Source: Ascidia mentula | Lineage: Eukaryota; Chordata; Ascidiacea; Phlebobranchia; Ascidiidae | Length of the DNA stretch: 64,000 nucleotides | Direction of reading: 5' to 3' | Assembly: GCA_947561715.1 (NCBI GenBank) | Contig: OX387203.1 | Span: 13,888,001 to 13,952,000 of the forward strand | In this document: one piece after another, positions 1-64,000 of the stretch | How positions within the stretch are numbered: the first letter of the stretch is position 1 | Layout of the letters: every line of letters begins with the position of its first letter | Position numbers and translations under genes: made by a program | The notes under the pieces: model-generated | Database searches by the model: none | The model's input: only the letters and a program-made list of their open reading frames with translations | Told to the model about the DNA's origin: nothing

Positions 1-94
1 ATATTTTCCATTGGTGAGTATTTGCGCATGTCGTAAATGTCCATGTTACGTAAACATGTAAACGCAACAACTGCCACTGGTACATAAAGTGTGC

Positions 95-480
95 GTACAT
101 TGATGCAGATATTTGGCAACAGGAGCATCTCATAGCCATATGGGATATACTCGGACCTCAATATCTTAAACAACCATCAAAACAAGATTGCTTAAAAATT
201 GCAAAGGGAAAATAACTTGAATTTTTCCAATGCATTTGAGCAATGGACTTTATTGTGCTTTAAACAGTAGTATGTCATATAAATTTCAAATTTGTGCTTG
301 TGAATTTTGACTCTGGTCGCCACGGTGATTACTTAAAAAATACATAATAATGTTAAGTAGAGCGCGACGAGTTGTTGAAAATGCTTCGGCATTCTTGCTG
401 GCTGACCCCAAACTGATTGTTCAAGCATGTGTGCTACATCACTGTGTTAGTGGGGCTGGTTGTTAAGGCAGACTATATCA
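95..480 (+). pseudogene. Harbinger (PIF) transposase remnant in composite repeat copy 1
   Basis: Two short pieces of a PIF/Harbinger DDE transposase are visible. Around 130-215 the reading matches the family segment 'AIW-LGPQYLKQPS---LKIA', which lies just before the first catalytic Asp. Around 355-400 the frame gives 'RRVVENAF', the segment around the third acidic residue. The core between them is missing and frames are broken, so this is a fossil. The same two pieces recur at 47.6-48.1 kb with fewer breaks and in reverse at about 14.6-14.95 kb. No terminal inverted repeats could be assigned. A Harbinger origin is fairly secure because both pieces fit the family in order. Confidence 0.6.
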
Positions 481-796
481 AACTTTGTCAACATAAACAG
501 GACCTCAAATGTTTGTTCAAATTATTATGGTAATGAAGCACGGTTTGTTGTAATTACTTCAACTTCTTGGCAATGCAACATTCATGAAGTGCGTACTTCT
601 TATTTTTGGCAAATAATATTGTGTGTATTGTTGCAAAAATCTTGATACAACACTTTAAACCATTTTTTAGTGATCATCACATGATGATGTACAAGTATGT
701 GACTTGCAGTCAAATCTAACCAGAGAATTGAAAATATGACGGAGCAAACAAGAGACAGATTTGACACTTTTGGGGAATACCTGGTAGTGTCAATAC

Positions 797-1136
797 TAGT
801 GATGGGTTGCGCCGGATCCGGCCGGATAATACACTTAATTTTACCGGATAGTTGGGAAAGCAATTTTGTCCTAAAAGCGTACAAACAATTCGCAAATTAC
901 TCGTTTTTGGGACCCAGTCTGTTATACTCGCCGACGTAAGATTTTTTTGTTATTTGTTAAATAAATGCCCAAGTTGATTTGTTCCACTTATGACAGGCTA
1001 ACCTTAACATAGCATTTTTGCCATAATACACGAATCAGTGTTAACAAACTGCCGGATCCAAATTATCCGGCCGGATTTGATTAATAACTATCCGGATCCG
1101 GCCGGGCCGGATAATTTGGAACTGGGAACATCACTA
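797..1136. mobile_element. hAT-type MITE, copy A (8-bp target duplication)
   Basis: A 340-bp element begins TAGTGATG and ends CATCACTA. It is flanked by the exact 8-bp duplication GTCAATAC (789-796 and 1137-1144). An 8-bp duplication with TAGTG termini is the hAT signature. The interior is full of CCGGATCCGG/CCGGCCGGAT words near both ends and has no open frame. The related sequence at 14340-14372 on the other strand is the empty site, which confirms the boundaries. A second, 434-bp copy lies at 44270. Confidence 0.85.
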
Positions 1137-1271
1137 GTCAATACATACATGCAACCACATTACACAGGTTGTGCATGGAGATTACGAAGTTCAATTTTGT
1201 GTGAATTAGAGTTTCACCCAGGTTTTTGTATATTTAGCAGTACTGTGTTTTCGCGTTCTTCATTCTATTCA

Positions 1272-1404
1272 TATTTCAAGTCCGAGCTGCAGACAGGTGT
1301 ACACACTGTTTCGACCGTGGCACATGCTAGCTGTCACCAGCTGCACTCATGACCTTACAGGTCTTAACAGTGTGTACACCTGTCTGCAGCTCGGACTTGA
1401 AATA
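1272..1404. repeat. Perfect 39-bp inverted repeat (hairpin)
   Basis: Arms 1272-1310 and 1366-1404 are exact reverse complements, separated by a 55-base loop. The arms contain GAGCTGCAGACAGGTGTACA. Copy 2 of the repeat (14.14-14.21 kb) has an imperfect version. Copy 3 (near 48.68 kb) has only one arm, so the second arm was added in some lineages. Confidence 0.85.
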
Positions 1405-1983
1405 ATTTTACTTTTGTAGCAAATGATTTTGACCAGTGAAAACATGGATTGTTTTGTGCGTCGTGTCGCAGCAGTGTGCATTTGGCGTTGTTTCGAGCCC
1501 AGCAAATGACCTGATGAAGATGAAAAACAAGTCCTTGATGCAAGAAAAGTGCGCTTGAATGAATGTGTTATATTTCTGACCAGCTTGGACTCAACCAAGC
1601 AAGATGTCCCAAATTAATCCAAACAATTTGCCAATTTATGGGTGTGGTTGATTTACTGGACTCTAATAGGGCTGTATAAAACAAAACTCCGGTACAAAAA
1701 CATTACCACAGAATTTGTTTCCACTTTTTGGATTTGACTTTGTTATTATTCAGAAGAAAAGCCTCTACGTCAGCAGCTTTTTATTCATTTTTCAGCCTGG
1801 AAGCTGACGATGCCTGTTACACATTCTACGTGACAAGATAGGACAGATCCGTCTGGACCACCCAGCAAATAGGCTGCATTCTTATGGTCTTAATGACGTT
1901 TTTCTCTTAATCTTACAATGATTTCTTTGTTTGTTAATGATGAAACTGCATGTGTTATTCCTTCATGTATTCAGTGGTTAAAG

Positions 1984-2259
1984 CAGTGGTTCTCAAACTG
2001 TGGTACGCGTACCACTAGTGGTACGCGAGAGCTTTTCAAGTGGTACGCGATTTAGTCTACTCTATACAATTTGCCGCACTTTGCAGAAGCCAAAACCGCT
2101 GCAAATACATGATGTCGGTTTTTTTTATTGTGCATTTGGGACGCAATAGTATCAACGTGAAATTGTTGCACTGTTGAAGTAATTCTGACATCGTTTATTC
2201 AACTGTGCAACAATTTTACGTTGATACTATTGTGTCACAAATGCACAATAAAGAAATCC
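1984..2259. repeat. hAT-like terminal fragment followed by a long hairpin
   Basis: From 1984 the sequence CAGTGGTTCTCAAACT followed by GTGGTACGCGTACCAC is the typical outer end of a hAT/Charlie-type element. The matching opposite end was not found. At 2117-2259 two arms of about 62 bases (2117-2178 and 2198-2259) are near reverse complements around GTATCAACGT/ACGTTGATAC, which looks like a foldback or a MITE. There is no coding content. This block lies where the left arm of the large inverted duplication loses homology to the right arm. Confidence 0.55.
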
Positions 2260-2559
2260 AAGCAACTGGTGATATTGGCTAAATTGTTATTGATTGGTGT
2301 TATGTCATAACAGTTATGGTACACAGAATGCGTTATCGTACGAATTTACGCTTGGTTGCGCATGTCAACAAAGGACCGATGACTGCTGCTGTGCATATGT
2401 CCAATTGCAGATCAGTGATTTTAAAGTAAAGATGTGTCAAAATGATAAAGTACTACCTCTTATATGTGTTCAGTTGGTTTTGTTGTCTGCCATCATACAC
2501 AACGAAAAACGAAAACAAAGAAAAAGGTAAAATGTTTGAACAAAATGTTTTTTTGTTTT

Positions 2560-3767
2560 TTTAAATTATGGATGCGTCAAATATATAGACAACGACAAAA
2601 AGGCCAGTGGCTTAATTTAGTACCAGAGCTGGAAGCTGACCCAGAATTTTACTTAAAAATGTTTTCTTGAATTACTTGAAGTCAAACCATTGATTGCTAA
2701 GGTGAATACAAACTGGCGCGCACCAATATCCCCGGGACATAGATTGGCTATAACACTGAGGTAAGTTTATTTTACACATTATTTCTATTTCTTCAACATC
2801 AAATACCATTTTTGATTGTTGCCATTCACTAGGTACCTAGCCAGTGGAAATTCATTTTCGGACGTGGCACTTCAATTTCGTGTCAGTGAATCTTTGATCT
2901 GCAAAATTGTGCCTGAAACAAGTGCAGCAATTTGGACCGTGCTAAGGCCAAAAGTTCTCACTCCTCCAGCAAGTCACTCTGAATGGATGGAAATTGCAAA
3001 TGAATACCAAAACAAATGGCAGTTTCCAATGTGTATCGGAAGTATTAATGGGAAACATGTTACTACAAGCATTTTCACAGTATTGTCCTTCTTGGGAGTG
3101 TGTGATGCCAACTACCTTTTTACATTCGTGGACATTGGTCATTCCGGACGTTAGTGTCGCAGTACGATATACCGGTACTTATTGTTTGTGTCGTAGACCG
3201 ATCTTGTGTGTTCATCGTTAACGCCACCCTTTTGGCTAATACGTCTCACTCATTGAAATTCAAATACAGGTTTTCGATACTTGATGACGTCATAGTAACA
3301 AATTTATGACGTCATAATATAGCCGCCCCCCCCCCTGGAAAAATGAAAACTAGGCGCCTATGTGTATAGGTAAAATGATATTTGCATGTTTAAACAGCAG
3401 CTTAACCTTTCTATTTGCATAAAATGCCTTTGGTATTCTTGCTCAAAGATGGCGGGTAAATAGATCAACAATAATGGCAAACGTTGAAACTGCAACTCAA
3501 GTTGTCAAGGCTACTGTTGTTCTACATAACTGGTTGCAGAGCAAAAATTTAAAGAAGTCTATAGAAACTAGGGAATACATTGGTGCCAATGATGTTGACT
3601 ATGAAGTAAATGGTGAACTTGTTGAGGGAGCTTGGCGACAAGAGGAAACTGCATGTCTTCCCAAGATCAAAGATTTCACCACCATTCATTGTATGCAAGG
3701 CAGCAGCAGCCAGGGGGAAGTGTCTTGGCAGTACAACATAGTTTCACAGGGCACAACCCTTGATTAA
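2560..3767 (+). pseudogene. PIF/Harbinger transposase (HARBI1-like), broken
   Basis: This is a DDE transposase of the Harbinger family (DDE_Tnp_4). The N-terminal part is near 2570-2665 (the frame ends in 'DPEFYLKMF'). After a one-base frame break it continues to a GT-AG intron at about 2761-2831. The next exon carries 'RYLASGNSFSDVALQFRVS', then 'FPMCIGSINGKHV' with the first catalytic Asp region altered (GSING where the family has GAIDG), then 'GVCDANYLFTFVDIGHSGR' with the second Asp. A gap from 3154 to about 3450, including a run of C at 3327-3338, replaces the region of the third acidic residue. The end resumes at 3474 with 'QVVKATVVLHNWLQSKN', the usual Harbinger C-terminus. The altered first motif, frame break and deletion make it inactive. 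Its neighbour on the opposite strand is the MADF/Myb partner. Confidence 0.85.
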
Positions 3768-4052
3768 GACAGATTGCTTTTCTTTTTTGTTTATTGTTTT
3801 TTGTAATAAAAGAACAGTGAATGCATACTGAATGTTGGCATGTATAAAAATGCAAATTGAAGAGGTATTTGAAGGAAATGAAAGAACACTACAAATGAAT
3901 AGAACAGAATACTGGCAGTAAAATACTAAAGAAAGTGAACAGTGAAATGAAAAGAACAGTACCAATACTTGTGTTTCAGGTAAATTACAGTCAAACATGT
4001 GAAAAAGAACTGAAAACAGTTTGATACTTGCATATATACAGTTAATACAAAG

Positions 4053-5020
4053 CTATACAATCTCCGCACTTTCCTGCATCTCAACTTTGTCATAATCTGC
4101 CAATACTTCAGTAATGGCTACAAAAGCTTTATGCATGTTTTTTGGCATTGCACCCAGTCTTTGTTCATTAATTTTGGCATATTGAAATGCCATGGTACTT
4201 TGAGTTTTTTTTAGTTGTTCAGAAATCAAAGCATTGGTTGCGTGCAAAGTTTCACCCAATTGTTCCTATGCAAAATCATTGTAATTAAATGATATGAATT
4301 ATTTTACACATCCTCTTGCTAGGTTTAAACACTATTACCGATAGATCGACACCCGCAGCCTTCCTCCTTCTCTTTTTACCAACCGAACTGGGTGAACGAC
4401 CAGTTAATGCTTGTGGCTTTCGTTTTTTTGGTGTTTGTAAACCTTCAGGTGTACCAATTTCATGTACTTCAGACTGTTTACCTGAAGTATCAGGAATGAT
4501 AGCTAAAAAAATACAGGACCTTGTCTTAACAGTTTATTAACATGCTGTTGACTGTATTACCAATGTCTGCTGCCTCACAAAAAGCAGAGTAAACTTGTTG
4601 TTCTTCTGCTGTCAAAGTTGGGTCCTCTTGCAAAATGTTAGACTCAGTCCTAAACATGTAGTAAGTTCAGATACAACCAAACAAGTTTAATAATAATATT
4701 GCCTGCGATGCTTTGTATAATTGTCCAAAAACATCATTGATGAAAAGTATGGCCAGGTTGGTGTAGGTATGTAACCAGATCCACTTGGTCTCTCTGCTTC
4801 TTTCTTTTTGCGTACATACGGACGTATCTTTTTTTTTTTCTTTGGCACTTTTACCTTTCAAAGGCAGGCGAAAACATTATCTTTGCTTGGACAAATTGTA
4901 CAATTTTTGTTACCTGTTATACCACATGCTTTGCCAACTTTGAAATATGTTTTGGATCTTTGATAACATATAAATCTGGTCTTTCACGGACAAGTTCAAT
5001 CAGTTTTTCCTTACTATATT
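4053..5020 (-). pseudogene. MADF/Myb-SANT-like DNA-binding protein of a Harbinger element, broken
   Basis: Harbinger elements usually carry a second gene with a Myb/SANT-like (MADF) domain that brings the transposase to its DNA. Reading the minus strand from 5020, the first exon gives 'LIELVRERPDLYVIKDP', the MADF start, and a one-base break before 'KVGKACGIT'. After an apparent intron (GT after 'GIT') a second piece near 4815-4735 gives 'PSGSGYIPTPTWPYFSSM', the MADF end. The C-terminal piece (4259-4053) is a short helical tail starting 'GETLHATNALISEQL', the multimerisation-type end typical of these proteins. It converges on the transposase at 2560-3767, as expected for one element. Several frame breaks are present. 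Confidence 0.7.
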
Positions 5021-5202
5021 ACATTTTAGGGGCCTACTAAGTATACCAGTTGTTATGCAATTGTAACAGCTATTATTACTGATAATCACTGCCTCACAAA
5101 AGATATTTAACCAAAAAAAGAGTAAAAAATCAACTGTTGATCTCAAAATTACCATTTTAACCTTTCAAGTATGTAAAAATATTACAAAAACCTACTTACA
5201 GC

Positions 5203-5445
5203 AACAAAATCGCATGCGTACGTGCGTAAAAATCAAACATGTTTGATCGCGTCGGATGGCCCTGCGTTAACGCATGGTTCGCAAGTTTCGGACGTTACGC
5301 ATTCTGTGTAAAGACGCCGTCGGAAGGCGACGGACCGAATTTTTACGCGCGTATGCGCTTACGGACGAAAACGGACCGAAACGCATCCTGTGTACAGCCA
5401 CCTTTAACGCATTGCGCACGTACGCATGCGATTTTGTTGCCTATA
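5203..5445. mobile_element. MITE with long terminal inverted repeats
   Basis: The termini GCAACAAAATCGCATGCGTA (5203-) and its reverse complement (ending 5445) bracket a 243-bp GC-rich interior with several ACGCAT/ATGCGT words. The same terminus is seen once at 13486, but there only one end and part of the interior (to about 13580) survive. The interior has no credible gene. It could be a non-autonomous Harbinger-type element because a Harbinger lies just upstream, but the target duplication is not clear. Confidence 0.6.
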
Positions 5446-8130
5446 TAACATGACCAACTGTGTATTTGTATTGTTTGAAAAACTGCCAGATTGGATATGA
5501 AGACAACAAACAGCAATTTATGATTATAAAAAGTAACTATTTTGCTTTTTGTAATTTATTTGCAGTGACACTTCCTGTGATCACAAAGACGTTTGTAGTT
5601 TCAACGTCGGAGAGAGCACTGATAAAAGGCGGTGTGGGGGACCTTTCGGTGTTTTAAAACTTAAATTCAGGTGCGGAAATTTAGTTTTAAACTATCTTTG
5701 GCCAGCACTTGCCGCACAGACGATTGAATGCTGCGGTTGACAGCTTTCCAAATTATGTCGCAATTCTGACTATTTCAACGACTTTGCCAGGGATTTTATT
5801 GCACAAAAATGTTTGGGGGCAAAATTGTCTGGATTTTAGAAGGAATGCACGGATGAGATTAACCACGGATTCAAATTTATTTGGACCAAAAATAGAACAA
5901 CACTTGATGAAGGCACTTCGGCTTTGTGGATAAAAATCTCTGTCACAACACATTAATGTAAATATGATGATGTTCACCTGCAATTATGCACAACGTCATA
6001 TTAACAAACATGTGTAGCAAATATGCAAGAATTTGATGCAACTAGACCACAATAATTTCGTTATGACCCATTTTGAGAGTTTAGTCTTTACTAAACCTCA
6101 TATAATTGGAATCTCAAAAACACAGCAACCAACATATCTTTACATTGATATGCTGTTAAAACAATGGTTTACCGTAAAAATGTCCGGTACAAAATTTTGT
6201 GGATTTCAGTTGACCTAAAACAGAAAACAATGGTAATTGGAATAATCTACCAACACCCGGATCACAACATAATTTTTTTACATTCTTGGAGACTTCAACA
6301 TAGACATTTTATGGGCTCCACACATTAACACGGTCTGCAAAAAATAGCTAACAACATCGCTATTATGTACAAGCTTAGGCACCGCATAAGGCGTACGAAG
6401 TACTGCGCCTAGTAACCAAGAACCAAAATTTTGCCTATTCATTTAATGCATCAACTACAACTTGGAAATTTCTTACATAAATACAAAAAATGAACGTTGG
6501 CAACCAGAAGTCACACAAACCACAAATATGTGCGTCAACGGAATTGGGCAAAAAAGACCTAAATTAGAAAGGCGTAGAAATATGGAACAATATTCCAGAA
6601 AAACATAATAAAGTTCAGTTTGGCCGGATTCCTTCTCGATTCAGAGGGGAGATATAAACACATCTCTAGGATTGTTATAGTTCAACCAGACGCGCCACGC
6701 AATCAATCAAAAACTTGCCGACAGCACGTGCCTAGAAAATGTGTTCACAACGTTTAATGTCTTCTGTTTACGCAACAAACATAATTGCTTTTTTTGGGGG
6801 GCATAAATAAATTGAAGTTTCTTGTTTAATTTTCGCATCGGTTTGGAAACTTGACCGTCATGAAAGACTCGGGTATGGGAAACTCATTGCTATCTGCATT
6901 ATTTGTATAAAACCCCATTACGCACTACTGTTTCTCGCATAGTCTTTACTTAAATACTAAAATATAGAGAGAAATGCGTACTGTTGAACGACAAGTACCA
7001 ATATATCACTTCAGGCTGTTTGCTGCCAGAATCAACAGGGATTTCTGTCACTTCTCATAAAACAAACTTTGCTACTTTACGTTACGAAGACGAAACATTT
7101 TCAAATGCGCTGTGAATATGTTGGCGTTTTTTTGTTTAGCTATTGTAACGTGATTTTACGTTACATGTCAACTTAAGGTTGCATGACCACTTGTCATTTT
7201 GGCGTCTCTTCAAAGTGTAGCGATAGCAACAGCTGTTCCTTCATGTCCTTTGATTTAACAGCGATTTGGTCGCTTTGAGAGTTTAAGTTTTCCCATGTGA
7301 CTGTCTTTTATCGTCTTTCAGTAACCGACCTTTCTTCCGTGTCCGCTGACCTTCGCTTTCTTTCGTCGTCCTTCTTTTCACAACACTTCGATCACTTTGT
7401 TTCTCTTCGATTTAAATAATGTAACTTTCCGTGTGCGTTTAGCTGAGGGCCGAGGCAGGGCAGCTGTACTGTGCTCATCTCAGTTCATTGGTTCTGTTCA
7501 ATTTTGTCTGAGCGTTTGGGCGCAAATTCACTCAGTTTGGCGTTGGTATAATTGCGCATGTTAATTTCGTGTCCAAAATTGTTAATGGAAATAAATATTG
7601 TTGGAATGTTTGCATCAAGTTCAATTAAAATCAGGTTAGGAAAACACAACAATTCACGTGCGATCTTATTGTTAAGTACTGGCAACAGCTATGTACCCTG
7701 TTAGCCAAACCACTATACATCAAATAACACTTTCTGTAATATCTTTTATACCCTTCTCTGCCAAGCAATACAAACAGACTGATATTTAAATTGAGTGGGA
7801 TATCTGCAACATAAATTAGTGTGAACTTTTCATGAAAAAATGTTTAAATGAACAACAAAAATCATACATACACTGTGTAACAAGCCATGGAGTCGAAAAT
7901 GATTTGACCAACCTTTTTACGAATATGTCGTGATATTTTTTGGTTTGTTTGTTATGTTTCAGATATGTATGCAGGAAAGTTTGGCTTTGCTGGTATGTGC
8001 ATCCCCATGTGCTATGCTCTCTGTGATGCACCGAAATAGCATATTTAAATATTTCTAGCTGTTGCCCTTGTATGCAACAAGGATAATTGACAATAATATT
8101 GCCAGAAATGTTATATTTCCTCATTTTAAC
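5446..8130. repeat. Left inner arm of the large inverted duplication
   Basis: This stretch is the reverse complement, with scattered indels, of about 10.83-13.48 kb. Examples are the block near 5830-5990 against 12790-12980, the block near 6905-7115 against 11420-11640 (GGGATTTCTGTCACTTCTCA against TGAGAAGTGACAGAAATCCC), and 7740-8050 against 10840-11160. There is no coherent coding content: the open frames here are short and differ between the arms. A private insertion at about 7150-7690 is partly shared with 49.2-49.4 kb. Confidence 0.8.
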
Positions 8131-8499
8131 AGTAGTTTCTGTTGAGGTATATTTATTGTTTCAGATTCACAAAACTACAGTAATCCTTTATCTTCATTTC
8201 ATGCCATCTTTAATCCAAATACGACAGATTTGGAAGTTTTTAAAACTGCCAGATTATTAAATTAAAAAATTGTAATTAACTTTTACCAATTATGCATAAA
8301 CCGAGGTTTAATAAAAAAGGCACGGGGCCTACTTGTCCATCTTATAATGTACTGTCTGGAAAATGTTGTTACCCAATTCGACGACTGCTTGTATACCCAA
8401 ACATCAGGTATAATTACCGGAGAATTACTCGGTATCTGTGCCAAACATTGCTTTGCATTATATCATTCAGCTGTGCGCTACTACCATTCATAAACACGC

Positions 8500-9371
8500 A
8501 ATGCTGCTAAAATGATTCATTGACGACATAATCTGGGTCTCTGCAAGTCTAGGTGATGCCAAAGCAGTGCAGGAAAAACTCAAAAAGACGTTTGCCAGTT
8601 TCAACCTGTTGCTCGCACAGCCCAAGGAGGAGCACTGGAATTCCTAGATGTCCTCCATGTGACTTCAGTTGACACTGAAATAGGTTTCATCACAAAAGAC
8701 TTCGTGAAACCGACGGCCTTGGGAAAACGGTTCTTCAGTGGGTTATCGCACCACCCCCCTTGTGTGTTTAAATCACTTGTGTTCGCAGAAGCAGTACGTA
8801 TGCGCCGCTTAAACAAGGTAAACAGGGACTTCATCCACAGCCTTGAACGGTTGAAGCAGAAATGTCTACGGTCCCATTTCCCCAAGAAGATGACATCAGA
8901 TGTCATAGCAGCAGCGGCCAGCTGGAAACGACGGTTTGGCCCCGCAACATGCAAACAGAAATCCCACACAAGGCCACGGCTTTTCCAAAGATATTACAAC
9001 TCTCCACAAAGGAAAGAGATCTCAAACCCTGCAGCTTCCGTCATCTTTAAGCGACCAAAAACTCTTGGGGCCATTTAACAAACCACCGTGTCCGTGTACT
9101 CGGAAACATACAGGCTGATGGGTATTCTCGGCCTTGCGGAAAATGCGCATTATGCGGCGGCCGAAAGAATTTCAAGACAATGGTTTACTCTCCCACCCGT
9201 ATCACCATCCCTCTACGACAAAAACTTACATGCAAGAATTATGGTATCTACCTTTTTGGCCAAACAAAAAATCGTTTAAGCACGAGGTGGAATTTAAACA
9301 CCCCATCTTATTCAAAAATGAACCAGACATTTCACAAAGTCCACGAACCCAAACAAAGGCGTAGCACGCCG
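8500..9371 (+). pseudogene. Penelope-like reverse transcriptase with GIY-YIG endonuclease, truncated and frame-broken
   Basis: The 5' part of the reverse transcriptase is absent. From 8517 one frame gives 'FIDDIIWV', matching the catalytic (Y/F)xDD region. After a break, 8637-9077 gives 'EFLDVLHVTSVDTEIGF' and a long basic segment with 'RMRRLNKVNRDFIHSLERLK', as in the Penelope thumb and linker. At 9135-9185 the third frame has 'PCGKCALCGG', the Cys-rich linker before the nuclease. 'LTCKNYGIYL' followed by 'FGQTKNRLSTRW' is the GIY-YIG endonuclease with the piece between GIY and GQT shortened. The Penelope assignment rests on this order of RT, zinc linker and GIY-YIG. The last frame is open to a splice donor at 9372 and continues into the next feature. 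The element sits in the loop between the arms of the large inverted duplication. Confidence 0.7.
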
Positions 9372-9807
9372 GTAAGATAAAGCACATTATAAACCGCACA
9401 TAATTTTCATTGTTTTTAACTGAGTTGCTAAAATTATTTTTAGAAAATCAAAGGAGATACAAATACTGTTGAAGTGGACGTTCACCACAGCCAGGACAGC
9501 GGAAGTATCACCAAAAAAGTATGTTGGGCTTCATGTGGAGCTGCTTGAGTTCTAACAAAACATGTTTTACTTTTGCGCTTTTTTACCAGGTGGATGATCA
9601 AGATTTAAAAGCTGCTAGTGACCAAATAATCGACGAACCGAAAAAGGTTTTAATCAAGTTAAAATGCAGTAGAAAGCTATGACGAAAACTCTGATTTTCA
9701 CATTCTTTGCCCAAAATGTTGTTTTTCAGATGGACGTTGGGCTACAGGAACACAAGATGGCGCCAACCACTGTTTTCTTAGGCGAAAAGTTATTTATAAA
9801 TCCATAG
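9372..9807 (+). CDS. Three short phase-0 exons continuing the GIY-YIG frame
   Basis: Downstream of the GIY-YIG frame the sequence splits into exons with clean borders. Intron 1 is 9372-9443 (GTAAGA...TTTTTAG), exon 9444-9518 (25 codons, starting KIKGDTNTVEVDVH). Intron 2 is 9519-9589 (GTATGT...TTACCAG), exon 9590-9646 (19 codons, starting VDDQDLKAASDQ). Intron 3 is 9647-9729 (GTTTTA...TTTCAG), exon 9730-9807 (25 codons plus TAG, ending VFLGEKLFINP). All three introns are phase 0, 71-83 bp long, and the frame stays open to the stop. The product of these exons is acidic and polar and I recognise no domain. It may be the true C-terminus of an intron-bearing Penelope-like element, or exons of an unrelated gene fused by insertion. 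The intron coordinates are inferred from splice consensus and frame only. Confidence 0.5.
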
Positions 9808-10491
9808 TGAGCACAATTGCACAAGCCATGTAACTGCGAGAGTTGTTGGCCTCACGTTTCGTAGCTGTAGAATGGAATATCGTCAAGTAGGATTGTGGCA
9901 ATAATAAATATTTGTGTGATGTCATGTCAAAGACAGAAATGGGAAGTTTTATAAATGTCCATGTGAATCTTTTAAGTTTTATTATTTGTTTCACACAAAA
10001 AATTATTTCCAGCAAGCAATGTGTTTTGCATGTAAACAGTGTTTGCATGCCTTATCATAATGGTTGTTGTGGTGCTGTGCCCTGTTTACATTACCAGTAA
10101 ATTGTAAACATTCCTCGCGGTCTGTTTGCGCTTTGCGGCAAAATCACCTCATCAACCAATTACATTTCTGCCAGGGGCACTTGCTCACATGCCTTAATTT
10201 TTCGTTCACTACGATTGGGTTGAAATGTTTTCGCCTTCTGTTTTCATCTTTTCTTGTTGTTTGAATATGTAAATACCTCCACCTCGATAACCGCCTACGG
10301 TTTAAAGCTGTTCACTGCACATGTTTACGGCGTAATTAGACTGCTATCAGGACGGGAAAAACAAAAATTATTGTTATGACAGAGAGGAAGAAGAGGTTGT
10401 TTCAGATAGATGGGTGGCAAATAATGAGGTGTACTACATTCCCCAGGCAGCAAACACAGTGAGGTGAAGGGTTCAAGCAATTCTAGGAAAT
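9808..10491. other. No gene recognised
   Basis: AT-rich sequence without a convincing frame. Short open stretches on either strand lack family similarity. It forms part of the loop between the arms of the large inverted duplication. Confidence 0.5.
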
Positions 10492-10603
10492 GATTGGAGA
10501 AAATTTCCTTTAGTTTTGTTTGGTCAACTATTCAGTGCGTGGGGGTAGATTGGAGAAAATTTCCTTTAGTTTTGTTTGGTCAACTATTCAGTGCGTGGGG
10601 GTA
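10492..10603. repeat. 56-bp tandem duplication
   Basis: Two adjacent, essentially identical 56-base units start at 10492 and 10548 (unit start GATTGGAGAAAATTTCCTTT). They give two in-frame copies of the same peptide start about 56 bases apart. The related sequence at 49.9 kb has no such duplication. Confidence 0.8.
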
Positions 10604-10810
10604 AACTGGGCAATCAGGGGGAGTGTCGCACAGTCTGTGGATCAAATGCCGAAATACGGGTGGAAAGAGATTTCCTTTTTATTATTGAAAACCGTTCTTT
10701 GTTCAGTATTGTTGTATTTTCAAAATTTACAGTGATGTTCCCGAGATCCGGATGTATGATAGGATTAGATCCAATCCAGCACATGTTTGTTTGTGGATGT
10801 CAAAATTAGT
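10604..10810 (+). repeat. Segment conserved with 49684-49935 (reverse strand)
   Basis: A frame here and a minus-strand frame at 49684-49935 encode nearly the same peptide (both contain 'VMFPRSGC-IGLDPIQHMF'), with mostly single substitutions and one internal length difference. The frame is open in both copies, which is mild evidence of past coding, but no family is recognised. A shorter echo (GATCCAATCCAGCACAT) occurs at 21233. It marks the inner end of the repeated family. Confidence 0.5.
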
Positions 10811-10829
10811 TTAAAATATGCTGTTTTGG

Positions 10830-13590
10830 TGCATCACTGCCAGAAAGCATAGCACATGGGGATGCACATACAAGCAAAGCCAAGCTTTCCTGCAAAACAT
10901 ATCTGAAACATAAGAAACAAACCAAAAAATGTCATTACATATTCGTAAAAAGATTGGTCAAATCATTTTCGACTCGTTGGCTTGTTACACAGTGTATGTA
11001 TAATTTTTGTTGTTCATTTAAACATTTTTTCATGAAAAGTTCACACTAATTTATGTTGCAGATATCCCACTCAATTTAAATATCAGTCTGTTTGTATTGC
11101 TTTGTTAAAAAGTATCCAAATTTGGCAGACAAGGGTATAAAAGATATTACAGAAAGTTTAAAAAGAACATTTAATTAGAATATGATTAACAGCATCCTAG
11201 CTGTTATTGACTCCAGATATTTTGCACCCAGGAATTGTGTTCAACTCTTGGATGTTACTCGAGGCCTGGGTGAGGCTCAACCATTTGGAGCAACGTAGAA
11301 AAATTATGCGTTGCCCAGTAAATCGAACTTACTGAATCGTACCAATTTTTTCTCTTGGTCTGTATGTTTGTTCAGACATTCTGGCCAATTTACATTACAC
11401 ACAGAAAAATATTCACAGCGCATTTGAAAATGTTTCGTCTTCGTAACGTAAAGTAGCAAAATTTGTTTTTGAGAAGTGACAGAAATCCCTGTTGATTCTG
11501 GCAGCATACATCCTGAAGTAATATATTGGTACTTGTCGTGCAACAGAGTTCAACGCATTCTCTCTATATTTTAGTATTTAAGCAAAGATTATACCAGAAA
11601 AACTAGTGCGTAATGGGGTTTTATACAAATAATCCAGATAGCCATGAGTTTTTAATTCCTAGAAACAGAACAGAAAAAAACAAACATTTTACATCGTTCC
11701 CATACCAGAGTCTTTCAAAGTTTCCAAACCGATGCGAAAATTAAACAACAAAAAAATCATCATTAAACGTTGTGAACACATTTTCTAGGCACGTGCTGTC
11801 GGCAAGTTTTTGAAAATTGTTTGATTGATGCTAAAGGTGTGTTTATATTTCCCTCTGCATCGAGAAGGAATTAACTAATTTATGTTTTCTGGAATATTGC
11901 TTGAGAATTGATTCTGGGAATCATTTCCCATTCTGTTGCAATTTGGCCCTGAAGATTTCCACTTTGTTATATATAACGCTTCCACCCGTTGCATGTGGCA
12001 GGTTTGCTTTTATAGACACTGATGATGTATGTCTAATTAAAAAAGACTTGAAGATTTTAACCTGAAACGAAAGTTTCCTAGACAGTTGTTCTGGAATATT
12101 GTTCCATATTTGTACGCCTTTGTGATTTAGGTTTTTCTTGCCCAATTCCGTCGACGCACATATTTGTGGTTCGTGTGACTTCTGGTTGTGTGTGCATGAA
12201 CTCTAGCAATTGGTGTAAAATAATTCTCGAAAGCTAGTTGCAAACGTTGATTTTTTGTATTTATGTAAGAAATTTCCAAGTTGTAGTTGATGCATTAAAT
12301 GAATAAGCTAAATGTTGGTTCTTACGCCTTATGCGGTGCCTAAGCATAATAGGGATGCTATTAGCTATTTTTTGCAGACCGTGTTAATGTGTGGACCCCA
12401 TAAAATGTCTATGTTGAAGTCTCCAAGAATGTAAATAAAAATTATGTTGTGATCCGGGTGTTGGTAGATTATTCCAATTATCATTGTTTTCTGTTTTAGG
12501 TCAACTGCAATCCACAAAATTTTGTACCGGACATTTTTACGGTAAACAGCATATCAATGTAAAGATATGTTGGTTGTTTTTGAGATTCCAATTATATAAG
12601 GTTTAGTACAGACTTCTAGAATAGGCAGGTTGTGAGGCTAACTTCTCACATTAAAATGGATCATAACGAAATTACTGTGGTCTGGTTGATTGGTTGCTGC
12701 ATCAAATTCTTGCATATTTGCTACACGTGTTTGTTAATATGACGTTGTGCATAATTTGACTTTTATTGCAGGTGAACATCATCATATTTACATTAATGTG
12801 TTGTGTCAAAGTGGAGTAACAACGTAAATCATCTTCATTTTTATCCACAAAGCCGAAGTGCCTTCATCAAGTGTTGTTCTATTTTTGGTCCCAATAAATT
12901 TGAATCCGTGGTTAATCTCATCCGTGCATTCCTTCTTGGTGTATAGAATGCCTTTAAAATCCAGACAATTTTGCCTCCCATACTGTTCCAATGCAATTTT
13001 TGTGCAATAAAATCCCTGGCAAAGTCGTTGAAATAGTCAGAATTGCGACATAATTTGGAAAGCTGTCAACCGCAGCATTCGATCGTCTGTGCGGCGAGTG
13101 CTGGCTAAAGATAGTTTAAAACTAAATTTCCGCACCTGAATTGAAGTTCTAAAACACCGAAGGTCCCCCACACCGCCCTTTATCAGTGCTCTCTCCGACG
13201 TTCAAACTACAAACGTCTTCGTGATCACAGGAAGTGTCACTGCAAATAAATCACAGAAAGCAAAATAACGAGTAACAAAATATACAGTGGGCGAGTTGAC
13301 AAATCTGATTTCTCATCATTTTTTATAATCATAAATTGCTGTTTGTTGTCTACATATCCAGTCTAGCAGTTTTTCAGTTGTATGTAAAATGCCAACACTT
13401 CTGGAAGCACAATATTTTAAGTCAAATTTTATACTTTCTGGTTACACAACTTAGTTAGGCAAACACATTTGGTCATGTTATATCAGCAACAAAATCGCAT
13501 GCGTACGTGCGCACATGTTAGATCGCATGCGTTAACGCATGGTTCGCAAGTTTCGGACGTTACGCATTCTCTGTAAAGACCTTTAATCCA
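10830..13590. repeat. Right inner arm of the large inverted duplication
   Basis: This is the reverse complement of 5.3-8.1 kb, with indels and substitutions. The right arm keeps one end of the GCAACAAAATCGCATGCG MITE at 13486 and lacks the roughly 3.2 kb of Harbinger-containing sequence found at 1.99-5.2 kb in the left arm. No frame is conserved between the arms over any length, so neither arm looks coding. Confidence 0.8.
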
Positions 13591-15560
13591 CAGAATACAT
13601 GAAGCAATAACACATGCACTTTCATCATTAACTGTGTTCCCACCAAGATTTAACGACGTTATCTGAAACAAAACAAAGAAATGCTGGAATCAGTTTGTGT
13701 CTCGTAACAGGCATCGTCAGCTTCCAGGCTGAAAAATTAATAAAAAGCTGCTGACGTAGAGGCTTCTCTTCTGCATAATAACAAAGATGTGACCACAGTC
13801 AAATCCAAAAAGTGCAAATTCGGTGGTAATATTTTTGGACCGGAGTTTAGTTTTGGTAAAAAGTGTGGATTAATTTGGGTCATTCCACATCTTGCTTGGT
13901 TTTTGTTCCTTTATTCCATCTCATGATTGAAGAAACTGGCCCAGCTGAGTGAAAGCTGGTCAGAAATATAACAGCTATCAAGGACTTGTTTTTCATCTCC
14001 ATCAGATCAGTTGCTGGGCTCCGCGCACGATTTCTCGAAACGACGCCAAATGCACACTGCGATACGACGCTCAAAACAATCTATGTTTTCACTGGTAATG
14101 TCAAAATCATCTGCTACAAAAGTATTTGTGTTTGAGAGCTGCAGACAGCTGTCACCAGCTGCACTCATGACCTTACAGGTCGAAATAGTGTGTACACCTG
14201 TCTGCAGCTCTCATCGACTATTATCATAAAAATATAATTGATGGGATGGCAGTAACAACAAGAACAGAACTTCAAATATACAAAAACCTGGGTGAAAAAT
14301 CTAATCCGCACAAAATTGCACTTCGTAATGTGGTTGCATGTATGTATTGATACTACCAGGTATTCCCCAAAAGTGTAAAATCTGTCTCTTGTTGGCTCCG
14401 TCATATTTTTACTGCAAGTCACATACATCTAAAAAATGGTTTTAAAGTTTTTTTTTACACAATTGCCCTTTACCCCAAAACACAAAATATTAATTGCCAA
14501 GAAATAGCACCATCAATGTTGAAGTAATTACAGCAAACCGTGCTTCATTACCATATTAATTTGAACAAACATTTGAGGTCCTATTTATGTTGACCAAGTT
14601 TGATATAGTCTGCCTTAACAACCTAGCAATATGATCTCCAGCCCCGCTAACACAGTTATGTAGCACAATCAGTTTAGGGTCACTGTTTATCATATTGTAA
14701 CTATCTGCTATCAGCCAGCAAGAATGCCATTATCTCCTATTAGAGGAACATATTTTAAACAGAGTTTCAAAATACACCACCATCACTGTGGCGACCAGAG
14801 TCAAAATTCACAAGCACAAATTTGAAATTAACATGACATACCGCTTAAAGCACAATAGAAAAATCCATTGCTCCAATGCATTCAAACGCTTTGGAAAACT
14901 CAAACTATTTTCCCTTTGCAATCATGTTTTGATGGTTCTTTAAGAGTATAAAGGAGTAAGATAGCTGTCTTTGAGATGTTGTCAAATACCTGCATCAATG
15001 TATGCACACTTTGTGTACCAGTGGCAGTTGTTACGTTTACATGTTTACGTAACATGGACATTTACACATATCACGACATGCGCAAATACTCACCAATGGA
15101 AAACATAAAAAGTCCGATCGGCGAATATTGAAACTCCGATCACAATACATATGCCGATTTAAACTTTGTCGTGCGTTTATCCTTACGGGCCACCGTTGGA
15201 TCCCGAACGATGATGGCATTAAGATTTCAACACTACGTTGTATGCTGTTGTTTGATAGAGACACAATTATTTGCGGTTTGAAATTAAACGACTTATACTG
15301 GCACCAACGTCTTTCTTATCGTTGGCGTCCAATCTCCGAAAAAAGAAAAGTGGTAAGATCAAATAAACGTGCAGGATGGGCGTGACCGATATGTTAGACA
15401 TAATAAAGTTATTTAATTTACGGACTTTTGTAGATAACAATAGCATTTGTCTGTTCGTGGTACTGTATACCTAATGTAGCGAACATGTACGTTGTGAGTC
15501 AAATATATGGTCTGAAGTCATGTAATTTATTTTGTTAAAGAAATCCCGGACTATGACCAG
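13590..15560 (-). repeat. Composite repeat, copy 2 (right outer arm)
   Basis: This is the reverse complement of about 1-1.99 kb and of 46.98-48.98 kb. It contains the empty site for the hAT-type MITE at about 14340-14372, a partial version of the 39-bp hairpin (14.14-14.21 kb) and Harbinger transposase remnants read on the minus strand at about 14.6-14.95 kb. On the minus strand at 13.88-14.1 kb short frames overlap those of copies 1 and 3, but they are broken differently in each copy. Confidence 0.8.
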
Positions 15561-15599
15561 AGTATACCTCGACAACTTGCTACTTTCCTTATATAGAGG

Positions 15600-15897
15600 C
15601 TGTGACAAGGGTCAAGAGATCCCGACCGTCTCCTGAACCACGTGTTACATCCCAGTTGAAATTTAAACCATTGAAGTTGGAACGAATGACACTTGAACAA
15701 GCAACAAATTCTTTGTGTGGTCAAAGACTTGGTCTAGAGTGCGGATACTTCGGAAAGATAAGCAAATGCGCTGACCATCGACAAAAATGGTTTGTTTGAA
15801 ATTAAGTGTCCATGTAGTTTTCAATATAAACGTGCCAAACTTGATGCAAAACTTTTGGGTGTGTTTATTCTTAGGTCATTGAAGTTTGTCAAAAAAT
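15600..15897 (+). pseudogene. YqaJ-type nuclease remnant (ISL2EU-like)
   Basis: Near 15775-15897 one frame gives 'IDKNGLFEIKCPCSFQYKRA', where the family core is G-x-x-EIKCPYS. The E-x-K pair belongs to the PD-(D/E)XK active site of YqaJ/lambda-exonuclease-like nucleases. A frame break just before it separates the upstream part (15602-15770), which starts 'RVKRSRPSPEPRVTSQLK'. ISL2EU transposons are known to carry a YqaJ nuclease together with a DDE transposase, and a fitting transposase piece lies convergent at 15948-16090. A second copy of the YqaJ piece is on the minus strand at 46542-46724. Only the C-terminal part of the domain remains. Confidence 0.6.
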
Positions 15898-15947
15898 AGT
15901 AAATACCATGCCCAAGCACACGGACAATCGGGGGTCAATGGTATTTT

Positions 15948-16100
15948 TCATTCACATTTTAAAATATTGTTATAAAAATCCTGGGTCAAAGTCAACCAGA
16001 TTTTCTCACTACATATTCTGAATGTTCCAATAGCTCTCTCAACAAGAATTCTTTGCCTTTGCAAGTTTAACACACTTACGTAAACAACCCGGGTGACACG
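15948..16100 (-). pseudogene. DDE transposase C-terminal remnant (ISL2EU/IS5-like)
   Basis: The minus-strand frame reads 'LQRQRILVERAIGTFRICSE'. The 'VERAIG' word carries the third acidic residue (Glu) of DDE_Tnp_4-type transposases of the ISL2EU and Harbinger groups. The frame runs on for about 25 residues to a stop at 15948. Upstream of 16100 the similarity is lost in a repeat rich in CGCTTAA words. The convergent arrangement with the YqaJ piece fits ISL2EU, which has both genes. Confidence 0.5.
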
Positions 16101-16189
16101 AACGTGTTTTTCTCGCCACTCTCTCTCACGCCCATCCATGCGGTGGAGTTCTTTGGCGGGATGTTGAATTTGTAACTTTAACTTAGGGT

Positions 16190-16305
16190 GGAATGCAGAA
16201 ACCCCGCTTAACTTTAAGCTCGGCTTAAATTCCCGCTTAAGACGTCTTAAGTTAAGCGGTGATTGTCGGGCGCTTAAAACCCCGCTTAACTTTTTGGCGT
16301 AGCAA
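16190..16305. repeat. Cluster of CCCGCTTAA words and a 16-bp palindrome
   Basis: CCCGCTTAA or its reverse occurs at least four times within about 90 bases. CTTAAGACGTCTTAAG at 16236-16251 is a perfect palindrome. The layout (CCGCTTAAC ... GTTAAGCGG) looks like the end of a small inverted-repeat element. No function is assigned. Confidence 0.5.
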
Positions 16306-16860
16306 CTGCGCTGCCAGGTCCTCGAGTCCGGGTGAAGTAAACTACTTGTAAAACCAGCAATAATTGCAAATATTCGCACTGGAGATGGTGTAAAGTGCTA
16401 ATTTTTGTTGGTTTGTGCTGCAGAAAATGTAGTAATGTGAATAACAGTGGTAAGTTGCCTTGAAAATGTACTTTATTGTTGGTTTTTCAAACTTTGGTGA
16501 GCCAACTTTTGCTATGGGAGTAAAAATAGGCTGGAAAAGACTTATTTTTTGCACCATGGATAAGTAATATCTCATTTTGTTATATTTTTCAACAGGTTTA
16601 ATGCATATATTTGATAATTTTGTACATGACTGTTCAGTATAAGCTGCCATATCAAAAAGTGGCATGAAATCCAAGTCACAATCCTAAGGATCATGTGAAA
16701 ACAACTAAAGAATCTCTTCTGATCATGAAGTGCTTTGGAACTGATGCAGTGACATCATGGTAGCCGAAAACCCCCTATTTTACCCCCTATCCTATTTTTT
16801 CCTCGATTCCTAGGAGTTAGCAGGGTCAAACAAACTCACTCAATTGGCACTGGCACAACA
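16306..16860. other. No gene recognised
   Basis: An open minus-strand stretch (16674-16342) has no recognisable domain. The remainder is AT-rich with pyrimidine runs near 16770-16800. Confidence 0.4.
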
Positions 16861-16866
16861 TTTATT
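16861..16866 (-). terminator. Polyadenylation signal for the HUH/SF3 gene
   Basis: TTTATT on the plus strand is AATAAA on the minus strand, 57 bases past the stop codon at 16923. This is a usual distance for a eukaryotic 3' end and suggests the gene is or was transcribed in the host. Confidence 0.5.
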
Positions 16867-16922
16867 AAAAATTTAACACAACATCAACAAAAATATATAT
16901 ACACGTAAGGCTGTGCCTGTGC

Positions 16923-18753
16923 CTAATTAGACACGTCAATCCCGGATTCACGCATTATCTGCGTGAGCATGTCGTCATCCTCCTTCATGCTTTCTTCCCA
17001 CTCTTTCCCACTGGAGAAGTCTTCAAATGCACATAGGCATTGACAATCCATCCCTTGATGTTCGCATTTGCTGTCATCTATGGGTTTTGCCTTCATCACC
17101 CTCTCTAGAAATGATGGCCTCTTCGGACTTTTCGGGACTTCTAACAAACTGTCCCTCTTTGGACTCTTCTTCTTCGGCATATATGGGTTATCCTCCTCGT
17201 CCGTCAGGTCTTCAAAGACCGGGAGGCGGCGCTTCAAGGGCGCGCCACCTTTCCCTCTTTTCGGACTGTCACTAATGTGACACTTATGACACATCAACTG
17301 ATTGCCATGTTTGCATGCAGGTGCCACATCAGCGTTGAAGATTCCTTGCCCATGTACTGGTTCGCTACCCGCGACGGTTTCGTTTTCCATGTCTTCTTCC
17401 TCGCTGTCGCTTGTTTCAACTGACATCTGGTCCACGAAGTCGCGTATATAGTCGGCGATCAGACATAGGTCTTCATCGATGGGGAGCCCTGCCTCAATTT
17501 CCTCGGCAACGTCTTTTGCCAACTGAATGACTATGTCATCCGTTACGCTGCCGAGTACTTTTTTCTCAGGGCCCGTTGATGGTGATTCCGCGTCCGCTGG
17601 CCAGTGTGCTTCAACGAAGCGACGCTCCATTGGGGCCTTGTCCTGCAGGCTTGATAGGCGAGTTATGGGGTCAGACAGGTTGGTGGTAATGAAGCAACAA
17701 GTAGCCTTGTTGTCCTGTCTGTCCCCGTGGGTCTTGGCACTCCAATTGTTGTGGTACATGAACTTGATGGCGCTGATCAGCTTGTCGTCGTTAAACAGGG
17801 CTGAACCAGCGTCATCAATTTTCAAGACCTTATGCTTGAATCGGAGTGCCATCTGACCCACACCCGCACTATCATTCGTCATCACGCTGGCGACCTCTGG
17901 CGGAAAAAGGAATTTCCCTAATAGGGTCTTCCCTTTACCCGCTTCCCCATGTAGAACGATATGGGGAGCCAACGTGATGCCGTCTTCTTCTTGATTTCTT
18001 GCTTCTAGAGCAGCCTGCACCAGGATGATCATCAGTTCTTTATGGTTCAGCTTGATACCATTCCATCGGATGTTTTTGGCTTGTGCTAGTATGTCTTTGA
18101 TGATCTTGACTGCTTCTTCTACCTTCCATGGTTTGCTTTTCGTGGCCATTTTCCTGAACGCCTTCTTCATTTTTCGGGACTGGCGCCCGAACACCGCTGT
18201 TTGATATGCGCGTTTTGCCAGTAATTCGGGATACGAGAAGTCGCGCTCGAAAAGCTTTGCCTTGAAAGCATTCATCGACGGTTTGCCGTCGAACGTCTTC
18301 GCTACTTCCTCGGCGATTTCCGCATAATGCCATTTTTGGCCGTTCGCGAACTTTGTTTTCTTGACTTCTGCTGCAAGTTCTGGTGGAATTTCGTTGGACA
18401 GGTGCTTGTACATGTATTGTATGTAAGCCGCAAGGTCCTTCACTGTGCCCAAGTAGGTAATGCTGATTCCTAGATCTCTTAACCGTTTGCTGACGGTCTT
18501 TTTGGGTACTGGGTTGCCCGTTTTCGAAGAGCCGGAGCTCTTCGATGTGAAGAATGCTGTTGCTGTTGCCCCTCTCCTGGGGCCCGATGTATATGGTTGC
18601 ATGTGGGCTCTGCCACACCCCTGGCTTGCCAGTCTCTGTGGTGAAGGCCCACTTTCTGCCTTTTTGCGGGTCTTGCACACTCTCGCTCGAAGTTTCTCTT
18701 CTCGGACTCTTCGATGTCCCGGCGGAATTGCCTGCGCTTTCGCATTGAATCAC
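16923..18753 (-). CDS. HUH endonuclease plus SF3 helicase, CRESS-type Rep-like, one frame change
   Basis: A replication-initiator-like protein. The main frame (18680-16923) has 585 codons. The first HUH motifs lie in the neighbouring frame: 'KWAFTT' (about 18654-18637, motif 1) and 'ILHIEE' (about 18555-18538, motif 2 with one His where CRESS Reps have HLQ). The frames meet, one base apart, near 18517. In the main frame 'YIQYMYKH' (residues 86-93) is the Tyr motif 3 with Lys. The helicase follows: Walker A 'GEAGKGKT' (245-252), Walker B 'VLKIDD' (285-290), B' region around 'THGDRQDNK' (317-325) and motif C 'FITTN' (330-334). The C-terminal 250 residues are longer than in CRESS viruses: an acidic stretch, a Cys/His cluster 'CKHG---CHKCH' (456-468) and three SPKR words. 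GC is clearly higher than the flanks. It could be an endogenised virus gene or a mobile element. The frame change is a 1-base indel, a frameshift signal or a missed intron. Confidence 0.7.
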
Positions 18754-18759
18754 AGTTTC

Positions 18760-19990
18760 AAAATATGTGTTTGCTTAGTTATTATCTGCTCGAAAAGTGA
18801 ATACCGTGTTTTAAGAGAGCTTGTTCCGGTTTCAATCTCCTTTAACTCCACATTATAACGTTTTCTAAAATAAAACTAACTCAGGGAAAAGAGTAATGAC
18901 GACCCGCAGCCTGAACGCACGACGTCATTGAACAACATTAAAAGCAATTGTAAAAGATGTAGTTCATCTATAAAAACGCACAACAACATCAAGTCAAACA
19001 ATTGCGAACGAATTCGGGGGAGGATCATTTTTTGAATGTTTATTGAGGCTTGTGTGCGGTTCAGCCCAACTGCAAGAAAACATCAATGTTGTAATCCATT
19101 TAATGCCTAACATTTAAAAAATGTCACAAGCAAAAACAGAAATACATCATTCCCTTTGTATATTCACGACTGTTTCACAAATAGCCAAATTACGTCATTA
19201 AAATTCGGGATGCGCATTCGTTGGTGACCTCATCTCCTAAATGGTAGAATTGTGTTTTAATTCTTTGTTTTGATTGACATGTGGTCGTTGATCAATCAGT
19301 CTTTGTGCTCCCACGCGATCTCTACCTGAACTGTCCAGTCATTGTTTGCAGAGGGTTCGCTTCTCACGTAATTGCTGTAATGCATTACTTGTTTTGTGAA
19401 GAGAATGGGTGACATTTATGTGCATGCTTCCTTAACTGACTCAGTCTTACTCTTATCAGGTTTGCAATTGAAATCAGGTCAGGAAACACAAAAGTTAGAA
19501 CTCGCGTGCATATAAGTCGCAACATTAAATTGGTGCAGAAGTTTTGTTGCTTTTTTCTCAGTCATACTGTTGTATTCCCTGGGTAATGCAACCGTGGTTA
19601 TATAGGGAACGCGGCTAATCACATTTCTGTGCAATTAACGTTGGAAATCAACAAATGAATTTTCTTGTAGACCGGGACAGCATTTTATGTTTCTTTTTTT
19701 TCGATTTAATGCGCCAATATTAAATTAAGTTTGGTTGAAGTTTTCGTGATATATTTTTGTCTGTGCGGAGTGAGGCCGCTGGTCACCCAGTCGCGACAGA
19801 GGGCATGATGATTCCCGATGGATGGCGTATTAATGATAATGACCTCCATTTTTGCATGCACATTTGTATATAATCTAACATGTAATAAAAAAACAAATAA
19901 ATAACGGTTTCCTTGGCAGGCCTCACCTATCGGATAGGTCCTATCCGTTTCAATGAAGTGTATATAAACATGTCAATAAAAAAAAAGGTC
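18760..19990. other. No gene recognised
   Basis: AT-rich sequence upstream of the HUH/SF3 gene. Frames are short on both strands. No inverted or direct repeat pairing this side with the 3' side of the gene (16.3-16.9 kb) was found by eye, so no element ends can be given. Confidence 0.4.
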
Positions 19991-19994
19991 ATTT

Positions 19995-20209
19995 TTTTCG
20001 CTTACAAAGAATTTTTGTTTGCGTTTTTGATAAAGGGGCTTGTTCCCCGTTTTCGAAATTAAATACTCCTTTTCCAAAAGCGCAACCTCTTTTCTCACAA
20101 GAGCTTCAGTACGCCTGCAACTCGAGCTTGCCCGTGAACTAGCTTTGGTTTTTGAACAAAAATCGCTGACATGCAATGCCGCCTTGGACGCATTGCTTGC
20201 TCCATTCAT
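19995..20209 (-). CDS. Small basic/Ser-rich exon-like frame, unknown
   Basis: From an ATG at 20209 the minus strand reads a polar, Ser- and Lys-rich peptide ('SKTKASSRASSSCRRTE' then 'VRKEVALLEKEYLI'), which would form a charged helix. A possible splice donor GTAAGC follows the 'KQKFF' codons near 20004. The composition resembles N-terminal ends of Gag-like proteins of invertebrate LTR elements, but there is no motif to prove it. It may be a chance frame. Confidence 0.25.
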
Positions 20210-21020
20210 TCAGTTACACGTGCATCAATGAAACACTCGAGGTGAAACCGAATCAAGCGTTAAGAAATTTGTCAGTCTTGTTGAATTAAACATGTATATT
20301 TCGCTTTGAAAGCATCATCAGTGTTAGTAAAAAAGCAACCTATTTTTACATCAGTACCATCAATATTAGGTAATGTTAAACTGCGGATACTTGTATATAT
20401 TCCACCACTCAAGTGATTGATTCCGGTTTTCATGGGCAACTGTCCGTCACGTGACGTGATGCCTCAATTTTCACAACTTATTACTATTTAAATGATTTCG
20501 GGTAGATTAATCTGATATAAGAAAACAAAAAGTTCAGTAGTTCATAATTAAACACATTGGGACCCGATGCTTGGTTCAATGGAGTTGAGATGCAACAGCA
20601 ATGACTGCGTTGTCCACATAATCTATCTAACGACACCATTTCCTCTTCTTCGTGCGCGCAGAACTCTTGACAGTTTTATCCGTCTTCCCACTATGGCGAG
20701 ACGTTAAACGAAACTACCGTAGTAGGCCCTTGATTCCTTCTTGTAATTTATGTGCCACAACATTGTCCACATAGCTTGATTCGCATTTCATACCTGATGA
20801 AAGCTGCTGCTGCATAACAGCCGAAACGTCGATAGAACAAAATGAACATATTTCGTTGCTTATGAAGAAGTTCCTCGTTCGTTAAACCTGACATTACTTA
20901 CGGTTCTTTTTTCATGTAGGGATATATTGAGGCAGCAATACTTGCAAATTTAGTGGTGTAGTCGCGAACATAGCACACATTATCATAAAAAATCAGTTAT
21001 TGATGCAGAGGTTTACGCAG
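20210..21020. other. No gene; contains a CTGATGA...CGAAACGTCG motif
   Basis: Non-coding AT-rich sequence. At 20794-20830 the plus strand has CCTGATGA, a short stem (GCTG...CAGC) and CGAAACGTCG. This pattern resembles part of a hammerhead ribozyme core, and related sequence ends the 87-bp insertion at 43949-44035. No third stem could be drawn, so it is listed only as a motif. Confidence 0.35.
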
Positions 21021-21029
21021 ATTTAGTCC

Positions 21030-21280
21030 CTGTGTTTATGCGCAAATATAAAAAGTCCGATCGGCGAATATTGAAACTCCGATCGCAATACATAATATAT
21101 TTACCGATTTAAACTTTCCGTATTTACTTAGTACGAATGTGTTCGTTTTATGTGTTGTATTGTCACCGAAATGATGAAAATCAACTTTCAGCAATCGAGA
21201 TTATTCTCTTAGTGCCAATAAAAGGCTGTATGATCCAATCCAGCACATATTTTGTTTAAATTTATTGCGTTTGAAGAGAT
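21030..21280 (-). repeat. Degraded fragment of the composite repeat
   Basis: The words AAAAAGTCCGATCGGCGAAT and GATCCAATCCAGCACAT match 15.1 kb and 10.77 kb respectively. They lie only about 180 bases apart here, so the copy is a strongly deleted version of the same family. Confidence 0.6.
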
Positions 21281-21299
21281 GGATACAAAAATTAGTTTC

Positions 21300-22040
21300 G
21301 GTTTATTCGGCCGAATGAGAAGGAGGCCTTTGCGTTACCGTGTGAGTCTTGAATTTACCCCCCATTTTTTGTTCGTTTACATTGCTCAACATGCGCATGT
21401 CTTTTTTTCCACCACTGTGTGAGTGGTAAATTTAACAATCAAAGAAACTTTCGGTCAAATAAGCAAACAACAGAAGCATGACTCCATGGTTTACACGTGG
21501 GACCACACAAACGTAAAACAAACAAAGTTTACATTATTCTTTGAAGATGAAAGCCAAAGCTAAAATGCTGTTATACATTAGTAATAGTAATCATCAGTAC
21601 TACAATAAGTGCATGCAAGAAAAGCGTCAGGGTAATAAAGGACTGAGCAGGCAGAAGGGAAACAGCAGCAGCACCAACGCGCAACAAGCCAGAGGCATGT
21701 CGCGTGACAAGAACATGGGAGCACAGCAGCGACGTCATCATTAACGATGTGTCAGGCCGCTGTACGAACCTAGATGTTGAATAGGTAAAGTGGTTTTGAG
21801 CTATCATCCACGTTCAGAACTGGTTTGTGGTGTTGGATGTACAGTGTTTCCAGAATTAGTAATTTAGATTTTATATTACAGGTGTGTAAAACTTTGGGCA
21901 AATTGAATTTAACCTGATGATCCGAATTTTCCTACAGGTGGTTGCTGACCTCGCTTTCAGCTTTCGTAGAAGGATGATGCTCCTTCATGCTGGTGGCAAG
22001 GTTGCACCAATGTAAGTGGCCCCACAGGAGCAGGTGAGTT
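21300..22040. other. No gene recognised
   Basis: A plus-strand frame at 21541-21744 is Lys/Gln/Arg-rich with no motif. AAAGCCAAAGCTAAAATGCTGT at 21550 resembles the arm of the hairpin element at 26500. Nothing else is supportable. Confidence 0.35.
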
Positions 22041-22045
22041 GGTAC

Positions 22046-22102
22046 ACAACATTACAGCGATGGAGAAGCTGTTGCTTAGCTTCTCCATCGCTGTAATGTT
22101 GA
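22046..22102. repeat. Perfect 24-bp inverted repeat with 7-base loop
   Basis: Arms 22047-22070 and 22078-22101 (CAACATTACAGCGATGGAGA and on) are exact reverse complements. The tight loop and lack of mismatch suggest recent origin. Nothing marks it as a transcription terminator in this eukaryotic setting. Confidence 0.8.
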
Positions 22103-22295
22103 AGAATGAAAAATTTTGAAGTTTGTCCTCAGATATGACTGAAGTTATATTTAAAATCCTTCTTCTCTCGTTAATCAGCTCCAATGAAACAAAATTCATA
22201 TGATAACCAAGCTTTTTTTCAAGAAATAGACTAACATACCCTCCAAAATTTCTACTGCACTTAGTTATGTACTCGCCGTATTCTCCTCAATAAGT

Positions 22296-22535
22296 CTATA
22301 GTCTGGATTTGTATTCTGTAGCCATGTCTTTAACATACAAGTAACTTACAATATCATGCATTTTGCAACTTCTACAACAACAACAACTAATTCTTACTGG
22401 CCTTGTTGCTCTTCTTTTTATCATCATTGACACCTGTTTATTGGACCTGAGTGGACGACGATGGTTCCTAAACTTTGCCTTCAACTTTCTAGCCACGTTC
22501 CCTGCATACAAAATAACATGGACTGCTGTTTTCAA
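22296..22535 (-). pseudogene. Possible GIY-YIG nuclease tail (Penelope-like remnant)
   Basis: The minus-strand frame reads 'YAGNVARKLKAKFRNHRRPL', which resembles the YVGxT-x-R-x-LKxRFxxH part of GIY-YIG endonucleases, with the catalytic Arg-like residue inside 'ARKLKAKFRNH'. The preceding GIY strand is not clear. It ends after 'EYKSRL'. A Penelope origin is likely if the match is real, as another such element lies at 8.5-9.4 kb. The evidence is one motif only. Confidence 0.35.
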
Positions 22536-22812
22536 CTGAAGTTAAACAATACATACAATTGGATTGTCTATCTGCCAACACAGGGTACAAGCATTTCTGT
22601 TTTCCAATGATGTTGGGTACCTAAAAAAGTCTTTTACGTAAATTGTACGTCACTAAAATGACGTAGACTAAAAGCTTTTCTACGTCTTTCGTGTACGTCA
22701 AATCGATACCAATGCACGCCTGTTCAACATCAAGAAAATGAGTTAATGCAAAGCACTCGACAAGAATGGTGGTGTCACAATATATTCAAGAATATTAAAT
22801 CACATAGGCAAG

Positions 22813-23891
22813 CTAGGCAGAGGAAAATGAAGAATTAAATGAATCCTCTGCAGAGTCACCCTTGCCTCCTTTTCGTGCAGGAGCATGCTGAAGATGTTCA
22901 GCAGCCCTGCGAGTAAATTCTGCCTCGCTAAGATCTGGTTGGTTGCGGCGTATGCTTTCTAAACATGTTCAAAAGAAAGCCCATGTCAAAAGCACCACTT
23001 TACAGTTAAATGTAGCTGTACAGCAAATTATGTGTAAGTAATGTAACAAGACTCCTGTTTGAAGGTAATGCAAAACCTGCTTGGAAGAAACGTCAGTCAA
23101 AAACATGCAACAACACCACTTACCTAATATTACTGCAAAAAATGGTGAATCTGCAAAAGCAAACTTCCCATGGTTTTCTCTAGAGCATTTGGAAACAGTC
23201 TGGAAATAAAACCTATGTTTACAATATAAAAAGACACCATGGCAGTTACAATTACTTACGTTTTTATTGTTTTGTTAACAGATTCACGGTTGGTGTAACC
23301 TATTAATCTTAACTGTGCAACCTGAAATTTCAAAATGTATATACCTTGAGAAGATTACTTTTGAAGTTAACTGACAAGGAAAACAAGTGCATGTGCTTCT
23401 ACTGACAATGTCAAGTTCTAGCTGTATTGCACATTATCTTGTTGGAATAATTAAATTCGATGACCCAGAAATTAAACATACATTTTTGGCATCTGCTGAA
23501 GGAATAATTTTCGACTGACAGAATCTTGACTGCTTTTTAATTTATTGTTATATATCATACCAGTTTCTGTCTATGCTCTGGGTCCTCTATTTTGCCTGCA
23601 AGCTCATACACCTCGTCTAAAGTGTGCAGTTGATTCTGTATATACATGAACTGGTCCGACTGGGATGCATCTCTAGAATTACTTGATTTTATACTTTCCT
23701 TTTTGTCGAGCAACATGCTGAACACTCTCTTTTGAAATCCTAGACATAAAATGACATGTTGCGTTTAGTAAAGTAACACACCTGTACATTGTACACACTT
23801 AGATACATTCAAATGATTTATGCAACTTACGTTCCTCCGACATTGGATATGACCTCTTTCTTTTCTGATGTCTCAACGCTGGCAGTTCCAT
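22813..23891 (-). CDS. Five-exon gene, 167-residue protein of unknown family
   Basis: A consistent gene model can be read on the minus strand. Exon 1 is 23891-23831 (ATG), exon 2 23739-23561, exon 3 23321-23260, exon 4 23179-23124, exon 5 22958-22813 (TAG). All four introns have GT and AG ends. Exon lengths 61, 179, 62, 56 and 146 sum to exactly 168 codons with no internal stop. The N-terminus is basic ('RHQKRKRSYP', a likely nuclear signal). The middle is helical ('QLHTLDEVYELAGK'). The C-terminal half has 'HGKFAFADSPFFAVI', 'RRNQPDLSEAEFTRRAAEHL' and a Ser-rich tail. I recognise no Pfam domain; the pattern could be a small DNA-binding or adaptor protein, of host or transposon origin. It lies 3' of the broken Rep gene on the same strand. 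An acceptor-like TTTATTTAG just before the ATG suggests a leader intron. Confidence 0.65.
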
Positions 23892-24023
23892 TTCTAAATA
23901 AAGTATATAAATTAGGTGCAATATCTATATGTGCAAATGCAAAACAATATGTGAATTGTACTGTACAATCTTGACTTTGGCATTTACACAGCTTTACATG
24001 TTATTCATAATATTGTAACTTCT

Positions 24024-25078
24024 TTAGAGGGAAATGTCTCCCATTTCGTTCTTTATGCTGTACCATGTGACTATGTAGTCTAGGAGATTCTTGCAGCAGT
24101 CGGCGATCTCTATGCCATCACGAACATCTCTCATGAGGTCTTCAATCAGTCTGTCTAGTAATTCGTACGTCATATCGACGTTTATAACTATTTGGTCTTT
24201 GATTTGTGGGCCTTCTGCTTCTTCTGGCCAGTATGCCGTAACGAATCTTCGTTCTAATGGTTGCGTCGATTGAAGTCTGGACATCCTTTGTTAACAAAGG
24301 CAAGTGTAGGCTTATTATCTTGCCTATCGCCGTGAGTCTTCGCTGACCAATGGGCGTGAAACATATATTTCACGGCGCTGACTAGCTGGTCGGAGCCAAA
24401 AAATGCTTCGCCAGCGTCGTCTATCTTCAACACTTTATGTTGGAACCTTAGCGCCATCTGTCCAACACCTGCGCTGTCATTGGTCAGTATGGACGCTACT
24501 TCAGGAGGGAATAGGAGTTGACCTAAGAGGGTCTTCCCTTTTCCTGCTGATCCATGTAATAGCACGTGTGGGGCCCGCAATATACCGTCGGTCACGGTAT
24601 CGCGGGCCTCCAACGCGGCTTGTATCAGGATCACTTTGAGGTCTTGTACTGTTAGCCTCTTGCCGTTCCAGCGTATGTCTTTTGCCTCGTCCACTATGGA
24701 GGGCTTCATCAACCTCTAAAGGCTTTGCGATCTGTTTCGCCATACGCTCTGCAACTTTGTCGAACATCTTCCTCTTGCGGCCGTAGGTGGCACCATTGTA
24801 GGCTCGTTTAGCTAGCTGTGCGGTACGTTGCTTGACCCTTTCTCCAGGGGTCCTGCATAGATCGTAACGGACGGGGTCTCTTGGATCGCGCTGAGAGACG
24901 TGAAGTCTGTCGTAAACGCCCATCTCCTGCTCCTCATTGGCCCGCTCTTGCTCGTATCGTTGTTGTTGCCTGACATATTCCAAATGTTTTCGCTTTGTAA
25001 AATCCGCGGGAGTTTCACAGTCCCTAATCTTACCAAATTCTCTACTATCTGTATAATATGATAGCCTGTAATATCCAT
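24024..25078 (-). pseudogene. Second HUH/SF3 Rep-like gene, internally deleted and frame-broken
   Basis: A diverged paralog of the gene at 16.9-18.75 kb. The first frame (to about 24860) has 'RRWAFTTDF' (HUH motif 1) and 'VTIYAGPLEKG'. A deletion then removes the segments that hold motifs 2 and 3 in the other copy, joining directly to 'QLAKRAYNGATYGRK'. After a frame change near 24715 the helicase follows with Walker A 'GSAGKGKT', Walker B 'VLKIDD' and 'THGDRQDNK'. The motif C segment is missing and a further frame change leads to 'QPLERRFVTAYWPEEAEGP' and a stop at 24024. The long acidic Cys/His tail of the other copy is absent. It cannot make a working initiator. GC content is above that of the flanks. 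It lies between a His-Cys box nuclease gene and a spliced gene, all on the same strand. Confidence 0.75.
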
Positions 25079-25228
25079 CTGTTGATTTTAATGAACAAAA
25101 CATAAAATGCATGCAAACTCGAAGAAATCAAGAACGTAAATGAATAACATAAAATATAAGCGGTAATATATTGTGGCGGAAAGAATAGCATGTAGCCTGC
25201 ATGACGATTGGTATTATTTAACCTACCA

Positions 25229-25576
25229 TCATTCTAAAATACAGTCATGGTAGCTGCCATGTCCACTGCAAGTGCCGTGGATCCGGCACCGTCGTCGAGA
25301 CATATTTATGCGCCTCGGTTCAAGACTTAGATGTCCTGGTTTGACGCACAAGCTTTTGTGGCAGCGGTGGCTCACGTCAAGGAATTTTGGTAATTTTTTC
25401 ATAGTTCCCTCAACAAAAATCATGTAAGCTACACGGTGCACGGCAAACTTTTTTCCTGCGAATTGTATTTCCCCATACCCAGCACCTGTTTTGCCCCCCT
25501 TCCAAGACTTACAACTTCCATGTGTTTTGGTGCGGTTTAAAATCTTTGATTTTGCTAACTTAATTTTATCATTCAT
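25229..25576 (-). CDS. I-PpoI-like His-Cys box (His-Me finger) endonuclease
   Basis: An intact 115-codon frame from ATG (25576) to TGA. Residues: C22 before the 'GYGEIQFAGKKFAVHRVAY' strand pair, then 'VSHRCHKSLCVKPGHL' with H70, C72, C77 and H82, N91 in 'RRINMS', and C97, C103, H106, C112. In I-PpoI the catalytic His98 and Asn119 and the zinc ligands C100, C105, H110 and C125, C132, H134, C138 have almost the same spacing: His to Cys 2, Cys to Cys 5, Cys to His 5, His to Asn 9, Asn to Cys 6. All active-site and zinc residues can thus be paired, so it is probably an active metal-dependent DNA nuclease. Homing endonucleases of this class usually sit in rDNA introns of protists; a free-standing copy in animal DNA, next to a Rep gene (117 bases away, same strand), is unusual. 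It could be a mobile-element gene. Confidence 0.75.
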   Translation of the reverse strand: MNDKIKLAKSKILNRTKTHGSCKSWKGGKTGAGYGEIQFAGKKFAVHRVAYMIFVEGTMKKLPKFLDVSHRCHKSLCVKPGHLSLEPRRINMSRRRCRIHGTCSGHGSYHDCILE

Positions 25577-25599
25577 TTTTTACTTAATTATAACTTACT

Positions 25600-26245
25600 A
25601 CATACACTGAAACGTATTTTAGGAAAACACTTAATTTTATTGTTTTTTTTTTATATATTTGTTGCTACAATATAATGTCTGCCAACAGTTAACAAAAAAG
25701 GCGCACTGTTCTTTGACTAGTCTGTAGGCCTATAAAGTACACCTATGACAAACATATTCATGATATTTTCAGCTTCTACTTAATATTTTAATTGCAAAAC
25801 TAGCGAAGACAAGAAATCGCCATTCCTTTTTGCTGAGGCGAATGTGACGTCATTGGAAGGAGGCGCGACAAAGCAGTTTTATTTTGATAAGGAAAGGCGC
25901 CTTATTTTAAAAAATACGGAACCGTAAAGTTGTTGGAAGGTGTTCAAACACCCAGCAATATAAAATAAATTTACAAAAATCCTCGGTTTGCAGAAGTTGG
26001 TGCAATGTACATGCAAATTTTAAGTAACCACGAGAATAACATTAAACAGGACTGCTGTTATAATAAAAAATTATTTATGGTAATTTCTTAGGAAAAGAAA
26101 ATTAGAAGTTGTAGCGACTATTGCGCATTTTGCAAACCAAGACATGCGTCTCGCTTTTATGCAAGAATTTCCCTTAAGTGAAAAAACGAACATCGTCGTA
26201 TTTTGCATGTACACTTTCATCATTTTGAATTTCTTTCTCTTTCTG
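25600..26245. other. No gene recognised
   Basis: AT-rich sequence upstream of the His-Cys box gene. A purine-rich, GC-richer patch at 25.85-25.93 kb has no frame of note. The 26.07-26.24 kb part belongs to a repeat whose echo (CTTTCATCATTTTGAATT) recurs at 28.98 kb. Confidence 0.4.
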
Positions 26246-26430
26246 CAAAACATAGAAGAAAATGTAAATGAAAAGCTGTTAAGTTTACTTGTAAGTACTA
26301 CTCTATAAGGCAATATACACTTACGCCAGTTTCAATTTCTTTGTCTCCCTACAAAACATAGAAGAAAATGTAAATGAAAAGCTGTTAAGTTTACTTGTAA
26401 GTACTACTCTATAATGCAATATACACGTAT
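26246..26430. repeat. Tandem duplication, period 106 bp
   Basis: Two units starting at 26246 and 26352 share CATAGAAGAAAATGTAAATG and AAGCTGTTAAGTTTACTTGT with very few changes. The second unit breaks off near 26430. Confidence 0.8.
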
Positions 26431-26499
26431 ATTATTTTTTTTTATACTATGCCCCTGCAAAACATAAAAGTATGTGAAATTAGATGAATCATATAAAAA

Positions 26500-26589
26500 T
26501 TAAAAAAGCCGAAGCTAGAATGCTGTATGAGTTCGAAATGTCTACCAGCATTATGATGAACAGCATTCTAGCTTTGGCTTTTTTATTTA
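26500..26589. repeat. Short hairpin element (MITE-like)
   Basis: Arms TAAAAAAGCC(G/A)AAGCTAGAATGCTGT (26501-26526) and their reverse complement (26560-26589) enclose a 33-base loop. Fragments with the same arm are near 21550 and 11190, so this is a dispersed small inverted-repeat element. Confidence 0.65.
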
Positions 26590-27060
26590 GACTACTTAAC
26601 TCCAGATACTTTGCACCCAAGCATATGAAAAATGTTTTGCTTATTATTTTTCAAATGATTAAATTGCTTCATTAGATTGCTTGACACCTAATCTATAACA
26701 CAACACCACAATAAAAAATGATGCCCAATTGCGGCGCTTGATTCGATTTAAATATTTTCGGAGTAGTCAGCAACTGACAGCAGACACACTGTTGTTGACT
26801 CACAATACTACTGCCGCCCAAGTATAGGTACGCGAAAACAGTTCATTAATCATCACTAGGCTCAAATACTGCAGAATTTTTTTTAACTTTGCAGTGCTTA
26901 ATTTTACGGACCCTGATTTTTGCATTTCTTGTCATTGCTCACCTAATCTGCATTACTCTTTCTGTTTTCACTAAACCATAGTCTTTTAACAAAACATATT
27001 TTTAATGAAAGAACGAACAACAAAACAGCGAATAGTAACGAAAACGATATATGTGCGTCA
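26590..27060. other. No gene recognised
   Basis: AT-rich sequence. AGGCTCAAATACTGCAGAATTTTTT near 26861 recurs at 29015, just past the 3' end of the P-element pseudogene, marking it as part of a repeat. Confidence 0.4.
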
Positions 27061-27061
27061 T

Positions 27062-27798
27062 TTATTCAATTACAGGCAAGTCCCTTTTCTTGCGATCTTT
27101 CTTCTTTTTTGACGTACCTGGTTCGTCCAGTGTTGCTGTCTTTCTCTTGTGTCCCTCTTGGCTAGACGTTAGTGGACAAATGTCTTCTCTTCTTTGAATG
27201 CAACCAATGCATCTCCCGCACAGCGGGCCGCCACCGATTCTAAATTCTGAAACACCTGTCTTACTACGAGCATGTGAATGCATAGTAAATACATGGAAGC
27301 ACCGACATTTGTCATGTCGTGAACATAGGCTTCAAAAAATTCCCCCATGTTTGTTCAGTTAACATTCAGGGCTTGCAGCTTTTCTCTTGCTTCGGTTGGA
27401 TTGATTTGTACGTCTTCCGCTTCATAGTTTCTGCTAAATGGGGCACATTGAGCTTTATTAGCATCAATGTAGGGAGAGAATTTTGTTACTAATGAAATCG
27501 AGATCTTCAGTAATTTTTGCCCAATTAAGATTTACAGTTTCATAAAATTCACTAATGGCGACGGAGGGCCGCTGCAACCATTCGCACGTAAATGGTTTAA
27601 ATTTTTCCTTAAAGTGCTCATTATCTTCCAGTTGCATTTCGTTTGTTGCTAACCCGTAAGGTTTTACAAAATATAAAAAAAATCGATCACAATTGCAACC
27701 TACGAAACAATAAAAATACATTACTAACCTTTCGGAAAATGGTGGAAGTATTGCACCTCACGCTTGTTCTTTTTCGAAGTCGTTGCAGGAGAAGCCAT
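27062..27798 (-). pseudogene. Helitron-like Rep N-terminal part, truncated copy
   Basis: A shorter relative of the pseudogene at 31.7-35.3 kb. From ATG 27798 the protein begins 'MASPATTSKKNKREVQYFHH'. After a frame break it carries 'FKPFTCEWLQRPSVAISEF' (the longer copy has LKNFTCEWLQRPHVAMSEF). It then reads 'VHDMTNVGASMYLLCIHML' near 27330 (the longer copy has 'MTHVGTSMYLMGIHLHVI'). It ends in a Lys-rich tail by 27062. The HUH nuclease part is missing. The family is widespread in invertebrates. The function of this N-terminal region is unknown to me. Confidence 0.6.
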
Positions 27799-27940
27799 TT
27801 CAGTTTTTATTTCTTCCCACCTTGCTTGACATCAAAAGACAACTGTATAGCAAGTCTCCGGTACGATATTTATAGAGACATATCCCATGTAATCAAAAAA
27901 CAATACGTCATATGCCTCGATTGGAATGTTGCAATTTTCG

Positions 27941-28120
27941 GTAAACAAGCACGAGTTTAGCTACTTTCGACACTTGTTTACCAGCACTTGCTGTGATAAA
28001 CAACTGGAAAATTTCAACGTTTGGTAAACAACAAAGGGTTTGACCTACTTTCGACACTTGTTTACCAGCACTGGCTGTGATAAACAAGTGAAAAGTTTGG
28101 TAAACAACAAACGACTTGAC
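27941..28120. repeat. Imperfect tandem repeat, period about 80 bp
   Basis: GGTAAACAA begins units at 27941, 28024 and 28100. CTACTTTCGACACTTGTTTACCAGCAC is shared by the first two. The third is incomplete. Confidence 0.7.
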
Positions 28121-29035
28121 ATTCTTTTTGCAAATGTACATGTGAAGCTCCCCCTTGTCTTAGGCAGGAATCCGCAAATAGTGTGTTGCGACCCATATTT
28201 CTGTTACTGTCCATTTTGGAACCCAAAATATTTTAATATAACGATGCACTTTATTATATGAAATACCGTTTGCATTAATATTGGATTGTTACGTCACAGT
28301 ACATTCTGTTGAGTTCGCCATAAACAGTTAAACCATGGTATGCTCTTATTTGGGTCGTGAGTCTGTTAAGCCATCACAATATTATGTGCCTGAACGTGTA
28401 CTGTGGTTGCCATCTACCTAGGATTGGATTACCCATTTTTAGCTAAACGCTTGTACAAAAGAGGCAAACCTTAACTGGATGAGCCTAATCCGACAGTACT
28501 TATAAATGAATAATCGAGTTTTCATTCAAACGTGATTGTGCTTCAATATTTTCGTTGTTCAGAGATGGCTCTTGGCCGTGGTAGGAAATCCTGCATTAAT
28601 GCGGACTGTCTAACTGTAAATGAATTTGTTTGTTTTTCACATATCCCTGTTTTTACACTTTAAAACAACATGTCTTGCATACAACACATCACAATATACC
28701 ATCAATTTCAATTTTTATTGCCTTGTTTCTGAATAAAAAAAAATGAATTTCAATTAATTGTATGTCATACGGAGGATAATTGCTGTACATTAAAAAATAG
28801 TTGTTTGAAATATTTTTAACAAATTTCGCACATTTCGAAAATATTCTTTGCATACAGTGTAATTTTTTCACGTATCAAGGATAATACATCAGCAATTTTC
28901 AGGTATGTAATTAAGCGATGTACACTTACAGGTCATACAGGCAAAAAGTGCACTTTTACACTTTAATGCAATATACACTTTCATCATTTTGAATTGCTTC
29001 GTCTTTCTGCAAAAGGCTCAAATACTGCAGAATTT
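28121..29035. other. No gene recognised
   Basis: AT-rich sequence without supported coding on either strand. The last 60 bases repeat sequence from 26.2 kb and 26.86 kb. Confidence 0.45.
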
Positions 29036-29039
29036 TTTT

Positions 29040-30870
29040 TTAACTTCTCAAAGAAAGAGGCCCAATTGATGACATATTAACATTCCGCTGCAATGCCAGT
29101 TTAGCTTTAATGATCGCATGTTTTTCAAGAACTTGCTGGGTGTTGATAAAATATGTTCCCCCACATCCTTGTCTAAGCTTTCCAAATGCTTTTTCTAACG
29201 GGTCAGTAGAAAATTGTCCCAGCATGACAAAGTCATGTGTTGATTGCAAAAGAAGTTTTGTAATAGAAATGAGACCTTGGCATGTATGATAAAAAGCAGA
29301 TGAAGTATCACCAGATATTTGCTTTACCCCGACTTTACCAATAGAACTCATGCTTCTTACATATTCTGCACAACCTATTGTCATCACATGAACTCATCAC
29401 TGCTCTTCTAGGATCTCTGAACCGGATGTTAACACCATGCTTTCTCACATTGACTACTTTCCAGAATTTGACAAACATTTTCAGAAACTTAATGGTGCCT
29501 GCATTATCAGAACCAGCAACTGCACTGTGAGTTTCCAATGCGACTATAGTCTCATCACAAAATACCCTTAAACAGGTTTGCACATTTTGGCGCTCAATAG
29601 GCCGAGGATACACAGAAACATAATTTAGCTTTGACTGAGTAACTAAAGAACTCAACTCAGCTTTAAATAGTGTCCTCAAGTCAGACCATCTAGCAACACA
29701 TTCTTCACCTTCCTCATCAGTAAATTTAATTTCTCCACACTTTCAGTTAGCCAATTATTTCTTATCAAAAGATGAACTTTTTTGTCCTTTGTTTTGTTTT
29801 AAACTTGTCAAAAAAAGCTTGGTTTGCTCTGTTGCCATCACACTCATTTGGCATTTCTGAAGTTGATCAATCAGTATGGTAATTTGTTCAAACTGAAATT
29901 GAGCAGTCAACTTATACACTGGAATCATTTTAATCAAAAACTGTTCCCCCATGATAAGAAAGAGCTGCTTTTACGTATATCTCGTCCACCATAACAATCA
30001 CATTCCTTACTCAAGTCATTTGTGTTGCCAATTTTGGATGTTATTCTGGTCAGCGTTTTAGTACAAGGGAGCTTATGATCTTGTCTAAACTTTTAATATG
30101 TTGATCTTGACGACGAAAAATATTCAAATGCTCTGACAAATGCCTCAGTGGAATATACAGGTTTTCCAATGGACTGTGCAGCTGCCATTGAATTTCCGTA
30201 GTCAGTGAAAACTTTGCTGAAATGACTTTCCTCAACATTGCTTAGGTAATTAACTGCCTCTTCTATTCTTGACCATCTGTCCAATGTGAAAAGTTTGTTG
30301 CTAGCCAAAGATGGAATAGAAATTTTTATGCCAAGGTGGAAACATTCATGCACAAAATTCTTGAAAACTTTGATGACAAACAAAGGTATGCCGGCTACAA
30401 TTTTTTTTGACTGGATAATGAGAGAATCATCACTTTCAAATGAAATTGTAGAAACAGAAAAGGAATGTTTGTTTAAAGCTTCAACCAAATCATTCTCATG
30501 TCACCAGGTAATTTGTCCTGTTTTGTGAATTCATCGAGTTCATCAACTACAACATTTCTTTGGCCTGACATGGCTTTTTTTGTGGTTCTAGGTATGCTGG
30601 AGGTGGATGGAATTAAACTTTTAGGGACACATGCAAAAACTGAAGGTGCAAATGTTGGGCGGTACCTGCCATAGGACAAAACTTTTTATAACCTTGCGGC
30701 CAGTGTCTTTCGCATACAACAGTGTCTGGTCTGTCTGGAATATTGTCCCTGGGTATAGCATGTAGCCATCTCAACCTCTCTTCTCTCTCTCGTGGTAATC
30801 GAAAAACTGCAGTTTTATCTCCTGCATCATATCCACTTCTACAACCTGTCACACAACACTTTCTACCCAT
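29040..30870 (-). pseudogene. P-element/THAP9-like transposase, broken
   Basis: Begins with ATG at 30870 and a THAP zinc finger: 'CCVTGCRSGYDAGDKTAVFR' then 'VVCERHWP' (C2CH ligands all present). A one-base change in an A run near 30685 shifts into the frame with 'YGRYRPTFAPSVFACVPKSL'. Further breaks lead to 30488-30093 (helical, RNase-H-like region start), 29952-29755, and 29679-29335, which contains 'FLKMFVKFWKVVNVRKHG'. The end (29387-29040) has 'LGQFSTDPLEKAFGKLRQG' and 'GGTYFINTQQVLEKHAI', diagnostic of the P-element C-terminus. About five frames are used, so it is dead. P elements cut and paste with 31-bp terminal repeats in flies; none could be found here. A second C-terminal remnant lies at 61.3-61.8 kb on the same strand. 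Confidence 0.85.
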
Positions 30871-30899
30871 GTTTTCAAAAAATCCTGCATACATATAAT

Positions 30900-31680
30900 T
30901 TTCATGTATGTTATACCTACATGTATTGATATTAATAAATATTTCTCATAGATGCAAGTTTCTGAAGGAATAGTGATTCAACATGATATTTTGAAACAAT
31001 AACATCATAGATGAACATCTACCCATTCTGCCATTATCCTATTCCTAACCAGAACCTGACTGTCTGATGATGGTATTAATGTCCATAGTTTCTCATCTAC
31101 TGTTTCTATCCAAACACTACTATTTTTAATGTTTCATTGCATGATATTCTGAAGTGCACTGGAAATATTGGCATGTTCAATTAACATAATAATCTGTAAA
31201 CAAAAAAGTTTAAATATGCATCTGACCTGTTTTACAATAAATAATATAAAAAAACTTAGCACCAACTTCCAAAAGCCCAACAGGGACCTAAATGTACACA
31301 AACACAACTTTTTGACCTTGCTGGATGAGTCTCGCAAACACCCGCTAACTGAAAATAAGCGTAAATTTATTAATTTTTTTGTTTCACACGCATTACCCTA
31401 TCAGTAACACAGCAAAAACTATTTCATGAGATTATCCGAGCAATAACACGCCAAAACCTGTCTACAAATCTTGCACGACCGCAGAAACCACTTGAAACAC
31501 ATCCGCCTCCAGTTTTGAAACGAGCGCGACCGGTGTCCAGGCCTGTTATAGAGGGCGCTATGACGTAAACCCAAGTGAGAAGTTTTTTTGAATGAGCATT
31601 GGTCACTAGATGGTATAAAAGAGTTGTGACTGTGAAGGCTTTCGGTTTGTTCACTTGCGTTCTGAGTTGTAACATGGTTC
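30900..31680. other. No gene recognised; spacer between two pseudogenes
   Basis: AT-rich at 30.9-31.4 kb, GC-richer at 31.44-31.68 kb. The latter part holds a TATA-like word on the plus strand but no frame that follows it for long. Confidence 0.4.
31612..31620 (+). promoter_or_regulatory. TATA-like box
   Basis: GGTATAAAA lies in a GC-richer context, about 55 bases before an ATG at 31675 that opens only two codons. It may be a relic promoter of the adjacent element. There is no further support. Confidence 0.2.
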
Positions 31681-31689
31681 AGTAGTAAT

Positions 31690-34600
31690 AGATTGCAGTG
31701 GAGTTGAAGATTGGTCTTTAGATTAGTTTAACACATACGAAGCAACCGTTTTGGTGTAATAATTGCGATCTCCACGAGATTGCGACAATTTTATGATTTC
31801 TTCCTCATTACTCTAAAAATCAGATCGGTTCTACACAGCATACGAAAAGTTTTTCAAATCATCTGGTATTGAAGTAATACTTTCGTGATCCAAGTCTTGT
31901 ATGCTTCTGAATGGAAAGTGGAGCAGAGCGTCCTGAAAGAAAAACTCGTCGTTCAGTAAACTCACGGTTTTCACGTAATCAAACAAAAGACTCCCAATCA
32001 CCAACAAGAATTGGGAGTGCTACTGTGAAAACGTAGATGCACACTATTTCTATTCCAAGTGTAGCTGTGCATGAAGTCGTATAAGGACAAATCTGAAGCT
32101 TCTTCTGGACGTTGCAGATACATTCGGATTGTCTTGTCAGTAGCAATGTTGCCTTTCCGCGGAAGCAAGATTCGCTTTGTAGCAGAAGGAGTGTGAGCAA
32201 ACTTTACTGAAGACAATGCAAGCACCATCTCATGTTCCATAGGGGCAAATTTGTTCACAAATTGATAAGCAGCGTCGCGGCCTTCCACATCGCGGCTTAA
32301 CTCGTGTAAAGCCAATGGATTATCGTGTGATTTCGACACGTAACCTGCCACATAATTCAATAGCGTTGCACTGCCATTCGCCAATTGAACATCCATACTG
32401 GATTTCGATGCAAATCAAATGTAGTTTTTCACCCTTATTAATGTTGCACCTGCTGCTTTCTGTGTGAATTTCCAACCCATGTACAGGAGTGTTGCAATTT
32501 TGCGTTACAAAAACAATTTTAGCAAACTCGCGATCCCTTTGTGGCAAATCAGCGTGAAATCTATCGATGTGTATTGCCAGAAAGTGGCAATGCACCGTCC
32601 CTCTTTTTTGGAACTCAAAACGGTAGAAATATGTTACAACGTTGCCAGAATTTTCAAGAACGTTTGCAAGCAAGTGGTTTTTCCATGTATGCATGTTCTT
32701 CCCTGTTACATAACCGCGTAGCAATTCTGAAATCACATGTGCGAAATGCAATGTTTCCACAGTAGCCAGTGTTGTGGCACCTTTTCCGATTTTCTTCATT
32801 CTGTTTTGTAACCAAAGCGCTCGGGGAAATGTCCATTCACATGGAGAAATGGCAATAAAAATGCAAGGCAAGCCAAATTGTTTCACTGCATCGACAATAT
32901 ACGCATGTTGCCATTCCCAGAAAGTCTCCGAGAACCCTTGGAGTCGAGTGCTGTGGCGGGGCTGCAGTTCAAGAGACGGGCAGATTCAATTGCTCCGCTC
33001 ACGGTCTTATACAACCACCGATCATACTGGAAAGGCAAAAGGTCAAAAGACGTCGAGTAATCGCAAACATTGGCTCGTTTTCCGCTTTCATGCGATTCCC
33101 CTCCGTCTATTGCTGATTCACAATAGGACTTAAATGGACACCAAATTGGCCAAATCGCAGTTTCAATCAACGGAATCTACAAAAGAAAAACATTTCAAAC
33201 AATTCACAATCACCATTTCTCAAAAAACAACACTCACTTGAAAAAGATTGTAAAATGGAATTCGCAATTGTGCGCAACCTTCTTGACGTAGCCTCACAAA
33301 TTCGCCATAAGCACTCCTTTCATCGTTGAGGAGAAAATTATACGCGATCATCAGTTTCTCTTGTCTCTGAACGTTTTTAATGCCACGGATTCTTTCAAGA
33401 ACAGAAGATGGTACCAAAGACACAGCAACCCCTCGATCTTTAAAACGATATCCATTCTGCAAACGCCTCCTCGAATTAACATGAATCCGGTAAACCGCAA
33501 GAATTGACAGATCATGAACTGTCAACTGTTGCAACTGTGGAGGCCAATCGGATAAACGAGGAATCGTATATTTGCCACTACACTGGCATTTCCTAATCGT
33601 CGAAAATCGAGGACGCCGGAATCGTGCAAGTGTGAACTGAAAAACACCTTGCACAATAAGACCACGACGAGTCCACTATCCATTTTTGCAATGCTGATCC
33701 AACGCTCAACCGTTTAGAGCTGCAATCTTCCACTGGAATCTCTGTTTCACCAAAGAATTCTTCTCCGCGTTGGTCGTAACGTGCAAGACGCTCATTTTCA
33801 CGCTCCTGTTGCAAAACAACTTTTTGCTGTATCTAAAAATATGGTCATTAAATCAACAAGATAACGCTTGCCATGTGCAAATAATGCCTCACCTCAGCAT
33901 CAACAAGAACACAATCCTGAAAGTAAGAATTCAAATGCCTTACCGCATTTGGAGACATTCTCATGCACAGCTTCAATTACTAAGCGCAACAGCTCTGCAA
34001 AATGCAATGGAAGCAACATCATTTCAATATCTTATATAAGACAATCACACACACAAAAAAAGCCTTATCTTCACGCCAAAAGTAAGATTATCACCGCAAC
34101 ACCAACTTGCACACTTGCTTCAATACAATGTAGGAACAGAAGGAAAGAATAGAAAATGAACACCACATACCACAACACAACAAATGCATATGTGCACTTT
34201 TCACGATCATTACGATACAGACGGCAACTCTCTTCTTTTCCTTTCTCTTCGTCGTTTTCTCTTTGCGACCTTTGCCATGTTTCTTACCAGAAACTTTTTG
34301 GGGCTTTGGCAACACCGTCTCGACCACTTCGTCATCACCACTAACCAGCACTTCCTCTTCGCTTTCTACTTCCTCTTCAATTCTTCTCCTTTTTCTTTCC
34401 AACTATGCAACTCCTGACCCACTTCTCGGCACGGCTTTTTTCTTTGTTGCTTCCAATGCTGAAACTTCATCCGTGTCATCACTGCCGGAAGAAAAAGCAA
34501 TACAGCTTAGTTCATCTTCATCTCTTCTCTTGCCAAGTCGCTTCACCACTTGTCGAACGTTTCTTCTTGCAGATGTTCCGCTACAGCCGGGTTGTTCTTC

Positions 34601-35265
34601 ATCATCTAAAGGAAGTCCTTGCTTCTGGAAAATTTCCTGAAGTGATAAGCTCTTCCTTCTTTTTAAGTTCGTACCCAACAAAGCACTTAGACCACATATG
34701 GCATCGCAATAAGCAGAGAAATACTCTTTTTTCGCATTTTCGGGCAATGTGCTTCGAATTGCCAAACACATGTCGTATGACATGCAAATGTATACCCATC
34801 AAATACATGGACGTACCAACATGGGTCATTTTCTCTATAAACCACTCAGTCACTTCGTCCATCTGCAGAACTGCCTTACGCAATTTCAGCAACTTTGCTT
34901 TCTGCACTTTCACGTCATCTGGTTCTTTTCCTTCCTCACCTTTAGAGAACCTCACAAACGAAAGTGAGCAATCCTTCACATCTTCAACGAAATCCGAAAA
35001 GGACTCGAAACAAATTTTATTGCTTAAGTTGTTTAAATCCGCCTCAATCCTTTCCCAATTTGCATCCATAGTGTCGGCAAATTCCGACATGGCGACATGA
35101 GGCCGCTGGAGCCACTCACACGTAAAGTTTTTCAGCTTGTCGGCAAAAAAACTTTCCGACGCCATTCGTTCCTCATCCGTTGCAACGCCATATACCCTTT
35201 GGAAAATGATAATAGTAACTAACTCCTTTAGTGTTGCCTTTAGGTGATTTGTCAGGAGTTTCCAT
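31690..35265 (-). pseudogene. Helitron-like Rep (HUH, two-Tyr motif), broken, no helicase seen
   Basis: From ATG 35265 ('METPDKSPKG') the N-terminal region (35165-34602) contains 'NFTCEWLQRPHVAMSEF' and 'MTHVGTSMYLMGIHLHVI'. A charged linker follows (34783-34200; GRKEK-rich). 33814-33220 is a conserved segment ('KWIVDSSWSYCAR', 'NGYRFKDRGVA'). A 61-bp phase-0 intron (33237-33177) follows. The nuclease core has 'TSFDLLPFQYDRWLYKTVSG', 'IFIAISPCEWTFPRA', then 'RFEFQKRGTVHCHFLAI', where HCH is the HUH metal site. After a frame change comes 'LLNYVAGYVSKSHD' with two Tyr four apart and Lys, as in Helitron Y2 nucleases. It ends near 31690 after 'MHSY'. At least four frame breaks. Helitrons normally fuse this to a Pif1-like helicase, which is absent. 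The class is Helitron-like or a related HUH transposon. Confidence 0.7.
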
Positions 35266-35269
35266 GGCT

Positions 35270-36600
35270 AAACCAAAACAATATTACACCACACTTGAAA
35301 AAATTCCACTTTCATCAAAACAAATCCTAACCGAACTGTACGAAAAATACAAACATTTTTTAAAACCCTATTTCTCAATTTCTTCCAAGCAACACAAATG
35401 CAACAGTCAATTGCATTTCCACTTTCAAAAATACAGAACATCAATACTCATTGCAACAATACCTTATCAACATCAATTTCACATATTCATGAAATGCACA
35501 CCAGCAGCAATGAAACAACTTCAAACTAATGTTTTCAAACAACGGATGTTCACTCAATCTTCCACAACAACCTGCAAATATCACAGCACAGCAATGAAAA
35601 TTCAATTGCGCAAAGTATCATCACAGACAAACACAAAAAATAACAAGCAACATCCAATATATTGCTCCACATACAAACAATGTTTTACACAATTATTCCA
35701 AAAAAAACAATCTTCAACAAAAAAAAAAAAAAAATTGCATACTTCAAGAAATTGATAATCGAAGATTACCTGCTGCAAGATGCAATAACCCAAAACACAG
35801 TAAAAACAGAATAAGAACTTCAGCAATATTTTCAACTTTATTTTATATATCCTGCAAAAGAAAAAGATTTCAAGATAATTTAATATCTCAGAAAAAAAAT
35901 CAATGCTCTCACAAAACTCCTAACAAATTTCAAAATCATCAAACACCCAAATTGTTAAATGTTGCTTCACAACAATGCAAAAAAAAATTAAAACAACAAC
36001 CATGTCCATTAACACAAACAAACGAAAAACCCAATAATGAAGGTATTTAAATTACAGGGCCAGTACAGAAATAAATTAAATAATTTTCAAACGCAACCGA
36101 AATACGCAAAATTTACGGCACCATCAATCAAAAAAATCAAACAAACTACCAAGAAATAACATTTCCACTACAAAAAAAGCAAAATTAATACACAAATCAA
36201 TAAACTTGAAATTGAAACATAAGCAAAATTACCCCACAAGTGTGGGAAATTTTATTCAACAAAAAAACGAGGCACAAATAAATTCCATTATCAACAACAC
36301 TGTCCACAATTCAACAATCCGAAAGCTTGGCTGCCACAAGCCAGTCGTCATCCGTCCATTTGGGGTGGGCCACGGGTGGGATTGAACGGCGTGTGTATAG
36401 TCCGATGCCCGAGGGCATCGAACTTTAATGGCAGACAGGACTACCAACGTCCGCGTTTCTCTCAGGCGCCACCTTCCGACTTGTGTTAATACCACAGCAG
36501 ATATGGTTCGCATACAAATACCTGTACTCCGCCCTGTTCATTCAACCGTAAAAAAAACGGGCAACGCCATCTCATTAAGGGTCGAAAAACATTCACGCAC
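35270..36600. other. Strongly G-poor stretch, no gene recognised
   Basis: Between 35.28 and 36.25 kb the plus strand has only about 3-5 G per 60 bases while C stays near 12-14. A plus-strand frame at 35231-35755 runs through it, but the peptide (Lys/Gln/Thr/Ser-rich) shows no motif and is probably open only because of the base bias. From 36.25 to 36.6 kb composition returns to normal. Confidence 0.5.
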
Positions 36601-36609
36601 TTTCACTAT

Positions 36610-37800
36610 TTTTGATTAAAAATCGTGAGCTGAATTTCCTTGTAGATACTAGCAGTGCCCTTAGTTTAATTCCCCGTGCCCGTAAAAATTAAGTGCGCTT
36701 TGGGGAACGAATTTCAATCATACGGGAAAGTAGAGTTATCTCTCAACTTTAATGCAGGTCGTTTTACGTGGACATTCCTCGTTTGTGGATTCTTGTATTA
36801 TAGGTGCCGATTTTTTGAGTAATTTTAAGTTGTTGGTTGATGTAAACCACAAGCGTTTGTTGCGCAGCGGAAACGCAATTGGTAAAAAGTCACTTAAACG
36901 ATCTACTAAAATTTCGGATAATAGTTCTATTAAACAGACAGACCAAGTCATGATCAGTCGTGCAAATGATCGCTATCGAAACATTTTGACGCAGTTTCCC
37001 GCTATCACGCAACAGATTTCAGGTTATCGACCCCCAAAACATAACGTGATGCACAGAATAGAGACTGCCGGGCGGCCTGTGTCGCTAGAGAGCATTTCGC
37101 GAAACTGGAAAAACAAGGCACATCTGAATTGTGGAAGAACATTTGCCAGCTCATGGGAATTAAACACCACTGCACTACAGCGTTCCACCAACACCACTGC
37201 ACTACAGCGTTCCACCCACAGGCTAACGGATTGGTGGAACGCTTTCACCGTCAACTCAAAAGCAGCCTGATGGCTAGATCGGCTAATCCAAATTGGATTG
37301 ACGAGCTGCCCTGGGTTCTGCTCGGTATACGTTCATGCCAAAAGAAGATCTCACCATATCAAGCGCGGAACTCGTTTACGGCTCAACCATTTCCCAACCT
37401 GGGGATTTTCCTGTTGCTGCAGACACGTCTATCAAGTATTCCGAGTTTGTACAAACTCTTCGTCGTGCGATTCAAACATTATTACCGCAGCCCATGTCGC
37501 GCCATTGTCGAACTCGTGTATTTGTGCCACCTTCGTTACGCAATTGCACATATGTTTTCGTGCGTAAAGATGGATATCGCCCACAACTTTTGCCACCGTA
37601 TGATGGTCCTTTTAAAGTGTCTGCTCGTCACGAAAAGTATTTTGTGATAAACATTTCAGGTGTTGAACATTCCATTTCGATTGATCGCCTTAAACCTGCT
37701 ATTGTTGACTGCTCCAAACCTGTACCTGTTGGGCAAGCTCGTAAAAGAGGGCGACCAAAAAATCAACATCCCGCTTCTGGGGGGAGTAATGTGGCGGCAC
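36610..37800 (+). pseudogene. Ty3/gypsy polyprotein remnant: protease joined to integrase
   Basis: The retropepsin start reads 'NFLVDTSSALSLIP' (about 36630; DTG changed to DTS) and its C-terminal part 'IIGADFLSNFKLLVDVNHKR' (36794-36853). The start of the reverse transcriptase linker 'PKHNVMHRIETAGRPVS' follows. The rest of reverse transcriptase and RNase H is missing. Near 37110-37300 another frame has 'TTAFHPQANGLVERFHRQLK', the integrase core end with its Glu. 37335-37808 runs from 'SSAELVYGSTISQPG' to 'PYDGPFKVSARHEKYFVI' and 'RKRGRPKNQHP', the integrase C-terminus. A 26-base word around ACCACTGCACTACAGCGTTC is duplicated in tandem at 37164-37217. A purine tract GGGGGGAGTAA (37779-37789) followed by TGTGGCGG is what one expects at a polypurine tract and LTR start. 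Confidence 0.8.
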
Positions 37801-39660
37801 CCCATTAGTCGACAATTAGTCGTTAGATAGCGCACGTTAGCTGACACAATTAGCGATTTAAAGCGGGAAAATAGAATCTATCGCTCTATTGTTGGACGCT
37901 ATCATCGTTTCGTATTCTATTTTACTAATGGTCAACGGTCATATCTGTGGATGTGTAATGCAATAATATTGGCGATGAATTAATTCAGGTAATTCAAACC
38001 TTAAATTAAAATAACATATATAACGTGGGAATGGCCAGTATAAGAGCGCATGAACCATGCAAAAAGTATACACGGTATTCTCATGTGTACACCTGTACCG
38101 ACTGTTTCACCTCGTGATAGGGCACTAATATTTTCATTGGAAAATATGAAACAACTTCCTGGAAAAGTCATAGGTAGCTTAAACTATGGAGGATATTAAA
38201 GAAGGATTCCAGGTATATATGTATCTACTTTTATTGTTATTGTGCTGAAAAGAGTTGGGATTGACAGTGTATCGGCCTCTATTAACAATTTTTGTTAACA
38301 CTACATTGCAACTGAGTGTATTTTTTATTATAATTGAAAAAAAGCATTTTTGCTACTCTTTCAGCCCACGTATGGTCAAACAAGGGGCCAATAATGTGTC
38401 TCACAGACCAACAGTCTGCAAATAGAGAGTTGCAGCCCAAATTTGAATCATAAAACCATAACCATCTATCCACTTGGGTTGCTAATTAGATGCAAATGCA
38501 ATGATGTTTTTTTACAGTATCCCAATGCTTACATATGCGAAAGTCTTAGTGTTGTCAATATTGCAGAACAGTCAGTTAATTTTTCTTACTATTTAACCTT
38601 TGTAATATGTAGGTCACCATCAATTTTGACAATAGTTGGTGATGGAAACGTTGTTTGGAGCTGCATTATGTTTATTCTTCCTTGAGCATCAGCTGTTTTG
38701 GGCCTGGGTGGACAAGAACAAACAAGCTTAGAAAATTGTGGTAATTATGTTGCTATAAGTTGTAATGTAAATTTGATATCAGTACCTCCTAATGCATATT
38801 TACAGTGCATGTATAATTTAGGCTTGATATTTTTTGCGTGGTACAAGTACAATTGTTATTGAGACTGGCATAAATGTGGCCAAGTCTTGGTTCATTTTTT
38901 TCTAATTTGTGCACGATAATACTGTACAAGTATTTTGTTCTATTGCTATTTTTTGTTACTTAAAGGAAAATATGATTTTACTGTCATATAGATTTTGAGT
39001 TTTCATACAATGGCTGTGAACCGAATTTGTTAATTTAAAGTTACCATTTTGTTAACCTCTTTTCTGTAAATACGTATAATTTTGCTAATCAACTGATATG
39101 TAGTAAAATATATATTTAAATAAATCTAATACCTGAACAAAAATTAGAAAAATTCGTTACTTGTTAACAGTATAGGCCTTTGATAATGTTAGCTTTCACA
39201 AATTATAATTTTATGCACATGTTCAAATACTTTTTGCAAACATGTTTTGGCAGGGAATTAATGTCTGTTAATAATAAGGAAACATGGGGAAAGAAAAGCT
39301 CAAATGGAAGCATTTTTTTTTTAAATACTGATCTAGTGCTGTAGACAAGAAAGAAGAGCCACAATCAAGTGCCAACTATATTTCAAATACTGGTGGGTGT
39401 GCTGCAAGTAAAAAATAAAAAACCTATGTTGCTACAAAGTTAAATTACCTCTATTGAAATAAAATTATGTGTATTTTGCGCAACGAAACACAAAAAAATG
39501 AGCACCGATAAAACCATAAGTTATCGAGTCAGGTATCCTTTATTAATCTCACTGTATTTAACACTAATTATTTTAGGTGGTCAAGCAATAGATGGTCGGC
39601 TAGCTAAAGGCCCTTGCCACACAACTACAAATATAACAAGGGAAGTTTAGCTGCATTTGA
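37790..39660. repeat. Left arm of a 1.9-kb inverted repeat
   Basis: This is the reverse complement of about 43.51-45.63 kb. Matches include CGACAATTAGTCGTTAGATA near 37810, AATAGAATCTATCGCTCTAT near 37870, the frame at 38282-38473, and GGTGGTCAAGCAATAGATGG near 39573. The outer end coincides with the likely start of a gypsy LTR. The right arm carries two later insertions (43949-44035 and 44270-44703) that are absent here, so the left arm gives the empty sites. No gene apart from the small conserved frame. Confidence 0.8.
38282..38473 (-). CDS. Small frame conserved in both inverted arms
   Basis: The peptide 'DRWLWFYDSN' through 'SVRHIIGPLFDH-WAERVAKM' is kept in both arms (here and at 45007) with few substitutions and no stop over about 60 codons. 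That is more open than expected for junk. It is Trp- and aromatic-rich and I recognise no family. It may be an exon of an element-encoded protein: TTGCAACTCTCTATTTGCAG-like acceptor words lie nearby on the coding strand. It could equally be passenger sequence of a recent duplication. Confidence 0.3.
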   Translation of the reverse strand: MDRWLWFYDSNLGCNSLFADCWSVRHIIGPLFDHTWAERVAKMLFFNYNKKYTQLQCSVNKNC

Positions 39661-40589
39661 AATGAAGTGTGCCCTGAGGCGGAATATTTCATAATTTTGC
39701 AATTCAAATCATATTGAAAAAATATCAGCTGCAACTCCAAACACAGCTTTTCCGCAAGTAGCACAGGGCAACATGCATGTGAATTTCCCACAACCCAATG
39801 GATTAACCGAGTTCTACTGTATGCGTAATGAGTATTTACTTTATGTTGTTTATGTGGCAGTAGTAGTGGTGGGATCAAGCCGATTCCTGCAAACCTGTTC
39901 TTGAAATTGTAATGACCTCCGTAAATCAGTTATCCCGGTTAGGAAGCGTATGTACAGGCCTATGTTTCACTTTATGTATTGTATTCTGACTGCTAATTAC
40001 ATGCTATTGATAGCTTACAACTTAGGAGCACGTGTGTTTACAACGTATTGTGCAGAGACAATACATTAGAACTCGTGTATAACCTATGGCATAGTGAAAG
40101 AATCCCACTACTGGTCAATAACAATAATTTTCGTCGAAATTGGCATTTTGTTTGATTGAATAGGTTTCGTTTTTCGGCGTGCAGAATTTGCTATTCTGCA
40201 CGCTTACTCCGTGCTTTTGTTGTCAGCAGATGTTAAAAATGCTTCGGAAAACGTGCCTAAAATCTTTTGCCGGCAAGGTTTTCAACCCTTTTTTGTCGTT
40301 TTATAAATTTATAATATGTGCAACTGTTGTTTAGTATCGCTGACGCTGCTTTCTATTTGAACAAGAAAATCGAGCGATATTGTTGTGTGTTCAAATCTTC
40401 ATCAAATTGTGCCTGGGTCTTCGAATATTATATACACAGAATTTCCCAGCACTGGCTGTTGCGACGCCATTGGTATCAGTGAAACCTGTTGACAGAACAA
40501 CTCCTATTTTTTTGTAAATTATGGTTTACGTGATAAGCAAGGGACAGTGGGCAAGTGTTCATTCGCTTCAGTTTCCTGCAAAAAAATTT
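39661..40589. other. No gene recognised; spacer left of the satellite
   Basis: AT-rich sequence between the inverted arm and the tandem array. A minus-strand frame of 92 codons (39878-39600) shows no motif. Confidence 0.4.
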
Positions 40590-42705
40590 GCGGAATTAAA
40601 ATGAAAACGGCTTAGTAGGACAACTCGAATTACCTTATGGTTTGTGTCATGGTTGCATAAAGGGGCATGACCATTGAGGGTTAGCCTGCTTCGGAAGACA
40701 GTAGGCAAGCGCTGCAAGCTTCTGTCTCATGCATAAAATTAACAGCGTTTAAACGAAAACGGTTTGGTAGAACAACTCGAATTACCTTGTAGTTTATGTG
40801 TTGAAAGTTTCAAGCTAATTGAGTGATAAACAAGAAAACTATAGCGTCACATCATGGTTGCATAAAGGGGCATGACCATTGAGGATTAGCCTGCTTCGGA
40901 AGACAGTAGGCAAGCGCTGCGCGCTTCTGTCTCATGCATAAAACTGAGAACGTTTAAATAAAAATTGTTGGGTAGGACAACTCGAATTACCTTGTAGTTT
41001 ATGTGTTGAAAGTTTCAAGCTAATTGAGTAATAAACAAGAAAACTATAGCGTCACATCGTGGTTGCATAAAGGGGCATGACCATTGAGGGTTAGCCTGTT
41101 TCGGCAGACAGCAAGCAAGTGCTGTGCGCTTCTGTCTCATGCATAAAATTAACAGCGTTTAAACGAAAACGGTTTGGTAGGACAACTCGAATTACCTTGT
41201 AGTTTATGTGTTGAAAGTTTCAAGCTAATTGAGTGATAAACAAGAAAACTATAGCGTCACATCATGGTTGCATAAAGGGGCATGACCATTGAGGGTTAGC
41301 AAGTGCTGTGCGCTTCTGTCTCATGCATAAAATTAACAGCGTTTAAACGAAAACGGTTTGGTAGGACAACTCGAATTACCTTGTAGTTTATGTGTTGAAA
41401 GTTTCAAGCTAATTGAGTGATAAACAAGAAAACTATAGCGTCACATCATGGTTGCATAAAGGGGCATGACCATTGAGGATTAGCCTGCTTCGGAAGACAG
41501 TAGGCAAGCGCTGCGCGCTTCTGTCTCATGCATAAAACTGAGAACGTTTAAATAAAAATTGTTGGGTAGGACAATTCGAATTACCTTGTAGTTTATGTGT
41601 TGAAAGTTTCAAGCTAATTGAGTAATAAACAAGAAAACTATAGCGTCACATCATGGTTGCATAAAGGGGCATGACCATTGAGGGTTAGCCTGTTTCGGCA
41701 GACAGCAAGCAAGTGCTGTGCGCTTCTGTCTCATGCATAAAATTAACAGCGTTTAAACGAAAACGGTTTGGTAGGACAACTCGAATTACCTTGTAGTTTA
41801 TGTGTTGAAAGTTTCAAGCTAATTGAGCGATAAACAAGAAAACTATAGCGTCACATCATGGTTGCATAAAGGGGCATGACCATTGAGGGTTAGCCTGTTT
41901 CGGCAGACAGCAAGCAAGTGCTGTGCGCTTCTGTCTCATGCATAAAATTAACAGCGTTTAAACGAAAACGGTTTGGTAGGACAACTCGAATTACCTTGTA
42001 GTTTATGTGTTGAAAGTTTCAAGCTAATTGAGCGATAAACAAGAAAACTATAGCGTCACATCATGGTTGCATAAAGGGGCATGACCATTGAGGATTAGCC
42101 TGCTTCGGAAGACAGTAGGCAAGCGCTGCGCGCTTCTGTCTCCCGCATAAAAGTAACAGCGTTTAAACGAAAACGGTTTGGTAGGACAACTCGAATTACC
42201 TTGTAGTTTATGTGTTGAAAGTTTCAAGCTAATTGAGTGATAAACAAGAAAACTATAGCGTCACATCATGGTTGCATAAAGGGGCATGACCATTGAGGAT
42301 TAGCCTGCTTCGGAAGACAGTAGGCAAGCGCTGCGCGCTTCTGTCTCATGCATAAAACTGAGAACGTTTAAATAAAAATTGTTGGGTAGGACAATTCGAA
42401 TTACCTTGTAGTTTATGTGTTGAAAGTTTCAAGCTAATTGAGTAATAAACAAGAAAACTATAGCGAGTGCTGCGCGCTTCTGTCTCATGCATAAAATTAA
42501 CAGCGTTTATAGGAAAACGGTTTGGTAGGACAACTCGAATTACCTTCATGTGTTAAAAATTTCAAGCCAGTTGAGTAGGAAACAAGAAAACTAGAGTGTC
42601 ACATCATGGTTGCATAAAGGGGCATGACCATTTAGGGTTAGCCTGTTTCGGTGGGCGGTAGGCAAATGCTGCGCGCTTTTGTCGCTTGCATAAAATAACA
42701 TTATT
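40590..42705. repeat. Satellite array, 205-bp monomer, higher-order variants
   Basis: The word AGGGGCATGACCATT starts at 40661, 40866, 41071, 41276, 41460, 41665, 41870, 42075, 42280 and 42618. Spacing is exactly 205 except one unit of 184 (a 21-base deletion) and one truncated junction near 42465. Two diagnostic sites vary together. Some units have GAGGATTAGCCTGCTTCGGA with AAAACTGAGAACGTTTAAAT. Others have GAGGGTTAGCCTGTTTCGGC with AAAATTAACAGCGTTTAAAC. The order of types (units 2-4 and 5-7 both run first type, second, second) suggests duplication of multi-unit blocks. First and last units are incomplete and diverged. There is no coding. Confidence 0.95.
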
Positions 42706-43505
42706 CTTTTGCGTTGTTCACAAATGAGGTGAGCGATTTTGGAGTGCTTTATTTTCGATGCTCGGGGATTAGTACGAACTGCGAAATTACTAACCACATC
42801 AAAATCTTTACTTCAACATCCTTTGTGTGTCTATTGTTGTTGTTTGTGACGTGAATATCGATAACATTATGAAAATAATATGCAAAAATAATTTGTGTCA
42901 CACTGTCACTTTCGTTGGTACTGGTAGGGCCAATACATTCTACTTTTCTGTCCAGTGTTTGTTTTATCCAATTTGTAAAGCAACAACGTTTAGTAGTCAA
43001 AATGATTTATTGTGAAACAAGTGTAAAGCTGCAAACATGTCACTGCCGAAACAGATGTAACCTGAAATGAATTTTCTCCTGCTAATCAATACAAATGCAC
43101 GTCTGAAAGAGGAACAAACCAGTGTTTAAAATTAGCGAAGGCACAATTACAATAATACAACTAACACAAATTCTTATCCCCAGATTACAGTACTACATTC
43201 AAATGTTGCACTATCATTTCAGGAAATAAAATATCACATACATCTGTTTTGCATATACATATATATATCGAAGAGCAGTTAAACACACACATTAGTATGT
43301 TTTTTTTCACATTCATTCAAAAGCTTTGGTACAAATCCTGCTTTATAATTCCCATTTCCTTCAATGCTTTCATGTTACTAGTTGGCCTGAACTACTTGTG
43401 GAAAAGCTGTTCTTGAAGTTACATCTGGTATTTTTCACTACACATAAATTGCAAAAATTATCGAATATTCTGCATCAGGAACACACTTCCATTTAAATTT
43501 TCTGC
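42706..43505. other. No gene recognised; spacer right of the satellite
   Basis: AT-rich sequence with a short AT dinucleotide run at about 43256-43268. Frames are short and unsupported. Confidence 0.4.
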
Positions 43506-43948
43506 TGAACCTTCCTTCTTATATTTGTAGTTGACCATCTATTGCTTGACCACCTGAAAATAAACCTTGTGGTTTTATCGGTGCCCATGCCATTTTATTT
43601 CTTGTGTATATTGTTTATACATTTGTTTAGTAGCACAAAATACACATGATTTTTTTCCAATATTGGTGTATAGTATAAAAACTAGGATACTATGGATTAA
43701 AAAGCCCTCCAATTTTTACTTAACCTTGCTCATGTACCAACATAGCTCACTTCAATGCACACTTACCAATAAGTGAAATATAGCTGGTAGCTGTTCTTTG
43801 TTGTCTACAGCATTTTCTAAGAAATGCTTGCATCCCACGTGTTTCCTAAAACATATTTTTTACATCATTTGGCTCATAGCCATCATAAAAAAAATTGAAT
43901 TGATCTAAGACTCAAAATTGATCCAATCCGTGCAACAGTAAAATCATA

Positions 43949-44035
43949 ACTTAATAATCTGTTCTTCTGGCATATATAAAACGTAACTTTATTCACCGAC
44001 GTTTCGCCTGTTATTCAACAAGGCTTCCTCAAGGT
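43949..44035 (-). mobile_element. 87-bp insertion with 11-bp target duplication and CGAAACGTCG end
   Basis: The exact duplication GTAAAATCATA flanks it (43938-43948 and 44036-44046). The other arm near 38.98 kb lacks it. On the minus strand it reads CACCTTGAGGAAGCC, then AATAACAGGCGAAACGTCGG, then AATAAAG. This is the same signature as at 20794 and resembles tails of short retroelements. The 11-bp duplication fits target-primed reverse transcription. No coding content. Confidence 0.7.
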
Positions 44036-44269
44036 GTAAAATCATATTTGCCTCAAGTATCAAAATGTACAACAAAAACTACCAATAAAACAAAGTATTT
44101 CCACAGGATGATCGTGCACAAATTAGTGACCTATCACAATCCCACCTGGAAATAAACCAAGGCCACAATTATGCCAGGCTGAATACCAATTGTAGTTCGC
44201 AAAAAATATCAAGCCTTAATTAAAGAAGAATACATGCACAGTAAATTTATTTTATGAGGTACTGATATC

Positions 44270-44703
44270 TAGTGATGTGTTGCGCCGGATCCGGGTACCC
44301 GGACCCGGCCGGATATTGACCAATTTGCAATACCCGGACCCGGCCGGATAATACACTTAATTTAACCGGATAGTTGGGAAAGCATTTTTGTCCTAAAAGC
44401 GGACAAACATTTCGCAAATTACTCGTTTTTGGGACCCAGTCTGTTATACTCGCCGACGTAAGATTTTTCTGTTATTTGTTTTTTTCGTGACGTGTTATAC
44501 CATATTAATAAATACCCACGTTTATTTGTTCCACTCATGACAGGCTAACCTTAACATAGCATTCTGTTTGGCAATCAAACATTTTTGCCGTAATACACGA
44601 ATCGGTGTTAACAAACTGCCGGATCCAAATTATCCGGCCGGATTTGATCAATAACTATCCGGATCCGGCCGGGTCGGATAATTTGGAACTGGGAACATCA
44701 CTA
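44270..44703. mobile_element. hAT-type MITE, copy B
   Basis: A 434-bp copy of the element at 797, with the same ends TAGTGATG and CATCACTA and an extra repeat of the CCCGGACCCGGCCGGATA module near the left end. The target duplication is imperfect (ATATC/TATC). The left arm sequence ACTGATATCAAATTT near 38777 (reverse) shows the uninterrupted site. Confidence 0.8.
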
Positions 44704-45006
44704 TATCAAATTTAGTTCACAACTTTTAGCAACAGAATTACCACAATTTTCTAAGCTTGTTTGTTCTTGTCCATACAGGCCCAAAACAGCTGATGCTTAA
44801 GGAAGAACAAACATAATGTAGCTCCAAACAACGTTTCCATCACAAACTATTGTCAAATTGATGGTGACCTACATATTACAAAGGTTAACAATAAGAAAAA
44901 TTAACTGACTGTTCTGCAATATTGACAACACTAAGACTTTCGCACATGTGAACATTGGGATACTGTAAAAAAACATCATTGCATTTACAGCTAATTAGCA
45001 ACCCAA

Positions 45007-45360
45007 GTGGATAGATGGTTATGGTTTTATGATTCAAATTCGGGCTGCAACTCTCTATTTGCAGACTGTTGGTCTGTGAGACACATTATTGGCCCCTTGT
45101 TTGACCATGCATGGGCTGAAAGAGTAGCAAAAATGCTTTTTTTCAATTGTAATAAAAAATACACTCAGTTGCAATGTAGTGTCAATCCCAACTCTTTTCA
45201 GCACAATAACAATAAAAGTAGATACATATATACCTGGAATCCTTCTTTAATATCCTCCATATGGCAGTTTAAGCTACCTATGACTTTTCCAGGAAGTTGT
45301 TTCATATTTTCCAATGAAAATATTAGTGCCCTATCACGAGGTGAAACAGTCGATACATGA
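45007..45360 (+). CDS. Conserved arm frame, longer copy
   Basis: Here the frame conserved with 38473-38282 is open for 117 codons. It starts with the shared 'DRWLWFYDSN' peptide and extends past it into 'TWNPSLISSIWQFKLPMTF' and 'SALSRGETVDT'. The extension is not open in the other arm, which argues against a functional protein. No family recognised. Confidence 0.3.
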   Translation: MDRWLWFYDSNSGCNSLFADCWSVRHIIGPLFDHAWAERVAKMLFFNCNKKYTQLQCSVNPNSFQHNNNKSRYIYTWNPSLISSIWQFKLPMTFPGSCFIFSNENISALSRGETVDT

Positions 45361-45635
45361 GAATAACATGTATATTTTTTACATGGTTTCCACGTTATAT
45401 CTGTTATTTTAATTTAAGGTTTGAATTACCTGAATTAATTCATCGCCAATATTATTGCATTACACATCCACAGATCTGACCGTTGACCATTAGTAAAATA
45501 GAACACGAAACGGTGATAGCGTCCAACAATAGAGCGATAGATTCTATTTTCCCGCTTTAAATCGCTAATTGTGTCAGCTAACGAGCGCTATCTAACGACT
45601 AATTGTCGACTAATGGGGTGGTGGCGGATGCCACC

Positions 45636-46540
45636 CTTGAATTCACTGAAGCGTGATAAGTTTTGCTTTTAGTATTGCCTTTTTCTGCGCGTCTCGAAAC
45701 AATTAAGCGTTTTCTGGCAACGACGCGCATTCAGAAAAATACACGTTACGAAGCACCCGCTTCAAGGTGACAATTCCGGTATGAAGGCTTGGCCTGAAAG
45801 TCAGAGTGACAAGCCTCTGACTTTCAGGCCAAGCCTTCATACCGGAAATTGCTTCAAAAACGGACTTGTTCGCGAGGAAACTCTAGCGGCTGACATTGCA
45901 ACGAATCGCTTGACCCTTAAACTTGACATCCTCTCTTGTGAGTAACTATCAGACTGATTAAGGACCAGTATAAAAGTTATCTTAGATTTGACAAAGCAAT
46001 GTGTTCCCAAAACGATAAAAGTTTATTTAATTTTTAAACTTGCTGAAAGAAAATGGTAGAAGAAATGCACAAATTAACAGTAATGGTGTTTTCAATGCAA
46101 ATGAGGCGACCGCGTACTTTCTACGCAATCACTTTTTTACACAGAGCTCTCTTTTACCGGACATAGTCCGAAGAAGCAGCATACGACTGCTTATAGTCGC
46201 TATAATGTGCATATAACTATCGCCTTATTTTGCATGTGCCCAAGCAAAAACATGGACATATCGCTGAAATATCGTGCGTCGGGCCGTGGGCCGCTTGTAA
46301 AAATCCACAGTGATTTGCCTATGATGTTCAATCGCACTGGTAAATTTTTATAAGCGACTTATTTTCAGACCGCAGATAACGGCCACTCACCATAACACAC
46401 TGCGAGTCAAAAAATGCATTGTGGGAGATTCATGATCCGTCCAAGTCATGCATTACATTTCACATTTGCAAACGCATGGACATCTCAAAGCGTGCAAACA
46501 CGAAATTTACAGCGTTTTCAAGTGAAGACGTTCCAACGCA
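45636..46540. other. No gene recognised, contains a perfect hairpin
   Basis: GC-richer near 45.65-45.9 kb, otherwise AT-rich. A plus-strand frame at 46414-46623 is the opposite strand of the YqaJ remnant and is not counted. Confidence 0.4.
45774..45847. repeat. Perfect 33-bp inverted repeat with 8-base loop
   Basis: Arms 45774-45806 and 45815-45847 (TTCCGGTATGAAGGCTTGGC and on) are exact reverse complements around TGACAAGC. There are no mismatches in 33 pairs. It lies just outside the right arm of the 37.8-45.6 kb inverted repeat. Confidence 0.9.
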
Positions 46541-46541
46541 A

Positions 46542-46724
46542 TCACCTTTTTTTGACTAACTTCAATGACCTAAGAATAAACACACCCAAAAATTTTGCAT
46601 CAACTTTGGCACGTTTATATTGAAAACTATATGGACACTTAATTTCAAACAAACCATTTTTGTCGATGGTCAGCGCATTCGCTTTGTGTTGATTTAAATC
46701 AAGTGGATTAAAATTTTCCAGCAT
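46542..46724 (-). pseudogene. YqaJ-type nuclease remnant, second copy
   Basis: The minus-strand frame reads 'TIDKNGLFEIKCPYSFQYKR' followed by 'LGVFILRSLKLVKKR' and a stop. It keeps the EIKCPYS core intact (E and K of the PD-(D/E)XK site), which the copy at 15.77 kb has as EIKCPCS. Upstream the frame is lost. It stands at the same place relative to the composite repeat as the other copy, so it belongs to the repeated unit. Confidence 0.6.
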
Positions 46725-46729
46725 CGTAA

Positions 46730-48985
46730 CTGGGGTAAGCGGGGGTGCAACTGTGGTAACTACCTCGGTAAATAAATTTGCACCACTGACAACTTCAATG
46801 ATTTAAATTTCAATTGGGATGCAACACGTGGTTCAGGAGACGGTCGGGATCTCTTGACCCTTATACATTGCAGCACTTACAAGATATACATAATAAAATC
46901 TACCAAGGGAAACACTCTTAGCCAAGTGTTTTTTACAGAAAATGTAGATATGTAAGGAAAGTAGCAAGTTGTCGAGGTATACTCTGGTCATAGTCCGATT
47001 CACATACCACCCATGACTTCAGACCATATATTTGACTCACGACATACATATTATGACTGACTTGATTAGCACGAGCAGGGCGTCAATTTATGCCTTTTTC
47101 GCCATTCTAAGTGTTATAGATGTTAAGTTATGGGTATACAGTACCACGAACAGACAAACGCTATTGTTATTTACAAAAGTCCATAAATTAAATAACTTAA
47201 TTATGTCTAACATATCGGTCACGCCCACCCTGCACGTTTATTTGATCTTACCACTTTCCTTTTTAGGATGTTGGACGCCAACGATTTTCCTGTTAACATG
47301 TAGTTGTCATTTCTTTGGCGTAAATGCTGGTGGAAAAAGTGGTTCGGAGACGTTGGTGCCAGTATAAGTCGTTTATTTCAAACCGCAAATAATTGTTAGG
47401 GGACAACAGCATATAACTGGAACGGTTACGTAGTGTTGAAAACTTAATGCCATCATCGTTCGGGATCCTACGGTGGCCCGTAAGGACAACGCACGATCGG
47501 CATATGAATTGCGATCGGAGTTTCAATATTCGCTGCGTGTAAATGTCCAATGTCCATGTTACGCAAACATGTGGTACATAAAGTGTGCGTACATTGATGC
47601 AGATATTTGGCAACAGGAGCATCTCAAAGACAGTTATCTTACTCCTTTTAGAGTTGTTCATATGACAGTCAGCAAACTTCTGCGAGAAACTTGTATAGCC
47701 ATATGGGATATACTCGGACCTCAATATCTTAAACAACCATCAAAACAAGATTGCTTAAAAATTGCAAAGGGAAAATAATTTGAATTTTCCAAAGCATTTG
47801 AGCAATGTACTTTTCTATTGTGCTTTAAGCAGTATGTTATGTAAATTTCAAATTTGTGCTTGTAAATTTTGACTCTGGTCGCCACAGTGATGGTGGTGTA
47901 TTTTGAAACTCTGTCAAAAATATGTTCCTTGTTATGTTTTAGTAGGAGATAATGCATTTCCACTTAAAAAATACATGATAATATCCTGGAAAGTACCTTC
48001 CAAGTGATAGGTTAAGTAGAGTGCGACGAGTTGTTGAAAATGCTTTCGGCAAACTGATTGTTCAAGCGTGTGTTGTGCTACATGTTAGTGGGGCTGGAGA
48101 TCATATTGCTAGGTTGTTAAGGCAGACCATATCAAACTTGGTCAACATAAACAGGACCTCAAATGTTTGCTCAAATTATTATGGTAATGAAGCACGGTTT
48201 GCGGTAATTACTTCAACATTGATGGTGCTATTTCTTGGCAATGCAACATTCATGAAGTGCAACATTCTTCTTATTTTTGGCAATTAATATTGTGTGTATT
48301 GTTGCAAAAATCTCGATACAACACTTTAAAACCATTTTTTTAGATTTTGATGAAACTACTAGTGATCATCACAAGTATGTGACTTGCAGTCAAATCTAGC
48401 CATAGAATTGAAAATATGACGGAGCCAACAACAGACAGATTTCACACTTTTGGGGAATACCTGGTAGTGTCATGGAGATTACGAAGTGCAATTTTGTGTG
48501 GATTAGAGTTTCACCCAGGTTTTTGTATAGTACCGTGTTTTCGCGTTATTCATTCTATTTATATTTTAAGTTCTGTTTTTGCTGTTACTGCCATCCCATC
48601 AATTATATTTTTGTGATACATGTGGTTCGCCGTCTGCTGTTTTTGTTTTCCGTATGTATGGTATAATTCTTTTAATGAGAGCTGCAGACAGGTGTACACA
48701 CTGTTTCGACCGTGGCACATGCCAGCTGTAGCAGATGATTTTGACATTACCAGTGAAAACATGGATTGTTGGGTGCATCGTATCGCAGTAGCAGCAGTGT
48801 GCATTTGGCGTCGTTTCGAGAAATCGTGCGCGGAGCCCAACAAGTCCTTGATGCAATAAAAGTTCGCTTGAATCAACGTGTTATATTTCTGACCAGCTTT
48901 GACTCAGCTGGGCCAGTTTCTTCAATCATGAGATGAGGAATAAAGGAACAAAAACCAAGCAAGATGTGGAATGTCCCAAATTAAT
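46730..48985 (+). repeat. Composite repeat, copy 3
   Basis: Direct copy of about 1-1.6 kb plus the outer part that in copy 1 lies beyond the window edge (46.73-47.5 kb equals the reverse of 15.1-15.9 kb). It lacks the hAT-type MITE and the second arm of the 39-bp hairpin. Its Harbinger piece is the best preserved of the three. Confidence 0.8.
47580..48300 (+). pseudogene. Harbinger transposase remnant in composite repeat copy 3
   Basis: A frame starting near 47580 gives 'DSYLTPFRVVHMTVSKLLRE' and 'AIWDILGPQYLKQPSKQ', then ends at 47778. The catalytic core is missing. At 48021 'MRRVVENAFGKLIVQACVVL' gives the region around the third acidic residue and the C-terminal helix. These are the same pieces as at 95-480 but with fewer breaks. 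Dead. Confidence 0.65.
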
Positions 48986-48989
48986 CCAC

Positions 48990-49216
48990 ACTATTTACCA
49001 ACGCAGAAGTAATACCACGCTTTCGCATAGCATCAAGGCGGGATCGCCCCACTGCGCAGGCCCTTTATATTTGGCGATCACAGCTCTAATATTATGATCA
49101 TAAGGTTCACAGGCTTCGCAGCCAAGCTGGATCAGCCACTTTTCCCGACAAGTCGGAGCGAGATCTGAAAAATCAAGCTCCCGGTGAGGTTTGAACTCCA
49201 AAATTTTCGTGTCCAA
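48990..49216 (-). other. Copy-3-specific insert with short open frame
   Basis: A GC-richer patch not found in copies 1 and 2. A minus-strand frame of 73 codons (starting 'DTKILEFKPHRELDFSDLAP', with 'QLGCEACEPYDHNIRA') looks protein-like but matches nothing I know. It may be an exon or transposon fragment. Confidence 0.3.
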
Positions 49217-49935
49217 AATTGTTCATGGAAATAAATATTGTTGGAATGTTTGCATCAAGTTTAATTAAAATCAATTCAATTCACGTGCGATCTTATGTCA
49301 AATGCGTTAATCAAATAGGATTTCCCAAAGTACTGGATTCAGGCTCATAATTGGCATATAGGTCGCAACATCTATGTACCCTGTTAGCCAAACCACTATA
49401 CATCAAATAACACTTCTGTAATATCTTTTATACCCTTGTCTGCCAAGTTTAGGTACTTTTTAACCAGGCAATACAAACAGACTGATATTTAAATTGAGTG
49501 GGATATCTGCAACATAAATTAGTATGAACTTTTCATGAAAAAATGTTTAAATGAACAACAAAAATCATACATACACTGTGTAACAAGCCATGGAGTCGAA
49601 AATGATTTGACCATTATTTTTTGGTTTGTTTCTTATGTTTCAGGTATGTATGCAGGAAAGCTTGGCTTTGCTGGTATGTGCAACTAATTTTGACATCCAC
49701 AAACAAACATGTGCTGGATTGGATCTAATCCTATTATACATCCGGATCTCGGGAACATCACCGTAAATTTTGTAAATACGGTTAACAAGTTGTGCACATA
49801 AATGCATCCGAATTTGCGTTCAATAATAAAAAGGAAATCTCTTTCCACCCGTATATCGACATTTGATCCACAGTCTGTGCAACACGCCCCCTGATTGCCC
49901 AGTTTACCCACAGGCACTGAATAGTTAACTGTCAA
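49217..49935. repeat. Inner segment of the repeat family, copy 3
   Basis: 49.21-49.36 kb matches 7.57-7.66 kb. 49.37-49.68 kb matches 7.69-8.0 kb and the reverse of 10.84-11.16 kb. 49.68-49.94 kb matches the reverse of 10.58-10.81 kb. Copy 3 therefore joins the outer part (to 1.6 kb equivalent) almost directly to the innermost part. Confidence 0.75.
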
Positions 49936-49979
49936 AACCGCTAAACTGAATAGTACCGCTAAAATGTCAAAAATCCTAC

Positions 49980-50300
49980 CTCCCCCAGGACCAACAACCT
50001 CACTGTTATTTATGCAATTACCCCTTTCAAACTTTTATCGCCTTCCCAACACTTCATAATACAACACCTTAAACGAAAACATTAGGAGCACTTTTAAACA
50101 GCTCACTAACACACACTATCTGGAAAACACGAAACAGAATCAAACATGACACACGACCCATCAATGACATACCCAGGCACTTGATAACATCCTGCAAAAC
50201 CTCTTTACGCTTAAAACTATCTATACAGCGAAATAGGGACAACCCCTTCTCGAGGAGGTCCTGGCCGACGTTGTCAACACCCTTTACCAGACAAATAGCG
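49980..50300 (+). pseudogene. Tx1/L1-like LINE ORF2 C-terminal fragment
   Basis: The plus strand reads 'SLTHTIWKTRNRIKHDTRP', matching 'SLIHTIWKTRNRIKHDPRP' of the LINE at about 57.75 kb, then 'LEEVLADVV' after a frame slip. It is the extreme C-terminus of the LINE reverse transcriptase protein. The sequence before 49.98 kb belongs to the other repeat family, so this copy is 5' truncated, as is normal for LINEs. Confidence 0.6.
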
Positions 50301-50439
50301 CCCACTCGCGGATGACGAAAACATAATGTATGAGACCATCTACGGCAATAGCCGAAATAACTGCAAAACGCCCCACTTTAGCGTACAATCGTGGACTATG
50401 TAGTCTCCACCAAATAACCACAGGATGACACTACCTTTC

Positions 50440-50705
50440 CGCGTACGGGTTTGTGATTGTGTTGTTATTCGCATTTGTTGTTTACCGCTCGCCATTAAAT
50501 TACGCCCACCTGTGGGTAAAAATTACATGACAGACCAACCACTAGGGGTCGGTATATTTTCCCCGCACGTTTTTATTTTTTGTGTTATTGTGTTGTCACT
50601 TCATACTTGTTACTTTCGCTCGCTATTTAATTGCGCCCACTCGTGGAAGAAAACTTCCCGACGGACCAACCACTAGGGATCGATATTTTCCCCGTATGCA
50701 CTTTT
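50440..50705. repeat. Tandem repeat of about 120 bp (LINE UTR-like), with a copy at 53.48 kb
   Basis: TGTTGTTATTCGC ... GCTCGCCATTAA ... GACCAACCACTAGGGGTCGGTATATTTTCCCCG is followed at once by a second unit with GCTCGCTATTTAATTGCGCCCACTCG and ACCAACCACTAGGGATCGAT. A third unit (53484-53575) lies on the other side of the minus-strand LINE, so that LINE is flanked by copies of the same block. Confidence 0.7.
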
Positions 50706-50842
50706 TTCTTTCTTTTTTTTATTGAAAAAGGACGCTAAAGGCGTACAATTGAAGAAAAGGCTAAGCAAGAAGACAAAAAACAATGGTTAAACACAATGGC
50801 GAGAAATCAGCAAAAGAGAGTCAAGTTATTTGGGTATATGCT

Positions 50843-52290
50843 TCAAGCAGCGTAGGACCACTTTCTTCTGTAATAATTCGTTTCGCTACAGTATTTTTCA
50901 CTGGCGATGTTTAATTCTATAGATCTTGTTTTTTGCAACATGTTAACAAATTCTGTTATTGTTGGTTTCCTCTTATCGTATTTGCATCGATAAATCACAA
51001 ATCTGGCACAAAGAAGAGCGCAATTTAAAAAGCATTCAAAAATATTGTTATTTTCATGTCTACCAAACAGTAAATGCGCACGAGAAAAATACAAGGGTAC
51101 ACGGAGTTTAGCGCTTAGCCAACTGCATACATTTTCCCAGTAATGTGCTGCGATAGGACAATTTACAAATAAATGTAAAACCGTTTCCTCGGAATTTTCG
51201 CAAAAGACACATGAACCTGTTTCTATAAACTTCAGATCTTTTAACTTTTTATTGGTCACAATGGCCCGGAGATTTAGCTTAATTTGAAAACTTATTAATT
51301 TAGTTTCCACTGTAGCTTGCGGTATATTTTTATATATTTGCCTCCAAGGTACTCTGTCATTGACTAAGTATTCCCATACAGCTTGTGCTTTGGGTTGAAT
51401 TATATTGGCGGTTTGAAGCCACGAATACAAAGCCTTTGTGCTCTCGCAATGTGTCAAGATATTTTTTAAAACGTCTGTTAGGTTTTTATGTGAAGGCACT
51501 GGTCCATTGTCCCACTCCTCGGGCATGCATGCTATAAGCTTGAGAAACTTAGTCAGACTAAATTTTGTAGTAAGTGCATCATATTTCAAATATTCCCATT
51601 GTGGTCTAGTAGGTCGTTGTGGGCCATTACTCCCGCGTCTATAAATGTTTCGAAATAGAAGGGTTTACTGCGTTTTTTTAATGCTTTGTTGAGCCAGAGA
51701 GGTCTGTTGCATGCGTGGTCGAGGTTTTTGCTCAGGATTGATTTCGCAATGTTTATGTTACAACGGAGGGTTCTCAATGGGATGATGCTCCTCAAGATTG
51801 TACTTGATGGGCCGACCGTCGCGTTTAAAAGTGTCTCCAATCTGTTTGGGTGTAAGAATGGAGTTTGAAGACCCGTTATATTTTTTGTTTCCTCGCAAAA
51901 TAATTCCCTGAGCGCTTTAAATTTTAGAGCCAACATATAGTTCTCAATATGTATCATGCCCGCCCCACCGTTATCCAAACTTTTACACAGGTTCACTCTT
52001 TTAATTCGTTCCCAAGATGAGCCCCATATAAATTTAAATAAGGCTCGGTCGATTTTACAAATGCACTTTTTTGGGATGATCACTGGTAGGACGCACAGTT
52101 TATATGTCAATAGAGGTATAATGAGACTCTTAGCTATTGTTATTTTGCCGAGAAGGGTTAATCCTCTGGATGCCCAAAGGTTCATTACTATGTTCGCTTT
52201 TTTTAGTGCCGGAGAAAAGTTTAGTTCGATAAGTTCCTCATCTTTGTAATCGCCAGGGTTTATGAGCTGCGCAAATACTTTGCCACAGTC
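50843..52290 (-). pseudogene. Tx1/L1-like LINE ORF2, C-terminal part only
   Basis: Two frames (52446-51586 and 51589-50843) carry the region after the reverse transcriptase fingers and palm. 'LNLWASRGLTLLGKITIAKS'-like (here 'MNLWASRGLTLLGKITIAKS') and 'RALFKFIWGSSWERIKR' are the thumb and connection typical of the Tx1 and L1 groups. The C-terminus has 'CVFCENSEETVLHLFVNCPI', the Cys/His zinc motif. The AP endonuclease and catalytic palm are absent: the preceding ORF1 runs almost directly into this part near 52.3 kb, so an internal deletion has joined them. The frame is otherwise quite open, suggesting moderate age. Confidence 0.75.
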
Positions 52291-53400
52291 ACAGTTAATT
52301 ATTTTATGTTTACACACAGCATTACAACACTCATAGAGTACCTTTCGCATTGGATACATTCGAAGGTGCCCTCCTCCTTTCGGAATTCTGGTTGAAAGTC
52401 CTGACAACATGGCATAAGCCGCATTGTGCTTTGACATGTCGGACATTTGCAGACTTTACTCCCCACTTCCACAAGGAACAGTTCATCTCTGCAACATTGT
52501 ACCGCCACAGTCCATTCTTTCGAGCATCCCCAGCAGCGTGTTGATTTAAATTTGGAGGTAACCAAGATTTCCTCTTTACATTCTGGACAGTTCAAGGAAA
52601 TTACGCTTTCGCAAAGACTAATTGACTTGCTTTTAGGCAGGTCTTCAGGGCTTCTTGTTGGTCGTTTTCTGGTGGTCCGGTTATCGATGGGCGTGCTTGC
52701 GTGAGGTGATTCCGTGGCTTGGAACTCATCGGTCAAGTTGTAATCAGCTACAGTGTTTGGCACTATCGCCCTTTGGGCTCTTATCAGTTGTAGTCGCAGC
52801 TTTCTAATCAGGTTGCTCCAGACTTGCACCTGGTGTTCCGGGATTTTTGTTACCTTGCTTTTGCTTCAATTATGATGTGTTTGCACGTTTTTATGGCTGA
52901 ACATTTGCAAGCTCTGGGAAATCCAATTTACGTTTTGGGCAAACGAATTGTTTGTGACCCTTTTCCCCGATGTATTTACAGGTTGCTACCTGACCATGGT
53001 AGGTAACATAAAATTCGCAGTCCAAAATTCTGATGTAGCTTGGGATTGGGTTATCTTCTAGGTCGGATACATTCATTGTGGCGATACGCATGCCTGAAAG
53101 CAAACCTTCTCTTCCTTTACGATGTATCATCTTGGAAACATTCCCATATTTTTTTGTCAACTCTTCTGCGATTGCCTGGTTTGGAAAGGGTATTGGAATC
53201 CATCCTACAGCGACATTAACTTTGTCGTTTTCATAAAGTCGTAGGTGTTTTATCCCTTCTAGGGTACTAAGCTTTGCATATAGGTCGAGCACATGTTCTC
53301 TAGATGTACAGGTGATGTCAAAAGAGTTTTCCCTCATTTCAGCTATTCCAGTAAGCTTTTTGATTGAGTACTGTAGATTATTAAGAGTTTCCGCCTTCAA
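52291..53400 (-). pseudogene. Tx1-like LINE ORF1, gag-like with zinc motifs
   Basis: 53400-52891 encodes an RRM-like nucleic-acid binding domain ('AVGWIPIPFPNQAIAEELTK') followed by 'TCKYIGEKGHKQFVCPKR'. This is a CCHC knuckle (C-x2-C-x4-H-x4-C) in which the second Cys is Ile. After a stop, 52829-52299 has many Cys pairs ('CPECKEE', 'CWGCSKEW', 'CKCPTC', 'CIQC'), probably several zinc sites. ORF1 proteins of this group bind their own RNA. The lost Cys, the stop between the parts and the fusion to ORF2's tail make it nonfunctional. Confidence 0.65.
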
Positions 53401-53483
53401 ACTTAGACAGTTTGGCCGACTTTTTAGATGCTACTTGCGCGTAACTTGGCCACACTACGCGTGCTACAGGTAGAATGGTGTTG

Positions 53484-53575
53484 TCAGTTCATACTTGTTA
53501 CTTTCGCTCGCCAGGAAGAAAACTTCCCGACGGACCAACCACTAGGGATCGATATTTTCCCCGTATGCACTTTCT
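53484..53575. repeat. Third unit of the GACCAACCACTAGG repeat
   Basis: Shares CATACTTGTTACTTTCGCTC and CTTCCCGACGGACCAACCAC with 50.60-50.70 kb, with a deletion of about 28 bases in between. Confidence 0.75.
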
Positions 53576-53703
53576 TTGCATCATCATTTTTCTCGCAAAA
53601 CATTAGCGCCCACTAACGGTTAACCATCTAATGTTGAAATGGTCAGGTTAAATTTATATAGTGCAACAAACAACTACATTCTTTCGGGAAAGTAATTAGT
53701 AAC

Positions 53704-54180
53704 ATGTGCGTTTTCTGCAAGAAGCAAATGGAAACTGTGTGTCATATTTTTTGTTCATACCCCATTGTAAATGTATACTGGGAGGATGTAATTTCATATT
53801 TAAGTGCTAGAATAAGACAAAATTTAATTTTAACAGATGCAGAACAACTTTTTGGTATGCATTCTGATTTGGCAAGTAAGCTTTTTTTAAATTGTGCGTT
53901 GTTGTGTGCCAGATATGTGATTTACAGTAGCAAATACGCGGAAACGTACCCGACCTTAAATGGTCGCATACTGTCTAAAGTACTCAACGCAATTTGTCAT
54001 GTTTTTTTTTTAACTTTTCGCTCTGCTCCCTTTCGCTCTACTTCTTATGTGTGAATTCTGGTATCGTAAAAACACCGAAAAAAAAAATTTATATAGTGTG
54101 TTTTGTTTTATTGTTGTATCTTTTGTTGTTACCTCGTCCGATTTTCGTGGGGACAACCAGGTGCCCCGAATAAAATATTA
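53704..54180 (+). pseudogene. LINE ORF2 C-terminus and 3' tail
   Basis: The frame 53704-54054 reads 'MCVFCKKQMETVCHIFCSYP' and 'FLNCALLCARYVIYSSKYAE'. It parallels the C-terminus of the minus-strand LINE at 50.84 kb ('FLNCALLCARFVIYRCKYD') and keeps the C-x2-C...H...C zinc pattern. It ends in TAA-rich 3' UTR with AATAAA at about 54171. It is 5' truncated. Opposite orientation to the neighbouring copy. Confidence 0.7.
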
Positions 54181-54544
54181 ACGGGCTACTTTTTAACTAC
54201 TTAATCGTTTGCAAAGGCCCCCTGCCGTCGTTGCCGCGTCTACGACGGCTCGTGCTCATTATGCCGTATTGCTGTCCAGCGGCAGGCATACTTTCCTGTC
54301 GATGCAAACGTGGTAATTACCGCTGCACTCGGTGTTCGAAATTGTCACTCCACGTGCTTGCGAGCCGCAACCACTCAAAGTGCCCACAACTATTTGAATA
54401 AGGTAAGCATCATACGTGAGTTACCTACTGTTTCGACAAGCTTTTTTCTCTATTTAATCATTTGCAAGTTGTTCAAAGCAGTTATCGGAAGGATTTACCA
54501 GTTTGTTTTTGGAACTTCTTTTGAAACGTAATTGTCAGCTGTGA

Positions 54545-55140
54545 ATGTGTTTGGAGGAAATTCTTGAGGTCGCTTGTTTAGCCAGCCCGGCCCTTTTTAG
54601 GGCCACTATTTCGTACGTTTTAGTAGAGGTTAGCGACGTAGCCGGGCCCGATCTGTGCAAGCTAAAGATCCGAGAATTTGGAAGTGGACGCCCGTTTCAA
54701 TCCCGGGCTGAAGCGTCCCGAAATCTTAACGTTGCTGCGGCAACATAACATTCGTTGGCGGACCTTCCTAGAAGGTCTGTTGCAGTTCTCTAACGGCAGA
54801 GTAAAGTTTTACTGCCCCACCAAGGATAAGGCGCGTGAATTCGCCATGACACTTCGAGCGACCGGAAAGCCGGTTTACGCAACCGCGAGATGTGAAGATG
54901 AAGAATGTGTTACACTTACCAAGGTCCCCCCGCGTATACCAATGCCGCGCCCCAAACTCTCAGTCTAGAATAGATCGAATTTACCTCTCCCTTTCCTTAT
55001 CTCCCAATAATCATCTTTTTACTCCTTGCCCCTTTTCGGACCATGACTCAGTTTCGGTCTCTCTTAACCTTATCTCTTCTCCACCCAGAGGCCGTGGCAC
55101 ATGGAAAAATAATACTAAAACTCTTAATGGCTAACACTTA
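54545..55140 (+). pseudogene. Tx1-like LINE: ORF1 N-terminal part joined to endonuclease end
   Basis: 54678-54950 has 'VDARFNPGLKRPEILTLLRQ' and 'NGRVKFYCPTKDKAREFAMT', closely similar to 55.87-56.08 kb ('VEARFNPGLKKLDLYKLL'). This is an RRM-like ORF1 start. From about 54968 the frame jumps to 'SRIDRIYLSLSLS', 'SDHDSVSVSLNL' and 'GRGTWKNNTKTLN', the end of an AP endonuclease (SDHD carries the catalytic Asp-His). ORF1's end and most of the endonuclease are deleted. After 55140 degenerate ORF2 sequence continues to about 55640. Confidence 0.7.
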
Positions 55141-55640
55141 AATTTAAATTTGCCTAAACAATCCCGAGAAGAAACTTACACCCTACAGCAACAACTCGAA
55201 ACTTTATATTCTAATCAAAACCTTCCAATACCGGACCCCTCTAATTTATTCGCTAAAATTCCCCTCAAATTAATTCCGGACCAACACATTGAAACCTTAT
55301 GAATCCCCATCACGCAACATGAAATTAGAAAAACTCTTTCCCTCTGGCAAAACCCCAGACCGTCGGGGCCGACCTCACCCAAGCTCTTAACTTCTCATAT
55401 TTTAATTCTGTTTCACCCCTTCAGAATACAACCTTGAACATCTTACCCTTATCTTAAAAAAAATGACTCCCGGCCAATCTCTCTTTTAAATACGGACCTT
55501 AAAATTATTCACAAGCTTCTAAATTTCATACTCAAACCCTTCATTCCCGAAATTCTTTCTTCAAATCAATTCGCTACCCCGGCTCTTCCACCACCGACGC
55601 AACTTCTCTCCTACGCGATCTTCACCATCACGCTTCCTCC
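55141..55640 (+). pseudogene. Degenerate LINE ORF2 sequence before the reverse transcriptase
   Basis: G-poor, C-rich sequence that continues the LINE above. Small frames only. 'ISTDASPTLLRDLHHHASSI'-like readings near 55595-55650 echo 'TSDATTLLRDLYSHASSINS' at 56475 of the next copy, so part of the RT region is present but broken by many stops. Confidence 0.45.
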
Positions 55641-55659
55641 ATCAATTCGTCTTAGATTT

Positions 55660-57940
55660 CTGTTTATGATCTGTTGTGACAGACTTATTGAGGCCACTGA
55701 GCAAAGCCAGCCCAGCCCTTGTAAGGGCTGCTTTTGTTTTGAGAGGAGAAGTGAGCTGCCAGTAGCCACCCCGTGCGTTATTTGTGGAGACGCACAAAAA
55801 AATTTGCTTAACTACGCCCAGTAGTTTCCCGGCCTGCTGTTCCGGCCGGAAATGTGCAACCGACCCAAATCTTGATGTTGAAGCCCGTTTCAACCCAGGG
55901 CTTAAGAAGCTAGATCTTTATAAGCTGCTAAAACAGCTTAAAGGCGTAATTCCCTACCCAAACGGCAAAGTTCTGTTCAACTGCGCCTCCGCCGAAAAAG
56001 CTAAGGAGCTTGCTGCCACTATTAGAGCAAGTGGCAAGGCAGACTACGCCAACGCTCATTGCGATGACGAGATCCGGGTGTTTCTGTCTAAAGTTCACCC
56101 GCGAAGTAAAATGTCGGCATTACTAAACTTTATGTCGAAGTACGCCCCAGTCAAAAAAGGGTGGAAGGTGTATGACGACGAGAGCGTATATGGTGGTAAG
56201 CGGGTGATTATCATGAGGGATTCTGTATTGGCCCAAAATCATATCCCCGAGCGCCTGCGTCTGGGCAATAAAACAATCGAAGTTACGTATGAAGGGCAAC
56301 TTCACATACCAAAACGCATACACCCCCTTGGAATTCAATTTAGGCCACATCACAATCATTCACAAGAAAAACGACCCCACCCTTTTGACCAATTTCCGCC
56401 CCATTACCTACTTAACACCGACCTCAAAATCCTAAACCTTCGCATCAAGCCCTTTATTTCGTTAATTCTCTCCACCTCAGACGCAACCACACTTCTACGC
56501 GATTTATATTCTCATGCTTCTTCAATTAATTCGTTCTTCGTTTCTCTTGATTTAAAAAAGCCTTTGACTCTATTTCCTTCCCATGGTCACTCCTTCAATT
56601 AAATCTTAAACGTTTCCCCCTCTCTTTACTCAATATCTTTCTGCTCTTCACTCTAGCGCCCACTCCCGGGTCTTCGTCAATGGCTTCGCCACAAGGGATT
56701 TTACCATCAGGAGAGGTGTCAGACAAGGAGACCCCCTTAGTCTGAACCTCTTCCTTATTGCTTTAGACCCGTTTCCCTCTTATCATTTCGACCCCTGTGC
56801 CATGCCGCAATATTCCCAAGGCAATTGCTTACGCCGATGACGTCACCCTCGTGGTGGCGCATCGGCAGTCCCTCTGTAACTCCCTGTCATTAATAAATTT
56901 TCTAAATTCACCCGGTCTTAAACTGAACCCCGCCAAAACAGAAGCAATTGCCATCCTCCACCCTCTCGTAGACGACCCCTATTAGAATCAAATTAAATGG
57001 AACCCAGATATTCTCTCTAAAACTCTACTTTTACCTGAAATTTCGTACTTGGAAAAACTTACCCCCTACCACCTCAGCAACGAGAGCGGGTCGACGGCAT
57101 TGTGGCAAGCTTTGTCGGAGGCCCAAACGTACCAACTTTGCCCATCAACATCCTGGCAGCCCGCCGTGACCTTGGTGGTTGCGGCGCGGCAAATCTCCCC
57201 CTCTATGCTAATCTGTCCCTTCTCTTTTCTATTAAAAATTATTACAAACACTGCATTTTGGACACCCCAACAACCCCCCAACTTTCCCTCTTTGAATACA
57301 ACCTCGGCCTCCCCTTATCCAATTTATACAACTTTAGAATACGAAACAACCTCCCCCACGCCACATCACCCTCCTCTCACTATCAATACATTCTCTCCCT
57401 TATCAATTCCTTTAAACCCTCCGAACAAGAATTACTCTGTCCCAATTCAAAACCCCTTTATACCCGCATAACAAACCATTCCCAACACCCATTCACGCAC
57501 ACACATACACCACCCCATTTTTTCTCAATTACCTCAAAACCTTCAATTACCCCCAATGTCATCTATGTAATTACCCCATGGAAACCTTCAGTCACCTCTT
57601 TCATTCCTGTCCCTCGATACAACCAATTCTATCCCTCGTCAAAAACACCCTCAACTCCCTCCTCAACAACACCTTCACATATTTAACTTTCCCTAAAACC
57701 CCCCTGTCAGACTACCCTTACTCCTCAACCATTGTAGCCTTATTAAACACGTCCCTCATCCACACCATCTGGAAGACCCGTAACCGTATCAAACATGACC
57801 CCCGTCCTTTACTTAATATACCCCAACACCTGACCCGATCCATCAAACAGACTTTACACTTTCGCCTTACTTTACAAAGGAGCAGGTCTAACGCCGATCT
57901 TGAAGGTGTCTTGGCCGACGTCGTCCAACACCTAAATTAA
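55660..57940 (+). pseudogene. Tx1-like LINE: ORF1 start, reverse transcriptase and C-terminus
   Basis: A Cys-rich start near 55.66-55.80 kb ('PCVICGDAQ') leads to 'VEARFNPGLKKLDLYKLL', 'PNGKVLFNCASAEKAKELAA' and 'APVKKGWKVYDDESVYGGKR' up to 56.3 kb (ORF1). Then comes, without endonuclease, the reverse transcriptase: 'SINSFFVSLDLKKP' (block with catalytic Asp), 'VRQGDPLSLNLFLIALDP', and 'AIAYADDVTLVV' near 56826 (YADD). 57.05-57.94 kb holds the C-terminal part with 'HTIWKTRNRIKHDPRPLLN', ending 'LEGVLADVVQHLN'. It uses all three frames. The coding strand is markedly G-poor, a feature of this family here. Confidence 0.75.
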
Positions 57941-58107
57941 AACCTATTCCCCGGGCAACCAACTCACTCATCATTTAATTTTCGTCGTCTGCAATTCTGT
58001 AAAAAAAAATTTTTCCCGTGCATCGTTTCGTCGTCCGCAATTGTGTAATTTTTGTAAAACCACCATTATCACCCACCACCTGTTTGTTTATTTTTGCGTA
58101 TACAATG

Positions 58108-59165
58108 CCGTCGTTTTTGCGCATATGTACTCTCAATGTTAACGGCCTAGGCCAGGCAGCAGGCACCCAAGAGGAGGGCCCTGTTTCAATACCTTTCCTC
58201 TTTGAACTTTGACCTTTATTGCTTACAAGAAACTCACTCTACTCCCCAAACCGAATCCCTCTGGAAGTCCAAATGGACATCCGGCCCAATCCTCTTAAAC
58301 TCGGCACCTCTGAAGGGCTCTGCCCGAGGAGGTGTCGCTGTTCTTCTAAACACCTCCAATCTTCGAATTCGTAAATCCGTTTCCGACTCTGACATTTCAA
58401 CCATGACCCACACCTTTCACTTAGTTAATATATACGCACCCTCCGGCACAAAAAATACATATTCAATGACAAATTCTTCGAGTCTCTCTTCCCCTATTTC
58501 TCCTCGTCCCACCCCATAGCATTCGCCGGTGATTTTCATTGTGTAGTCGACCCAGCCCTGGACAAATACCCCCTAATAGCCAACCGACAACCAAGTTATT
58601 CCCTCGTTAATTTAATATCCACATTCGACCCACAAGACGCCTTTTGCACCCTTCACCCAACTCTCCGTCAATACTCCTTTCGCGCCCCAAGGACCCAGTC
58701 ATTCATAGACAGAATATATATATCTTCCAAAAACCAATTCCAAAACATCATTCCTTTCCCCTTGTCCATTTTTCCAACACCTTGGACTACTGGGTAATCC
58801 TGAAACTTAAATACCTTGCCCAAACCCATTCGAAACTCCTGGTCCAACAATCGCGACACAAAACCCAAACCTAACAATTCGAAAAGTAGCGCCAAAATCT
58901 TAACGAAAACCCATGACCTGAAAATTTTGATAAATAAGGATCTTAACATTTCGAAATCCCGCACCTCTATTCTGAAATCCCTTTCTTCCGACCCTCAATT
59001 TAAAAACATATCAGACAAATCCCCTTATTCCAAATAAACACCGTTCCGCCGCCGCACTCCCCTACTTGAATTACAGGACAACCACGGCCTCCTTTCTACC
59101 CTAAAAGAGCTTATAACGCACACCCGACAATTTTTTAACACACTTCATGCAGATCAACAATTACC
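58108..59165 (+). pseudogene. Tx1-like LINE ORF2 N-terminus, AP endonuclease
   Basis: From ATG 58108 'MPSFLRICTLNVNGLGQAAG' starts the APE-type endonuclease. After a frame slip come 'LYCLQETHSTP' (catalytic Glu), 'GGVAVLLNTSNLRI', 'FHLVNIYAPSG', then 'AFAGDFHCVVDPALD' (GDFN-like with His instead of Asn), 'FIDRIYISS' and a stretch resembling the linker 'LKYLAQTHSKLL'. It ends near 59.16 kb. No reverse transcriptase follows. The changed GDFN motif and the frame slips mark it as dead. A short 5' UTR-like segment (57.95-58.1 kb) contains two copies of CGTCGTC(C/T)GCAATT. Confidence 0.75.
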
Positions 59166-59535
59166 AGCACCTCAAATTGCCTTCTCGCTACACCCGATTA
59201 GAAAGTATTTTGAATATGACGTGGTGCAGAATAACTCAATTGCTCTGCGAGAAAAAAAGGTTGTGATTATTAAAGTGTGCCATTTTTCGTACCCTGTATC
59301 GTATGATTTCGCACCCTGTAAACATTCCAACGTTAATTGCACAGGAATGTGATTAACCACGGTTGCATTACCCAAGGGCCAGTCTTAATTTGTACGTGCT
59401 ATTGCTTAATGCTTCTATCGAATACAAGAACACAACAGGGACCATGCTTCCAACCTACAACAGCATGTCATCAGACATCACGAAAAAGTGTACGCTGATT
59501 TTTTTAAGGAAAAGGTAATTGTCAAATCAGGCAAT
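59166..59535. other. No gene recognised
   Basis: Sequence between LINE and hAT remnants. A minus-strand frame of 67 codons has no motif. Confidence 0.4.
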
Positions 59536-59539
59536 ATAC

Positions 59540-60620
59540 CTACAGGCATTTCGGCCAAAAAGTAAAAAACCGATGGTGATAGACGCCAATCCACCCTCGA
59601 TCAAGCGTTTTTCAAAACAATTAAGGTAAATTTTGACGCAACAATCTTGTTAAATGCATGTTTGGAATTGGTGACTGTCAATGGACGACCATTTAAAATG
59701 GTTAATGACAGTGGGTTTCCGAAAATCATTGACCCAATGCTTGCTGGAATGGACGACAAAATATCAATCAGCGCTGAAACGATACGCAGCAGAGTTTTAA
59801 ATTTGGCCGACCATATCAAAGATGAAATAAGATCAGAAGTTAAAGGAAGTCTGGTGTCATTAAAGGTAGACATTGCGACTCGGCTCGTCAATCATAGGCG
59901 TTAACATGCAGTTCATTAAGGAAATACTTTGGTTATGAAAGAAATAACTCGACGCCACACAGCCGTTCACTTGACGGCGGTTTTTACAGATGTTGTTCGC
60001 ATGTACAACTTACAACTCAATCAGATTCACAGCATTACAACCGACAATGGCGCCAACATGATAAATAAGGACGAGAAAGAATGCCGGGTACATCACAGGA
60101 ATACGACACATTTCCTGATTCTGAGAGTAAAGATGTGCTTCAGGGCGACTGTTCGACGACGCATGAAATTTAGGTGGAATTAATTCAGGATTTGTGTATA
60201 TTTGATGCTCCTCTTCCGTCTCACCAAAGTACCATCATTAGGAATACGTTGTGCCACACATACTTTAACTGGCTGTGGAAGACGCAATAAATCACAGCTC
60301 TTTGAGTGAAAACATAGTGAAAGCAATAAATCTGTGCAAAAAGTTGAGAAATCCTTCGATCATGGTGGTGTTGAAAAAACTTAAATTAAACAAACCGATT
60401 TTGGACTGCCCATTCCTTGGAAGGGAAGATTGTGAAGAAATGGCCGCATCTAATCACGAACTTTACCTACCTGAGTGCGAAAGGCAAACTTTTATGCGCA
60501 TCCTTGCTGCATTGCAGCCTGCGAAGATTGCAACCAAATCTCTCCAAAGTGATCAACTTACTTTAGGCGATTTTTACTGCATTTGCAATGAAACAATCAA
60601 TTTACAAACATGCTAGAAGT
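59540..60620 (+). pseudogene. hAT transposase remnant
   Basis: 59647-59904 reads 'ACLELVTVNGRPFKMVNDSG' then 'SEVKGSLVSLKVDIATRL', a segment of hAT transposases before and at the start of the RNase-H-like core (the Asp in 'KVDIATR' is the first catalytic residue). 59929-60080 has 'RRHTAVHLTAVFTDVVRMYN' and 'SITTDNGANMI' (TDNGxNM, the second Asp). Near 60.25 kb 'RCATHTLTG' is the HxL motif region, then 'SSLSENIVKAINLCKKLRNP' at 60.30 kb, and 'LQSDQLTLGDFY' at 60.55 kb. The C-terminal dimerisation domain is missing. At least four frame breaks. The two hAT-type MITEs in the window have TAGTGATG ends, but a link to this transposase cannot be shown. Confidence 0.75.
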
Positions 60621-61300
60621 CGAATAACCCACAAAAATAAGTTTCTGCAGTCTTGACGGAAAAGTTAAATCAGATTTAACTCCATCGTCAGCCGCTTCGA
60701 ACGAGAAAATCACACCGTCACAGCATGACGCCGGCTGGTGTGAATCCCGCCTAATTTTGTCAACGGTCAAACATGCAAGATACTGTTTTGGAAAATGTAT
60801 TGCTAATTCGAATGTAAATGTGGAGTTTACTTGAAATAAAATGAAACCTGGGAGAGATAATATATCGTGCATTACGTTTTAAATTCAAAACAACATTTTA
60901 AACACGTACCTTGCTTCTACAGTACATCAAAGGCAGCGAGGATACTGAAGGACAATCAAATTAGTTTTGTTCAGTTAACAAACTGGCGGAAAGTGTACAG
61001 ACTATAGTCATTTGTGTCCATGCGCCAGATCGCTTCAAGCTATTGATTTGCTTGAACCGGAATTGAATCTGAACACGTCACTTGCAGTAGTGCATAACCT
61101 TTTCACTGCTAAAACTGTATATTTTACAATCGCACAATGAGTTTATCTCTTTGCGATCATTGTTTTTTTTTTACAAAGCAGGAGCTCTATTATACCTGCT
61201 CGATTAGACAAGCAGTAAAAGTGTATTACATGATTCCAAAAATACTGCTGAGTGATTTTCTGCAGACTTTTGGTTTAACTCGTAAAAACATCAAATAACA
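60621..61300. other. No gene recognised
   Basis: AT-rich sequence after the hAT remnant. Frames are short on both strands. No terminal repeat seen. Confidence 0.4.
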
Positions 61301-61302
61301 AA

Positions 61303-61795
61303 CTATAAACTATTGGCTTTTCGAACAATGTATCCAGAAATGTACAACACCATGGCTTGGATTTCATCAAATGATACTTTTTTCTGCCAAACTATTAAAC
61401 AATTCAATATCCGAATCAGACCATTTGTAGCTGCACAATGACATAACAACATTCCGCTGCAATGCCAGTTTAGCTTTAATAATCGCATGTTTTTCGAGAA
61501 CTTGCTGGGTGTTGATAAAATATGTTCCCCCTCGTCTAAGCTTTCCAAATGCTTTTTCTAGTGGGTCAGTAGAAAATTGTCCAAGTTGATTGCAAAATAA
61601 ACTTTGTAATAGAAATAAGACCTTTACATGTATGATACATGTTAATAAACTTAATGGGGCCTGCATTATCTGCACTCTGTGTTTCCAATGCGACTACAGT
61701 CCCACAAAATACCCTTTTACAGGTTTGCACATTTGGGCGCTCAATAGGTCAAGGATACACACAAACATAATTCAGCTTTAAATAGTGTCCTCAAG
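61303..61795 (-). pseudogene. P-element/THAP9-like transposase C-terminus, second copy
   Basis: The minus strand shows 'LGQFSTDPLEKAFGKLR' and 'GGTYFINTQQVLEKHAIIKA', nearly as at 29.1 kb, then 'CSYKWSDSDIELFNSL' and in the next frame 'FDEIQAMVLYISGYIVRKA', the segment that follows in P-element relatives. Farther up (61.65-61.79 kb) are short matches to 29.5-29.65 kb (reading 'ALETQS', 'NVQTC'). It is more deleted than the copy at 29-30.9 kb but extends further at the C-terminal side. Confidence 0.8.
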
Positions 61796-61908
61796 AAAAA
61801 TATTCAATATGGTAAAGTTTTGTGCCAAACAGGATAGGGACGTTTAGAAACAACGTACACAATTCATCTTGATGTCGTGTTTATTTGCATTAAAAAATAA
61901 TAATAAAC

Positions 61909-62099
61909 TTGCTGTTTGTGAAGAAAACCGACAATCACCAACATATCATTGATCTGCAACATCTTCTGCTAAACATTTATACCGAGGAAAAAGGTCCAAG
62001 AACGCAACAGCAAACGAAGATCAAGTCAGCATTGATCTACACATACACAGGATGGGAAGAAGAACCCCACCTGTTCATTACAACACAGGGATATGTTGA
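61909..62099 (+). CDS. Open frame upstream of the SGNH-like exons
   Basis: A continuous frame (to 62157) with 'LQHLLLNIYTEEKGPRTQQQ' and 'LIYTYTGWEEEPHLFITTQG' looks protein-like. It overlaps the SGNH-like frame in another phase, so it may be the preceding exon or the same gene with a frame slip. No family recognised. Confidence 0.3.
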
Positions 62100-62579
62100 A
62101 AACAGACATGTTACCTCCGTGCTAACGAATCACCGCTTCAATCCGTGTTGTTGGTGACTGATAGCAACGGGAGGAACATTGTCTGCCCCCAGTATGTCTA
62201 CGGAAATAGGTTCGATCCAGTCGACGTCATCATGCTGGATCTTGGCACAAACCACTTAGCTTCCCGTCGTGTTGAACACCACCACCGCAGCCTCGGGGCC
62301 GAGTTTCAGCAGTTGATTGAGGTTTGTTAACAGAAGTAAGCACGATGCCAGGTTGGTTAAAAGAATACTGTATCTGGCGTCAACAGCAGTATGGTATGTG
62401 CATTTTGTTTTAACACTCGACAGATTGTTGTGGCGTCAACCAAGTACTTCGAAACCTCGCGGGAGAACTGGAGCAACAACCTTCATCTCTCGGACGTATG
62501 GCTGAGCCATTACATGTACAGTCTGGAACCCTATGTCCATACTCTTCTTATGCCACATGTTTATTTTCAAATAAATTAA
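62100..62579 (+). CDS. SGNH/GDSL-esterase-like protein, two exons
   Basis: Exon A runs in frame to 62321 and contains 'VLLVTDSNGRNI', placed like block I (GDS) of SGNH hydrolases with Gly-Asp-Ser changed to Thr-Asp-Ser, and 'DVIMLDLGTNHLA', placed like block III (GxND) with His for Asp. A 102-bp intron (62322-62423, GTTTGT...CGACAG) keeps phase 0. Exon B (62424-62579) gives 'STKYFETSRENWSNNLHLSD' and ends with TAA inside an AATAAA word. SGNH domains hydrolyse esters; some LINEs (CR1) and LTR elements carry one. The catalytic Ser is present, the Asn of block III is kept, block V (DxxH) may be 'DVWLSHYM' (Asp-x3-His). It may be a host or transposon gene. The start is not defined. Confidence 0.4.
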
Positions 62580-63180
62580 ACTGTAGGTTTTGTATTTAGC
62601 AGAAAGAGTTATAGTGTTGTAAGTCTTTATGACAATCAACATGCGGGCTGTGTTGTTTTAATGAAATACCTCACTATTTTTAAATAACGCCGAGGATTAA
62701 GACCTGTTGATGCGCCGGCTGGGCACAAAAGAGTCGGTTTCGTACAATCGGATGCTATCAACAAACAACCGAAACCAAAGAACGAGGAAATGAATTCTCT
62801 ACCATCGAAACCGGGTGCTAAGGAAAAACCAAACATATCAGCCGTCAATCTTCCATCTAAACCGGTATCCGAATCATCCAGATCAAAGTCGGGTGTCAAT
62901 CTTGCATCCAAAATATTATAATTAATCCTAAATCGTCTGTTTGCATGTATGTCGGTACTAATCCGTTACTGAGTCTCTGTCAGCCATAGAGAGACGATTC
63001 AAAGAAATCAAACTTTCACTTCCATCAATAACGGTATCTTAAACCAAGGAAACAAGTTCCTGGTTTAATTCATCAAACAAAAGGTGATGTAGGGATTTTT
63101 CGTTTAACTTGCAATTTAATTGCTTGTCAGAGTTTTACTAGTGTACTTTGGATACTTTCTGTTTTGTAGGCAGTACTGCG
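62580..63180. other. Mostly non-coding; possible Lys/Ser/Pro-rich exon at 62.73-62.92 kb
   Basis: A plus-strand frame near 62730-62920 gives a low-complexity peptide with repeated 'LPSKP' words ending 'GVNLASKIL' and a stop. It may be a tail exon but has no motif. The rest shows nothing. Confidence 0.25.
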
Positions 63181-64000
63181 ATATTGCAAACGTGTGATTG
63201 GTTTGCCTAATGCTCTTTTGTTGTGCTTTTTGCTTTGTTTGTCAGGAGTGGTGGCGATTTTGAATTGCTTGAGACTGTTGCTGAAGCACATATTGGCCTT
63301 GTTTCCTTATAATTGCGCCAAGCCCCCAGCAAACAAACAACGTGTTTTGTCGGTCGACAAGTTGCTTTTCTTCAAAACGTTTTGTCAACAATCTGCCCCT
63401 TCCTGCTCGTTTGGTAATGACAGGCGGTGCTGGGCGTTTTGTTGCGTCAGGGGACAAGATTAGTGCCATTGCCAAGTATTTAATTACACATGACCTCAAC
63501 CACTTTGATGTAAAAACAGAAAAGGAGTTTTTGCAAAGCAACACATTTTGGCAAGATAAATATATGACGAAACGCGTAATACTTTTAAACTTTTGCAAAT
63601 TAAATCGAGAAAAAATACATTTGATTGTCATAAAAATACTTTTGAGAACTACCCAAATACGACAAACTTACTGTCAGCAAGAACAATGCTAACACACAAA
63701 CCAAACAAGATTATTTCGAAATTAACCAAGTTTGAATAAAAAGCGACAAATTCAGGAAAATGGTTGAAAACCAATGCAAAGGAACTGTCAGTTTGTATTC
63801 CAATGTAGTTAAGTTGCACTGCGTTTATAATACTCCGTATGATGGCAGGTTGATGGTTGAGTGCGAAACTTTTGTTTCACCCGGGCTGTGTTGCCGCAGC
63901 TTTGTCAGTTAATCAATGGAATCGGTCTCATTTGGTTTGTGCTGGAATGTTTTTAAAGCCACGTTTTGCGCACAAATCGACCGTTGACAAAATAACTGAT
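63181..64000. other. No gene recognised
   Basis: Open frames on both strands at 63.24-63.69 kb overlap one another. The plus-strand peptide 'GGAGRFVASGDKISAIAKYL' ... 'LQSNTFWQDKYMTKRV' looks protein-like but I know no family for it. The last 300 bases show no frame. Confidence 0.35.

What the first reader, a model, noticed from the sequence alone, without database searches (positions are those of the whole stretch)
16923..18753. CRESS-type HUH plus SF3 helicase with a 250-residue acidic, Cys/His and SPKR tail
The order HUH motifs 1-3, Walker A, Walker B and motif C follows replication initiators of CRESS-DNA viruses. But the protein is about twice their usual length, has much higher GC than its flanks, a 585-codon frame free of stops and a polyA signal. 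This suggests a recently acquired or selected gene and not an old fossil.
Basis: partly seen in the sequence, partly recalled or inferred. Interest (0 to 1): 0.8.

Follow-up and report, generated by a model that had tools for sequence, protein, structure and literature searches.

The report
Fossil of an unusual parvovirus-like virus
The gene is a broken copy of the replication gene of a small DNA virus that entered this genome many times, and whose fuller copies combine a parvovirus-style coat-protein domain and hairpin end with a different style of replication protein.

Summary
The 585-codon frame is real (minus strand, 16923-18680) and encodes an SF3-helicase Rep. But HUH motif I lies in another frame and motif II is lost at a frame break near 18549-18567, so this copy is damaged; it is also cut off on its 5' side near 18755.

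Rep and/or capsid-like pieces occur at about 50 places in this 196-Mb genome, 46 of 51 on two contigs. Fuller copies show an element of about 3.8 kb: left hairpin (T-shaped, as recalled for AAV), a capsid-like ORF with a parvovirus VP1-type phospholipase A2 domain, then on the same strand a roughly 550-590-residue HUH-SF3 Rep with an overlapping frame. A second lineage repeats hairpin-VP-Rep without PLA2. dN/dS among copies is 0.03-0.25 where measurable.

Best reading: repeated endogenisation of a linear ssDNA virus that used hairpin-primed replication. It resembles parvoviruses but did not meet two tested Parvoviridae features (Parvo_NS1 profile; NS left of VP). Rep motifs are CRESS-style (WAFT, HxHG, YxxK), yet a conserved CRESS origin was not found. 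Probably an undescribed lineage; its exact place is unresolved. Host, capsid fold, right terminus and any free virus remain unknown.

The parts
16758..18754 (-). The integrated fragment: Rep gene region and 3' end of the element; VP gene and left hairpin are missing
   Evidence: Similarity to other copies ends near 18745-18758 and 16757-16769; shared end motifs placed at 18754 and 16758
16923..18680 (-). 585-codon open frame: motif III, SF3 helicase and tail of Rep
   Evidence: motifs
18040..18753 (-). Second ORF: Rep frame with motif I before the break, overlapping accessory frame after it
   Evidence: compared with L029 frames
18640..18651 (-). HUH motif I, WAFT
18549..18567 (-). Zone of the frame break; HUH motif II (HHHG in L029) is lost here
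18405..18416 (-). HUH motif III, YMYK
17925..17948 (-). Walker A, GEAGKGKT
17808..17825 (-). Walker B, LKIDDA
17679..17690 (-). SF3 motif C, ITTN
17616..17627 (-). ERRF, arginine-finger-like motif
16926..17615 (-). 230-residue tail with acidic, Cys/His and SPKR stretches
16861..16866 (-). AATAAA polyadenylation signal
24042..25112 (-). Second, more decayed Rep fragment in several frames
   Evidence: ORFs; matches

Best explanation
The feature is a 5'-truncated, frame-broken copy of the replication gene of a parvovirus-like ssDNA virus that integrated many times into this genome. As seen in fuller copies the element was about 3.8 kb: left hairpin, capsid-like gene with PLA2, then on the same strand an HUH-SF3 Rep with an overlapping accessory frame. 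Inferred mechanism: Rep nicks DNA near the hairpin through the motif III tyrosine, the SF3 motor unwinds it, and the hairpin primes copying; PLA2 helps particles leave endosomes; fragments were captured in the germ line. Shown: gene content and order, left hairpin, one head-to-head pair, selection on protein sequence, copy number. Inferred: linear virion DNA, nicking, particles, and that integration was incidental.
For: PLA2 domain PF08398 in 4 of 4 VP ORFs scanned and similarity of that domain to AAV-type VP1, best E 1.8e-12. VP then Rep on one strand in L029, L030 and both elements of L031/L032. Left palindromes fold far better than shuffles: z -18.4 and -21.7, and -44.8 in the second lineage, L025. 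Two elements meet head to head at the palindrome in L032. HUH motifs I-III plus SF3 motifs in one frame in relatives. dN/dS 0.03-0.21 in 10 of 15 VP comparisons and 0.05-0.25 in 11 of 28 Rep comparisons that gave a value. Rep and VP relatives in public contigs. Flanks of the window copy and of L029 differ apart from two short repeats, so these are separate insertions.
Against: Rep matches no Pfam family above threshold, and four IMG/VR scans found no relative. The capsid fold could not be tested (AlphaFold pLDDT 30); apart from PLA2, VP has no database match. A right-end hairpin was not resolved. The head-to-head arms are only about 75% identical, so that pair is not a simple replication dimer. 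No free virus was seen. Clustering on a few megabases could also suit a mobile element.
Confidence: 0.82

Rival explanations
1. A very divergent true member of Parvoviridae: its Rep is an NS1 that has drifted beyond recognition and its gene order was rearranged.
Against: No Parvo_NS1 match in the 8 Rep sequences scanned; motif III is YxxK (8 of 8 rows), while YxxxK is recalled for parvoviruses; VP precedes Rep, whereas a review says all parvoviruses have NS on the left and VP on the right (PMC11357303, passage).
Confidence: 0.4
2. A transposable element that took viral genes and spreads inside the genome by its own Rep.
For: About 50 places, 46 of 51 on two contigs; HUH enzymes drive some transposons (general knowledge).
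Against: The capsid-like gene with PLA2 has low dN/dS, unexpected for a transposon. In L029 and L030 the palindrome was seen at the left end only. Copies belong to diverged lineages with saturated synonymous sites in many comparisons. Target duplications were not tested.
Confidence: 0.1
3. A host gene domesticated from a CRESS virus and kept by selection.
For: Long open frame, polyA signal, and dN/dS 0.11 and 0.25 against L029.
Against: Motif II broken and start region lost in this copy; sister copies in varied decay; the capsid-like gene shows the same selection signal.
Confidence: 0.04

Closest known systems
Parvoviridae (Parvovirinae such as AAV; Densovirinae)
   Same: Terminal hairpin, PLA2 domain at the N terminus of a capsid-like protein followed by a Gly-rich stretch, HUH-SF3 replication protein of about 550-590 residues, element near 3.8 kb
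   Different: No Parvo_NS1 match; motif III YxxK; VP before Rep on the same strand; capsid fold unproved
CRESS-DNA viruses (Cressdnaviricota)
   Same: Rep motif order and form: WAFT, HxHG, YxxK, Walker A, Walker B with DDA, TTN; the YxxK form is given in PMC6668415 (passage)
   Different: Hairpin end and not an evident circle; Rep longer than the roughly 300 residues recalled for CRESS; PLA2 capsid-like protein; no nonanucleotide in the four lineage-one stretches searched, one exact match inside the VP ORF of L025
Bidnaviridae
   Same: A mosaic offshoot of parvoviruses with SF3 helicase and parvovirus-like capsid (PMC4061559, passages)
   Different: Bidnaviruses lack the HUH nuclease, hairpins and PLA2 and carry PolB (same passages); here HUH motifs, a hairpin and PLA2 are present
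Endogenous parvoviral elements of invertebrates
   Same: Germ-line copies in varied decay; PMC6631224 describes them in arthropods (passages)
   Different: Those in the passages read derive from recognised parvovirus lineages

Membership tests
Parvoviridae | Hairpin (palindromic) genome terminus | tested here: met
   Left end in L030, L032 (lineage one) and L025 (lineage two): z -18.4, -21.7, -44.8
Parvoviridae | Hairpins at both termini of a linear genome | tested here: inconclusive
   Right ends of copies stop near a shared motif; no full right palindrome seen
Parvoviridae | NS1 with the conserved Parvo_NS1 SF3 domain (PF01057) | tested here: not met
   No match among 8 Rep sequences. The genome-wide PF01057 search also found nothing, but its control rang in 0 of 14 genomes, so it proves nothing
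Parvoviridae | NS cassette left, VP right | tested here: not met
   VP precedes Rep on one strand in L029, L030, L031/L032 and L025; the rule is from PMC11357303 (passage)
Parvoviridae | VP1u PLA2 domain (Parvovirinae and Densovirinae, typical but not universal) | tested here: met
   4 of 4 VP ORFs of lineage one; not found in L025 VP
Parvoviridae | Jelly-roll capsid protein | tested here: inconclusive
   Model with pLDDT 30; no sequence match outside the PLA2 end
Cressdnaviricota | HUH motifs uuTu, HUH, YxxK followed by SF3 helicase | tested here: met
   Motif I in 7 of 8 rows, YxxK in 8 of 8; HxHG in 5 of 8 (L025, L010 and the window differ)
Cressdnaviricota | Circular genome with nonanucleotide origin stem-loop | tested here: inconclusive
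   No NANTATTAC in L029, L030 or the Rep parts of L033 and L036; L025 has two, one exact TAGTATTAC inside its VP ORF; circularity cannot be seen in integrated DNA
SF3 helicases | Walker A, Walker B, motif C in the SF3 arrangement and fold | tested here: met
Bidnaviridae | PolB in place of the HUH nuclease | tested here: not met
   HUH motifs are present. ORFs listed for fuller copies are VP, Rep, the overlapping frame and short unassigned ORFs; none was scanned for PolB itself

The most novel reading that the evidence does not exclude
These are fossils of an undescribed, family-level ssDNA virus lineage lying between CRESS-DNA viruses and parvoviruses: it had hairpin telomeres and a PLA2 capsid protein but kept a CRESS-type HUH-SF3 Rep and an inverted gene order. 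It would document an intermediate, or a second independent origin, of hairpin-primed replication.
Probability: 0.35. Interest if true: 0.85.

Novelty: new variant of a known kind. Interest (0 to 1): 0.72.

Why it matters
PMC6668415 proposes that parvoviruses, with linear genomes, evolved directly from circular CRESS-DNA viruses (passages). How a circle-replicating Rep became a hairpin-replicating one is open. A lineage that pairs CRESS-style Rep motifs with a parvovirus-style end and entry domain gives that question testable material. Two lineages in one genome, one with and one without PLA2 on the same VP-Rep plan, also bear on how that domain is gained or lost.

Tried and rejected
Plain CRESS virus Rep: set aside because of the hairpin end and PLA2 capsid-like gene. 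HNH-type gene at 25.2-25.6 kb as part of the element: rejected, since that stretch matched only 2 of the 20 loci compared, L022 and L023. Segment 22.6-26.1 kb: a duplication found in L022 (C71:14.00 Mb), not an element border.

Led nowhere: family searches with Rep (Pfam; NCBIfam; PHROGs; PDB sequences); IMG/VR scans with Rep and VP; PLSDB tblastn with one Rep; PDB sequences with the L025 VP; AlphaFold of VP; Foldseek of the weak Rep model, no match at E 0.001 or better. The VIA list shows no CRESS Rep, which proves nothing. Codon-position rates along Rep gave only a weak hint that the overlapping frame is constrained near the Rep start: in residues 1-33 second-position changes exceed third in one of two pairs. 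The overlapping frame is 50-71% identical between L029, L031 and L038 but only 18-27% in L017, L025 and the window's 24.5-25.1 kb copy.

Not in print, as far as searches of an open-licence PMC library show: no listed paper described this combination, judged from titles, abstract starts and the passages named here. Seen as search passages: PMC6668415, PMC6631224, PMC10267136, PMC9973303, PMC12451622, PMC4061559, PMC11357303; all other papers as listings only. Recalled, from no call: YxxxK for parvoviruses, about 300 residues for CRESS Reps, T shape of the AAV hairpin, AAV identity of most PDB rows (3j1q is named AAV-DJ there), SF3/D5 class of the helicases.

Full report
WHAT IS THERE. On the minus strand, window 16923-18680 holds a 585-codon stop-free frame. 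It encodes motif III (YMYK), Walker A, Walker B, motif C and ERRF, then a 230-residue tail. GC is 0.50 against 0.38-0.39 outside. HUH motif I (WAFT) is in another frame, in ORF 18040-18753. Between them, near 18549-18567, the frame breaks where the close copy L029 shows HHHG. The nuclease part of this copy is damaged, the helicase part is open.

RELATIVES. Three public proteins match: P0001 and P0002 (41% identity to the window frame over 79% and 67% of it) and P0003 (44% to P0002). They keep WAFT, HxHG, YMYK and the SF3 motifs in one frame (P0003 ends before RRF). No Pfam, NCBIfam, PHROG or PDB sequence family matched Rep convincingly.

THE GENOME. The window lies in contig C71 of a 196-Mb, 79-contig assembly. 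Rep gives 93 matches (75 of 102 candidates scored) and VP 34 (39 of 39 scored); the tool calls such counts lower bounds. Grouped at 1.5 kb they form 51 places: 47 with Rep, 19 with VP, 15 with both; 23 on C71, 23 on C52, 4 on C1, 1 on C2. The nearest copy found, in L029, is 95.3% identical over 1998 columns; outside the insert the two loci share only two short repeats.

ANATOMY OF FULLER COPIES. L029, L030 and the pair in L031/L032 run on past the window copy's left break: palindrome, a VP ORF of 481-501 codons, then Rep, on one strand. A PF08398 phospholipase A2 domain is in 4 of 4 VP ORFs scanned. Similarity to AAV-type capsid proteins is limited to this N-terminal part, residues 19 to at most 157; a Gly-rich stretch follows. 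Relatives P0004 (42%) and P0005 (37%) carry the same domain. The left palindrome folds into a long stem with small arms at its tip: z -18.4 (L030) and -21.7 (L032). In L032 two elements meet head to head at it; their DNA is about 75% identical, so they are different strains and not a simple dimer. A frame that starts upstream of Rep overlaps it: 262 codons in L029, 333 in L031; its conservation is clear only among close copies.

SECOND LINEAGE. L025 holds a 570-codon ORF, then a 582-codon Rep frame, 31% identical to the window frame over residues 10-355, with a palindrome of about 330 bases to the left (z -44.8). Its first ORF has no PLA2 match but aligns with the VP profile (probability 85, E 6e-6). 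Three other places hold relatives of its Rep at 70% identity or more.

SELECTION AND AGE. Comparisons were made to one query each, for stretches of 100 or more aligned columns and at most 99.5% identity. Of 15 VP rows 10 gave a ratio, dN/dS 0.03-0.21; of 28 Rep rows 11 did, 0.05-0.25; in the rest synonymous sites were saturated. L031 and L032 overlap, so one locus is counted twice in each set. Window against L029: 17 of 26 codon differences over 438 codons are at third positions (binomial P 0.0008). Even this close pair thus differs as expected of viruses under selection before integration, though selection inside the genome is not excluded.

MECHANISM (inferred). Rep would nick near the hairpin through the motif III tyrosine and stay attached; its helicase would open the stem; copying from the hairpin would follow, as in parvovirus rolling-hairpin replication (PMC11357303, passage). 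PLA2 would serve endosomal escape (PMC10267136, passage). Truncated pieces entered chromosomes repeatedly.

COMPARISON. It works like a parvovirus but is not filed as one: the NS1 profile and the NS-left/VP-right order were tested and not met. It is not filed as a CRESS virus either: the Rep motifs fit, but the hairpin end and PLA2 capsid-like gene do not, and the origin test is inconclusive. Since parvoviruses are proposed to descend from CRESS viruses (PMC6668415), a mixed lineage is plausible. The evidence does not decide between an intermediate, a recombinant chimera and a divergent true parvovirus.

LIMITS.

Noticed in passing
window 25229-25576 (-): 115-codon ORF matching PF05551, zinc-binding loop of homing endonuclease, E 2.2e-12; related DNA in L022 and L023.
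   Followed up: partly
window 22636-26128 and L022: A stretch of about 3.5 kb holding the second Rep fragment and the HNH-type ORF is repeated at C71:14.00 Mb with 91-99% identity.
   Followed up: partly
window 29040-29387 and 61367-61675 (-): Two ORFs share the stretch GQFSTDPLEKAFGKLR, by eye a repeated transposase-type family.
   Followed up: no
window 26207-26479: Three tandem copies or part-copies of a 106-base unit.
   Followed up: no
window 22047-22101: Perfect inverted repeat, 24-base arms 7 bases apart.
   Followed up: no
window 55001-59000: Strong GC skew, -0.25 to -0.54 per kilobase.
   Followed up: no
L033 (C52:7893500-7903400): Several extra copies of the element's 3'-end piece lie near this Rep copy, with 0.6-kb direct and 1.9-kb inverted repeats.
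   Followed up: no
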